Shown here: positions 1 through 45,436 of the stretch, piece after piece
Layout: each line of letters opens with the position of its first letter
How positions within the stretch are numbered: the first letter of the stretch is position 1
Source: Actinomycetota bacterium
GTDB lineage: Bacteria > Actinomycetota > CADDZG01 > WHSQ01
Length of the DNA stretch: 45,436 nt
Direction of reading: 5' to 3'
Assembly (NCBI GenBank): GCA_009380005.1
Contig: WHSQ01000017.1
Coordinates: 1 to 45,436 of the forward strand
Position numbers and translations under genes: made by a program
Notes under the pieces: generated by a model
Told to the model about the DNA's origin: nothing
Databases searched by the model: none
Seen by the model: only the letters and a program-made list of their open reading frames with translations

Positions 1-41
1 GGCACGAAGTGCTGCGATGCAGCTCGCTCAGATTACCCGTC

Positions 42-557
42 TCACGCCCGGAGAGCACCGTCTTTGGCGAAAAGCTTCGCCCTGTCCTCGTGCCCCAGCC
101 GGAAGGCGACCCAGAACCAGGCCAAGATCGCCAGCCCCGCGAGCTCGCCGGCCCACGTCCACAGGTGGGACGAGGGGTCACGGAGCAGGGCCCATGAGTA
201 CGGCTCCCTTGGGACCTCGGCGAAAGCGCTTCCGAATCCGGGCCATAAGAACGTCTCGGGGGCCTGCCACATACCGTCGGCCACGAGGTGGGTGAGCCAC
301 CCGACGGCGATGCCGAAGAGCGCCAGCCGGGCCGCCCCGCGGGTGAGGACCAGGATGACGACCGCCACAGCGACCACGGCGAGCAGCGAGTGCGCGATCC
401 ACCGCCCGGCCCCGCCTTCGAACCAGACGAGACCCACCAGCCCATCCACGAGATCGGGAAGGACCGCTCCCAGCAACACCGCTCGATAATCGATCCTGCG
501 CCGGCCGAGCGACACGTAGACCAGCGCGGCCCCAACGCCGAGATGCCACAGCAGCAT
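42..557 (-). CDS. YdjM/DUF457-like membrane-bound metal-dependent hydrolase
   Basis: A 171-residue integral membrane protein with about five hydrophobic segments. The conserved polar points GAVLPDLVDGL, AHSLL and THLVADGMW, spread between helices, resemble the His/Asp pattern of the YdjM/YbcI (LexA-regulated, DUF457) family of putative membrane hydrolases, whose substrate is unknown. The start ATG overlaps the stop of the RNase H gene by one base (TGATG), so it is probably translated by coupling as the last gene of the zinc-ribbon/RNase H operon. The family call is from motif recognition only; the enzymatic role is unproven. Confidence 0.7.
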   Translation of the reverse strand: MLLWHLGVGAALVYVSLGRRRIDYRAVLLGAVLPDLVDGLVGLVWFEGGAGRWIAHSLLAVVAVAVVILVLTRGAARLALFGIAVGWLTHLVADGMWQAPETFLWPGFGSAFAEVPREPYSWALLRDPSSHLWTWAGELAGLAILAWFWVAFRLGHEDRAKLFAKDGALRA

Positions 558-1018
558 CAGGTGAAGAAGGTCGTTTGGTCCGGTGGCTCGCCCTCATCCA
601 GGGCCGCGACATCCATCCCCTGGTTCGCGAGACGATCCGCTTCGGCGTTCTGCTCGCGCGGCACGTGGCTCAACTGGAAATCTCGGAACCGGTTCAGGAG
701 CCGCCGGGCTTCGACGGCGAGACCCCGGAGACCCTCGTTCTTGATCTTCCAGTCGCCTCCCAACTGCATCACGACCAGCTTGGAGTCCGAGTAGACGTCG
801 ATCCCTTCGAAGCCCTTGTCGAGAGCGAGCTTCAGCCCCTCGATCATGGCCGTGTACTCGGCGACGTTGTTGGTCGTACGTCCGATGCCTCGGGCGATCT
901 CTCCGACGACGGTGCCGTCGGCATCCATGAGGACCACGCCGATCCCGGCCGGTCCGGGGTTCCCGCGCGCCCCGCCGTCGGTATACAGGGCGGCTCTCGG
1001 TGGATACGCGTCGGTCAC
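557..1018 (-). CDS. Ribonuclease H (RNase HI family)
   Basis: A 153-residue RNase H-fold protein that would cleave the RNA strand of RNA-DNA hybrids. The acidic catalytic set is visible: D14 in YTDGGARGNPG, E54 in NVAEYTA, D78 in YSDSKLV and D128 in EADRLAN. I chose the GTG at 1018 because GGAG lies five bases upstream and the upstream gene stops at 1029. A longer frame exists but has no RNase H homology before this point. In mycobacteria the equivalent gene next to the zinc-ribbon gene is fused to a CobC-like phosphatase; here the RNase H domain stands alone. Confidence 0.9.
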   Translation of the reverse strand: MTDAYPPRAALYTDGGARGNPGPAGIGVVLMDADGTVVGEIARGIGRTTNNVAEYTAMIEGLKLALDKGFEGIDVYSDSKLVVMQLGGDWKIKNEGLRGLAVEARRLLNRFRDFQLSHVPREQNAEADRLANQGMDVAALDEGEPPDQTTFFT

Positions 1019-1028
1019 GCGGTCTCCG

Positions 1029-1757
1029 TCAAGCGATGACCAGGATCCGGCGACAGTTATCGCAGCGTTGCAGACCGCCCTCGGCGCGCAAGCGCTCGAC
1101 CTCCTTCGCCGGCAGTTGTGTATGGCATCCCTCGCACGTTCCGCCGACCAGAGCCGCCGCCCCGATGCCGGCCTTCTGCTCACGGATCTTGTCGTAGAGC
1201 GTCAAAAGATCGGGGGGGATGTCGGGCGCGATCTTGTCGCGCTGGTCGCGGTGGACGCCGAGATCCGCTTCGATGTCTTCCGTCAGGCGACCGACCGTCT
1301 CGGACAACTCCTTGGAGCGAGCCTCCGTTATCCCGTGCTCGTCCCGGATGCTTTCCAAGGTGGCGAAGGCCTGGTCTTTCTGAACGAGGATCTCGAGGAG
1401 GTGGTCCTCGATCCCGCCCTTCTTCCGTTTCAGGCTCTCCACCTCCGCCTGCAACGCCGAAAGCTCTTTGGGGTTGGAGACGCCGCCGGAGAACATGCGC
1501 TGCTCCTCGCGGCCGATCTTCTCGTCGATCAGCGAGATCTCCCCCTCGAGACGCGACTGCTCGCGCCCGGCTTCTTCGAACTGTTTGGTGGCGATCTCCA
1601 GATCCGAGGTCAGTTCCGCCAGGCGCTCGTTGACCTCGAGCAGTTCTCGAGCCTCGGGCAGGGACTCCCGACGATGGAGGAGCTGTTTGATGGCCGAGTC
1701 CTCTTGCTGGAGTTCCAACAAGCGCCGAAGCGCAGCGGGTTCGACGTTCGCCACCAT
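1029..1757 (-). CDS. CdsZ-type coiled-coil C4 zinc-ribbon protein
   Basis: A 242-residue protein. Residues about 5-175 form a long antiparallel coiled coil rich in E, L, K and R. The C-terminus carries a C4 zinc ribbon (CEGCHTQLP ... CDNCRRIL). This is the PF02591/CdsZ (formerly DUF164) architecture, implicated in nucleic-acid or secretion-related functions in different bacteria, with no settled role in actinobacteria. It is followed ten bases later by the RNase H gene, the same order as Rv2229c-Rv2228c of Mycobacterium. TACGCT lies seven bases before the ATG, so the mRNA is probably leaderless. Confidence 0.88.
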   Translation of the reverse strand: MVANVEPAALRRLLELQQEDSAIKQLLHRRESLPEARELLEVNERLAELTSDLEIATKQFEEAGREQSRLEGEISLIDEKIGREEQRMFSGGVSNPKELSALQAEVESLKRKKGGIEDHLLEILVQKDQAFATLESIRDEHGITEARSKELSETVGRLTEDIEADLGVHRDQRDKIAPDIPPDLLTLYDKIREQKAGIGAAALVGGTCEGCHTQLPAKEVERLRAEGGLQRCDNCRRILVIA

Positions 1758-1764
1758 CCCCGGC

Positions 1765-1770
1765 AGCGTA
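1765..1770 (-). promoter_or_regulatory. -10 box of leaderless zinc-ribbon gene
   Basis: TACGCT on the minus strand, seven bases before the ATG at 1757, with no Shine-Dalgarno sequence. It fits the TANNNT-N6-8-start pattern seen throughout the window. Confidence 0.6.
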
Positions 1771-1795
1771 GCACCGGGTCTGCGAGACTCCCAGG

Positions 1796-2452
1796 GTGAC
1801 TCGTACGCATGGAACCGGCATCCGTGGCGTTCTCCTCCGCGCGCTGGAGGACATCAGACCCCTTCTCGCCTCCGAACGCGTACGGGATGGCTGGGATGCA
1901 CCCAGCGCTCTCGAACGGATGACGATCGGCAGCCTCGCCGCCCATCTCGGCAGGTCCCTCTTCAACGTGGAGCGCTACCTCGACGCGACGACGGAGGTCC
2001 CCGACGAGGAGCCCATCTCGCCCGCTGCTTACTACGCTTCCATCCTGAAGACGTCCGACCTCGATGCGCCGGTGAACGCCGACGTGAGAACGAGAAGTGA
2101 CGCCGACGCGGCCGGCGGTTGGGAGTCGCTCCTGGCTCGCTTCGATGCGGCCTTGGCGTCCCTTCGAGACCGGCTCGCCGCGGACGATCCCACCCGAAAG
2201 GTCAGGGTCTTCGGGAGCCTGGTGATGTACCTGGACGATTATCTCGTCACTCGACTCGTGGAGTGCGTCGTCCACGCCGACGATCTCGCGGTGAGCATCG
2301 GCGTTCCGACGCCCGACTTCGACCCGGGCGTCCTGGATCTCGTGATCACGGACATGGTTGGGATCGCGCGCCTGCGTCACGGAGACCTCGCCGTCGTCCG
2401 CGCGTTGAGCCGGCGTGAACGCGACGAGTTCGACGCGCTGCGGGTCTTCTGA
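1796..2452 (+). CDS. MDMPI-family (mycothiol-dependent maleylpyruvate isomerase N-domain) protein
   Basis: A 218-residue four-helix-bundle protein of the DinB/MDMPI superfamily. Diagnostic stretches are the early segment RMTIGSLAAHLGRSLFNVERYL and the later VECVVHADDLAVSIG, whose His residues would bind a divalent metal. Known members use mycothiol as thiol cofactor for isomerase or S-transferase reactions; the substrate here cannot be predicted. The start is the GTG at 1796, only 38 bases from the divergent zinc-ribbon gene. A weak GAGACT box six bases upstream and the absence of a ribosome site suggest a leaderless mRNA. Confidence 0.78.
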   Translation: MTRTHGTGIRGVLLRALEDIRPLLASERVRDGWDAPSALERMTIGSLAAHLGRSLFNVERYLDATTEVPDEEPISPAAYYASILKTSDLDAPVNADVRTRSDADAAGGWESLLARFDAALASLRDRLAADDPTRKVRVFGSLVMYLDDYLVTRLVECVVHADDLAVSIGVPTPDFDPGVLDLVITDMVGIARLRHGDLAVVRALSRRERDEFDALRVF

Positions 2453-2463
2453 CGGCCGCACCT

Positions 2464-2469
2464 TAGGCT
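2464..2469 (+). promoter_or_regulatory. -10 box of leaderless truncated glgX
   Basis: TAGGCT seven bases before the ATG at 2477, with no Shine-Dalgarno sequence. It suggests that the truncated glgX frame still has a functional promoter. Confidence 0.6.
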
Positions 2470-2476
2470 CCGACGC

Positions 2477-2953
2477 ATGGATCTATGGCCCGGCGAGCCG
2501 ACCCCTCTAGGCGCGCGCTGGACAGGTGAAGGCACCAACTTCGCGCTGTTCTCCGAGAATGCGACCGGTGTCGAGCTCTGCCTCTTCGACGAACGAGGAG
2601 ACCAGACCGTCCTTCCTCTGACCGACGTCACCGCCTTCGTATGGCATGGCTACGTCCCCGGCGTCGGTCCGGGCCAGCGTTACGGGTTCCGCGTGCACGG
2701 CCCCTTCGCGCCGGAACGGGGGCACCGTTTCAACCCTTCCAAGTTGCTCATCGACCCCTACGCCCACGCGATCGAGGGCGACGTGGAGTGGTCCCCGGAG
2801 ACGTACTCGTATCCCTTCGACGACCCTCGGGGTGACCTCGCCCTCTACCAGGCCGACGATGCGGCCAACGTCCCCAAGTCGGTCGTCGTGGACGAGACGT
2901 TCGACTGGTTACAAGGCCGGCGACGACGTCCCGGTAGCGGGGACGTTCGATGA
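2477..2953 (+). pseudogene. glgX: Truncated glycogen debranching enzyme GlgX (CBM48 N-domain only)
   Basis: The 158 residues match only the N-terminal CBM48 (isoamylase N) domain of GlgX: WPGEPTPLGARW, GTNFALFSENA, ELCLFD, WHGYVPGVGPGQRYGFRVHGP, and NPSKLLIDPYA to DETFDW. Full GlgX is about 700 residues and continues from the DETFDW point into the GH13 barrel. Here the frame runs into an unrelated Arg-rich tail and stops, and 51 bases later another gene begins. No GH13 catalytic residues follow in any frame. It is most likely a deletion remnant. A stand-alone glucan-binding CBM48 protein is the alternative, because the remaining domain is intact and has a good promoter box. Confidence 0.8.
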
Positions 2954-3004
2954 TTATCCTGATCCGTGCCTGAGTCGGGAGCGGGCTCGGGCACAATCGG
3001 TGCC

Positions 3005-5002
3005 ATGCCCGAGAGCCCCCCGACCTCCGCGCCCACGCAGCTCGCCCTGGTGATCCACTTCCACCAGCCGGTGGGCAACCTCGACGCCGTCGTCGCGAGG
3101 GCGACCGACCGCTGCTATCGGCCGTTCCTTAGAACGCTGACCGAGTTCCCCGATGTCCGCATGACCTTGCACCTTTCGGGATGCCTGCTCGAATGGCTCG
3201 AGTCCGAGGCGACCGACGTGCCGGAGATGCTCGAAGAGCTGGTGGACCGGGATCAGATCGAGCTGATGACCGGGGGCTTCTACGAACCCATCCTCGCGGC
3301 GCTTCCCCGCGTCGACCAGCTCGGACAGATCCAGCGGCTGACCGCTCATCTCCAGGACCGGTACCGTGCGCAACCCTCCGGGCTCTGGCTGGCCGAACGC
3401 GTGTGGGAACAAGACGTGGTCCAGTCGATCTCCGAAGCCGGCGCCGCCTATACCGTCGTCGACGACACCATGTTCCACAGCGTCGGGATCTCCGACGAGA
3501 GATTGACCGGCGCGTACGTCACCGATCACGAGGGCCACACACTCCTGGTCTATGCCGGAGATCGCAACCTGCGTTACCTGATCCCGTACAAGAAGGTAGG
3601 CCGCGTCATGGAGCACCTGGAGTCCACGGAGCCGGGACGGCTCTACGTGTACGCGGACGACGGCGAGAAGTTCGGCGAATGGCCCGACACGTACGAGCGC
3701 GTGCACGGGAAGGGTTGGCTGCATGACTTCTTCACCGCGCTGAGCGATCCGGAGAGCGTCGAGCTCGTCCGTCTCGGCGATCATGCGGCGACGAACGCGC
3801 CGGTCGGACGCGTGTACCTGCCCTCGTCCTCCTACGACGAGATGATGACGTGGGCACTACCGACCGAAGCGCGACTGAAGGTCGGCGCGCTGCGAAGGAG
3901 CCTGCAGAAGGACGATCCGGAGGGCGCGCTGCCCTTCGTCCAAGGTGCGCCCTGGCGGGCCTTCCTGGCCAAGTACCCGGAGGTCAACCAACTGCAGAAG
4001 CGCATGCAGTTCGTGAGCAATGAGGTGCACAGGGCCGGCGCGGATCCCGACGCGATCAGGGAGCTCTACCGAGCCCAGTGCAACTGCTCCTACTGGCACG
4101 GGTCCTTCGGCGGCGTGTACCTCGGATTCATGCGTTCCGCGCTATGGCATCACCTCATGCGAGCAGAAGCTCACGTGGAGCGCGCCGGCGGTTACCGCGT
4201 CGAGGAGATCGATCTCGACGCGGATACGCGTCCCGAGCTCGTGATCGAGGGTCCGTGGGGGCTGGCGGTCGCGTCCCCCGAACGGGGCGGTCAGCTCCTC
4301 GAGTTCGACGACTGGACGATCGGAGCCAACCTGCTGGCCGTGATGTCACGACACCGCGAGGCCTATCACCTCGCCGACGAGAATCCCTCCGACGACGACG
4401 ACGAGGACGAGGAGGAGATGCGGGCGATCCAGGCGCGCACCGAGATGGGCCGCGAGCCGCCGACCTTCGACGAGCAACAACGCGGGGCGCTGACGGACCA
4501 TCTGGACGGGCGCCGCGTGACACAGCCTTACGAGCATCGGATCGAGGACGGCGCCGCGATCATGTCAACTCAGCTCGATGGGACCACGATCGAGAAGACC
4601 CTTCGCCCCGACGACGAGGGCCTGAAGGTCAACTACCAGCTGACGGCGGCCGGCGGACACGAAGGATCGTTCACCATGGAGTCTTCGGTGTTGCCGCTCA
4701 ACCTCGGTCGCGAGGTCGAACCGGCGAAGGTCGAAACGCGAAGCGACGGGTGGATCGTGTCCCAATCCGAGGGGGAGGTAGGGCTGGCGGCGTCGTTCGA
4801 CCGGCCGGCCGAGGTGACGCACGAGCCGCTCGAGACCGGGTCGGCGACGCTCGAAGGCCTCCAGACGATGCACCAGGGCACCTCGGTCCGTACGACCTGG
4901 GAACTGCGCCTGCGCCCGGGCGAGAGGTTCGAGGTCGGGCTCCATCTCCGGCCGGTCGCCAACCCCGACGCGTCGAAGACCGAGCGGGGCGTCTCGGCGT
5001 GA
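3005..5002 (+). CDS. GH57 alpha-amylase / 4-alpha-glucanotransferase
   Basis: A 665-residue glycoside hydrolase family 57 enzyme. It begins with the family's first motif (VIHFHQPVGN). The catalytic nucleophile is E131 in WLAERVWE, and the acid region is D218/D219 in YADDGEKFG. The length and the C-terminal beta-rich part (about 385-660) match the DUF1925/DUF1926 layout of archaeal-type glucanotransferases and amylases. A strongly acidic run near residues 462-470 looks like a surface loop. It probably hydrolyses or disproportionates intracellular alpha-glucan, since no signal peptide is present. ATG 3005 is preferred over GTG 2966 because homology starts just after it and a weak CACAAT box lies seven bases upstream. 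Confidence 0.88.
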   Translation: MPESPPTSAPTQLALVIHFHQPVGNLDAVVARATDRCYRPFLRTLTEFPDVRMTLHLSGCLLEWLESEATDVPEMLEELVDRDQIELMTGGFYEPILAALPRVDQLGQIQRLTAHLQDRYRAQPSGLWLAERVWEQDVVQSISEAGAAYTVVDDTMFHSVGISDERLTGAYVTDHEGHTLLVYAGDRNLRYLIPYKKVGRVMEHLESTEPGRLYVYADDGEKFGEWPDTYERVHGKGWLHDFFTALSDPESVELVRLGDHAATNAPVGRVYLPSSSYDEMMTWALPTEARLKVGALRRSLQKDDPEGALPFVQGAPWRAFLAKYPEVNQLQKRMQFVSNEVHRAGADPDAIRELYRAQCNCSYWHGSFGGVYLGFMRSALWHHLMRAEAHVERAGGYRVEEIDLDADTRPELVIEGPWGLAVASPERGGQLLEFDDWTIGANLLAVMSRHREAYHLADENPSDDDDEDEEEMRAIQARTEMGREPPTFDEQQRGALTDHLDGRRVTQPYEHRIEDGAAIMSTQLDGTTIEKTLRPDDEGLKVNYQLTAAGGHEGSFTMESSVLPLNLGREVEPAKVETRSDGWIVSQSEGEVGLAASFDRPAEVTHEPLETGSATLEGLQTMHQGTSVRTTWELRLRPGERFEVGLHLRPVANPDASKTERGVSA

Positions 5003-5142
5003 GGTTCGACGGATTCCGTCGCGGGACCTGAGGATCGCAACCGGCAGAGCGATCGGCCCGGAGATCGTGCATCCGCCGACGAAGGTGACGGGGATCCCCG
5101 CGTCGAACCTCCTCGATAGAGATCCCAAAGGAGGACAACCCG

Positions 5143-6687
5143 ATGCGTCGATCCATCACCCTCGTCGTGCTCGCAACCCTGGTCGGGATGGGGCTCATGC
5201 CGGCCACACCGGTAGCGAAGGCCGACGAAGCACCCTCGGTCAATTCGCCCAACGTCACCCACGTGGCCAACCTCCGTTACGCAGCGCGGCCGACGGCCGG
5301 CGGCGGCGATCACCCCCAGGGTGGGACCGACATCGAGTTCGTGAACCTGCCGGTGCAGGTCGGTCTCGTGACGAAGGGGCCCAAGAAGAAGCGGGGGCCG
5401 GTCTTCGAGACGAGGGAGTTCGCCCTCGCCGGCACGTACCGGAATGGACTGCAGATCGTCGACATCACCGATCCCACGACGCCCAAGGTCGCCTCGGTGT
5501 ACGACTGCTGGATACAGCAGGGAGACGTCCAGGTGTTCGAGCGGGACGGCCGGACCTACGCGACGTACACGCACGACACGGGCTACACGGCGACGACGTC
5601 CACGACCTGTTACCAGGAGGCCAAAGCCCTCGGTGACTGGACCGATGGAGCGCCTCAGCACGGGACCTTCATCCTCGACATCACAAACCCTTACGAGCCC
5701 ACGACCGTGGCGTTCGTACCGTTCAGGCTGGGCTCGCACAACCAGACCGTCTCGCCGGACGGCAACTTCCTCTACAACTCCAACTCCGATCTGGGACCCG
5801 GCGAGACCGGTTCGTCCGGGACGATCGAGGTCGTAGACATCAGCGACTTCTCGGAGCCCAAGCGGACCGCGACCCTGGAGCTAACGAGCGGGCTGAACTC
5901 CCACGACATCACCTTCAGCCCCGATGGCAAGCGCGCCTACTCGGCCGCGGTGACCCATACGCTCGTCCTCGACACGACCGACCTCGCCCATCCGACGATC
6001 ATCGGTCGCATCATCGACCCCGCGATCAACATCTCCCACCAGTCGGATCCGATCACCATGAAGGACGCCAACACCGGCCTCGAGCGGACGTTCCTCGTCA
6101 TAACGGATGAGATCGCGGGCGCGGCCGGGAACGCGGCATGTCCCGGCGGCGGGTTGCACGTCTACGACGTCACCGGGGATCTCGAGAGGGCCCCGGTCAA
6201 GGTCGGCTACTGGAACATCCCCGAGACGACGGTGTTCCCGCCAACCGGCGTTGGCCTCCCACCGCGATGCACCGCTCACGTCCTCCGCATGTACCCGGAG
6301 CAGAAGGTCATGACGATCTCCTGGTACGCGGCCGGGGTGCGCGTCGTCGACATCTCCGGGCTGATGGGCGTCTCCGTCGGAGCGACCCCCTCCACCGGCA
6401 ACGTCGGAGTGGGCATGAAGGAGATCGGTTACCACTACTTCACCGGTGCCGACTTCGGCGAGTCGTGGAGCGTGAAGACGAACAAGATCGCCGACGACGG
6501 ATCCTTCTACATGTACTCGAACGACCAGCGCCGGGGACTGGACGTCCTGCGCTTCACTAAGACCGCCACCGAGTCGGAGAACCCCGGCAGATGGCTCACG
6601 CCGGAAGAGGCCGAGGCCGAGCTGGCGCCTCAGAAGCAACCGATCGACCCGGAGACCAACGCACCGATCTGCTTGCTGCCTCAGTAA
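5143..6687 (+). CDS. Secreted LVIVD-repeat beta-propeller protein
   Basis: A 514-residue exported protein. Residues 1-27 form a Sec signal peptide (RR, hydrophobic core, ATPVAKA cleavage site). The body contains LVIVD-type repeats such as GLQIVDITDPTTPK, GTFILDITNPYEPT, GTIEVVDISDFSEPK and GVRVVDISGL, a beta-propeller family of unknown function. A good GGAGG site precedes the ATG, unlike most neighbouring genes. It sits between glucan genes but has no recognisable glucan motif; its role may be at the cell surface. The 140 bases upstream (5003-5142) hold no gene. Confidence 0.82.
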   Translation: MRRSITLVVLATLVGMGLMPATPVAKADEAPSVNSPNVTHVANLRYAARPTAGGGDHPQGGTDIEFVNLPVQVGLVTKGPKKKRGPVFETREFALAGTYRNGLQIVDITDPTTPKVASVYDCWIQQGDVQVFERDGRTYATYTHDTGYTATTSTTCYQEAKALGDWTDGAPQHGTFILDITNPYEPTTVAFVPFRLGSHNQTVSPDGNFLYNSNSDLGPGETGSSGTIEVVDISDFSEPKRTATLELTSGLNSHDITFSPDGKRAYSAAVTHTLVLDTTDLAHPTIIGRIIDPAINISHQSDPITMKDANTGLERTFLVITDEIAGAAGNAACPGGGLHVYDVTGDLERAPVKVGYWNIPETTVFPPTGVGLPPRCTAHVLRMYPEQKVMTISWYAAGVRVVDISGLMGVSVGATPSTGNVGVGMKEIGYHYFTGADFGESWSVKTNKIADDGSFYMYSNDQRRGLDVLRFTKTATESENPGRWLTPEEAEAELAPQKQPIDPETNAPICLLPQ

Positions 6688-6738
6688 CGAACCAGGCGGA
6701 CGCAGAGGGGGTGGCCGCGGGAGCGGACCCGAGCAGGG

Positions 6739-9297
6739 TTAGGCCCAGGTCAGGAGGCCGAGATCCATCGGGTTCACGAGCTCGGGGTGGGAGGGCACGA
6801 CGCGGACGGCGAAGCCGTAGAGACCGGCTTCCTGGGTTGCGAACCCGCCCTTGTAGGTACAGACACCGTCCTCGCAGCCGTCGGCGCGCATCTCGGTGAT
6901 CGTCGGATTGGCCAGCTCGTTGTTGGCGCCGACCGGACCATGGGCCAGCTGGACCGAGACGTCGTCGGGGGAGAGGCGGCCGAGACGCACGGTTGCGGCA
7001 ACCTCCCGGTCTTCCGCGACCTCGGCGGCGGTGAGCTCGCCCTCGACGTCGACGATCGCGACGTCCGACCACGCTTCGCGCACGCGCTCCTTCCATGCTG
7101 CGAGCTCCCGAGCCTGCGCGAAGCCGTCGGCGGTCATCCGATGCCCTTGCTCGGCGGCCGGCTCGTACAGATCGGTGACGTAGTCCTCCATCATCCGGGT
7201 CGCCATGACGAACGGACCCAACGTCTCCAGCGACCGCTTCATGCGTTCGACCCAGCGCCGGGGAACCGGTCCTTCCGAGCGGTCGTAGAAGCGAGGTCCG
7301 ATCTCACGCTCGAGCAGGTTGAAGAGGGCGTTCGCGTCGACACGGTCCTGGTAGTCGGGGTCCTCGACGGTGTCGCGGGATCCGATGACCCAGCCGTTGG
7401 TGCCGTCGTAGGACTCGTCCCACCAGCCGTCGGATATCGAACAGTTGATGACCCCGTTCAGGGCAGCCTTCATGCCGCTGGTCCCGCACGCCTCCAACGG
7501 ACGGCGGGGGTTGTTGAGCCACACGTCCGAGCCCTGCGAGAGCACGCGCGCCACTTCCATGTCGTAGTCCTCGATGAAAGCGATGCGACCGCGCACGGCG
7601 GGGTCCTGAGAGAAGTGGACGATCTCACGGATCATCTCCTTGCCGATGTCGTCCAGGGGGTGCGCCTTGCCCGCGATGACGATCTGGATCGGTCGTTCGC
7701 TGTGCAACAGCAGGGCCTTGAGGCGATCGACATCGGCCAGCATGAGCGTCGCCCGCTTGTACTGGGCGAACCGCCGAGCGAAGCCGACCGTCAGGATGCC
7801 GGGATCGAAGATGTCATCCGCCCACGCGACCTCGCTCTGCGGTTCACCCCGCGCGAGGTGTTGCGCCTTCACGCGTTCCCTCACGAAGTACACGAGACGC
7901 TCGCGGGCACGTTCGCGTGCTCGCCACAGCTCGGCGTCCGGTACCTCCGAGATCCGGTCCCAGCGCGCCTCACCCGTCTCTGCCCAACCGGGAGCGAGCC
8001 GCCGATCCAGGACCTCCGCCATCTCGGGCCCGATCCAAGTGGAGATGTGAACGCCGTTGGTGACCGACCCGATGGGCACTTCTTCCGGCGGGACCTCCGA
8101 CCAGAGACCGGCGAAGAGGCTGCGCGACACGACGCCGTGCAACTTGCTCACACCGTTGGAACGAGCCGCGAGCCGGAAGCCCATGACCGCCATGTTGAAG
8201 CTCGGCCCCGTCTCGCCCGCCTCCCACGTGGCCGGAACCGCTTGGCCCAACGCGAGGAGTTCGTCGAAAGAGACATCGCACTCCTTGGCGAAGTTCTCGA
8301 AGTACTGCTTCATGAGGTCCGAGGGATAGACGTCGATGCCGGCGGGGACCGGCGTGTGGGTCGTGAACACGGTGGAGACGCGACCGGCCTGGATGGCCTC
8401 GTTCAGGTCCAGGCCTTCATCGACGACCAGCCGGCGGGCTCTCTCCAGGCCGAGGAAACCGGCGTGCCCTTCGTTCGAATGGAAGACGTCGGCTTCGTAA
8501 CCCGCCGCCTGCAAGGCACGCACGCCGCCGATGCCGAGCACGACCTCTTGGCGGAGCCGATGCTCGCTGCCACCCGCGTACAGACGGTCGGACACCGAAC
8601 GCTCATGCGGGTCGTTCTCTTCGACGTCGCAATCCAGGAGCAGCAAGGCCACGCGACCGACCTGGGCTCGCCACACCTGAGACACGCAACGCGCCCCGGC
8701 GAGGTCGACCGACACCTTCAACGGGCTTCCGTCCTCACCCGTCAGCAGCGTCAGGGGCATGCCGTGGGGATCGAGGTCCGGGTAGTTCTCCTGCTGCCAA
8801 CCGTCGCCGTTGAGCTGCTGACGGAAGTAACCCTGTCGATACAGCAGTCCGACGCCGACGAGGGGCACGCCGAGATCGCTCGCCGACTTCAGGTGATCGC
8901 CGGCCAGGACCCCCAGGCCCCCGGAGTAGATGGGCATGGCCTCCGATACGCCGAACTCCGGCGAGAAGTAGGCGACCGTCCGCAAGGGACTCTGGGGCTG
9001 TTTACGCTGGAACCAGCGAGGCTCCTCCAGGTAGCGCTGCAGTTCTTCCTCGACCGCGGCCATGAACGAGATGAAGGGTCCCTCCTCGGCGAGCTCTTCG
9101 AAACGCTCACGCGACACGAGTCCCAACATCCGGACGGGATCGTGTCCCGATGCGTCCCACGCGTCGGGGTCTATCCAGCGGAAGAGGTCGACGGTGCGCG
9201 AGTCCCACGCCCAACGGAGGTTCATGGCTACGTGCGACAGAACCTCGAGCGGTTCGGGTAGCGAAGCCCTGACGGCGAAGCTGCGTAGTGCCTTCAT
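6739..9297 (-). CDS. glgP: Alpha-glucan phosphorylase (GT35)
   Basis: An 852-residue phosphorylase of the shorter bacterial/archaeal alpha-glucan phosphorylase subfamily. It releases glucose-1-phosphate from glycogen or maltodextrin with a pyridoxal-phosphate cofactor. The N-terminus (ALRSFAVRASLPEPLE, NLRWAWD) is typical. The PLP-site region PLEACGTSGMKAALNG and the motif YSGGLGVLAGDH are intact. I set the start at ATG 9297, where family homology begins; GTG 9315 is an in-frame alternative. It is divergent from glgE with 58 bases between the starts, an arrangement common around actinobacterial GlgE operons. Confidence 0.93.
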   Translation of the reverse strand: MKALRSFAVRASLPEPLEVLSHVAMNLRWAWDSRTVDLFRWIDPDAWDASGHDPVRMLGLVSRERFEELAEEGPFISFMAAVEEELQRYLEEPRWFQRKQPQSPLRTVAYFSPEFGVSEAMPIYSGGLGVLAGDHLKSASDLGVPLVGVGLLYRQGYFRQQLNGDGWQQENYPDLDPHGMPLTLLTGEDGSPLKVSVDLAGARCVSQVWRAQVGRVALLLLDCDVEENDPHERSVSDRLYAGGSEHRLRQEVVLGIGGVRALQAAGYEADVFHSNEGHAGFLGLERARRLVVDEGLDLNEAIQAGRVSTVFTTHTPVPAGIDVYPSDLMKQYFENFAKECDVSFDELLALGQAVPATWEAGETGPSFNMAVMGFRLAARSNGVSKLHGVVSRSLFAGLWSEVPPEEVPIGSVTNGVHISTWIGPEMAEVLDRRLAPGWAETGEARWDRISEVPDAELWRARERARERLVYFVRERVKAQHLARGEPQSEVAWADDIFDPGILTVGFARRFAQYKRATLMLADVDRLKALLLHSERPIQIVIAGKAHPLDDIGKEMIREIVHFSQDPAVRGRIAFIEDYDMEVARVLSQGSDVWLNNPRRPLEACGTSGMKAALNGVINCSISDGWWDESYDGTNGWVIGSRDTVEDPDYQDRVDANALFNLLEREIGPRFYDRSEGPVPRRWVERMKRSLETLGPFVMATRMMEDYVTDLYEPAAEQGHRMTADGFAQARELAAWKERVREAWSDVAIVDVEGELTAAEVAEDREVAATVRLGRLSPDDVSVQLAHGPVGANNELANPTITEMRADGCEDGVCTYKGGFATQEAGLYGFAVRVVPSHPELVNPMDLGLLTWA

Positions 9298-9336
9298 ATG
9301 GGTAGACACTCTCACGGATGTGCGGGGGCCGGTCCA

Positions 9337-9350
9337 GAGGCTTTAGCCTC
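9337..9350. promoter_or_regulatory. glgP-glgE intergenic inverted repeat over glgE -10 box
   Basis: GAGGCT-TT-AGCCTC is a perfect 6-bp inverted repeat with a 2-base centre. It contains the glgE -10 box TAGCCT (9344-9349), which lies six bases before the glgE ATG. The position suits an operator, but the symmetry could also be incidental to the box sequence. Confidence 0.5.
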
Positions 9351-9355
9351 GCATC

Positions 9356-11356
9356 ATGGCCGAGAAGGAGGCGGACCCCAAGATCTTGAAGGGGTACCTG
9401 AGCAGGTCGAACGTCGTCGTAGAGCGGGTCGAACCCGAGATCGATTCGGGTCGCTTCCCGGCGAAGGCGATCGAGGGCGACGACTTCGAGGTCTCGGCCG
9501 ACATCATCCGGGACGGACCGGCGCTTCTCCAGGCCGTGGTTCGTTACAGGGGGCCCGACTCTCGAAGCTGGTCCGAGACTTTCATGGTCCATGTGGGCAA
9601 CGACCGCTGGGTCGGATCCTTCCGTCCCGATGACATCGGGACGTGGCGCTACACCATCGAGGCGTGGACGGACCATTTCGGCACCTGGCGGCGTGACATG
9701 TTCAAACGGATCGAAGCCGATCAGAACGTCGACCTCGAGCTCGAGGAAAGCGCGCTGCTGCTCGAAGCCCATCTCAAGACGGTGCCGGTGAAGAAACGAG
9801 CGGTCCTACAACGCGCGGTGGAAGCGATCCGCAAGAAGTCCCGTAAGAAGGGCGCATCCGGGTTCTCAGATCCTCGGATCGCTGCGGCGCTCGACGAGGA
9901 CGTGGCGGAGATCATGGCCGCCCACCACGTCCGAACCAACTCCGCCATGTACAAGCCCGTGCTCGAGCTGACCGTTGATCCCGAACGCGCTCGGTTCAGC
10001 GCCTGGTACGAGTTCTTCCCGCGTTCGACCGGTAACGAAGGGGAACACGGCACCTTCCAGACCGCGACCAAACATCTCTCCTACGTGGCAGACATGGGAT
10101 TCGACGTCGCGTACCTGCCACCCATCCACCCCATCGGTTCCACGCACCGCAAGGGCAAGAACAACTCCCTGGATGCCGAGCCCGGCGCCATCGGTAGCCC
10201 TTGGGCGATCGGCAGCCGCGAGGGCGGGCACAAGGACATCCACCCCGAGCTGGGCACGATCGATGACTTCGACGAGTTCGTCGCCGAAGCGGAACGTCTC
10301 GGGGTCGATATCGCACTGGATATCGCCTTCCAGTGCTCGCCCGACCATCCCTGGGTTGCCGAGCATCCGGAGTGGTTCCACCACCGGCCCGATGGCAGCA
10401 TCAAGTACGCGGAGAACCCGCCCAAGAAGTACCAGGACATCTACCCCCTCAACTTCGAAAGTGAAGACAGGGAAGGCCTCTGGATCGAGCTGAAGGGCGT
10501 CTTCGATCACTGGATATCGCACGGCGTGAAGATCTTCCGGGTGGACAATCCGCACACCAAGACGTTCCCGTTCTGGGAGTGGGCGATCGGTGAATTGAAG
10601 GCCGAGCACCCCGAGCTGGTCTTCCTGTCCGAGGCCTTCACCCGGCCCAAGGTCATGCAGGAGCTCGCGAAGCTCGGCTACAACCAGTCGTACACCTACT
10701 TCACGTGGCGCAACGCTCGCTGGGAGCTGGAGGAGTACTTGACCGAGCTCACGCGGACCGAGATGCGGCACTACTTCCGCCCCAACTTCTTCACGAACAC
10801 ACCGGACATCCTCCACGAGTACCTTCAGCGCGGGGGACCGCCGGCGTTCAAGATCCGGCTCGTTCTCGCCGCCCTTCTCTCTCCCGCCTACGGCGTGTAC
10901 TCCGGCTTCGAATTCTTCGAGAACGTGCCGGTGAAGGAAGGAAGCGAGGAATACCTTCACGCGGAGAAGTACGAACTGAAGCACCGCTCCCTGGACGGCC
11001 GTAGCAATCTCGTCCCCTTCATCCGCCGCATCAACCAGATACGTCGCGACAACCCGCCGTTGGCCCTGTTCACGAACCTCGTCTTCCACGGCACGGACAA
11101 AGAGAACCTGATGGCGTTCTCCAAGACGGCGGAGGGCTCGGCCCCCATACTGGTAGTGGTCAACCTCAACCCGTTCCAGTGGGAGGAAGGCACCGTGAGC
11201 CTCAACCTCACGGCCATGGGCCTGAGCGACGGCGAGAGCTTCCGCGTCACCGATCTCATCTCGGAGGACTCCTTCGAGTGGACCGGGGCGAACGCCTACG
11301 TTCGGCTCGACCCCTTCCAAGAGCCTGCCCACGTCTTCCGCGTCGATAGGGCGTAG
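9356..11356 (+). CDS. glgE: Alpha-1,4-glucan:maltose-1-phosphate maltosyltransferase
   Basis: A 666-residue GH13_3 enzyme that extends alpha-1,4-glucan using maltose-1-phosphate. Residues 1-200 form the N-domain with the dimerising helical insert. The barrel follows with YLPPIHPIGSTHRKGKNNS, nucleophile D397 in IFRVDNPHTK and acid/base E426 in LSEAFTRP. Length and motifs match mycobacterial and Streptomyces GlgE. It is the first gene of an operon whose next start codon directly follows its stop. A TAGCCT box six bases before the ATG and no ribosome site indicate a leaderless mRNA. Confidence 0.96.
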   Translation: MAEKEADPKILKGYLSRSNVVVERVEPEIDSGRFPAKAIEGDDFEVSADIIRDGPALLQAVVRYRGPDSRSWSETFMVHVGNDRWVGSFRPDDIGTWRYTIEAWTDHFGTWRRDMFKRIEADQNVDLELEESALLLEAHLKTVPVKKRAVLQRAVEAIRKKSRKKGASGFSDPRIAAALDEDVAEIMAAHHVRTNSAMYKPVLELTVDPERARFSAWYEFFPRSTGNEGEHGTFQTATKHLSYVADMGFDVAYLPPIHPIGSTHRKGKNNSLDAEPGAIGSPWAIGSREGGHKDIHPELGTIDDFDEFVAEAERLGVDIALDIAFQCSPDHPWVAEHPEWFHHRPDGSIKYAENPPKKYQDIYPLNFESEDREGLWIELKGVFDHWISHGVKIFRVDNPHTKTFPFWEWAIGELKAEHPELVFLSEAFTRPKVMQELAKLGYNQSYTYFTWRNARWELEEYLTELTRTEMRHYFRPNFFTNTPDILHEYLQRGGPPAFKIRLVLAALLSPAYGVYSGFEFFENVPVKEGSEEYLHAEKYELKHRSLDGRSNLVPFIRRINQIRRDNPPLALFTNLVFHGTDKENLMAFSKTAEGSAPILVVVNLNPFQWEEGTVSLNLTAMGLSDGESFRVTDLISEDSFEWTGANAYVRLDPFQEPAHVFRVDRA

Positions 11357-13000
11357 ATGGCGCCGCCGACGCAGGATCCTCTCTGGTACAAGACCGCCGT
11401 CTTCTACGAGCTATACGTCCGCAGCTATAACGATTCGAACGCAGACGGGTACGGCGACTTCCGGGGCATGATCGAGAAACTCGATTACCTCGAGTGGCTG
11501 GGAGTGGACTGTCTCTGGTTGCTGCCGTTCTACCAGTCGCCGCTGCGCGATGGCGGATACGACATCTCGGACTTCTATTCCATCCTTCCGGAGTACGGGA
11601 ACCTCAATGACTTCGTAGAGTTCCTGGAGGAAGCGCACAAGCGCAACATGCGTGTGGTGTCCGATCTCGTGATGAACCACACCTCAGATGAGCATCCGTG
11701 GTTCCAGGAGTCGCGGGTGCCGGGCTCGGACAAGCGCGCCTGGTACGTGTGGTCGGACGACCCCGACCGGTACGCGGACGCACGCGTGATCTTCCTCGAC
11801 AGCGAGAGGTCGAACTGGAGCTGGGATGATGAGGCAGGTGCCTACTACTGGCATCGCTTCTTCAGCCATCAGCCGGACCTCAACTACGACAACCCCGACG
11901 TCCAGGAGCAGATGCTGGCGGTCATCCGCTTCTGGCTGGACCTCGGTCTCGACGGTTACCGACTGGACGCCGTCCCCTACCTCTACGAGAGGGAGGGGAC
12001 CAACTGCGAGAACCTCAAGGAGACCCACGAGTTCCTGAAGCTGGTCCGTTCCGAGGTCGACAAGTCCTACGACAACGTCGTGCTCCTGGCCGAGGCGAAC
12101 CAGTGGCCCACCGACGTCGTGGACTATTTCGGCGACGACGACGAGTGCCAGATGTGCTTCCACTTCCCGCTCATGCCCCGCATGTTCATGGCGGCGCGAC
12201 GCCAGGTCCGCTACCCCGTCGTGGAGATCCTGGGTCAGACCCCGGATATCCCGCGCAACTGCCAGTGGGCGATCTTCCTCCGTAACCACGACGAGCTGAC
12301 GCTGGAGATGGTCACCGACGACGAGCGCGACTACATGTACACGGAGTACGCCAAGGACCCGCGGATGAAGCTGAACCTCGGGATCCGGCGGCGGCTCGCT
12401 CCCTTGCTGGAGAACTCCAAGGATCAGATGGAGCTCTTCCACGCGATGCTGCTATCGCTTCCCGGCACGCCGATCGTGTATTACGGCGATGAGGTGGGGA
12501 TGGGCGACAACATCTACTTGGGTGACCGGGACGGCGTCCGCACGCCGATGCAGTGGAACGGCGATCGGAACGCCGGGTTCTCCAAAGCCGACTTCGCCCA
12601 GCTCTACCTACCGCTGTTGTTGGATCCGGTGTACGGATACCAAGCGTGCAACGTCGAGGCGGCCCTCCGGGACGGCAACTCTTTCTTGCACTGGTTCCGT
12701 CGCCTCCTGTCGATCCGCAAGCAACATCCCGTGTTCGGCGAGGGCTCCATGGAGGTACTGCATCCCGATAATCCCGCGATCCTGGCCTACGTCAGGGAGT
12801 GGCAGGACGACGTAGTGTTGTGTGTGAACAATCTCTCCGGCCGAGCGCAGGCGGCGGAGTTAGACCTGAGCGACTGGGAGGGTATGTACCCCGTGGAGCT
12901 CATGGGGCGCGAGCGGTTCCCTCGGATCGGCGAACTCCCCTACCTCCTGACGTTTGCTCCACACGGTTTCTATTGGTTCCAACTCATCCGCGAGGAGTGA
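11357..13000 (+). CDS. treS: Trehalose synthase (maltose glucosylmutase)
   Basis: A 547-residue GH13 enzyme interconverting trehalose and maltose. It starts with the typical DPLWYKTAVFYELYVRSYNDSNADGYGDF. The catalytic residues are D204 in GYRLDAVPYL, E246 in LLAEANQWP and the Asp of FLRNHDELTLE. It is not fused to maltokinase, in contrast to many bacteria where TreS-Pep2 is a single chain. The ATG directly follows the glgE stop and the TGA overlaps the maltokinase ATG by one base, so translation is probably coupled. It would supply maltose for phosphorylation. Confidence 0.95.
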   Translation: MAPPTQDPLWYKTAVFYELYVRSYNDSNADGYGDFRGMIEKLDYLEWLGVDCLWLLPFYQSPLRDGGYDISDFYSILPEYGNLNDFVEFLEEAHKRNMRVVSDLVMNHTSDEHPWFQESRVPGSDKRAWYVWSDDPDRYADARVIFLDSERSNWSWDDEAGAYYWHRFFSHQPDLNYDNPDVQEQMLAVIRFWLDLGLDGYRLDAVPYLYEREGTNCENLKETHEFLKLVRSEVDKSYDNVVLLAEANQWPTDVVDYFGDDDECQMCFHFPLMPRMFMAARRQVRYPVVEILGQTPDIPRNCQWAIFLRNHDELTLEMVTDDERDYMYTEYAKDPRMKLNLGIRRRLAPLLENSKDQMELFHAMLLSLPGTPIVYYGDEVGMGDNIYLGDRDGVRTPMQWNGDRNAGFSKADFAQLYLPLLLDPVYGYQACNVEAALRDGNSFLHWFRRLLSIRKQHPVFGEGSMEVLHPDNPAILAYVREWQDDVVLCVNNLSGRAQAAELDLSDWEGMYPVELMGRERFPRIGELPYLLTFAPHGFYWFQLIREE

Positions 13001-14424
13001 TGGGCATCGACATCGAAGGCCTGATCCTGGATCTCCCAAACCAACGCTGGTTCGGCGCGAAGGGCAAACCGATCGCGTCGTGGGAGATCGTCGACGCAGC
13101 CGAAGGCCCCGGCGTCGACGTGGCGTTCGCCCTCGTTCGCATCCGGCTGGAAGACGAAGAGGAGCAGCTCTACAGCCTGCCGTTGATGCGCACGGACGAG
13201 GGGTGGGCCGACGCATTCGACGATGTCCACCGGCTTCGCGATATCTGCCGCTGGCTGGTCCACAACACGACGCTCGAGGGTGACCACGGGACGTTCCGTC
13301 TCACGGGCCCGGGGCTCGATCCCGAGGACCCACCCGGCATAGATGCACGGCCGGCCGGTTTCGAACAGACGAACACGTCGATGATCGTGGACGACACCTA
13401 CATCGTGAAGTTCTTCCGGCGCGTACAGGTGGGTCCCAACCCGGAGTTGGAGCTGACCCGCCTGCTGACCAACGCCGGCTTCGAGCACATACCTCCCCAC
13501 GTCGGAGAGGCCGTCTACGAGGGAAGCGACGAGGAAGGCCCGGAGCGGGTCGACCTCCTCATAGCGACGAACTACATGAAGGATTCCGAGGAAGGCTGGA
13601 GCTTCGCCTTACGCAAGCTGCGCGATCTCTACGACGAAGCGGACCCGGCCGACGCACGTGAAGACCTCCCCTTCCTCGTCGAAGAACGCTCGGGAGAGCT
13701 ATTGCGCTGGATCGATCAGCTCGGAGACGTGACCGCAGATCTGCACGTGACGCTGGCCCACGAGGAGCCGAGCCCGGAGCTCGAACCCGAGATCCATCCC
13801 GAACCGCTGGAGACGACCGAGCTCAAGGAGTTGGGCGAGAGCGTCCACGAGGCCGTCGATCGGTTGATAGCGGTCGGCCTGAAGGAACTCGAGGAACCGG
13901 TCCCCGCCATCGAAGAGAAGTTTGCTCGTGCGTTGGAGGTAAGCGATGCGGGGCTGAAGATCAGGGCCCACAACGACTATCACCTTGGTCAGGTACTCCT
14001 GACCGGACGAGGATGGATGATCCTGGACTTCGAAGGTGAGCCCGCGCGCTCGCTCGAGGAACGGCGCAGCAAGCAGTCCCCCTTCAAAGACGTCGCAGGC
14101 ATGCTGCGCTCCTTCAACTACGCGGCGACGGCCGTGCTCTTCGAACGCGGCCGGCCGGGTTCCGAGGAGTGGGAGCGGCTGCAGCCCTGGGCCGACGAAT
14201 GGGAACGTGTCGCCCGTGAGCGCTTCCTCGCCGCGTACCTGACCCGCGCGCAGACCGAGGGACGCTTCCTTCCGAGTGACCGCGAGACCTGGACCTTGCT
14301 GCTCGACGCATACGAGATCGACAAGGCCGTTTACGAGATCGAGTACGAGCGGGCTCACCGCCCCGAATGGCTGCGGATCCCGCTGCGAGGGCTCCAGAAC
14401 GTGCTCTTCAGGGAGATCGAGTGA
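13000..14424 (+). CDS. mak: Maltokinase
   Basis: A 474-residue kinase of the aminoglycoside-phosphotransferase fold that makes maltose-1-phosphate from maltose and ATP, the donor for GlgE. The N-terminal cap has NQRWFGAKGKPI, typical of Pep2/Mak. The kinase core shows NTSMIVDDTYIVKFFR and the catalytic loop HNDYHLGQVL with D326, then metal-binding DFEGEPARSLEERR. A longer in-frame reading from 12799 overlaps treS and is rejected; ATG 13000 (TGATG overlap) starts the homology. The end overlaps glgB by four bases. Confidence 0.93.
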   Translation: MGIDIEGLILDLPNQRWFGAKGKPIASWEIVDAAEGPGVDVAFALVRIRLEDEEEQLYSLPLMRTDEGWADAFDDVHRLRDICRWLVHNTTLEGDHGTFRLTGPGLDPEDPPGIDARPAGFEQTNTSMIVDDTYIVKFFRRVQVGPNPELELTRLLTNAGFEHIPPHVGEAVYEGSDEEGPERVDLLIATNYMKDSEEGWSFALRKLRDLYDEADPADAREDLPFLVEERSGELLRWIDQLGDVTADLHVTLAHEEPSPELEPEIHPEPLETTELKELGESVHEAVDRLIAVGLKELEEPVPAIEEKFARALEVSDAGLKIRAHNDYHLGQVLLTGRGWMILDFEGEPARSLEERRSKQSPFKDVAGMLRSFNYAATAVLFERGRPGSEEWERLQPWADEWERVARERFLAAYLTRAQTEGRFLPSDRETWTLLLDAYEIDKAVYEIEYERAHRPEWLRIPLRGLQNVLFREIE

Positions 14425-16580
14425 AGCTCTCCGCCGCGATCGAACAACTCGTGAACGGTGAGCTGTCCGATCCTCACTCGATCCTCGGGCGTCATCCGCA
14501 AGGCAAGAAGACGGTCGTGCGGGCGTGGAGGCCCGAAGCCCAGAGCGTCAACGTCTTGGTCGACGGCGAGACGATCGGGAAGCTCGAGTTGGTGCACCCT
14601 GCAGGCATCTTCGAGGGAACGATCGACCGTGACTTCGAGGATTACCAACTCGAGGTCGGCTACAAGCACCACACCTACACCGTGCGCGATCCATACTCGT
14701 TCGCCCCGACGATCGGCGAGCTCGACCTGCACCTCATAGCCGAAGGCACCCACCGGCGTCTGTTCGAGAGACTCGGCGCGCACATCCGGACCCAACGGGG
14801 CGTGTCCGGCGTCGGTTTCGCCGTGTGGGCCCCCAACGCGCGCTCGGTCCGCGTCGTCGGGGACTTCAACGGTTGGGACGGGCGCCTCTACCCGATGCGG
14901 ACGATGGGGGCTACGGGGATCTGGGAGATCTTCGTCCCCGAGATCGGGACCGGCGCCAACTACAAGTACGAGATCCTCACCGCGACCGGCGACCTGACCC
15001 TCAAGGCCGACCCCTACGCGTTCGCCGCAGAGAGCCCGCCCGGAACCGCAAGCCGAGTCTTCGCTTCGAACCATGAGTTCGGCGACGACGCGTGGATGAC
15101 CAAGCGTGCGTCCGCCGATGCCTACGACGCTCCCCTGTCGATCTACGAGATCCATCTCGGCTCGTGGCGCCACTCCCCCGATGGGCGACCGCTGTCCTAC
15201 CGTGAGGCGGCTCCGTTGCTCGCCGACTACTGCAAGCGCATGGGCTTCACGCACGTCGAGTTCCTGCCGCTCGCCGAACATCCCTTCGGCGGCTCGTGGG
15301 GTTATCAGGTCACCAGTTACTTCGCCCCGACCTCACGCTTCGGCGATCCCGACGAGCTGCGCTTCCTCGTAGACACGCTCCATCAGAACGACATCGGGGT
15401 CATCGTCGACTGGGTACCCGCTCACTTTCCCAAGGACGATTGGGCGCTGGCGAAGTTCGACGGAACCGCTCTATACGAGCACCTCGACCCGCGCCTGGGC
15501 GAGCACCCCGACTGGGGCACCCTTATCTTCAACTTCGGTCGCAAGGAGGTCCGCAACTTCCTGATCTCGAACGCGCTGTACTGGATCGAGGACTTCCACA
15601 TCGACGCCCTGCGCGTGGACGCGGTGGCCTCGATGCTCTACCTCGACTACAGCCGCGAAGAAGGTCAGTGGGTTCCCAACCGCTTCGGAGGCCGCGAGAA
15701 CCTCGATGCGATCGAATTCCTAAAGGAGCTCAACACCGTCGTCCACGGAGAGCACCCCGGCGTCACGATGATGGCCGAGGAGTCGACCGCGTGGCCGGGC
15801 GTGAGCCGTCCCACGTACCTGGGGGGCCTGGGGTTCGGCTTCAAGTGGAACATGGGGTGGATGCACGACAACCTTCTGTACTTCTCGAAAGATCCGATCT
15901 ACCGCCGTTACCACCACAACCAGCTGACTTTCAGCCTTATGTACGCGTTCAGCGAGAACTTCATCCTTCCCCTCTCGCACGACGAGGTCGTACACGGCAA
16001 GGGCAGCCTCATCAACAAGATGCCCGGCGACAAGTGGCAGAAGATGGCGAACCTGCGCTCGCTCTATGGACTGATGTGGGCACACCCGGGCAAGCAACTG
16101 TTGTTCATGGGAGGAGAGATCGCGCAGGAACGGGAATGGAGCCACGACCGGAGCCTCGACTGGGGCGTGCTCGAAGACGATATGCACTCCGGGGTGCAGA
16201 AGCTCGTCTCGGACCTCAACGCCGGCTACCGCAAGAGCCCCGCGCTGTGGGAACGCGATTTCGATCCCGAGGGATTCAGCTGGATCGACGCGAACGACGC
16301 CGACGGCAACGTGCTGTCGTTCTTCCGCACCGGCAAGAAGCCGGGCAAGTATCTGGTGTGCGTATGCAACTTCGCGCCGGTCCCGCGTTACGGGTTCCGC
16401 CTCGGTCTTCCGGCCGGAGGGACCTACCGCGAGGTCCTCAACACGGACGCCGCGGTCTACGGCGGGAGCAACACGGGCAACATGGGCGCGATCGAGGCCG
16501 AATCCACCGAATGGCACGCCCGTCGCTACTCGGCGGAGCTGACCCTTCCGCCGCTGGGCGTGATCTGGTTGGAGAACTGA
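14421..16580 (+). CDS. glgB: 1,4-alpha-glucan branching enzyme
   Basis: A 719-residue GH13_9 branching enzyme that makes alpha-1,6 branches in the glucan extended by GlgE. Domains: N1 (about 1-95, with DPHSILGRHP), CBM48 (about 100-210, FAVWAPNARSVRVVGDFNGWDG), barrel with nucleophile D400 in LRVDAVASMLYLDY and acid E453 in MMAEESTAWPGVSRP, then an all-beta C-domain. The GTG start overlaps the maltokinase stop as GTGA. The in-frame upstream ATG at 14367 lies inside mak and is unlikely. All catalytic motifs are intact. Confidence 0.96.
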   Translation: MKLSAAIEQLVNGELSDPHSILGRHPQGKKTVVRAWRPEAQSVNVLVDGETIGKLELVHPAGIFEGTIDRDFEDYQLEVGYKHHTYTVRDPYSFAPTIGELDLHLIAEGTHRRLFERLGAHIRTQRGVSGVGFAVWAPNARSVRVVGDFNGWDGRLYPMRTMGATGIWEIFVPEIGTGANYKYEILTATGDLTLKADPYAFAAESPPGTASRVFASNHEFGDDAWMTKRASADAYDAPLSIYEIHLGSWRHSPDGRPLSYREAAPLLADYCKRMGFTHVEFLPLAEHPFGGSWGYQVTSYFAPTSRFGDPDELRFLVDTLHQNDIGVIVDWVPAHFPKDDWALAKFDGTALYEHLDPRLGEHPDWGTLIFNFGRKEVRNFLISNALYWIEDFHIDALRVDAVASMLYLDYSREEGQWVPNRFGGRENLDAIEFLKELNTVVHGEHPGVTMMAEESTAWPGVSRPTYLGGLGFGFKWNMGWMHDNLLYFSKDPIYRRYHHNQLTFSLMYAFSENFILPLSHDEVVHGKGSLINKMPGDKWQKMANLRSLYGLMWAHPGKQLLFMGGEIAQEREWSHDRSLDWGVLEDDMHSGVQKLVSDLNAGYRKSPALWERDFDPEGFSWIDANDADGNVLSFFRTGKKPGKYLVCVCNFAPVPRYGFRLGLPAGGTYREVLNTDAAVYGGSNTGNMGAIEAESTEWHARRYSAELTLPPLGVIWLEN

Positions 16581-16604
16581 GCATCCGGGTGAGACACTGC
16601 TCCG

Positions 16605-18065
16605 ATGTCTCGCATCGTCATCCACGGACACTTCTACCAACCGCCCCGCGAGGACCCCTGGACGGGAGAGATCCCGCGCCAGGCCGATGCGGCCCCCTTC
16701 CACGACTGGAACGAGCGCGTTTACTTCGAGGCGTACCGGCCTAACGCTTTCTGCTCGATCCCGATGCCCCGGGGGCCGCGGATCGTCAACAACTTCGAGC
16801 GCATCTCCTTCAACGTCGGCCCGACGTTGATGTCGTGGCTCGAGCAACGACATCCGGAAACCCACATGCGCATCGTCGAGGCCGACCAGAAGAGCATCGA
16901 CCGCACCGGCCATGGCAATGCCATAGCCCAGGCGTTCCACCACTCGATCCTCCCCCTGGCATCCGGACGCGATATCCGCACCGAGATCCGCTGGGGACTG
17001 GCCGACTTCCGTCACCGCTTCGGCCGCGACGCCGAGGGGATCTGGTTGCCGGAGACCGCGGCGAGCACCGAGGTCCTCCGCGTGCTGATCGAGGAAGGGG
17101 TCGGCTTCACCATCATGGCTCCGTGGCAGGCCGAGAGCTGGCAGGACGAGGACGGCGCGTGGCAGGCGGCCACCACCGGAACGATCGATCCACGCCGCCC
17201 TTACAGGTTCTCGCACCCCGATCAACCCGACAGGTCCGTCGCGATCTTCTTCTACGACGGCTCGATCGCCCAGGCGATCGCGTTCGAGCGTGCCGGCTCC
17301 TCGGCCGAGCGCTTCCTCGACCTCTTCGAGGGCAAGTTCGGCAGGTTCGACCAGGTCGTTCACGCCGCCACCGATGGCGAGACGTACGGTCACCATCACA
17401 AGTTCACCGATCTCGGCCTGGCTTATGCACTCTTCGTCGAAGCCGACCGCCGGGGGCTCGAGATCACGAACTACGCCTCCTACCTCGAGCGCTTCCCCCC
17501 TGCATCCGAGGTGCGGCTCGTCCCGGGCGGGAGCTCGTGGTCGTGCATGCACGGCATCGAACGATGGCGCAGCGACTGCGGTTGTCACACGGGAGGTCAT
17601 CCGGGCTGGTCGCAGGCGTGGCGATCCCCGCTCCGCCGCGCTTTCGACATCGTGAAGGCCGCGGCGGATGCAACGTTCGAGTCGCAAGGCGGCGACCTCC
17701 TGGCAGATCCGTGGCGGGCCCGCAACGGTTACATCGACGTGATCGCCGGACGGGAGGACCTCTCCAAGTTCCTGACCGGCTTCGCCCCGCAGCCCCTGGA
17801 CGAAGACGCGGTCGCGCGGACGAAGAAGTTGTTGGAGATGCAGCGGTTCGCGCTGGCGATGTACACGAGCTGTGGATGGTTCTTCAACGACGTCTCCGGC
17901 ATCGAGACCGTCCAGGTGATGCGCTACGCGGCCAGAACCCTCGAGCTCCTCGACGACCTCGGCGGTCGCTCCGTCCGGACAGACTTCCTGGACGCGCTGG
18001 GTGACGCCCGCAGCAACCTCCCCGGACACGCCGACGGCGCCCAGATCTACGCCGGCATCACGTAG
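16605..18065 (+). CDS. GH57-family protein with partial DUF3536 region
   Basis: A 486-residue GH57-like protein starting with IVIHGHFYQPPREDPW. The GH57 catalytic candidates are present: E150 in IWLPETAAS and D257 in ATDGETYGHHH. After the barrel it has the CSCGWFFNDVSG-like segment (here YTSCGWFFNDVSGIETVQVMRYAAR) of DUF3536 proteins. From memory, homologues usually run to about 800 residues; this one stops after SNLPGHADG, so the C-terminal half seems absent. The substrate of the family is unproven. It is the last gene of the glgE operon, 24 bases after glgB, although a weak GACACT box six bases before the ATG may give it its own leaderless transcript. Confidence 0.82.
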   Translation: MSRIVIHGHFYQPPREDPWTGEIPRQADAAPFHDWNERVYFEAYRPNAFCSIPMPRGPRIVNNFERISFNVGPTLMSWLEQRHPETHMRIVEADQKSIDRTGHGNAIAQAFHHSILPLASGRDIRTEIRWGLADFRHRFGRDAEGIWLPETAASTEVLRVLIEEGVGFTIMAPWQAESWQDEDGAWQAATTGTIDPRRPYRFSHPDQPDRSVAIFFYDGSIAQAIAFERAGSSAERFLDLFEGKFGRFDQVVHAATDGETYGHHHKFTDLGLAYALFVEADRRGLEITNYASYLERFPPASEVRLVPGGSSWSCMHGIERWRSDCGCHTGGHPGWSQAWRSPLRRAFDIVKAAADATFESQGGDLLADPWRARNGYIDVIAGREDLSKFLTGFAPQPLDEDAVARTKKLLEMQRFALAMYTSCGWFFNDVSGIETVQVMRYAARTLELLDDLGGRSVRTDFLDALGDARSNLPGHADGAQIYAGIT

Positions 18066-18084
18066 AAGGCTCGGCCTGCGGCGA

Positions 18085-18090
18085 TAGAGT
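18085..18090 (+). promoter_or_regulatory. -10 box of leaderless small-protein/GNAT operon
   Basis: TAGAGT eight bases before the ATG at 18099, with no Shine-Dalgarno sequence. It marks a new transcription unit after the glucan operon. Confidence 0.55.
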
Positions 18091-18098
18091 TGCGGACC

Positions 18099-18359
18099 AT
18101 GGTGGACGGCACGAGAGACCCGAACGCACGAGGATCCGGTGACAAGGTCGTCATCGATCTGGAACGGCTCGAAGCTCACGCCCGCACGCTGTACCTCCAC
18201 CGGTTCGTCGAGGCCATCGGCAAGGCGCGCGAGCAGCACGGCCGCTACCTCTACCTTCGCTCCGGGGACGAGATCGCGATCAGCGCGGCGGGCGACGGGA
18301 GCGCCGAGCTGCTGGAGAGGCTGAAGGTCGACGCGCCCCGCGAGGAACACGATTTATGA
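18099..18359 (+). CDS. Small uncharacterised protein coupled to GNAT
   Basis: An 86-residue soluble protein I do not recognise. It has a polar N-terminal tail (to about residue 16), then VVIDLERLEAHARTLYLHRFVEAIGKAREQHG and a beta-rich end (YLYLRSGDEIAISAAGDGSAELLERLKVD), suggesting a compact alpha/beta fold. Its TGA overlaps the GNAT start by four bases (ATGA), so the two are very likely co-translated and may work together. The start was chosen from the TAGAGT box eight bases upstream; GTG 18102 is an alternative. Confidence 0.65.
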   Translation: MVDGTRDPNARGSGDKVVIDLERLEAHARTLYLHRFVEAIGKAREQHGRYLYLRSGDEIAISAAGDGSAELLERLKVDAPREEHDL

Positions 18360-18787
18360 GGATCGTGGAGGTCGATCCGGACGACGAACGGGTCGGCGAC
18401 GTCTACGGCGTCATGATCCATCTCCGAGACCACCTCTCCGAGGACGAGTTCCGCCGGCTCTTCCGAGATGCGTTCGACGAGGGCCCCTACCGGATCGCCG
18501 CCCTGTACGACGACGAGCGCTGCCGCGCCGTTGCCGGTTACCGCATCTTCACGAACCTGGTTTCGGGCAAGCACCTCTACGTCGACGACCTCGTTTCCGT
18601 CCCCGACGGGCGCTCGAAGGGGTACGGGAAGGCCCTCAACGACTACCTCGCGGCCAAGGCCCGGACGGCCGGGTGCACGACGATCCAGCTCGATTCGGCC
18701 GTCCACCGGGCCGACGCCCACCGGTTCTACTTCCGGGAGCGCTACAGGATCAGCGCGTTCCACTTCGATCGATCGCTCGACCGGTAG
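18356..18787 (+). CDS. GNAT-family N-acetyltransferase
   Basis: A 143-residue Gcn5-related acetyltransferase. The acetyl-CoA motif A is seen as LYVDDLVSVPDGRSKGYGKALNDYL, where RSKGYG is the pyrophosphate-binding loop. The C-terminal AHRFYFRERYRISAFHF is the usual HxFYxxxGF-type end. The acceptor substrate cannot be predicted. It is translationally coupled to the preceding 86-residue protein. Confidence 0.88.
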   Translation: MRIVEVDPDDERVGDVYGVMIHLRDHLSEDEFRRLFRDAFDEGPYRIAALYDDERCRAVAGYRIFTNLVSGKHLYVDDLVSVPDGRSKGYGKALNDYLAAKARTAGCTTIQLDSAVHRADAHRFYFRERYRISAFHFDRSLDR

Positions 18788-18798
18788 CGGGACTCACG

Positions 18799-19851
18799 TC
18801 ACGCCGGGCGGCGCATCTCCCTCACCGACGCGGCCCAGTCGCGCACCGCATCCGCGGGCGCGAAGTTGATGATGCGTTCCTGGGGGATGCCGGCCTCGAT
18901 CGCCGTTGCGAGCCCGATGCTGATGAAATCCAGCTCGTGCGCGTAGTGCGAGTCCGTCCCGATCGAGAAGACGCAACCCGCCTCGTAGGCGAGCGTCGCG
19001 AGCTCGACGTTCAGATCCTGGCGGTTGGGGTGGCAGTCGATCTCCAGGGCGCGGCCGAGCCGAGCCGCTTCGGTGAACACCTTGGGCCAGTCCGCCGTTA
19101 GCCCCAAGCGGAAGTTGTACTGGCGCCCGCGCGGGTGGCCCAGCACCTGGATGTCGGGGTTACGGACGGCTGCGATGTAGCGGGCGGTCTGATCGTCCTT
19201 CTTTCGCAACTGCGAGTGGAAGGAGCCCAGAACCAGATCCAGATCGGCCAGGGCTTCGGGATCCATGTCGCCACTACCGTCGGGTGCCAGGTTCATCTCC
19301 ATGGCATGCAGCACCTCGAACTCCACCTCTCGCAGGGAGAGGTCCGCATTGAGTCGAACGATCTCATCGGCCTGGCGCGCCAGCTCGTCCTCGTCGATGC
19401 CGCCGGCGATCCTGAGACCCTGCGAGTGATCGGTGATGGCCATGTACGCGTAGCCGCGTTCGATGCACGCGGTGGACAACTCCTCGACCGTCAGCTCTCC
19501 GTCGCTGTAGACCGAGTGCATCTGTAGATCTCCATTGATGTCTCGGCGCCAGTCGGGATGGGCCGCGACGACGGCGCGAGCGTGTGCGTTCGTCATGAAG
19601 CCCTGCCTCGTGGCATCCGGCTCCGGGATCTCGGGTTCGGCTTCGAACCACTCGAGCATGAGGCGTTCGATCTTGGGGCCGATCCGGTAGAGCTCCGTGA
19701 GCGGCCTGTCCTCGGCCACCAGCGCCGTCGCCTCCTCCTCCCAGTAGAGAGCAGCCCGGGAGGCCTTGCGCAGTGCACGCCCCCAGTGGCCCTCCGCCCC
19801 GTCGGCGCGGCGGGCGAGGAGCTCGGAGACGTCCAGGTTGGTCGGAACCAT
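18799..19851 (-). CDS. PHP-domain phosphoesterase (PolX C-terminal type)
   Basis: A 350-residue protein. The N-terminal third is helical and contains a helix-hairpin-helix-like piece (LTELYRIGPKIERLMLEWF). The rest is a PHP metallophosphoesterase domain: LQMHSVYSDGE, AITDHSQG, LHAMEMNL, GSFHSQ, LGHPRG, IDCHPNRQD and GTDSHYAHEL supply the metal ligands. It resembles the PHP half of family X DNA polymerases but lacks the nucleotidyltransferase palm, so it may be a DNA-repair or phosphoesterase enzyme. ATG 19851 is chosen because TAGGTT lies seven bases upstream; a longer frame from ATG 19872 exists. Confidence 0.8.
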   Translation of the reverse strand: MVPTNLDVSELLARRADGAEGHWGRALRKASRAALYWEEEATALVAEDRPLTELYRIGPKIERLMLEWFEAEPEIPEPDATRQGFMTNAHARAVVAAHPDWRRDINGDLQMHSVYSDGELTVEELSTACIERGYAYMAITDHSQGLRIAGGIDEDELARQADEIVRLNADLSLREVEFEVLHAMEMNLAPDGSGDMDPEALADLDLVLGSFHSQLRKKDDQTARYIAAVRNPDIQVLGHPRGRQYNFRLGLTADWPKVFTEAARLGRALEIDCHPNRQDLNVELATLAYEAGCVFSIGTDSHYAHELDFISIGLATAIEAGIPQERIINFAPADAVRDWAASVREMRRPA

Positions 19852-19858
19852 GGCCTGG

Positions 19859-19864
19859 AACCTA
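19859..19864 (-). promoter_or_regulatory. -10 box of leaderless PHP gene
   Basis: TAGGTT on the minus strand, seven bases before the ATG at 19851. It lies 38 bases from the divergent ligase start. Confidence 0.6.
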
Positions 19865-19902
19865 GCCTTCATCTCGGCTCCCGGACGCGAGAGGATGCAG
19901 GG

Positions 19903-20892
19903 ATGGATCTTCCCGTCGAAGGCCCGATATCGCCCATGCTCGCCAAGCTGCAGACCGAGATCCCGGCCGGCGAAGGATGGCTGTACGAGCCCAAGTGGGA
20001 CGGTTTCCGGTCGATCGTGTTCCGGGACGGCGACGAGGTCCAGATCTGGAGCCGTCAGGAGAAGCCGTTGAACCGGTACTTCCCGGAGCTCCCGGCCATC
20101 CTGCGCGCGTCCCTGCCGGAACGCAGCGTGGTCGACGGCGAGATCATCGTGAGCGTCGACGGCAAGCTCGATTTCGACGCACTGCAACTTCGCATCCATC
20201 CGGCCGCGTCACGAGCCGAGAAGCTGTCCCAGGAGATCCCCGCCGGGTTCGTCGCGTTCGACCTGTTGGCCATCGACGATCGCGATCTGATGGCGACGCC
20301 GTTCGCCGAGAGGCGAGAGTTGCTGGAGAAGCACCTGACCACCACCGCCGAGGTCTCGGTCACCCCTCAAACGTCGGACCTTGCCGCGGCGAGAGCGTGG
20401 TTGCAGAGCGACGGTGGCATCGGGCTCGAGGCCGGCCTCATCGCCAAGCAGACGGATCTCCTCTATAAGCCCAAGTCTCGGGCGATGGTGAAGGTGAAGA
20501 AGCTGCGCACGGCCGATACCGTCGTGGGTGGCTACCGTTTGAACAAGGCCGGTGACGGAGTCGGCGCGCTGTTGCTGGGCGTTTACGACGGCGACGTGCT
20601 CCAGTACGTCGGTCACACGTCGTCTTTCAAGGCGGCCGAGCGTCGCGATCTCCTGGAGCTGATGCGATCCATCGAGGGCGGCGAGAGCTTCGGGAAGGGC
20701 CGTTCGCCGGGAGGTCAGAGCCGGTGGGCGTCGGCCAAAGAGGACCCCTGGATCGCGGTGGAACCCAAGCTGGTGTGCGAGGTGAGTTTCGACAAGATGC
20801 AGCAGGAGCGCTTCCGCCACGCAGCCACCTTCCTCCACTGGCGCACCGACAAGGCCCCCGAAGAATGCACCTGGGACCAACTAACCGCCTAA
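19903..20892 (+). CDS. ATP-dependent DNA ligase (LigD ligase-domain / LigC type)
   Basis: A 329-residue ligase with only the adenylation and OB domains. The AMP-accepting lysine is K31 in EPKWDGFR (motif I). Motif III-like DGEIIV and FVAFDLLAIDD are clear, motif IV is the slightly unusual GLEAGLIAKQTD, and motif V is MVKVKK. It would seal breaks in non-homologous end joining. A GAGG site eight bases before ATG 19903 supports this start over the longer upstream frame, which overlaps the PHP gene. In many bacteria this domain is fused to a polymerase and a nuclease; here the polymerase is separate and convergent. Confidence 0.9.
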   Translation: MDLPVEGPISPMLAKLQTEIPAGEGWLYEPKWDGFRSIVFRDGDEVQIWSRQEKPLNRYFPELPAILRASLPERSVVDGEIIVSVDGKLDFDALQLRIHPAASRAEKLSQEIPAGFVAFDLLAIDDRDLMATPFAERRELLEKHLTTTAEVSVTPQTSDLAAARAWLQSDGGIGLEAGLIAKQTDLLYKPKSRAMVKVKKLRTADTVVGGYRLNKAGDGVGALLLGVYDGDVLQYVGHTSSFKAAERRDLLELMRSIEGGESFGKGRSPGGQSRWASAKEDPWIAVEPKLVCEVSFDKMQQERFRHAATFLHWRTDKAPEECTWDQLTA

Positions 20893-20942
20893 CCGTGCCC
20901 TCCGCCACAGCCAGGAAGCCGTAAGCACGCGACGTTTGTCAC

Positions 20943-21445
20943 GTGCCTCACCTGGACGGTGCTCGAGATGCCAAACACGGCGTTTGGCGACGATGCGTTG
21001 CGCTTGCGACTTCGCAATACGGGCTGATAACGACGCAACAAGCCTTGATGCTTGGGCTCACAGCGAGGCGGCTGGAAGGCCTCGTCGAGAAAGGTCTGCT
21101 GCAGCGGTTGCATACCGGCCTCTACGTCCTTGCCGGAACGCCAAGATCACACGAGCAGCTGCTGCTGGCACCGTGTTTGATAGGTGCTCCGCTCGCATGC
21201 GTCTCCCACCGATCGGCTGCGTGGCTCTGGGGGCTGGATGGAGCCGACACGGAAATCATCGAAGTGTCCAGCGTCAATGCCATCCGGATGCCTGGTGTGC
21301 GATCGCATCGCACCAAGGATCTGGGGCCAGAGGTAACGGTGATCAGGCGCGGCACGCCTCCGATGCTCGGCACGTGACCCACCCCCTCGGTGCATCAGAT
21401 CCCAAACGTTGTTGGAAGCGGCATCCAGCATCCTCGACGAGGGGG
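20943..21445 (+). pseudogene. Broken AbiEi-type antitoxin/regulator gene
   Basis: The first 140 or so residues look like the actinobacterial AbiEi antitoxin family: a winged-helix start (GLITTQQALMLGLTARRLEGLVEKGLLQRLHTGLYVL) followed by ACVSHRSAAWLWGLDG. The frame stops at 21377. Another frame then continues with a plausible next piece (SQTLLEAASSILDEGD, near 21403-21447) before running into the 3' end of the polymerase gene on the other strand. Full family members are roughly twice as long, so both a frameshift and a 3' deletion are likely. The codon choice looks less GC-rich than that of the flanking genes, suggesting transfer. Confidence 0.65.
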
Positions 21446-21451
21446 ATGTGC

Positions 21452-22462
21452 TCAGGTCTTCTTGGCTTTCGAAGGTTGCACCCGCTTGGGTTCGCCTTTG
21501 GCCTTCGGGAAATGCGGGGGCCAGGGCGCGTCGCCGATGCCTTCCTTCTCGTCCCGCCAGGCCAGCTCCAGCAACTGATCCAGCACTCCGACGGCGGAGT
21601 CGATGCCCGCAGCCGGATCACCGACCGCCTCGAACCTCGGAGGGACGGTCGAGATCGTGAGGTCGGAGGGCTCGACGTCGGCGATCTCGTCCCATCCGAT
21701 GGGACAGGACACCCGCGCATCTGCCACCGGACGGACCGAATAGGCGGAGGCGATCGTTCGGTCCCGGGCGTTCTGGTTGTAGTCCACGAACACGCCACTG
21801 CGCTCTTCCTTCCACCATGCGGTCGTCGCCAGGTCCGGCATGCGCCGCTCGACCTCGCGAGCCAGGGCGAGAGCCGCGCGACGCACCTCGGTGAAGTCCC
21901 AGTTCGGTTCGATGCGCACGTAGATGTGCATCCCGCGCTTGCCCGAAGTCTTCGGCCACCCCTCGAGCCCATGTTCCTGCAGGACCTCGCGAACGACCGG
22001 AGCCACCTCCTTCGTGTGGGCGAAGGAGAACTCGGGCGTCGGGTCCAGGTCGACGCGTAGCTCGTCCGGATGATCCAGGTCGGCCCCCCGTACCGGCCAG
22101 GGATTGATGTCGATCGCGCCCAGGTTGACGGCCCATGCGAGGTGAGCCTCGTCGACGATCGTGAGCATGTCCGCCTGCCGACCCGACGGGAACTTCACCA
22201 CCCCCGTCTTGATCCACTCCGGATGCTTGCCGTTCAGACGCTTCTGGAAGAACGCATCCTCCGGAGCCTGGACGCCGTTCGGCCACCGGTACAGAGATGT
22301 GGGCCGATCCTTGCAGCCGACGAGCACGCCGGGCGCGACGTCCAGGTAGTAGCGGACGAGGTCCATCTTCGTGAATCCCGCTTCCGGGAAGAAGACCTTC
22401 TCGGGGTTCGTGATCTTGACCTCTTGTCCGTTGAGGTCCAGTACCTCGGATGGGGTCGGCAT
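21452..22462 (-). CDS. LigD-type NHEJ polymerase/primase domain protein
   Basis: A 336-residue stand-alone polymerase domain of the LigD/AEP primase family, used to fill or extend ends during non-homologous end joining. Recognised segments are ITNPEKVFFPEAGFTKMDLVRYY, HLAWAVNLGAIDINPWPVR, the metal-binding RVDLDPTPE, SGKRGMHIYVRI and the late SYSVRPVADARVSCPIGWDE. The C-terminal tail is Lys-rich. It is convergent with the ligase gene across the broken AbiEi gene. TAGGCT six bases before the ATG and no ribosome site indicate leaderless translation. No Ku gene lies in the window. Confidence 0.92.
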   Translation of the reverse strand: MPTPSEVLDLNGQEVKITNPEKVFFPEAGFTKMDLVRYYLDVAPGVLVGCKDRPTSLYRWPNGVQAPEDAFFQKRLNGKHPEWIKTGVVKFPSGRQADMLTIVDEAHLAWAVNLGAIDINPWPVRGADLDHPDELRVDLDPTPEFSFAHTKEVAPVVREVLQEHGLEGWPKTSGKRGMHIYVRIEPNWDFTEVRRAALALAREVERRMPDLATTAWWKEERSGVFVDYNQNARDRTIASAYSVRPVADARVSCPIGWDEIADVEPSDLTISTVPPRFEAVGDPAAGIDSAVGVLDQLLELAWRDEKEGIGDAPWPPHFPKAKGEPKRVQPSKAKKT

Positions 22463-22468
22463 CCCATG

Positions 22469-22474
22469 AGCCTA
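22469..22474 (-). promoter_or_regulatory. -10 box of leaderless NHEJ polymerase gene
   Basis: TAGGCT on the minus strand, six bases before the ATG at 22462. It partly overlaps the stop codon of the upstream epimerase gene, so the two genes can be transcribed separately despite the 9-base gap. Confidence 0.55.
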
Positions 22475-23452
22475 GGTCGGTCGGCCGAGTTCGGCGAGCG
22501 TGTCCCTCAAACCCGTGTCGAGATCGCGAGGTGAGTAACCGAGTTCTCGACTCGCCTTCTCGTGAGTCGCCCAATAGGTGACGCCATCGACGGAGCGGAT
22601 CGCCTCTCGGAGGTTGGGGGTTCCGAAGAACTTGCCCACCAGAGGTCCGAGCGGGATCGCCATCTTCAGGATGGGCCCCGGGATGGTGATCCGAGGCGGT
22701 TTCCGGCCGGAGAGCGCGGCGACCTTGCCGATGAGCTCTCGCGCGGTCGATAGCTCGCCGCCCAATATGTATGTCTCCCCCACCCTGCCCTTGTCGTTGA
22801 TCAGCAAGAGACCCTGGACGATGTCGTCGACGTGGCCGAAGTTGAATCCCATCTCCGGGAAAGTCAGCGCCTTCATGCGCCCCTTCCGGGTCTGTTCGAT
22901 GACGTTCCCCAACGACGAATGATCGCCGGGTCCGTAGGCCCCCCCGGGCTGAGCGATCAGGATCGGCGCCCCTTCGGCCATTCGCTGCTTCGCGATCTCA
23001 TGTGCGTAGTACTTCGTCTCGTCGTAGCAGCTGAGGAAACTCTCCCCGTCGGGCCTGGGGTCCCCCTCCTTGAGGATCCGTCCGTGCGTGTTGCCGAAGT
23101 AGCCGATCGTCGAGACGTGAACGATCCGGGCGACGCCGACCTCGATGGCCGCTTCCAGCACGTGCTCCGTACCGGCGACGTTGGCCTCGTGCATCTCGGG
23201 GCAGTCGCGACCCGGGATCCCCACCTTGTAGATCCCGGCCAGATGGAAGACCGCGTCGCAGCCCTCCATGGCCCTCGCCAGCTTCGCTCGGTCGGAGAGG
23301 TCCCCATCGACCAGCCGAACCCCGAGCTCCTGGAGGTCCCCAGCCTTCGCCGGAGCGCGCGCCAGCGCGACCACCTCGTCCCCCCGCTCGCGGAGACGCC
23401 GCGCCAGGCGGCCGCCCAGGAACCCCGTGGCTCCGGTCACGAAGACTTCCAT
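22472..23452 (-). CDS. NAD-dependent sugar epimerase/dehydratase (HpnA/DFR-like SDR)
   Basis: A 326-residue extended short-chain dehydrogenase. It has the nucleotide-binding FVTGATGFLGGRLARRL, the AGIYKVG segment and the catalytic YDETKYYAHEIAK (Tyr-x3-Lys). The set resembles hopanoid-associated sugar epimerase HpnA and dihydroflavonol-reductase-like proteins; the substrate is unknown. The start at ATG 23452 has TAGATT eight bases upstream, whereas a much longer antisense frame upstream runs through the MMPL gene and is rejected. It is divergent from the MMPL operon, so a role in envelope lipid modification is possible but inferred. Confidence 0.85.
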   Translation of the reverse strand: MEVFVTGATGFLGGRLARRLRERGDEVVALARAPAKAGDLQELGVRLVDGDLSDRAKLARAMEGCDAVFHLAGIYKVGIPGRDCPEMHEANVAGTEHVLEAAIEVGVARIVHVSTIGYFGNTHGRILKEGDPRPDGESFLSCYDETKYYAHEIAKQRMAEGAPILIAQPGGAYGPGDHSSLGNVIEQTRKGRMKALTFPEMGFNFGHVDDIVQGLLLINDKGRVGETYILGGELSTARELIGKVAALSGRKPPRITIPGPILKMAIPLGPLVGKFFGTPNLREAIRSVDGVTYWATHEKASRELGYSPRDLDTGLRDTLAELGRPT

Positions 23453-23460
23453 CGCCGAGG

Positions 23461-23466
23461 AATCTA
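23461..23466 (-). promoter_or_regulatory. -10 box of leaderless epimerase gene
   Basis: TAGATT on the minus strand, eight bases before the ATG at 23452. It lies beside the direct repeats of the MMPL promoter, and a CTAAC copy (23464-23468) overlaps it. Confidence 0.55.
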
Positions 23467-23471
23467 ACCCC

Positions 23472-23511
23472 TTGACGCGGCCCCCTAACTTGCCTAACTT
23501 AACCCCGTTAG
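23472..23511 (+). promoter_or_regulatory. MMPL operon promoter with CCTAACTT repeats (probable TetR operator)
   Basis: TTGACG (23472-23477) and TAACTT (23495-23500) are separated by 17 bases, a good -35/-10 pair for the MMPL gene. CCTAACTT occurs twice in direct repeat (23484-23491 and 23493-23500), the second copy covering the -10 box. GTTAG at 23507-23511 forms an inverted repeat with CTAAC at 23494-23498. The TetR protein encoded in the operon is the natural candidate to bind here. Confidence 0.6.
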
Positions 23512-23545
23512 CTTTCGGACGATAGGTCAGGTGGAAGGGGCGAGG

Positions 23546-25777
23546 ATGCTCGGAAGACTCGGACGGTTCACGGTGGCGCGGCGGCGCTGGATCCTCCTGT
23601 CGACGCTCGTGGGGCTGGTTGTTGCGGGGGCCTACGGGGGTGGCGTGGCGAACCTCCTCTCGGGGGGCGGTTTCTCCGACCCCAACGCCGAGTCCGTGCG
23701 AGCCGCCGAGGTCCTCGAGGAGAAGTTCGATGCCGGCAACCCGAACCTGATCCTGCTGGTCGACGCCCGCGCCGGCACGGTCGACGATCCGGCGGTGGCA
23801 CGCGCCGGGGCCGCGTTGACCCAGGAGCTCGCCGGCGAACGCGACATCGTCCAGGCCTTCTCCTACTGGACCCTGGGCAACGCTCCCCCGCTGGCGAGCC
23901 GGGACAAGAGCCAGGCCCTCCTCATGGCGCGGATCCACGGATCCGAGGAGCACTTGATGGAACGGGCCGAAGAGCTGTCGGACCGTTTCGCGGGTTCCGC
24001 CGGCCCGATCGACGTCCGCATCGGGGGCCAAGCGGAGATCTTCCGCCAGGTGAACGAACAGATCGAGAAGGATCTCGCCCGCGCCGAGATGCTCACCTTT
24101 CCCATCATCCTGATCGTCCTGGTCCTGGTGTTCGGCAGCGTCGTGGCAGCCGGCCTCCCACTCTTCGTCGGCATCGTGTCCGTGATCGGCACCTTCCTGG
24201 TGTTGCGGGTGCTGGTTTCGTTCACCGACGTCTCGATCTACGCCTTGAACCTGACGACCATGATGGGCCTGGGCCTGGGTATCGATTACAGCCTGTTCAT
24301 GGTTTCTCGTTACCGCGAGGAACTTCGAGCCGGGATGGAGCCTCACGCGGCCGTCGTTCGCACGGTGGAGACCGCCGGGCGCACGGTTCTATTCAGTGCC
24401 CTGACCGTAGCGATCTCCCTCGCCGCTTTGATGGTGTTCCCCCTGTTCTTCCTTCGATCCTTCGCCTATGCGGGGATCGCGGTCGTTGCGATGGCCGCCC
24501 TTGGAACGTTGGTTGCTCTGCCCGCTCTGCTCGCGGCGCTGGGCCACCGCGTGAACAAGTGGGTCCTCTGGAAGCACAAGCCCGTCGAGCTGGGAACCGG
24601 CTTCTGGCATCGCTTAGCGATGTTCGTGATGAAGAGGCCCATCCCCATCTCCCTGGCGATCGTCGCCATACTTCTGGTCCTCGGGGCTCCCTTCCTCAAC
24701 GTGAAGTTCGGCACGCCGGACGACCGCGTCCTGCCCAAGGATGCTCCGGCACGCCGGGTCCACGACGACATCCGCGCGAACTTCACCTCGGAGGAAGCCG
24801 GGGCATTGCAGGCGGTGGCGACGGACGTCGACCCCCGCGCCGATCAGGATGAGATCGCGACCTTCGCCAGCGACCTCTCGGGCCTCGAGGATGTAGCGCG
24901 GGTCGACGCGTTGACGGGGTCGTACGTAGACGGGCGCATGATCTCTCCCCCGAACCGCGCCTCGCAACGATTCGCGGCCGCGGATGCGACGTGGTTCTCC
25001 ATCGTCCCTTCGGTAGAGCCGATCTCCCCCGAAGGCGAGGAGCTCGTCGACGAGGTGCGGACGACCGACGGCCCGTTCGCGGTACGGGTAACGGGCCCAT
25101 CGGCGGATCTCGTCGACGGCAAGGCGTCGATATTCGGCCGGGCCCCCGTGGCCGGTCTGATCATCGCCGTCGTCACGTTCGTCGTCCTGTTCCTGATGAC
25201 CGGGAGCGTGCTGGTTCCGATCAAGGCCCTGATCCTCAACCTCCTCAGCCTCACTGCCGCGTTCGGCGCGATGGTGTGGGTGTTCCAGGAAGGCCACTTC
25301 TCGTCCTTCCTCGACTTCACCGCCACCGGTACGATCGATTCGACCAACCCGATACTGATGTTCTGCGTCGCGTTCGGCCTGTCGATGGACTACGAAGTCT
25401 TCTTGCTCTCGCGCATCAAGGAGGAGCACGACCGCACCGGTGACAACATCGCTTCGGTCGCCATCGGTCTCGAGAAAACCGGGCGCATCGTGACGGCGGC
25501 GGCGGCTACCATCGCCGTCGTGTTCCTCGCCTTCTCTACATCCGGCATCACGTTCATCAAGCTGATCGGCATCGGGCTCGCGCTGGCGGTCCTGATGGAC
25601 GCGACGCTGATCCGTGGAACGCTGGTCCCCGCCTTCATGCGGCTCGCGGGCGAGCTCAACTGGTGGGCGCCGCGACCGCTAAAGCGCATCTACGAGAGGT
25701 GGGGCTTCCGCGAGGCTCCGAGTGAACCGGGAGAAGCGCGCGAGCCGGTGCCGGCCCCCACGGTTGCGGGCGGATGA
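23546..25777 (+). CDS. MMPL/RND-family transporter
   Basis: A 743-residue membrane transporter of the MMPL subgroup of the RND superfamily. It has one N-terminal helix, a periplasmic domain, five or six helices (with the GLGIDYSLFMVSRYREEL proton-relay motif), then a second copy (second motif FGLSMDYEVFLLSRIKEEHD). Members export lipids, glycolipids or drugs using the proton gradient. I prefer ATG 23546, preceded by purine-rich GGAAGGGGCGAGG; GTG 23531 would add five residues. The stop overlaps the TetR start by four bases. The neighbouring TetR and thioesterase suggest a lipid or fatty-acyl substrate. Confidence 0.92.
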   Translation: MLGRLGRFTVARRRWILLSTLVGLVVAGAYGGGVANLLSGGGFSDPNAESVRAAEVLEEKFDAGNPNLILLVDARAGTVDDPAVARAGAALTQELAGERDIVQAFSYWTLGNAPPLASRDKSQALLMARIHGSEEHLMERAEELSDRFAGSAGPIDVRIGGQAEIFRQVNEQIEKDLARAEMLTFPIILIVLVLVFGSVVAAGLPLFVGIVSVIGTFLVLRVLVSFTDVSIYALNLTTMMGLGLGIDYSLFMVSRYREELRAGMEPHAAVVRTVETAGRTVLFSALTVAISLAALMVFPLFFLRSFAYAGIAVVAMAALGTLVALPALLAALGHRVNKWVLWKHKPVELGTGFWHRLAMFVMKRPIPISLAIVAILLVLGAPFLNVKFGTPDDRVLPKDAPARRVHDDIRANFTSEEAGALQAVATDVDPRADQDEIATFASDLSGLEDVARVDALTGSYVDGRMISPPNRASQRFAAADATWFSIVPSVEPISPEGEELVDEVRTTDGPFAVRVTGPSADLVDGKASIFGRAPVAGLIIAVVTFVVLFLMTGSVLVPIKALILNLLSLTAAFGAMVWVFQEGHFSSFLDFTATGTIDSTNPILMFCVAFGLSMDYEVFLLSRIKEEHDRTGDNIASVAIGLEKTGRIVTAAAATIAVVFLAFSTSGITFIKLIGIGLALAVLMDATLIRGTLVPAFMRLAGELNWWAPRPLKRIYERWGFREAPSEPGEAREPVPAPTVAGG

Positions 25778-26418
25778 AGAGCCGACTACCCGCTTCCCCT
25801 CCCAGACGCCCTCGTGCCCGCCGCGGCGAGGGCGAGAAGCTGCGCGACGACATCATGGAAGCTGCCGAGGAACTTCTCATCAGTACCGGAAGCGTCGAGG
25901 CGGTCTCCATCCGGGCGGTTGCGGACGCCGTCGGAGTCACTCCTCCATCCATATATATGCACTTCGCGGACAAGAACGATCTGATCTTCGCCGTATGTGA
26001 GAAGCACTTCCAGAAGTTCGACGAATTCCTGGAGGAAGCGAGCTCGGCCTCGGAGGATCCGCTGGAGTCGTTGTTCCTCCGTGGCCGCGCGTACGTTCGT
26101 TTCGGCCTCCAGAACCCCGAGCACTATCGGATCCTGTTCATGACGAAGCCCGCTCTCACGCCGGAGCGCTTCCAAGACGAAGGCATGATCGCGCGGATGG
26201 CGGCGTTCCAGCATCTCATCGAGGCCGTCGAGCGCTGCATCAAGGGGGGCGCCTTCGACGGTGATCCCCTCGAGCTTTCCCTCCTCCTGTGGTCGTATGC
26301 CCACGGTCTCACCTCCCTGCTGATCTCGAAGCCCGACTTCCCGTGGCCCGACATCGATCGGTTGATCGACCGCGCGCTCCGACTCCCGATCTCGGCGCTG
26401 CAGAAGGAGAGCACGTGA
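25774..26418 (+). CDS. TetR-family transcriptional regulator
   Basis: A 214-residue TetR repressor. After a basic Pro/Arg-rich leader of about 20 residues, the helix-turn-helix is typical: IMEAAEELLISTGSVEAVSIRAVADAVGVTPPSIYMHFADKNDLI. The C-terminal ligand domain has the WHG-type FGLQNPEHYRILFM segment. It overlaps both neighbours by four bases, so it lies inside the operon it probably controls, acting on the CCTAACTT repeats upstream of the MMPL gene. The ligand is unknown; a fatty acyl compound is a guess from context. Confidence 0.92.
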   Translation: MKSRLPASPPRRPRARRGEGEKLRDDIMEAAEELLISTGSVEAVSIRAVADAVGVTPPSIYMHFADKNDLIFAVCEKHFQKFDEFLEEASSASEDPLESLFLRGRAYVRFGLQNPEHYRILFMTKPALTPERFQDEGMIARMAAFQHLIEAVERCIKGGAFDGDPLELSLLLWSYAHGLTSLLISKPDFPWPDIDRLIDRALRLPISALQKEST

Positions 26419-27227
26419 GCACCAATTTCGAACAGGAAACCGCGGTCGAACACGTGGGCGGGCAACGGTTCGTGGCGACGGTTGACAAGCGCTGGTGGGT
26501 AGTACGCGGCCCTCACGGCGGCTATCTGGCCTCCATCGCCCTGCGCGCGCTGAAGCAAACTCTCGACGACCCGAAGCGTCACGTCAGGTCGTTCACCATC
26601 CACTACTTCGATGCTCCACATGAAGGGGAGATAACGATCGACGTGCAGATCGAGCGCAGCGGAAGGTCGATCACGAACGCTTCGGCACGCTTGACGCAGG
26701 ACGATCGCCCGATCGGCGTGGCCCTCGGAGTGTTCTCCAAACCGTGGACCGGTCCGGAGTTCTTCGACGCGTTGCCGCCGGAGATCGGGCCCCTAGACGC
26801 CGCCTTCAAGATCCCGAATGAAGGACCGAACATCCCTCCGTTCCTCGGCAACTTCGACATGAGATGGGCGCTGGGCGCCGCCCCGTACTCGGGTGCCGAC
26901 GAAGCCATCGTGGGTGGTTGGTTCCGGCTCGAAGAGCCGCAGATCGCAGACGACATCGTGGTCGCTACCTACATGGATGCTTGGCCCCCCGTCATGTTCC
27001 CCATCGTCACCGACCCGATGGTGGCTCCCACCCTCGATCTGACCATCCACTTCCGGCGCGAGCTTCCGTTACCGGACACATCGGCCGACGATCACTACAT
27101 CGGGCGCTTCTACTCACATATGTCGCACGAAGGCTTCTTCGAAGAAGATGGCGAGCTCTGGACGCGCGACGGAGTCCTCGTCGCGCAATCGAGACAACTG
27201 GCGCTGAGCCTGCCTATCCGAACGTAA
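26415..27227 (+). CDS. TesB-like double-hotdog acyl-CoA thioesterase
   Basis: A 270-residue protein of the acyl-CoA thioesterase/acyl-ACP double hotdog family. The N-terminal hotdog has WWVVRGPHGGYLASIALRAL and FTIHYFDAPHEGEITIDVQIERSGRSITNASARLTQD; the second carries FYSHMSHEGFFEEDGELWTRDGVLVAQSRQL. It would hydrolyse acyl-CoA. I chose GTG 26415, which overlaps the TetR stop as GTGA; a longer frame from 26289 lies inside tetR. As third gene of the MMPL operon it may release or recycle the exported acyl group. Confidence 0.82.
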   Translation: MSTNFEQETAVEHVGGQRFVATVDKRWWVVRGPHGGYLASIALRALKQTLDDPKRHVRSFTIHYFDAPHEGEITIDVQIERSGRSITNASARLTQDDRPIGVALGVFSKPWTGPEFFDALPPEIGPLDAAFKIPNEGPNIPPFLGNFDMRWALGAAPYSGADEAIVGGWFRLEEPQIADDIVVATYMDAWPPVMFPIVTDPMVAPTLDLTIHFRRELPLPDTSADDHYIGRFYSHMSHEGFFEEDGELWTRDGVLVAQSRQLALSLPIRT

Positions 27228-27235
27228 CTAAGCGG

Positions 27236-27241
27236 TACGGT
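27236..27241 (+). promoter_or_regulatory. -10 box of leaderless EamA transporter gene
   Basis: TACGGT eight bases before the ATG at 27250, with no ribosome site. It separates this gene from the MMPL operon, which ends at 27227. Confidence 0.5.
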
Positions 27242-27249
27242 TCTGCGCC

Positions 27250-28101
27250 ATGGCGATCCTGCTGGCGCTCGGAAGTGCCCTCACTTACGGCGCCGCGGAC
27301 TTCCTCGGGGGTCTTGCGTCCAAACGCACGCCGGTCTTCCAGGTGACCTTCCTGTCTCAGGTGATCGGGTCCGCCTTGTTCGGCGTCGTGGTGATGATCT
27401 TCGAATCGGAAGACCCGACCACGGCCGCGTTCGCATGGGGCGCGGCAGCGGGGATCGGCGGGTCGACCGGTGTCACCTTCCTCTACCGGGGGCTGTCGAT
27501 CGGCCGGATGAGTGTCGTGGCCCCGATCACCGCGGTCGAAGCCGCCGTCGTTCCCGTTATCGCCGGGCTGGCCTTCGGCGAACGTCCTGCGTTGATCGCG
27601 TTCGGTGGAGTCGTGCTGGCGCTCGTCGCGATCGCTCTCGTGTCGTCGGCCCCGGACCCGGGGCATCCCGATGGCGTCCGGACCGGCCTCCGCTCCCCCG
27701 GCGTCGTCGAAGCCCTCGCCGCAGGGATCTGTTTCGCGGCGTTCTTCATCCTCCTCGAGCGAGCGGGGGCGGGGGCCGGGATGTGGCCCCTCGTAGGATC
27801 CAGGATCGCTTCCTTCGTCCTCCTCGGAGCGATCGTCGTCGCGACGCGTACCACCCTCCGGCCCGCGCCGGGAACCGGCTCGGTCATCGTAGGGGCCGGG
27901 ATCGCCGACGTCGTCGCCAACGGGCTCTACCTCTCCTCCACCCGCCACGGATTGCTATCCCTCGTCGCGGTCCTGACCTCCCTCTACCCGGCGAGCACGG
28001 TGTTGCTCGCGCGGGTGGTCCTCCGGGAACGGATGGCCGTTCCTCAGCTCGTGGGATTGGCCGTCGCCGCAGCTGGCGTGGCCCTGATCGCGAGCGGTTG
28101 A
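27250..28101 (+). CDS. EamA/DMT-superfamily permease
   Basis: A 283-residue membrane protein with about ten helices in two EamA repeats. The first repeat starts ALGSALTYGAADFLGGLASKR; each ends with a proline-containing helix, as in GRMSVVAPITAVEAAVVPVIAG and GLLSLVAVLTSLYPASTVLLARVVLRERM. The family exports metabolites or amino acids; the substrate cannot be deduced. It is followed by a separately promoted marR gene. Confidence 0.87.
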   Translation: MAILLALGSALTYGAADFLGGLASKRTPVFQVTFLSQVIGSALFGVVVMIFESEDPTTAAFAWGAAAGIGGSTGVTFLYRGLSIGRMSVVAPITAVEAAVVPVIAGLAFGERPALIAFGGVVLALVAIALVSSAPDPGHPDGVRTGLRSPGVVEALAAGICFAAFFILLERAGAGAGMWPLVGSRIASFVLLGAIVVATRTTLRPAPGTGSVIVGAGIADVVANGLYLSSTRHGLLSLVAVLTSLYPASTVLLARVVLRERMAVPQLVGLAVAAAGVALIASG

Positions 28102-28115
28102 CCGTACGAAGCTTC

Positions 28116-28144
28116 GTTGAAAGTGCAACTACCGAGGCTAAACT
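28116..28144 (+). promoter_or_regulatory. marR promoter and GTTG/CAAC operator
   Basis: TTGAAA (28117-28122) and TAAACT (28139-28144) are 16 bases apart and the -10 box is seven bases before the ATG. GTTG-AAAGTG-CAAC (28116-28129) is an inverted repeat over the -35 box, a suitable place for MarR self-repression. A similar repeat lies at the yceI promoter. Confidence 0.65.
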
Positions 28145-28151
28145 TGTGCCT

Positions 28152-28628
28152 ATGGGCGATGTCTGCAACGACGAGCGCCACCGCTCCTGGGCCCTGTTGC
28201 TGAAGGCGCAGGCCAGAGTCGTGGAGGTCCTGGACCACGAGCTCCAGACGGAGAAGAACCTGCCGCTGACGTGGTTCGACGTACTGGTGCAGCTGGCGTC
28301 GAACGAGGAGGGGCGACTGCCCATGCACGAGCTCGCGGACCGGGTCCTCCTGTCGAAGAGTGGCGTTACGAGACTGGTCGACCGGATGGAGCGGGCCGGG
28401 TTGCTCGAGCGGGCTCCGTGTCCTACGGACCGGAGGGTGATCTACGCGACCATCACGGATAAAGGCCGAGACGTCTTCGGCGACGCCTCGCCGGTCGCGT
28501 ATCGCGGCGTCAGGGAACACTTCACCGAGCTCCTGACCGCGTCGGAGAAGGAAGCATTCGAGTCCGGCCTCACGAAGATCATCGAAGCCCAAACCCCTCT
28601 GCCGGCACGCGAGCGCGCCGCCGGCTGA
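28152..28628 (+). CDS. MarR-family transcriptional regulator
   Basis: A 158-residue winged-helix regulator. The DNA-binding part is clear: LTWFDVLVQLASNEEGRLPMHELADRVLLSKSGVTRLVDRMERAGLLERAPCPTDRRVIYATITDKGR, including the DRR wing. It is convergent with the yceI-like gene (30 bases between stops), and both promoters hold GTTG/CAAC inverted repeats, so YceI is a likely target. Two cysteines (one near the N-terminus, one in the wing) could sense oxidants, which is inference. Confidence 0.92.
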   Translation: MGDVCNDERHRSWALLLKAQARVVEVLDHELQTEKNLPLTWFDVLVQLASNEEGRLPMHELADRVLLSKSGVTRLVDRMERAGLLERAPCPTDRRVIYATITDKGRDVFGDASPVAYRGVREHFTELLTASEKEAFESGLTKIIEAQTPLPARERAAG

Positions 28629-28657
28629 TCGCCAACGGCGCCCACGGTCCGTAGCCG

Positions 28658-29230
28658 TTACCGCTCGAGTTGAGCTTGTGCCTCGATCTCGAGACGGACC
28701 TTCTTGCTTACCAGCACGCCGCCGGATTCCAGCGCGACGTTCCACCTGATGTCCCAATCCTCTCGGTCGATCTCGGTCACCGCGGTGAAGAACGCGACCT
28801 CGACTCCGTAGGGGTTCACGGCCGTGCCCTCGAACGTCACGTCGAGCTCGACCGGGCGCGAGATGCCCTTGATGGTCAGGTCCCCGGTGGCCTTCCAGCC
28901 GTCTCCCGAGCGCTCCAGCTTGCTGGACCGGAAGGTGATCTGGGGATACTCGTCGATCGCCAGGAAGTCCGACGAGCGCAGGTGATCGTCACGCTGCTCG
29001 GCATGGGTCGTGATGCTCTTGGTCTCGATCGTCGCCTCGGCCCACGAGTCTTCGGGGTTCTCGGCCACGTGGATCGCCCCCTCGAACTCCTCGAAGCGGC
29101 CGCGGACCTTGGTCACCATCATGTGCCGGGCCACGAAGCCGATGGTCGTGTGGTTCTTGTCCAGAACCCACCTGCCCGGCGTGAGTTGCGTGTTCTGGGC
29201 TCGGTCCAGGACCTCTGCGCTGCTGCTCAT
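28658..29230 (-). CDS. YceI-family lipocalin-like protein
   Basis: A 190-residue YceI-domain protein, a beta-barrel that binds isoprenoid-like lipids in known structures. Typical pieces are PGRWVLDKNHTTIGFVARHMMVTKVRGRF, HLRSSDFLAIDEYPQITFRSS and LTIKGISRPVELDVTF. No signal peptide is seen, so it is probably cytoplasmic. The start at ATG 29230 has a strong AGAGGAGGGG ribosome site; a longer frame from 29278 would include the promoter. YceI genes are often found beside MarR regulators. Confidence 0.92.
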   Translation of the reverse strand: MSSSAEVLDRAQNTQLTPGRWVLDKNHTTIGFVARHMMVTKVRGRFEEFEGAIHVAENPEDSWAEATIETKSITTHAEQRDDHLRSSDFLAIDEYPQITFRSSKLERSGDGWKATGDLTIKGISRPVELDVTFEGTAVNPYGVEVAFFTAVTEIDREDWDIRWNVALESGGVLVSKKVRLEIEAQAQLER

Positions 29231-29251
29231 TCGCCACCCCTCCTCTGGGAG

Positions 29252-29284
29252 TTGCTTGCCGCAACAACGATTGTACACGCAATC
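29252..29284 (-). promoter_or_regulatory. yceI promoter with two inverted repeats
   Basis: TACAAT on the minus strand (29276-29271) is a good -10 box. ATTG-TACACG-CAAT (29271-29284) overlaps it, and GTTGC-TTGCC-GCAAC (29252-29266) follows before the ribosome site. Both resemble the repeat at the marR promoter. Confidence 0.6.
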
Positions 29285-30889
29285 TTATTCCCCGTTGCGG
29301 CGTGGTCGATCGAGGTAGGGCGACTCCGGCAGCTCCTCCACTCGTCCGTCGGCGTGGAAGAAGAGGAAGCGGTCGAGAAGGCGCATGAACCAGCGGTCGT
29401 GGGTCACGGCGATAACCGTGCCCTCGTAGCCGGCCAAGCCGTACTCGAGGGCTTCGGCCGAGTCCACGTCCAGGTTGTCGGTGGGCTCGTCGAGCAGCAG
29501 CATGGTGGGGTTTTCCACCTCCATGAGCAGGATCTGGAACCTGGCTTGCTGGCCACCCGAGAGGGCGCCGAAGCCGTTCGTCGAGGCCCCGTGGAGCTCG
29601 TAGCGACGCAGGGCGGCCATCGCCTTGCCCATCTCCACGCCACGCTTGCGCAAGATGTCGGCGATCGGGAGGTCACCCAGGTCGGGACGGTCGTGAAGCT
29701 GAGAGAAGAGGTCGGGGCGCACCCGGGCACCCAGCTTCCATTCCCCCACGTGTTCGATCGCCTCGCCGGCCAGCAACCTCACGAAGTGCGACTTGCCGGT
29801 CCCGTTGGGGCCCAACACACCGATCCGTTCCCCGTACCAGATCTCGGTATCGAAGGGCCTGACGATGTCGCGGATGGACAGCCCTTTGACTCGCAACGCG
29901 ATCTTGCCGGTCCGGCCCCCGCGTAGCTTCATCCTGATGTCCTGTTCCGACACCTTCTCGCGCGGAGCCCGGACTACCTCGAATCGTTCGATGCGCTTCT
30001 CCATCGACCGAGCCTTGGTCGCGAACTTGTCGTTGAGCGCGGCACGTCTCTTGAACTCCTTCATCGCGGCCACGAGTCTGTCGCGCTCTTCCCTGAAGCG
30101 GCGGTGCTCCTCGTCGATCTTCTCGAGTCTGCGGTCACGAGCCTCGTGGTAGGTCGCGAACGAGCCGGGATGCACCCATACTCCGTTCGCCTCGAGCGTC
30201 ACGACGCGGTGCGACGTCCGCGCCAACAACTCACGATCGTGGCTGACGTACAGGATCGTCTTCGGCGAAGGATCGATCATGTCTTCGAGCCACCTCTTGC
30301 CATCCACGTCGAGGAAGTTGTCCGGCTCGTCCAACAAGAGGACATCCGCGTCCGACCGGAAGAAGATCTCGAGAGCTACCCGCTTCTGTTCCCCGCCGGA
30401 CAATGTCGCCAACGGCCGATGCCCGACCTCATGGAGCCGGAGTCCGAGCGCCGACGAGCAACATGTGTCCCACAAGGTCTCCGCGCCGTAACCTCCGACC
30501 GCTCCCCATCCATGCAGGGCGTCCGCGTAGCGCATGTGCGCCCCCGCATCCGTCGAGCCTGATGCGGCGCTCTCGGCAGCACGGAGTTGCCGAGCGGCGC
30601 TTTTGATCTCGGGGCGGGCAAGCGCGACGAAGAGATCGCGCACCGTCTCAGCCTCCGGGATCGCGCCGATGAACTGCCGCATGAATCCGAGGCGACCGTC
30701 CAGGCGGACGTGGCCCTCCTTCGGCGGTTCCTCGCCGGCGATCACCCGCAGCAGGGTCGTCTTGCCCGTGCCGTTGGCACCGACCAGAGCCACGTGCTGT
30801 CCGTCGCCGACACGGAGGCTCGCGTCGCGGAACAGCACCCGTCCACCGGGAAGGGCATAAGTCAGATCGATCACGTCGATGGAACCCAT
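29285..30889 (-). CDS. ABC-F family ATPase (first of two)
   Basis: A 534-residue soluble protein with two ABC domains and no membrane segment. First domain: Walker A GANGTGKTTLLR, signature LSGGEQKRVALE and LLLDEPDNFLD. The linker (about 240-310) is charged and helical. Second domain: GPNGTGKSHFVR, LSGGQQARFQIL, LLLDEPTDNLD. ABC-F proteins act on the ribosome, either easing stalled translation or giving antibiotic resistance; which applies cannot be told. ATG 30889 has AAGGAT upstream. An in-frame ATG at 30955 would add 22 Pro/Arg-rich residues. Confidence 0.88.
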   Translation of the reverse strand: MGSIDVIDLTYALPGGRVLFRDASLRVGDGQHVALVGANGTGKTTLLRVIAGEEPPKEGHVRLDGRLGFMRQFIGAIPEAETVRDLFVALARPEIKSAARQLRAAESAASGSTDAGAHMRYADALHGWGAVGGYGAETLWDTCCSSALGLRLHEVGHRPLATLSGGEQKRVALEIFFRSDADVLLLDEPDNFLDVDGKRWLEDMIDPSPKTILYVSHDRELLARTSHRVVTLEANGVWVHPGSFATYHEARDRRLEKIDEEHRRFREERDRLVAAMKEFKRRAALNDKFATKARSMEKRIERFEVVRAPREKVSEQDIRMKLRGGRTGKIALRVKGLSIRDIVRPFDTEIWYGERIGVLGPNGTGKSHFVRLLAGEAIEHVGEWKLGARVRPDLFSQLHDRPDLGDLPIADILRKRGVEMGKAMAALRRYELHGASTNGFGALSGGQQARFQILLMEVENPTMLLLDEPTDNLDVDSAEALEYGLAGYEGTVIAVTHDRWFMRLLDRFLFFHADGRVEELPESPYLDRPRRNGE

Positions 30890-30917
30890 AGAGATCCTTG
30901 GTGAAGGGCGGGGCTTA

Positions 30918-30985
30918 GGAGGCACCTCCGGGGACGTGCGCGGTCGCGTCCGCATGGTCGGCCTCGCTCGTCCACGGGAAGTCTA
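30918..30985 (-). promoter_or_regulatory. Possible ABC-F leader region with hairpin
   Basis: TAGACT on the minus strand (30985-30980) could be a -10 box. The following leader contains GGAGG-TG-CCTCC (30929-30918), a short GC hairpin upstream of the ABC-F start at 30889. Translation-attenuating leaders are known for some ABC-F genes, but nothing more specific is visible. Confidence 0.35.
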
Positions 30986-31034
30986 GAGGAGCGGCGTTCG
31001 TATTCCCCGCCGTGGCACCATCGGAGGGGAGCCT

Positions 31035-31922
31035 TTAAGTTTCGTTGAGTTCGACCGAAACAGTGCGTTCTTCGGTGCCGCGCAGAACGCGCAGCTCGAT
31101 GGCTCCGGTACTCGACTCGAGTGCCTCGGCGAGGTCGTCGAACGAGTGGAGCTCCCGCTCGTTCGCCGCGATCAAGAGGTCGCCCTCTTCCAATCCCGCA
31201 CGGTCCGCGGGGCCGCCTTCCTCGACTCCTCGAACCAGCAGCCCGTCGACCTCGGGCAACCCCACCGCACGGCGCAGGCCGCGCGCGACCTGACCCGATG
31301 CGATGGCCACCCCGAGTCGTCGACGCTGGGGGGTCTCGCCCCGGCCGAGAGCGTCGACGCGCTCCCGCAAAGGATCGCCCGCCGGGATGGCGAGGTAGAA
31401 CCCTTCGCCCAACCGGTTGGTGTTGATCCCGAGCAGATGCCCATCGGGGTCGACCACGGGCCCGCCGGAGGAACCGGGCAGGAGAGGAGCGGTGTGCTCG
31501 AGCGTGCCGGTGATCCGGCGTCCGCGCGGTCCCCGGAAACTGCGTTCGGTGCCGGAAACGAGCCCGAACGTGACGCGGAGGCCGAGGCCTCCCGGGTTCG
31601 ACAACGCCAGCACCGCCTTCCCGATCGAGGGCGCCGAGGCGCCGTTCAGACTCAGAGCGGGAGCCTCGGCGGTGTCCACTTCGATGACGGCGAGGTCGCC
31701 GTCGAGGTCCACGCCGGCCGGCCGGCCCCGTTCGGTGCGTCCGTCGGCGAAGGTGACCGCGACCCCTTCGCCTCGCAGGTTGTGGGCATTGGTGAGGACC
31801 CGGCCGGGGGCGATGACCACGCCGGAGCCCCGGGCCCAGCGGTGACCGATCCCAACGACGGACGGTCCGACGCTCTCGGCGACGCGCGCCACCGCTTCCT
31901 GGAGCCCCTCGATGGTTGTCAT
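31035..31922 (-). CDS. S1C (HtrA-like) serine protease with PDZ domain
   Basis: A 295-residue trypsin-fold protease with catalytic triad H47 (LTNAHNL), D76 (DGDLAVIEV) and S152 (PGSSGGPV). It is followed by a PDZ domain (about 200-290) with GLLVRGVEEGGPADRAGLEEGDLLIAANERELHSFDDL. Unlike usual HtrA/DegP proteins it has no signal peptide or membrane anchor, so it should be cytoplasmic. A GGAGG ribosome site precedes ATG 31922. It is divergent from an HxlR regulator gene with 95 bases between starts, and that gap contains palindromes. Confidence 0.88.
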   Translation of the reverse strand: MTTIEGLQEAVARVAESVGPSVVGIGHRWARGSGVVIAPGRVLTNAHNLRGEGVAVTFADGRTERGRPAGVDLDGDLAVIEVDTAEAPALSLNGASAPSIGKAVLALSNPGGLGLRVTFGLVSGTERSFRGPRGRRITGTLEHTAPLLPGSSGGPVVDPDGHLLGINTNRLGEGFYLAIPAGDPLRERVDALGRGETPQRRRLGVAIASGQVARGLRRAVGLPEVDGLLVRGVEEGGPADRAGLEEGDLLIAANERELHSFDDLAEALESSTGAIELRVLRGTEERTVSVELNET

Positions 31923-31932
31923 GTGCGCCTCC

Positions 31933-31956
31933 TTACTAGTAACTTGCAAGATGCAA
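31933..31956. promoter_or_regulatory. Palindromic operator candidates between protease and HxlR gene
   Basis: TTACTAGTAA (31933-31942) is a perfect 10-bp palindrome directly followed by CTTGCAAG (31943-31950), a perfect 8-bp palindrome, and TTGC-AAGAT-GCAA (31944-31956) overlaps it. TACT further right (31959-31962) pairs with AGTA. The TACT...AGTA elements resemble operators of HxlR-type regulators such as YodB. Confidence 0.55.
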
Positions 31957-32004
31957 TCTACTACTCGGCGGGAGAGAGTCAAGCGTGCGACGAGCGTCTG
32001 CGTC

Positions 32005-32010
32005 TAGCAT
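32005..32010 (+). promoter_or_regulatory. -10 box of leaderless HxlR gene
   Basis: TAGCAT seven bases before the ATG at 32018, supporting this start over the in-frame GTG at 31985. Confidence 0.6.
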
Positions 32011-32017
32011 CCCGAGG

Positions 32018-32434
32018 ATGAGCCCCGACTCGCCCCTCGCCGCGGCCGTCGCCCGGGTCGGCGACCGCTGGAGCCTCCTGATCGTGGACGCCCTGCAGGC
32101 GGGGCCCCGACGGTTCAACGACCTCCTCGCCCAGGTGCCCGGCCTGGCCCCCAATGTGCTCTCCCAGCGCCTCAAGCACCTCGAGCGCGAGGCGATCCTC
32201 GTCGCTCGTCCCTACCAGCAGCGACCGCCCCGGTTCTCCTACGAGCTGACCGCAGCGGGGGCCGAGCTCGCCGGGGCGCTGACGATGCTTGCCCAGTGGG
32301 GGGCCCGGCGCTCGCCGAACCTCGAGATCCCGACGCACGCCGCATGCGGCACGCCGCTGGAGGTGCGTCTCTACTGTCCGACGTGCGCCCGCACCGTGAC
32401 CGACGAGGACGACGCCGGCCTCCGCTACATCTGA
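32018..32434 (+). CDS. HxlR-family regulator with C-terminal Cys motif
   Basis: A 138-residue HxlR winged-helix regulator: VARVGDRWSLLIVDALQAGPRRFNDLLAQVPGLAPNVLSQRLKHLEREAILVARPY, then SYELTAAGAEL. The C-terminal tail carries H107, C110, C120 and C123 (HAACGTP...YCPTCART), which looks like a small zinc-ribbon or redox site. Some HxlR proteins sense electrophiles or oxidants through cysteines; here that is inference. Probable targets are its own gene and the divergent PDZ protease. Confidence 0.88.
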   Translation: MSPDSPLAAAVARVGDRWSLLIVDALQAGPRRFNDLLAQVPGLAPNVLSQRLKHLEREAILVARPYQQRPPRFSYELTAAGAELAGALTMLAQWGARRSPNLEIPTHAACGTPLEVRLYCPTCARTVTDEDDAGLRYI

Positions 32435-32514
32435 TACCGGCCCGCGGGCACGGTTTGTCGCGGGCGGGGTTCGGGTATCGCCACCCCGTCCAAACATCTA
32501 GGAGAGGAGTGAAC

Positions 32515-32739
32515 ATGCCTCTCGTTGCCGCGGGCGTCGTGTTCGTCGCCCTGGGCCTCATCCTGGCCCTATTCGCAAGCACGACCGCCGGCATCATCCT
32601 GGCGATCCTGGGCGCGCTGATGATGGCGTTCGGTTTCACCATGTACCAGAGAGGCTCGGTCGGAGGGGTCGACCACGTGGTCGTTCGCGATCGCCCCGTG
32701 CGTCGTCGCGTCGTCGAGCGCGAGCGCGAGATCCTCTAG
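32515..32739 (+). CDS. Small two-helix membrane protein
   Basis: A 74-residue protein with two hydrophobic helices (about residues 3-22 and 24-43) and a very basic, acidic-alternating tail (RDRPVRRRVVEREREIL). The ribosome site GGAGAGGAG lies just before the ATG. I do not recognise a family. It follows the HxlR gene by 80 bases on the same strand and may share its transcript. Confidence 0.72.
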   Translation: MPLVAAGVVFVALGLILALFASTTAGIILAILGALMMAFGFTMYQRGSVGGVDHVVVRDRPVRRRVVEREREIL

Positions 32740-32752
32740 CCGGATCCTTCGC

Positions 32753-34669
32753 TCAGGCCTCGGCCGCTTCCAAGGAACGGGCCGCGTCCTCCCACGAGCG
32801 TTCCAGCTTCTCGGTGCGCGCTTTCGCCTTCTCGTAGGCCCGTACCAGCTCGGCCACGTCGGCGCCCGATGAATACACATCGGGATCGGCGAGCGTTTCC
32901 GAGAGCTCCGAGAGTTGCTTCGCGACCTCTTCCAACTCGCTCTCGATCCGGGCGATCTTTCGCCGCAGATCGGCCGTCTGGGCACGGACCCGGGCGGAGG
33001 CGCGTCGCCTGTCCTTGGCGCTGATCTGACGGTCCGCGCCGGCGGCCGTCCCGCTAGGAGCGTTCGCTTCGTGATCCCGTTTCGACAGGTAGTAGTCGTA
33101 ATCCCCGTCGAAGACGGTGACCCGGCCCGCCACGACCTCCACGATCCGATCGGCGATGTTGCGGATCAGGTGACGGTCGTGAGTGATCAGCACGACTGCG
33201 CCCGTGTAATCCGCCAGGGCATCCTCCAACGCATCGCGACTCTGGATGTCGAGGTGGTTCGTAGGCTCGTCGAGACACAGCAGATTCACGGGCGATGCCA
33301 GGATCTTCGCGAGTGCCAAACGCGTTCGCTCCCCACCCGACATGACCGCGACGCGTTTATCGATGTCGTCGCCCGAGAAGAGGAACCGGCCCAAGAGATC
33401 GCGGGCCTTGAGGTGGATCCCGGCCGGGACGGCCCGCTCGAACTCCTGGATGATTCGGTTGTTCGGATCGAGAGCCTCGATCTGGTGCTGTGCGAAGTAA
33501 CCGATCGAGGTGTTGTGACCCAGCTTCCGCTCCCCCTCCCGCGGCTGGAGAACGCCCGCCACCAGCTTGAGTAGCGTCGTCTTCCCGGCGCCATTCGGGC
33601 CGACCAGCGCGACCTTGTGGTGCCGTTCGATCGCGAGGTTGAGCTGCTCGTAGACGAGCCGATCGTCGTATCCGAACGCGACATCCCTGAGTTCCAGGAC
33701 GACTCGCCCGGCTCGAGGAGGGGGCGGGAACTCGAGCTTCATCACGCGCCCGGCAGACGAGGGGGACGTCACCCGTTCCATCTTCTCTAGGGCCTTCACC
33801 CGGCTCTGCACCTGCTTGGCCTTCGTCGCCTTGTAGCGGAAGCGGTCGATGAACTCCTGAGTGGCAGCGATCTTGCGGTCTTGAGTCTTGGCCTCGGCGG
33901 CGCGCTGCAGGGCGATGGCCTCCCGCTGACGTACGAAGTCCTTGTAGTTACCCGTGTATGACACGAGTCGGGTCGAATCGATCTCGACGACCTTGGTCGC
34001 GAAGCTGTTGATGAAATCGCGGTCGTGGGAGATCAGCAGGATCGCGCCCTCGTACGAGCGCAGGAAGCGCTCGAGCCATTCGACGGATTCGACGTCCAGA
34101 TGGTTGGTGGGCTCGTCCAACATCAGCACATCGGGTCCGGCGAGCAGCAGCTTGGCGAGGGCGATCCTCATCAGCCAGCCGCCGGACAGGGTCTCGGTCC
34201 GTCGCCGCGTGTCCTCTTCCGAGAAGCCCAGGCCCGCCAGGATCTTCTTGGCCTCGCTCTCGACCGCGTAGCCGCCGATCGCGCTGAAGCGGGCCTGGAG
34301 ACGCCCGTACTCGTCCACGAGGACGGGCCGATCCTCGTCCGACGCTTCGGCCATCTCCGTCTCCAGGATGGCGAGGCGGTGGGCGGTGTCGGTCGCTTCG
34401 GATCCCGCCTTCAGCACTTCCTCGAGCACCGAGCGTCCCCGCAGGTCGTCGGTCTCCTGGCGCAGGAAGCCGATGACGGCGCCCTTGGGGACGTCGATCC
34501 GGCCCCCGTCCGGCGACTGCTCTCCTGCGATCATCTCGAACAAGGTGGTCTTGCCGCTGCCGTTCGGTCCCACGATCGCAACGCGGTCGCGCGCTCCCGC
34601 GTACATCGATGCATCGCGGAAGAGGTATCGAGCGCCGAAGGACTTGTGCAGTCGCGTTATCCGGATCAC
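32753..34669 (-). CDS. ABC-F family ATPase (second, Uup/YdiF-like)
   Basis: A 638-residue ABC-F protein. First ABC domain: GPNGSGKTTLFEM, LSGGWLMRIALAK, LMLDEPTNHLD. A P-site-tether-like linker (about 235-300) is rich in K, R, Q and E. Second domain: GPNGAGKTTLLK, MSGGERTRLALAK, LLCLDEPTNHLD. It ends with a coiled-coil C-terminal domain (about 545-638), the layout of Uup and YdiF. The paralogue at 29285 lacks this tail. It likely assists the ribosome. GTG 34669 is supported by TAGCCT six bases upstream. Confidence 0.9.
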   Translation of the reverse strand: MIRITRLHKSFGARYLFRDASMYAGARDRVAIVGPNGSGKTTLFEMIAGEQSPDGGRIDVPKGAVIGFLRQETDDLRGRSVLEEVLKAGSEATDTAHRLAILETEMAEASDEDRPVLVDEYGRLQARFSAIGGYAVESEAKKILAGLGFSEEDTRRRTETLSGGWLMRIALAKLLLAGPDVLMLDEPTNHLDVESVEWLERFLRSYEGAILLISHDRDFINSFATKVVEIDSTRLVSYTGNYKDFVRQREAIALQRAAEAKTQDRKIAATQEFIDRFRYKATKAKQVQSRVKALEKMERVTSPSSAGRVMKLEFPPPPRAGRVVLELRDVAFGYDDRLVYEQLNLAIERHHKVALVGPNGAGKTTLLKLVAGVLQPREGERKLGHNTSIGYFAQHQIEALDPNNRIIQEFERAVPAGIHLKARDLLGRFLFSGDDIDKRVAVMSGGERTRLALAKILASPVNLLCLDEPTNHLDIQSRDALEDALADYTGAVVLITHDRHLIRNIADRIVEVVAGRVTVFDGDYDYYLSKRDHEANAPSGTAAGADRQISAKDRRRASARVRAQTADLRRKIARIESELEEVAKQLSELSETLADPDVYSSGADVAELVRAYEKAKARTEKLERSWEDAARSLEAAEA

Positions 34670-34675
34670 CGCGGA

Positions 34676-34681
34676 AGGCTA
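34676..34681 (-). promoter_or_regulatory. -10 box of leaderless ABC-F gene
   Basis: TAGCCT on the minus strand, six bases before GTG 34669, just before the pyruvate kinase stop codon. Confidence 0.55.
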
Positions 34682-34687
34682 CCGGGG

Positions 34688-36121
34688 CTAGGCGCGCACT
34701 ATCCGGACGAGATCCGTGGACCCGGCCCGGGGCGCCGGCCCTCCCGCCACGACGGCCACCAGATCACCCGGCCGGGCCATCCCTGCCGTCAGGGCCGCAT
34801 CGGCGGCGCGCTTCACGCCCTCGTCCCCCAGTCGCTCCTCGGGCAGGAACTCGAAGAGCGCAGGCGTGACCCCCCAGTACAGGGCAAGCGCTCCGACGGC
34901 ATCGGGCCGGTGAGCCAGCCCCAGGATCGGCATGCGTGGACGGAACGCCGACACCCGTTTCGCGGTGGCACCGGAGCGCGTGGGGCAAACGATGACCGCT
35001 ACGTTCAGATCCTCCGCGGCTTGCACGGCGGCTCGGGCGATGGCCCACGAGACCGGGTCGTGGATCGATTCGTCCATCGCCTGGGATGCCGCGCGATACG
35101 CCGTCTTCTGGGCATCCGCCGCGCCCACAATCCCGTCCATCGCTTTCACGGTCTCGACCGGGTGTTTACCCACCGCGGTCTCGCCCGACAGCATCACGGC
35201 GTCCGTGCCGTCGAGCACTGCGTTGGCGACGTCCGCGACCTCGGCCCGCGTCGGCAAGCGATTCTCCGTCATCGACTCGAGCATCTCCGTCGCCGTGATC
35301 ACCGGACGCCCGAGACGGTTGCACTGACTGATGATCCTCTTCTGGAGGAACGGCACGTCGCGAAGCGGCAACTGGACGCCCAGATCCCCGCGAGCGACCA
35401 TCACCGCGTCGGCGGTACTCACGATCTGATCAAGGTTCTGGATCGCGGACCGCGTCTCGATCTTGGCCACCAGTTGTAGGTTCGAGCGCCGAGATCTCAA
35501 GTGGGCTCGCACGCGTTCGATGTCTTCGGCGTCACGCACGAAGGAAAGACCCACGTAGTCGATCCCCATATCGCATGCAGCGTCGAGAGCCCGCTCGTCG
35601 ACGGAGGTGAAGGCCTCGATCTTGTTCTCCGAGTTCGGGAGGTGCATCCCCTTGCGGGACTTCAACACACCGCCGCGCTCCACCCGGGCGTGGACCATGC
35701 GGTTGTTCGCAACGTCCACGACCCGAACCGCGATCGCTCCATCCGATAAGAAGATCTCCTCGCCGGGCTCGACCAGAGAACCCAGGTCCTCCACCGTGGT
35801 GGAGAAACGTTCCGCAGTGCCCTCGACCTCGCCGGTCGTCATGGCCACGGTTGAGCCGTCGTGCAACTCCGCCTCGCCTCCCGCGATGGGGCCCGTGCGC
35901 ATCTTGGGGCCGGGGAGGTCCGCTGCCGTGCCGATCATCCGGCCGACCGCCCGGGCGGCGTCCCGCGCGTACCCCAATGCGACGCGGTGATCCTCGGGCG
36001 AACCGTGGGCGAAGTTGATGCGCACGACGTCGGTACCCGCGGCTATGAGGCCTCGCAGCCGATCCGCTCCCAGGCAGGACGGACCCAGCGTTGCAACGAT
36101 CTTCGTGCGCCGATGCTCCAC
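34688..36121 (-). CDS. pyk: Pyruvate kinase
   Basis: A 477-residue pyruvate kinase converting phosphoenolpyruvate and ADP to pyruvate and ATP. Recognised: RRTKIVATLGPSC, VVRINFAHGSPEDH (usual form NFSHG), DLPGPKMRTG, the catalytic-lysine region LQLVAKIET, VMVARGDLGVQLP and the signature ITATEMLESM. The C-terminal domain is complete. GTG 36121 has TAAACT six bases upstream. It is divergent from the coiled-coil gene with only 42 bases between starts. Confidence 0.95.
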   Translation of the reverse strand: MEHRRTKIVATLGPSCLGADRLRGLIAAGTDVVRINFAHGSPEDHRVALGYARDAARAVGRMIGTAADLPGPKMRTGPIAGGEAELHDGSTVAMTTGEVEGTAERFSTTVEDLGSLVEPGEEIFLSDGAIAVRVVDVANNRMVHARVERGGVLKSRKGMHLPNSENKIEAFTSVDERALDAACDMGIDYVGLSFVRDAEDIERVRAHLRSRRSNLQLVAKIETRSAIQNLDQIVSTADAVMVARGDLGVQLPLRDVPFLQKRIISQCNRLGRPVITATEMLESMTENRLPTRAEVADVANAVLDGTDAVMLSGETAVGKHPVETVKAMDGIVGAADAQKTAYRAASQAMDESIHDPVSWAIARAAVQAAEDLNVAVIVCPTRSGATAKRVSAFRPRMPILGLAHRPDAVGALALYWGVTPALFEFLPEERLGDEGVKRAADAALTAGMARPGDLVAVVAGGPAPRAGSTDLVRIVRA

Positions 36122-36127
36122 GGCTTC

Positions 36128-36133
36128 AGTTTA
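36128..36133 (-). promoter_or_regulatory. -10 box of leaderless pyk
   Basis: TAAACT on the minus strand, six bases before GTG 36121. The 42-base gap also holds the divergent box TACCAT, so both promoters must overlap upstream. Confidence 0.6.
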
Positions 36134-36150
36134 GGTCGTGCATCGCCGCC

Positions 36151-36156
36151 TACCAT
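36151..36156 (+). promoter_or_regulatory. -10 box of leaderless coiled-coil gene
   Basis: TACCAT seven bases before the ATG at 36164. Confidence 0.55.
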
Positions 36157-36163
36157 TGGTTAC

Positions 36164-36928
36164 ATGGATCCACCGGGACCGGACATCGACGCGCTGTTCG
36201 CCTCGCCACTGGAGGACTTCATCGCCGAGCGAGATCGGCTGGCCGGGCAACTCTCCGCTTCCGGCAGCAAGGACGCTGCTCGATCGGTCAAGTCGTTGCG
36301 CAAGCCCTCGGTCGTCGTCTGGGCCCTGAACCAGCTTGCGCGAAGTGAGCCGGACCGGCTGCAGGCTCTCTTCGAGACCGGCGAAAGCATGCGCCTGGCT
36401 CTCGAGCGAGGAGACCCCAGGGCAACGAGAGAGGCGCAGACCGATCGCCGATCGCACCTGAAGCAGCTCGGTGGCGCGGCGGGGCGGATCCTGGGAGCGG
36501 CCGGACACGCGACGTCATCGGGTCACGTCGATAAGGTTCGGAGCATCCTGTTGCAGGCGACCACCGACCAAGACATGGCGCGATCGATCTCGGAGGGACG
36601 CCTGACCGTGGAACCGACCCCCGGAGCCCTGCCCGACGTCTTCGACAGCGTCCCTCCTCCCTCCGGAGACGGAGGCGACGAACGCGCGGAGGACGAACGG
36701 GCCTCCCGCAGGCGCGCGCGCAGGGAGCAACGGGTCGAGGCCTTACGAAGCGGTGCCGAGTCGGCCTCGCAAGAAGCCGCACGCCTGGCGCGGGAGGCCG
36801 AGTCGGCACGGCTTGCAGCCGATGCCGCGGAAGACGTGGCGACCGCGGCTCAACGGGCTGCGGATCGAGCGCTGCGTCACCTCGAGGACGCCGAGAGGGA
36901 GCTCCGGGACCAGGATCGGCCCTCGTAG
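36164..36928 (+). CDS. Uncharacterised coiled-coil protein upstream of MoxR-VWA genes
   Basis: A 254-residue protein of unknown function. The N-terminal part (about 1-140) contains PLEDFIAERDRLAGQL and the striking VKSLRKPSVVVWALNQLARSEPDRLQALFETGESMRLAL, a pattern I associate with conserved hypothetical actinobacterial proteins. A Pro/Gly-rich linker is followed by a long Ala/Arg/Glu coiled coil (about 175-254). It directly precedes moxR with 12 bases between, so a partner role in that system is possible. Confidence 0.75.
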   Translation: MDPPGPDIDALFASPLEDFIAERDRLAGQLSASGSKDAARSVKSLRKPSVVVWALNQLARSEPDRLQALFETGESMRLALERGDPRATREAQTDRRSHLKQLGGAAGRILGAAGHATSSGHVDKVRSILLQATTDQDMARSISEGRLTVEPTPGALPDVFDSVPPPSGDGGDERAEDERASRRRARREQRVEALRSGAESASQEAARLAREAESARLAADAAEDVATAAQRAADRALRHLEDAERELRDQDRPS

Positions 36929-36931
36929 GAT
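36926..36931 (+). promoter_or_regulatory. Possible -10 box of moxR gene
   Basis: TAGGAT overlaps the stop codon of the coiled-coil gene and lies nine bases before the ATG at 36941. The spacing is slightly long for the leaderless pattern. Confidence 0.4.
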
Positions 36932-36940
36932 GGGCGTCCG

Positions 36941-37831
36941 ATGCCGATGCCTCCGATCGAGCCGCGGTTCGACTCCATCGAACAGGTCACCGAGCGGCTC
37001 AGGTCTGCCGGGTATCTGACCGACCGCTCGATCGCGACCGTCGTCTACGTCGCCGACCATCTCGGCAAACCCTTACTCGTAGAGGGTCCCGCCGGCGTGG
37101 GCAAGACGGAACTCGCAAAGACCCTGGCGGCGGCGTTGGGGTTCGAGCTCATAAGGCTCCAGTGCTACGAGGGCGTCGACGAGACGAAGACGCTCTACGA
37201 GTGGAACTACAAGAAGCAGCTCCTGAGGATCCAGGCCTCGGAAGGGCGGTCGTCGTGGGACGAGCTATCCGACGACATCTTCAGCGAGCCGTTCCTTCTC
37301 GAACGTCCGGTACTGAAGGCGATCCGCTCGGTACGGCCGACGGTCCTGCTGATCGACGAGGTCGACAAGTTGGATCTCGAAGCCGAGGCGCTGCTGCTGG
37401 AGGTCCTCTCCGATTGGCAGGTCACCATCCCGGAGATGGGGACCGTTTCCGCAGCGCGCATGCCGTTCGTCGTGCTGACATCCAACAACTCGCGCGAGCT
37501 ATCCGAGGCGCTCAAGCGGCGATGCCTGTACCTCTATCTCGACTACCCGGACGCCGAGCGTGAGCGTGCGATCGTCCTCGAGCGCGTCCCGGGCATCGAA
37601 CGCGGGCTCGCCGAGAGGATCGTCGAGATCGTACGCAGCATCCGGGGCATCGAGTTGAAGAAGGCTCCGTCGATCGCGGAGACGCTGGACTGGGCTCGCA
37701 CGCTCGTGCACCTGCAGGTCCGCGATCTGGATCCCGAAACCATCTCCGCGACCCTGTCCGTGCTCGTGAAGTTCCAAACCGACCTGGATCGGGCGGCCGA
37801 CCACCTGAAGCTCAGCGGCACGCGACCGTGA
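36941..37831 (+). CDS. MoxR-family AAA+ ATPase
   Basis: A 296-residue AAA+ ATPase. Walker A is LVEGPAGVGKTELAK (about 46-60), Walker B VLLIDEVDKLD, sensor 1 LTSNNSRELSEALKRRC. The text LQCYEGVDETKTLYEWNYKKQLL is typical of the MoxR subgroup found with CoxE-type VWA proteins. Such pairs act as chaperones for metal-cofactor insertion or complex assembly. Its stop overlaps the VWA gene by four bases. Confidence 0.92.
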   Translation: MPMPPIEPRFDSIEQVTERLRSAGYLTDRSIATVVYVADHLGKPLLVEGPAGVGKTELAKTLAAALGFELIRLQCYEGVDETKTLYEWNYKKQLLRIQASEGRSSWDELSDDIFSEPFLLERPVLKAIRSVRPTVLLIDEVDKLDLEAEALLLEVLSDWQVTIPEMGTVSAARMPFVVLTSNNSRELSEALKRRCLYLYLDYPDAERERAIVLERVPGIERGLAERIVEIVRSIRGIELKKAPSIAETLDWARTLVHLQVRDLDPETISATLSVLVKFQTDLDRAADHLKLSGTRP

Positions 37832-39168
37832 TCGGGCAGGTCCTCACGTTCACGGCGGCGTTGAGGCGGGCGGGCGTCCCGGTAGGCACCAGCGAGAACC
37901 TCGACGCGCTTAGATCCCTGGAGCACGTGGACCTGCAGGAGCGGGAAACGTTCAGGGCCGCCCTCGCCGCCACGATGATCAAGTCGGACGCACACAGGCC
38001 GACCTTCGACGTCTTGTTCGACCTCTACTTCGCTCCCCTCGCATCCGCCGACGAGGCGGAACAGGAACGGTCGGAGCCTTCCGCGGACGACGCGGAGCGG
38101 TTCCTCGGCGAACTCTTCGGGGCGATGGCCGGTGGCGACGGACGCGCCGTGGACGAGCTGGCGCGCCGAGCCATCGGAACGTTCGGCCGCGTCGAGAACA
38201 GCCCTTCGGGCAGCATGTATTTCCAGTACCCGGTGCTTCGCGCCCTCGACCTCGACGCCCTATTGAGCCGTGTGGACGAAGAGACCGATGGTCGCTCGGT
38301 CGAACGTCAACTGAAGCGCGATCGGATCGTCGAGGCGATCGGACGCTTCCGGGCCGGAGTGGCGCGCGAGGTGGGCCGTCGCGTGGCGGACCGGAAGGGC
38401 CCGGATCACGTCGCACGTCATACCGTGCGGGCCCTGCCCCAGGACGTCGACCTATTGACAGCCATGTCGGCGGACATCTCCGAGCTCCGGCGGGCAGTGA
38501 GGCCGCTGGCGCGGAAGCTCGCGGCGCGGGTAGCGATGAAGCGCAAGCGGGCGCATGGGGGCCGGCTAGATGTTCGCCGTACCGTCAGACACTCGCTCTC
38601 GACGGGTGGCGTCTTGATGGATGTGCACTTGCGCAAACGCGTTCCCCATCGTCCCGAGCTTTTCATCCTGTGCGACGTCAGCGATTCCGTCGCGCGCTTC
38701 GCTCGGTTCTCGCTGATGCTGGTGCATGCGCTTTCGGCGCAATTCACGAAGGTTCGTTCCTTCGTGTTCGTGGACACGATCGACGAGGTGACCCGGCTCT
38801 TCGATCACGAGGACTTCATGACCGCGGTGGACCGCATCAACGACGAAGCCGACGTCGTGTGGCTGGACCGCCACTCCGATTACGGCGTCTCCCTGGAGCG
38901 CTTCCTGGAACGGTATGGACGCGAGATAACCCCCAGGTCGACGATCCTGATACTGGGCGATGCGCGCAACAACAACCGCATCTCGAACGCATGGGTCGTT
39001 AAGGAGCTGCGCTCACGGGCTCGCAAGGTCTACTGGTTGAACCCCGAGGCGAGGTCCTTCTGGGACACCGGCGACTCGATCGCCTCCGAATACGCTCGCT
39101 ACACGGACGCGATGGTCGAGGTGCGCAGCGTGAAACAACTCGAGAGGTTCATCGAGCGCATCCTCTGA
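37828..39168 (+). CDS. CoxE-like VWA-domain protein
   Basis: A 446-residue protein of the VWA CoxE family. The N-terminal 230 residues are helical (LTFTAALRRAGVPVGTSENLDAL), and the C-terminal VWA domain has a MIDAS motif DVSDSVARF followed by FVFVDTIDEVT and ILILGDARNN. GTG 37828 overlaps moxR as GTGA. MoxR-VWA pairs assemble or activate metalloenzymes such as CO dehydrogenase or RuBisCO; no such client lies in the window, so the target is unknown. Confidence 0.9.
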   Translation: MIGQVLTFTAALRRAGVPVGTSENLDALRSLEHVDLQERETFRAALAATMIKSDAHRPTFDVLFDLYFAPLASADEAEQERSEPSADDAERFLGELFGAMAGGDGRAVDELARRAIGTFGRVENSPSGSMYFQYPVLRALDLDALLSRVDEETDGRSVERQLKRDRIVEAIGRFRAGVAREVGRRVADRKGPDHVARHTVRALPQDVDLLTAMSADISELRRAVRPLARKLAARVAMKRKRAHGGRLDVRRTVRHSLSTGGVLMDVHLRKRVPHRPELFILCDVSDSVARFARFSLMLVHALSAQFTKVRSFVFVDTIDEVTRLFDHEDFMTAVDRINDEADVVWLDRHSDYGVSLERFLERYGREITPRSTILILGDARNNNRISNAWVVKELRSRARKVYWLNPEARSFWDTGDSIASEYARYTDAMVEVRSVKQLERFIERIL

Positions 39169-39171
39169 GCG

Positions 39172-39786
39172 TCAGGCCAGGAGGTACGTGAGTCCGAGCC
39201 CACCGCTGTACACGGCCGACGCGAGAGACAGGGCCAAGAAGACGCGCGACCCCTTCGCGAGAGCGAAACCCGTCCCCGCCAGCAGCGCGATGACCGTGTT
39301 CGTCAGGAACAGCCCGCCCACGAAGGTGAGGACGACCCCCAGGCCCCCGGTGGCGCTCGCCGCTACCAACAGGATCATCTGGGTTGGGGTCTCGGCTCCG
39401 ATCCCGTGGATCAAGCCAACGACGGTCGCGTCCGTGGGCCCCAGATCGGTGGTTCGGGGCCGCCCTCGGCGAACCACGTTCATGACGATGGAGCCGCGCG
39501 TCACGGCCCGGCCCTGCGTCAGGTTGTAGACAACCACGATCGCCAGGATCACCAGCGTGGTTCCGATGACGCGGCCGAACATCGTGTCCACCCCGGGGGG
39601 AACGAGGGCCCCGAAACTCGTCGCCAGCAGGCCGAGAGCCAGGAGCATCAGGGCGTGGCCGCCCGCGTAGATGGTGGACAGTCGGAGGGCCCGCATGCCG
39701 CCCCCGGAAGCGGCCGCGATGTCTGAAATGGCTGCCACGTGGTCCGGGTCGGCTCCGTGCCGGAGGCCGAGCAGAAATCCCATCAT
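39172..39786 (-). CDS. NiCoT/UreH-like nickel-cobalt permease
   Basis: A 204-residue membrane protein with about six helices. The helix-2 signature GLRHGADPDHVAAISDI matches the HX4DH metal motif of NiCoT and UreH/RcnA-like transporters. Further polar pieces are YAGGHALMLL and IHGIGAETPTQMIL. The direction and metal are uncertain. ATG 39786 (or 39783) has TAGCAT eight bases upstream. Nickel handling could relate to the adjacent MoxR-VWA genes, which end four bases from its stop on the opposite strand, but this is speculative. Confidence 0.8.
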   Translation of the reverse strand: MMGFLLGLRHGADPDHVAAISDIAAASGGGMRALRLSTIYAGGHALMLLALGLLATSFGALVPPGVDTMFGRVIGTTLVILAIVVVYNLTQGRAVTRGSIVMNVVRRGRPRTTDLGPTDATVVGLIHGIGAETPTQMILLVAASATGGLGVVLTFVGGLFLTNTVIALLAGTGFALAKGSRVFLALSLASAVYSGGLGLTYLLA

Positions 39787-39794
39787 CGCCCCCG

Positions 39795-39800
39795 ATGCTA
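39795..39800 (-). promoter_or_regulatory. -10 box of leaderless NiCoT-like gene
   Basis: TAGCAT on the minus strand, eight bases before the ATG at 39786. Confidence 0.55.
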
Positions 39801-39954
39801 GCGGACGAGCCCGGCCGGCAGCCGTTCCTGGAGTTGATCCGACCGGCCCCCGGGTTCCCGAAGGTCCCTGCGGCCTCTCCGAAAACGGATCCGGGGAACC
39901 ATCGGCGCCCGCCGGTGGTTGACTGAGATGTAAGACGATCGACAGGGAGGAACC

Positions 39955-40443
39955 ATGGCAAAGGCAACGTTCGGCGCCGGCTGCTTCTGGGGTGTTGAAG
40001 CGGAGTTCCGCCGGCTCGAGGGAGTCACCGCTACCGCAGCGGGCTACGCGGGAGGTGGACTCGACAACCCGACCTACGAGCAAGTGTGCTCCAACACCAC
40101 CGGCCACGCCGAGGTGGTCGAGGTCGACTTCGACCCCGAGGTGATCTCCTACGACGAGCTCGTTGACCTCTTCTGGCGCCTGCACGACCCGACCCAGGTC
40201 AACCGGCAGGGCCCAGACATCGGAACGCAGTACCGCTCCGTGATCTTCACGCACGACGACGAGCAGGCCGCGACGGCAGCCGCTTCCAAGGAGCGTGCTC
40301 AGCAACGCTTCTCGAAGCCGATCGCGACCCAGATCGTTCCGGCCACCGCTTTCTGGCGCGCCGAGGAGTACCACCAGCGCTACCTGGAGAAGAAGGGACT
40401 GGCGAGCTGCACGGTTCAGTTGCAGCGGACGACCGCTTCTTAG
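39955..40443 (+). CDS. msrA: Peptide methionine sulfoxide reductase A
   Basis: A 162-residue MsrA that reduces methionine-S-sulfoxide. The active site is C10 in [12 protein letters not shown]; the motifs [21 protein letters not shown] and the C-terminal [10 protein letters not shown] are all present. A GGAGG ribosome site precedes ATG 39955. A small unknown gene follows 11 bases later. Confidence 0.95.
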
Positions 40444-40454
40444 GGGGTGGCGCG

Positions 40455-40646
40455 GTGTCCGACCGGGACCGACTGCGCGAAGAGTTGGATTGGTGGTTCG
40501 TCGAGATCGGGGTGACCGAGTCGGGCGGCGAGAAGGAACGGGCCGCCCTCGAGGCCGGCTTCCGCATGCTCGAGGTCGGCCACCCGTACGAGGAAGCGCT
40601 CGAAGCATCGAAGCGCCGCTGGCAGGTCGAAGAAGGAACGAGCTAG
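40455..40646 (+). CDS. Small uncharacterised acidic protein
   Basis: A 63-residue, Glu-rich, helical protein (ELDWWFVEIGVTESGGEKERAALEAGFRMLEVGHPYEEALEASKRRW). I recognise no family. It starts at GTG 40455, 11 bases after msrA, with a G-rich stretch upstream; co-transcription with msrA is likely. Confidence 0.55.
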   Translation: MSDRDRLREELDWWFVEIGVTESGGEKERAALEAGFRMLEVGHPYEEALEASKRRWQVEEGTS

Positions 40647-40731
40647 CCGCGCCCCCCGACGCCGAGAGGCGCCCGTCGTCGATGTCCGGAAACCGCCAGA
40701 CAGGGGTCGTGACCTGGGATAGAACGTCCCC

Positions 40732-42204
40732 ATGGACCTCGAACACGATCGTTGCTACCGGGCCGTGCGGAGCCGCGATCGACGCTTCGATGGGCGTTTC
40801 TTCACCGCCGTCACGACGACCGGCATCTTCTGCCGACCGGTCTGCCCGGCCCGTACTCCCCGGCGCGAGAACGTCACCTTCTTCCGCACGGCGGCCGCAG
40901 CCGAAGGGGCCGGATTCAGGCCTTGCCGCCGCTGCCGGCCGGAGGCGGCTCCGGGAAGCGCAGCCTGGGACGAGCCGTCGGCGTTGGTTGGGAGGGCGCT
41001 CCGGCTCATCGATGACGGCGCCCTCGACGAGTCGAACGGCGAGGGTCTCGCCGGCAGGCTCGGGATCAGCGAGCGGCAGCTGCGCCGGCTCTTCGGTGCC
41101 CAGCTCGGCACGACACCTAGTGCGATAGCGCGCTCTCGCCGCGGCCACCTGGCGCGCCGGCTCTTGGACGACACGGACCTGCCCATATCGACCATCGCGT
41201 TCGCTTCCGGTTTCCGGAGCTTGCGGCAGTTCAACGAAGTGATGCGCGCGATCTTCAAGTGCACACCATCCGAGCTGCGAGGCAGGGAAACGCCCGTTTC
41301 CCCCACCGCCCCCGTACGACTTCGGCTGTCCTTTCGACCACCGTTCGACTGGGGCGCCCTGGGGGATTTCCTCGGCGAGCGAGCGATCCCCGGCGTCGAA
41401 TCGTGGGACGGGGATCGCTACCAGCGAGCGGTAGATCTCGGTGAGACGACGGGTGTGATCGACGTTGAGCACGATGGGGCTCGTTCCGAGCTCATCGCGC
41501 TGCTACGGTCCGAACAGCTTCCTCCCCTTCTCTCGGTGTCGTCTCGACTGCGCGCCATGTTCGATCTCGACAGCGATCCCGCCGCCGTCCTACAGGTGTT
41601 GAGCGACGACGAGGGACTCCGCCGGCTGGTGGAACGGCGCCCCGGCTTACGTGTTCCGGGGGTCTGGGACCCCTTCGAGGCGGTCGTCCGCGCGATCATC
41701 GGACAACAGATAAGCGTCGACGCCGCTCGCTCGGTGGTGACGCGGGTTGCACATTCATATGGCCGCCCCCTGAGGGGTTTCGAGAACGTCGGGCCCTCGC
41801 GCACGTTCCCGGGCGCTGAGCAGCTGGCCTCCGCGCCACTGGAGGATGCCGGCGCGACCGCCCGCGGCGCCGACGCCATACGTACCCTGGCGAAGATGCA
41901 TCTGGACGGCGAGCTCGTCCAGGCATCGGCACGGGGCGCCGACCATCTGACGGATGTCCTCGCCGGCGTGAGGGGAGTGGGTCCCTGGACCGCCGCCTAT
42001 ATCGGCCTGCGCGGGTTCGGAGAACCCGACGCCTTCCCCGCGGCGGACCTCGGACTCCGGAAGGGCGCCGCTCGGTTGTTCGGCGAGATCCCCTCGGCCG
42101 GTGAGCTGGGGCGACGAGCCGAGCGATGGCGACCATGGCGTTCCTATGCAGCGTTACAGCTCTGGACCGGTCCGAACCAGGAGAAGGAGGAATCATGGAG
42201 TTGA
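40732..42204 (+). CDS. Ada-AlkA fusion: methylphosphotriester sensor and 3-methyladenine DNA glycosylase
   Basis: A 490-residue protein. Residues 1-75 are the Ada zinc domain with C34, C38, C65 and C68 (TTGIFCRPVCPAR, FRPCRRC). Residues about 85-180 are an AraC-type HTH (LGISERQLRRLFGAQLGTTPSAIARSRRGHLARRLL). Residues about 195-485 are an AlkA glycosylase with VVRAIIGQQISVDAA, the hairpin GVGPWTAAYIGLRGFG and catalytic Asp in AFPAADLGLRKG. It both senses and repairs alkylation damage. TAGAAC six bases before the ATG suggests leaderless translation. It overlaps ogt by ten bases. Confidence 0.93.
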   Translation: MDLEHDRCYRAVRSRDRRFDGRFFTAVTTTGIFCRPVCPARTPRRENVTFFRTAAAAEGAGFRPCRRCRPEAAPGSAAWDEPSALVGRALRLIDDGALDESNGEGLAGRLGISERQLRRLFGAQLGTTPSAIARSRRGHLARRLLDDTDLPISTIAFASGFRSLRQFNEVMRAIFKCTPSELRGRETPVSPTAPVRLRLSFRPPFDWGALGDFLGERAIPGVESWDGDRYQRAVDLGETTGVIDVEHDGARSELIALLRSEQLPPLLSVSSRLRAMFDLDSDPAAVLQVLSDDEGLRRLVERRPGLRVPGVWDPFEAVVRAIIGQQISVDAARSVVTRVAHSYGRPLRGFENVGPSRTFPGAEQLASAPLEDAGATARGADAIRTLAKMHLDGELVQASARGADHLTDVLAGVRGVGPWTAAYIGLRGFGEPDAFPAADLGLRKGAARLFGEIPSAGELGRRAERWRPWRSYAALQLWTGPNQEKEESWS

Positions 42205-42692
42205 TCTACGAAGATGTCGAAACCCCCCTCGGCACCTTTCGCGTCGCGGAACGCGAGGGCCGCCTCTGCGCGGCGGCTTTCGGGGATCGTTGGGACCGAG
42301 TGGCGCCCCGCGTCGAGTCCAGGTTCGGCGCGATCGGATGGGTCGAAGGCAGGACTCGGGCGGCGGAGGCCGTACGACGGTACTTCGGGGGAGAGATCGA
42401 GGCCATCGACGCCGTCGACGTCGATGCCGCCGGATCCACCTTCCAAGCTTCGGTCTGGTCGCAGCTCCGCCGCATCCAGGCCGGATCGACGATGTCGTAT
42501 TCCGAGCTCGCCGACGCGGTCGGCGCCCCCGGCGCCGCGCGCGCCGTAGGGACGGCCAACGGGGCGAACCCGGTATGCCTGGTCGTTCCCTGTCATCGGG
42601 TGGTCCGTGCCGACGGCGCCATCGGCGGCTACGGCGGCGGGGTTCGCCGCAAGGAGTGGTTGCTCGATCACGAATCGCACATCCCCGCATAG
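42195..42692 (+). CDS. ogt: Methylated-DNA-protein cysteine methyltransferase
   Basis: A 165-residue O6-alkylguanine-DNA alkyltransferase with acceptor C133 in VCLVVPCHRVVRADGAIGGYGGG. The DNA-binding helix region FQASVWSQLRRIQAGSTMSYSELADAVGAPGAARAVGTANGANP is typical. AAGGAGG precedes ATG 42195, and its start overlaps the ada-alkA end by ten bases, so both should respond together to alkylation. Confidence 0.95.
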   Translation: MELIYEDVETPLGTFRVAEREGRLCAAAFGDRWDRVAPRVESRFGAIGWVEGRTRAAEAVRRYFGGEIEAIDAVDVDAAGSTFQASVWSQLRRIQAGSTMSYSELADAVGAPGAARAVGTANGANPVCLVVPCHRVVRADGAIGGYGGGVRRKEWLLDHESHIPA

Positions 42693-42825
42693 CGCGACCG
42701 CTGCGATCCGACGGGTCAGTTGCCATCTTCATCGGGAAGGAAATCTTTGTCTATTGGTTGGAGCTGCGATTGAAGCTCCGATCGAGGAGGCTGCTCGCCG
42801 GTTATTCAAAGCAACCGGTAGTTCC

Positions 42826-43095
42826 TTACCTACCGCCAACGCTGATGAAGTTGACGCACTCGTCTAGCCCAAAGGAACGAGCAAGGCGATCCGGCGCGCC
42901 GGCCGCCTTCTGCTTTCTTCGCAAGCCGCTCTCGTATAGCTGCCGGTCCTGTTGAACAAGACCTCGACGGATATCCGTCATGGCGTCGGCGCTCTTCTCA
43001 TACAACCTCACCATCCTGTCGACGTCGGCATCGCCAACTTCCGGAGAGACGGCTCCCCTGATGCCGGCAGCCAGTTGAGTAGCCAGCGCCTTCAT
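42826..43095 (-). CDS. Doubtful 89-residue hypothetical protein
   Basis: The frame MKALATQLAAGIRGAVSPEVGD...RMVRLYEKSADAMTDIRRGLVQQDRQ has a balanced, helical, soluble-looking composition and unremarkable codons. There is no clear ribosome site, and no family is recognised. It may be a remnant of an accessory gene. Confidence 0.35.
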   Translation of the reverse strand: MKALATQLAAGIRGAVSPEVGDADVDRMVRLYEKSADAMTDIRRGLVQQDRQLYESGLRRKQKAAGAPDRLARSFGLDECVNFISVGGR

Positions 43096-43284
43096 GAAAC
43101 AAAGGCCTGCTGACGCGATAAGGATGAAGTAACTGCGAAACCCTCGCGGACAGAATGCCGGTGGGTTGCCTGGCGGCGTCGATCAGCTCTCACCGTTGCG
43201 GAGCACCTGAGCGCATCGATAAAGGGAGTATTCGTTCCCGGCCCGCCATGTCCTGCCTTTTTGGACGCCAGAACGCCCGGAAGG

Positions 43285-43315
43285 TAACGCTTTACGTTAT
43301 TAACGTAGGGCGTTA
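43285..43315. promoter_or_regulatory. higBA operator-promoter (nested 31-bp palindrome)
   Basis: TACGTTA-T-TAACGTA (43293-43307) is a perfect inverted repeat, enclosed by TAACGC (43285-43290) and GCGTTA (43310-43315), also perfectly inverted around the same centre. It covers a -35-like TTTACG (43291-43296) and reaches the -10 box TATGCT (43314-43319), 17 bases apart, with the start codon five bases further. This is the expected site for HigA autorepression. Confidence 0.7.
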
Positions 43316-43324
43316 TGCTAAGGC

Positions 43325-43606
43325 GTGATCAAGAGCTTTCGGGATAGGGACACCGAACGGCTTTTCGAACGACATCCGGTCCGGAAGTTAGGAACGGGAG
43401 TTCAGAGAGTGGCGCTACGGAAACTCCGCATGCTCGATGCGGCGATGCGTTTGTCCGATCTCCGCGTGCCGCCGGGCAACCGCCTGGAAAGGCTGCGGGG
43501 CGACCGCGTAGGTCAGCACAGCATTCGGATCAACGATCGATGGCGTATCTGCTTTCGATGGCAGGAGGGCGACGCCTATGACGTGGAGATAGTCGATTAC
43601 CACTAG
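43325..43606 (+). CDS. higB: HigB-type (RelE superfamily) toxin
   Basis: A 93-residue ribosome-dependent mRNA interferase of the HigB/RelE family: IKSFRDRDTERLFE, then LRVPPGNRLERLRGDRVGQHSIRINDRWRICFRW and VEIVDYH. The basic residues and terminal YH fit the family. The toxin precedes the antitoxin, the usual order for higBA. GTG 43325 appears leaderless. Confidence 0.92.
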   Translation: MIKSFRDRDTERLFERHPVRKLGTGVQRVALRKLRMLDAAMRLSDLRVPPGNRLERLRGDRVGQHSIRINDRWRICFRWQEGDAYDVEIVDYH

Positions 43607-43615
43607 GAGGTGGTG

Positions 43616-43918
43616 ATGGCACCCAGGAAGTTGACACCTGTCCATGCAGGAGAGATCTTGCTTGAAGAGTTTCTTGTTCCCATGGGGATCAGTCAGTACC
43701 GACTCGCCAATAGCATAAGTGTTCCCCCTCGCCGGATAAACGAGATTGTGCACGGCAAGCGCGCGATTTCGGCAGACACCGCACTGCGACTGGCTCGGTA
43801 TTTCGGGACTTCGGAGAGGTTCTGGCTGAACCTGCAGGCGCAATTCGATCTCGATGTTGAACGTGACCGACTAGGCGACCGCCTGGACAAGGAGGTCACC
43901 CAGCGTCGAGCCCGCTAA
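43616..43918 (+). CDS. higA: HigA-type antitoxin (XRE HTH)
   Basis: A 100-residue HigA antitoxin with an XRE helix-turn-helix: HAGEILLEEFLVPMGISQYRLANSISVPPRRINEIVHGKRAISADTALRLARYFGTSERFWLNLQ. It neutralises HigB and should bind the palindrome upstream. ATG 43616 follows a GGAGGTGG ribosome site, nine bases after the higB stop. Confidence 0.93.
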   Translation: MAPRKLTPVHAGEILLEEFLVPMGISQYRLANSISVPPRRINEIVHGKRAISADTALRLARYFGTSERFWLNLQAQFDLDVERDRLGDRLDKEVTQRRAR

Positions 43919-44157
43919 TCACTTCGTTGGCGGAGCACCGCGAACCTTCTAGGAGCTGGGTAGAACGCTGACGCCAAAGGCGATTCGAACCTGGGACGTA
44001 CCCCCGGGCCGGCACGAACCTTGTCCCCACAAGCAGACCGACCCTGGGGGCCCGGGGCTCGCGCCAGGGTTCCCAGGGGCGACGTCGAATAGGTAGCAAA
44101 ACGGGACGCTTCGGGCTGCACGGCCGGCGCCCCGAGGCGGACAAGGGGAGGTTGGAG

Positions 44158-45372
44158 ATGCTGAGGATCGGCCGGGTCGCGGTGGCGGTCTCGCTGCTGG
44201 CGGTGGCTCTAGTGGCCACAACCAATGGGGCCGACGCCCGCGAGCAAGACGTGAGCATCGGCGAGTTCACGATCGACGAGGACGCGCTCTGCGACGTCCG
44301 CGACCAGTGGATGGATCAGATGCTCGCATCGAACGAGCCGGGGACGTGGGCGAAGATGAAGTTCACGCCCAGCGACGCCCAGCTCGACCGGCTCGGTCTG
44401 CCGTCGAGCGAGATCCTCAGGGCAGGCGACTATTCGCGTCCAACCCTCGTGACGAAGGACGGGCGCTACATCCCGGTCGGCTACGACGAGTTGCAAGACG
44501 CGTTCGCGCAGAGCCTCGCGGCGCAGAAGGACGGACGCAACGGCAATCAGCGCGGTGGGAAGCAACGTGGCAGAAAGCAGACAAGCGATTCCGCCGGGCC
44601 GACCGTCGCTACCTACGCGGGGACCGGCTGTCTCGGCATCCGGCCGGGCGCTCTCCTGCTCTCCGTCACGTCCAACAGCATCGGTTGGTGTTCGATGGCG
44701 CACGTCTACGGCTCGCCGGGCTCTTACGACATCAGCACCGCGGGTCACTGCGGCAAGACCGGAACCACGGCCACGGTGATCGCCGGCCTCGGCAACCGCG
44801 GCGACGCGACCGGCGTCATACTGCTGGACTTCGGGAAGTTCGCAACGTCCAAGGATGCCGGCCTCGGCAACGATTGGGCACTGATCGATATCTACTCGCA
44901 GTACCAGAACCTGGTCACGCCGACGATGTGTTTCTGGGGTGGGCCGCGCGGCACGTACACCGCGACGGGCTCCCTGGTCGGCGTCAGCTTCCCCGGGAAC
45001 AGCCTCATCCCCGATATCAGCCTCGATCCGAACCCGTTCCTGGCCCAGACGATCGTCCACTACGGGCACGGTGCCGCGGTCGGCACGGGTGGCACGCCGC
45101 GGGTGGGCGAAGCCATCGCGTGGGGCTCTACGCACTTCATGTTCTTCGGCGCCATCTCTCCGGGCGACTCCGGCTCGGGGGCCAACACCCTCACGGGTGA
45201 CACCGTCGGCGCCAACATGGAAGCCGCGGGAATCATGACCCACCTCTACATCGACCCGCTGATGCGAAAGGGGCTCGGGATAATGGGCGGCACCCGGGCG
45301 ACCGCGGTCGCGGGCACGCTGGCGAACGGACAGATCGTTCCCTACCCCGCTCCGCTCCCCGGGCTCCCGTAG
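44158..45372 (+). CDS. Secreted S1-family (trypsin-like) serine protease
   Basis: A 404-residue exported protease. Residues 1-26 are a Sec signal peptide (RIGRVAVAVSLLAVALVATTNGADA). A propeptide-like region to about 155 ends in a basic Gln/Arg/Lys/Gly-rich stretch. The protease domain has the catalytic His in ISTAGHCGKTG, Asp in GNDWALIDI and Ser in ISPGDSGSGAN, plus paired cysteines. ATG 44158 has GGGGAGG upstream; TTG 44152 is in frame but unlikely. The 239 bases before it hold no gene. A hairpin terminator follows. Confidence 0.85.
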   Translation: MLRIGRVAVAVSLLAVALVATTNGADAREQDVSIGEFTIDEDALCDVRDQWMDQMLASNEPGTWAKMKFTPSDAQLDRLGLPSSEILRAGDYSRPTLVTKDGRYIPVGYDELQDAFAQSLAAQKDGRNGNQRGGKQRGRKQTSDSAGPTVATYAGTGCLGIRPGALLLSVTSNSIGWCSMAHVYGSPGSYDISTAGHCGKTGTTATVIAGLGNRGDATGVILLDFGKFATSKDAGLGNDWALIDIYSQYQNLVTPTMCFWGGPRGTYTATGSLVGVSFPGNSLIPDISLDPNPFLAQTIVHYGHGAAVGTGGTPRVGEAIAWGSTHFMFFGAISPGDSGSGANTLTGDTVGANMEAAGIMTHLYIDPLMRKGLGIMGGTRATAVAGTLANGQIVPYPAPLPGLP

Positions 45373-45394
45373 GGTACGCGAAACAAGGTCGGAG

Positions 45395-45424
45395 GGCCGG
45401 CATCGCACGATAGCGGTGCCGGCC
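45395..45424 (+). terminator. Hairpin terminator after secreted protease
   Basis: GGCCGGCATCGC (45395-45406), loop ACGATA, GCGGTGCCGGCC (45413-45424): a 12-bp stem with one G-U pair. It is followed by only a weak T-rich run (TCTTC), which is common in GC-rich genomes. Confidence 0.7.
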
Positions 45425-45436
45425 TCTTCGCGTCCG

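What the first reader, a model, noticed from the sequence alone, without database searches (positions are those of the whole stretch)
31035..32434. Cytoplasmic PDZ protease paired with a Cys-bearing HxlR regulator
The protease has a full triad and PDZ domain but no export signal. The divergent HxlR protein ends in an H-x2-C-x9-C-x2-C motif, and the shared gap holds TTACTAGTAA and CTTGCAAG palindromes. Together this resembles a stress-sensing proteolysis module that I do not know as a described system.
Basis: partly seen in the sequence, partly recalled or inferred. Interest (0 to 1): 0.55.

Follow-up and report, generated by a model that had tools for sequence, protein, structure and literature searches.

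The report
Conserved repressor and internal protease pair
A protease predicted to work inside the cell sits back-to-back with a DNA-binding repressor in many uncultured soil bacteria, and the repressor's end looks like a handle that the protease could grip, which hints at an undescribed feedback switch.

Summary
A 295-aa HtrA-like serine protease (intact triad, one PDZ domain, no hydrophobic N-terminus) is divergent from an HxlR regulator ending in H-x2-C-x9-C-x2-C. The pair is conserved: in a 296-genome phylum sample this HxlR subfamily occurs in 24 genomes, divergent beside the protease in all 24 (12 of them supplied the search models). Of 80 protease loci, 77 carry the HxlR gene nearby. Four proteases without a close HxlR lack the site; where the HxlR moved, the site stayed at the protease. 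I read this as a dedicated repressor-protease module. The Cys motif is probably a zinc ribbon, shared with paralogues outside this subfamily, so "stress sensing" is unproven. New: all 74 complete paired HxlR proteins end in V/L/A/I/M (9 of 32 paralogues do), often as ELR[FYW][VLI], resembling SVRDELRWVF, which activates the HtrA-type protease AlgW. I propose that the PDZ domain binds its own repressor. Binding, signal and zinc are untested. Ten open-literature searches showed no description.

The parts
31035..31922 (-). HtrA-like (S1C-type) serine protease, 295 aa, ATG start, predicted cytoplasmic
31425..31829 (-). trypsin-like peptidase domain (PF13365), triad H47/D76/S152
31047..31328 (-). 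PDZ domain with RLGV carboxylate-binding-type loop (L203 in 75 of 76, G204 in 76 of 76)
31928..31934 (-). Shine-Dalgarno-like AAGGAGG of the protease
   Evidence: sequence; a loose SD pattern is present in 65 of 80 relatives, no control run
31937..31963 (.). 27-bp conserved dyad operator (consensus TAGTAACTTGCAAnTTGCAAGTnACTA)
31955..31982 (-). protease promoter TTGACT-16-TAGATT; the -10 element lies inside the operator
32018..32434 (+). HxlR-family winged-helix regulator, 138 aa
32336..32386 (+). H-x2-C-x9-C-x2-C, putative zinc ribbon
32420..32431 (+). C-terminal tail L-R-Y-I-COOH, putative PDZ ligand

Best explanation
A two-gene repressor-protease module. Strongly inferred: the HxlR dimer binds the 27-bp dyad, covers the -10 element of the protease promoter and represses the protease, and from the same site probably its own gene. 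Inferred: it carries a C-terminal zinc ribbon, and some cue (thiol-reactive compound, zinc loss or a small ligand) loosens it, so the protease is made and degrades damaged or unfolded cytoplasmic proteins. Inferred, newer: the regulator's disordered C-terminal tail (commonest form ELR[FYW][VLI]-COOH) is a ligand of the protease's own PDZ domain. New protease would then either clear its repressor (positive feedback) or be allosterically switched on by it, as MucE's tail switches on AlgW.
For: Pairing: 24 of 24 HxlR-bearing genomes in the phylum sample, 12 of them not used to build the models, and 77 of 80 protease-selected loci. Protein distances of 71 pairs correlate, r 0.62, highest of 2000 permutations 0.23. 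Operator: of 79 sites scoring above 8 in 734,640 bases, 78 lie within 450 bp upstream of the protease. Natural dissection: HxlR unlinked in Acidiferrimicrobium, operator kept at the protease and absent near the moved HxlR; co-directional protease-HxlR in L125, operator upstream of the protease; L102, G049, G258 and G268 without a close HxlR, no operator. Repressor geometry: TTG 13-15 nt upstream of the operator in the protease direction in 43 of 75 gaps, 0-4 at every other position; TAnnnT inside the operator in 50 of 75; window promoter found directly. Tail: 74 of 74 end in V/L/A/I/M against 9 of 32 paralogues (Fisher 2.5e-16); kept in L123, which lost the Cys site, and in the unlinked HxlR; last 8 residues pLDDT 52; AlgW agonist SVRDELRWVF (PMC8545111, passages).
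Against: No binding, zinc, expression or proteolysis data. L080 has the operator although no HxlR was found in its genome; its contig ends just upstream, so the gene may be cut off, but that is not shown. The tail is looser in many Chloroflexota (ends such as RRV, RSL): an aromatic at -2 is in 44 of 74 and the strict acidic-L-[RH]-[FYW]-hydrophobic form in 17 of 74. Relatedness makes the Fisher value too good. The zinc ribbon is not specific to the pair. B. subtilis HxlR itself is an activator. Four proteases persist without a close HxlR or the operator (L102, G049, G258, G268), so the protease does not need this control everywhere.
Confidence: 0.6

Rival explanations
1. The HxlR is an activator of the protease, as B. 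subtilis HxlR activates its target genes on formaldehyde (mechanism recalled; PDB entries listed call it an activator and show a formaldehyde-DNA complex).
For: Same family; divergent layout.
Against: The operator covers the -10 element and its edge sits a median 24 bp from the usual start codon, a place for repressors.
Confidence: 0.12
2. Repressor-protease module as proposed, but the tail has nothing to do with the PDZ domain: it serves another protease (Clp-type degron) or HxlR folding.
For: 15 of 74 tails end in Ala, which Clp-type degrons also use (recalled).
Against: 59 of 74 end in V/L/I/M against 2 of 32 paralogues; the tail is predicted disordered; of 8 distinct paralogues with the same zinc ribbon 2 end in V/L/A/I/M, both in Ala; similarity to an AlgW agonist.
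Confidence: 0.4
3. The C-terminal Cys site is a redox or zinc sensor that directly controls DNA binding.
For: Only conserved cysteines in the protein, 71 of 72 aligned rows; L123 lost all four ligands and its operator is degenerate.
Against: Same motif in paralogues outside this subfamily and a His-to-Cys swap in L133 fit a structural zinc ribbon equally; the N-terminal sensor Cys of YodB is absent.
Confidence: 0.35
4. The protease is exported by a non-classical route and the pair is an envelope stress system.
For: Known HtrA proteins mostly act outside the cytoplasm; 88.84% of bacterial PDZ proteins are predicted to carry a signal peptide, a membrane helix or both (PMC6411480, passages).
Against: No hydrophobic N-terminus in 78 of 80 relatives, and in L100 and L126 only with distant upstream starts.
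Confidence: 0.06

Closest known systems
HtrA/Deg proteases (DegS, AlgW, HhoA, plant Deg1; S1C-type)
   Same: Trypsin-like domain plus one C-terminal PDZ domain; Pfam and NCBIfam hits and fold matches (Deg1 3qo6 E 1e-24, HhoA).
   Different: No signal peptide or membrane anchor by hydropathy; below the cut-off of every NCBIfam model listed; sits beside a one-component regulator.
AlgW/MucE and DegS/OMP-peptide activation
   Same: An HtrA PDZ domain reads a C-terminal hydrophobic tail; agonist decapeptide SVRDELRWVF (PMC8545111, passages; that it is MucE's own C-terminus is recalled).
   Different: Periplasmic, with OMP or MucE ligands and anti-sigma substrates; here the candidate ligand is the protease's own transcriptional repressor, in the cytoplasm.
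HxlR/DUF24 redox regulators YodB, HypR, QsrR
   Same: HxlR winged-helix fold and a dyad operator.
   Different: YodB senses with Cys6/Cys101 and prefers TACT-N7-AGTA (PMC8063818, passages); here there is no conserved N-terminal Cys, a C-terminal zinc-ribbon-like motif, and a different 27-bp operator.
Zinc-ribbon-tailed HxlR paralogues (8 distinct seen in the searched genomes)
   Same: [HC]-x2-C-x9-C-x2-C after the winged helix.
   Different: Outside this HxlR subfamily (58-102 bits) and without the conserved V/L/A/I/M-ending tail in 6 of 8.

Membership tests
HtrA/Deg (S1C-type) protease | His-Asp-Ser triad in a trypsin-like domain | tested here: met
   76 of 76 rows; PF13365
HtrA/Deg (S1C-type) protease | C-terminal PDZ domain with peptide-binding loop | tested here: met
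   PF17820, PF00595, PF13180; L203 in 75 and G204 in 76 of 76
HtrA/Deg (S1C-type) protease | export to periplasm or membrane (typical, not strictly defining) | tested here: not met
   no hydrophobic N-terminus; hydropathy only
HtrA/Deg (S1C-type) protease | trimer assembly and protease activity | not testable with these tools
   no complex prediction or assay
Named NCBIfam HtrA models (Do/DegP, DegS, HhoA/HhoB/HtrA, MarP) | score above the curated cut-off | tested here: not met
   147.3 against 416.2 bits (TIGR02037); all 17 listed models below their cut-offs
HxlR family | PF01638 above the gathering score | tested here: met
   81.9 against 20.8 bits; fold matches YodB, HypR and HxlR
YodB-type thiol sensor | reactive N-terminal Cys (Cys6 of YodB) | tested here: not met
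   the only columns with 3 or more Cys are 110, 120 and 123 (YodB)
Zinc ribbon | four conserved Cys/His ligands in two knuckles | tested here: met
   70 of 72 HCCC, 1 CCCC, 1 lost
Zinc ribbon | bound zinc | not testable with these tools
   needs ICP-MS or structure
HtrA PDZ ligand tail | free C-terminal hydrophobic residue in a disordered tail | tested here: met
   74 of 74; pLDDT 52
HtrA PDZ ligand tail | binding to the paired PDZ domain | not testable with these tools

The most novel reading that the evidence does not exclude
A self-contained cytoplasmic proteolytic feedback switch: a one-component repressor carries at its C-terminus a ligand for the PDZ domain of the very HtrA protease it represses, so that protease level and repressor level (or protease activity) are coupled directly, a DegS/AlgW-like peptide-sensing step moved into the cytosol and joined to a DNA-binding protein.
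Probability: 0.42. Interest if true: 0.78.

Novelty: new variant of a known kind. Interest (0 to 1): 0.58.

Why it matters
HtrA proteases are known mainly as envelope quality-control enzymes. Here one appears to work in the cytosol under a dedicated repressor, conserved across at least two phyla of mostly uncultured bacteria. If the repressor's tail is the protease's PDZ ligand, it would be a compact natural design in which a protease reads and possibly destroys its own regulator, testable with two purified proteins and one peptide. It also gives a defined operator for a zinc-ribbon-tailed HxlR, a class I did not find described in the searches made.

Tried and rejected
Third conserved gene: among the 25 largest clusters of similar reading frames in the 80 loci, nothing beyond the frames lying over the pair itself reached more than 12 loci. 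The small membrane ORF at 32515-32739 has no Pfam hit and no tblastn match in the 80 loci. Plasmid carriage: no match. Global regulon: the operator pattern (up to 2 mismatches) in 18 genomes hit the pair's own site in 14 and 7 other places; the reversed-pattern control gave 4, so extra sites are near chance in number. Two of the 7 score like real sites (28.0 and 21.9 on the 23 central bases, pair sites 24.9-39.8, the other five 6.0-15.7) and are kept as leads. Transfer between phyla: the protease tree separates Actinomycetota and Chloroflexota with few exceptions, so no claim. Co-variation of tail type with PDZ columns: weak and confounded by lineage. Cys-poor protease (71 of 76 rows with none): no control, dropped.

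Literature: ten searches, pairing HxlR with serine protease/PDZ, zinc/cysteine, HtrA, zinc ribbon, divergently/protease and trypsin-like, plus background searches; in the listings and abstract starts I saw no description of this pair. PMC9069715 (HxlR and trypsin-like) was seen as listing and start of abstract only. Papers seen as passages: PMC8063818, PMC2553845 (one reference line, not used), PMC6411480, PMC8545111. The library lacks most subscription papers.

Rows dropped: A1 left out the G060 protease (L016, a stop reported inside). A3 holds the window plus 75 of 80 loci (L065, L067, L087, L116, L126 left out). A4 holds the window plus 71 of 77 (L065, L067, L070, L074, L087, L126 left out). 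Tail counts used 74 of 77 (L067 and L074 broken frames, L070 at a contig edge). The operator matrix used 75 of 76 gaps (L090 has Ns). One search kept the best 80 of 148 relatives.

Full report
What is there. The protease runs from 31922 to 31035 on the minus strand (295 aa). Pfam finds a Trypsin_2 domain (residues 32-166, E 8e-25) and a PDZ domain. The AlphaFold2 model is confident (mean pLDDT 95.1) and matches plant Deg1 and Synechocystis HhoA among its best hits. H47, D76 and S152 are each the same in 76 of 76 rows. The HxlR protein (32018-32434) matches PF01638 (E 3e-23) and folds like YodB, HypR and other HxlR structures.

Location of the protease. In 64 of 80 relatives a start codon lies exactly three codons before the conserved domain, giving N-termini such as MTTIEGLQEAVARVAES in the window. 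The highest 15-residue hydropathy exceeds 1.8 only in L100 and L126, and there only when distant upstream start codons are used. This rests on hydropathy and start conservation, not on SignalP.

The pair is conserved. In 61 genomes (own plus 60 relatives) the protease orthologue (E 3.2e-91 or better) is in 13 and the HxlR orthologue (150 bits or more) in 12, all 12 beside the protease and divergent; in G016 a small ORF lies between. In a phylum sample of 296 genomes the protease (E 1e-70) is in 27 and the HxlR subfamily (E 1e-35) in 24. By the listed coordinates all 24 are beside the protease and divergent; 12 of the 24 are the genomes that supplied the HxlR model, the other 12 are new. The three proteases without it are G049, G258 (a distant relative, 243 bits) and G268 (cut by a contig end). 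A scan of named genomes found 148 relatives by two peptide patterns, of which the best 80 were kept: Actinomycetota, Chloroflexota, one Acidobacteria bin and one Steroidobacteraceae bin. Of the 80, 76 have the HxlR gene divergent (L084 with a gap of 1.1 kb) and one (L125) downstream on the same strand. L080 ends at a contig edge, and L102 and L110 have none nearby. Protease and HxlR distances correlate (71 pairs, r 0.62; highest of 2000 permutations 0.23).

The operator. The intergenic region carries a conserved dyad. A matrix from 75 gaps reads TAGTAACTTGCAAnTTGCAAGTnACTA, 28.5 bits; all 75 score above the 99th percentile of shuffled gaps (the matrix was trained on the same gaps, so this is descriptive). 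In 734,640 bases of the 80 loci, 78 of 79 sites scoring above 8 lie within 450 bp upstream of the protease; the other is in L128, 585 bp upstream. The window's site is 31937-31963.

Natural dissection. In Acidiferrimicrobium sp. IK (L110) the HxlR orthologue lies on another contig (192 bits). The operator stays at the protease (score 33.5), and the 3.4 kb fetched around the moved HxlR gene has none (best -10.8). In L125 the order is protease then HxlR on one strand, and the operator is upstream of the protease (32.3). In L102 no HxlR match (E 1e-10) was found in the genome and no operator. G049, G258 and G268 have only distant HxlR hits (88, 62 and 59 bits) and no operator. In L123 the HxlR lost all four Cys/His ligands and the site is degenerate (13.8). 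Against this, L080 has an operator, yet no HxlR was found in its genome; its contig ends just upstream, so the gene may simply be cut off. L090 cannot be judged because its gap holds Ns.

Repressor geometry. The window gap has one promoter-like match, TTGACT-16-TAGATT on the protease strand, whose -10 element is inside the operator. In 43 of 75 gaps a TTG begins a hexamer 13-15 nt upstream of the operator in the protease direction, against 0-4 at every other position. A TTGACA search in the HxlR direction shows no such peak. TAnnnT fits operator positions 4-9 in 50 of 75. A loosely defined Shine-Dalgarno-like sequence is present in 65 of 80 (no control). A protein on this site should block the protease promoter.

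The Cys motif. Columns 110, 120 and 123 are the only conserved cysteines (71 of 72 rows each). His107 is in 70 of 72, Cys in one (L133) and lost in L123. The His-to-Cys swap at fixed spacing points to a zinc ribbon. The same spacing occurs in 8 distinct HxlR paralogues outside this subfamily. The motif is therefore neither unique to this pair nor proof of stress sensing. YodB senses with Cys6 and Cys101 and prefers TACT-N7-AGTA (PMC8063818, passages). There is no conserved N-terminal Cys here, and the operator differs.

The tail. From the last Cys to the end there are 12-20 residues, acidic on balance. Of 77 paired HxlR proteins, 74 are complete, and all 74 end in V (29), L (25), A (15), I (4) or M (1). 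Of 32 distinct HxlR paralogues 9 end so; leaving Ala out, 2 of 32 against 59 of 74 (relatedness makes the Fisher values too good). The commonest residues are E-L-R-[YF]-[VL]. Many Chloroflexota have RRV or RSL instead, and an aromatic at -2 is in 44 of 74. The tail survives in L123 without the Cys site and in the unlinked L110 HxlR. The model gives the last eight residues pLDDT 52, so they are probably disordered. An agonist peptide of AlgW, an HtrA-type protease, is SVRDELRWVF, and AlgW and DegS accept WVF and YQF tails in their PDZ domains (PMC8545111, passages). The protease's PDZ domain keeps the RLGV loop. I infer, without a binding test, that the PDZ domain reads its own repressor's tail.

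How it most likely works. Shown by sequence: conserved pair, conserved operator over a promoter, intact protease, conserved tail. Inferred: HxlR represses the protease; a cue not identified here relieves this; the protease removes damaged cytoplasmic proteins; the tail couples repressor and protease.

Reach of the regulator. In 18 genomes the operator pattern hit the pair's own site in 14 and 7 other places, against 4 for the reversed pattern. Only two of the 7 score like real sites. They suggest at most a small regulon.

Status. The HtrA-type fold and family features tested are met; typical export is not. HxlR membership is met; YodB-type N-terminal Cys sensing is not. I rate it a new variant of a known kind. 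The literature searches (listed under Tried and rejected) cover open-licence papers only.

Noticed in passing
L148:4905-4931 (Candidatus Solirubrobacter pratensis genome, G297:C3): A second operator-like site (24.5 on 27 bases) directly upstream of an ORF that looks like a truncated haemoglobin (named from its sequence by eye, no family search); possible second target of the HxlR.
   Followed up: partly
L147:5112-5138 (G062:C89): A second operator-like site (25.6 on 27 bases) upstream of an ORF resembling DUF1211/TMEM175 channels (named by eye).
   Followed up: partly
G016:C59 between HxlR and protease (L154): A small YciI-like ORF (named by eye) lies between the operator and the HxlR gene, making a longer gap.
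   Followed up: no
L039, L041, L043, L044, L166, L170, L171, L173: Zinc-ribbon-like tails with the same x9 spacing on HxlR paralogues, apparently a wider HxlR class; the window's own tail matched no Pfam domain and the one HxlR/zinc-ribbon paper search did not describe it.
   Followed up: partly
window 29285-30955 and 32753-34669: Two ABC-F-like double-ATPase proteins flank the pair (Pfam ABC_tran twice each; ABC_tran_Xtn).
   Followed up: no
operator of L057/G009 and L058/G056: Extra half-sites repeat at 7-bp steps (such as GTAACTTGTAACTTGCAAGTTAC), perhaps for more than one dimer.
   Followed up: no
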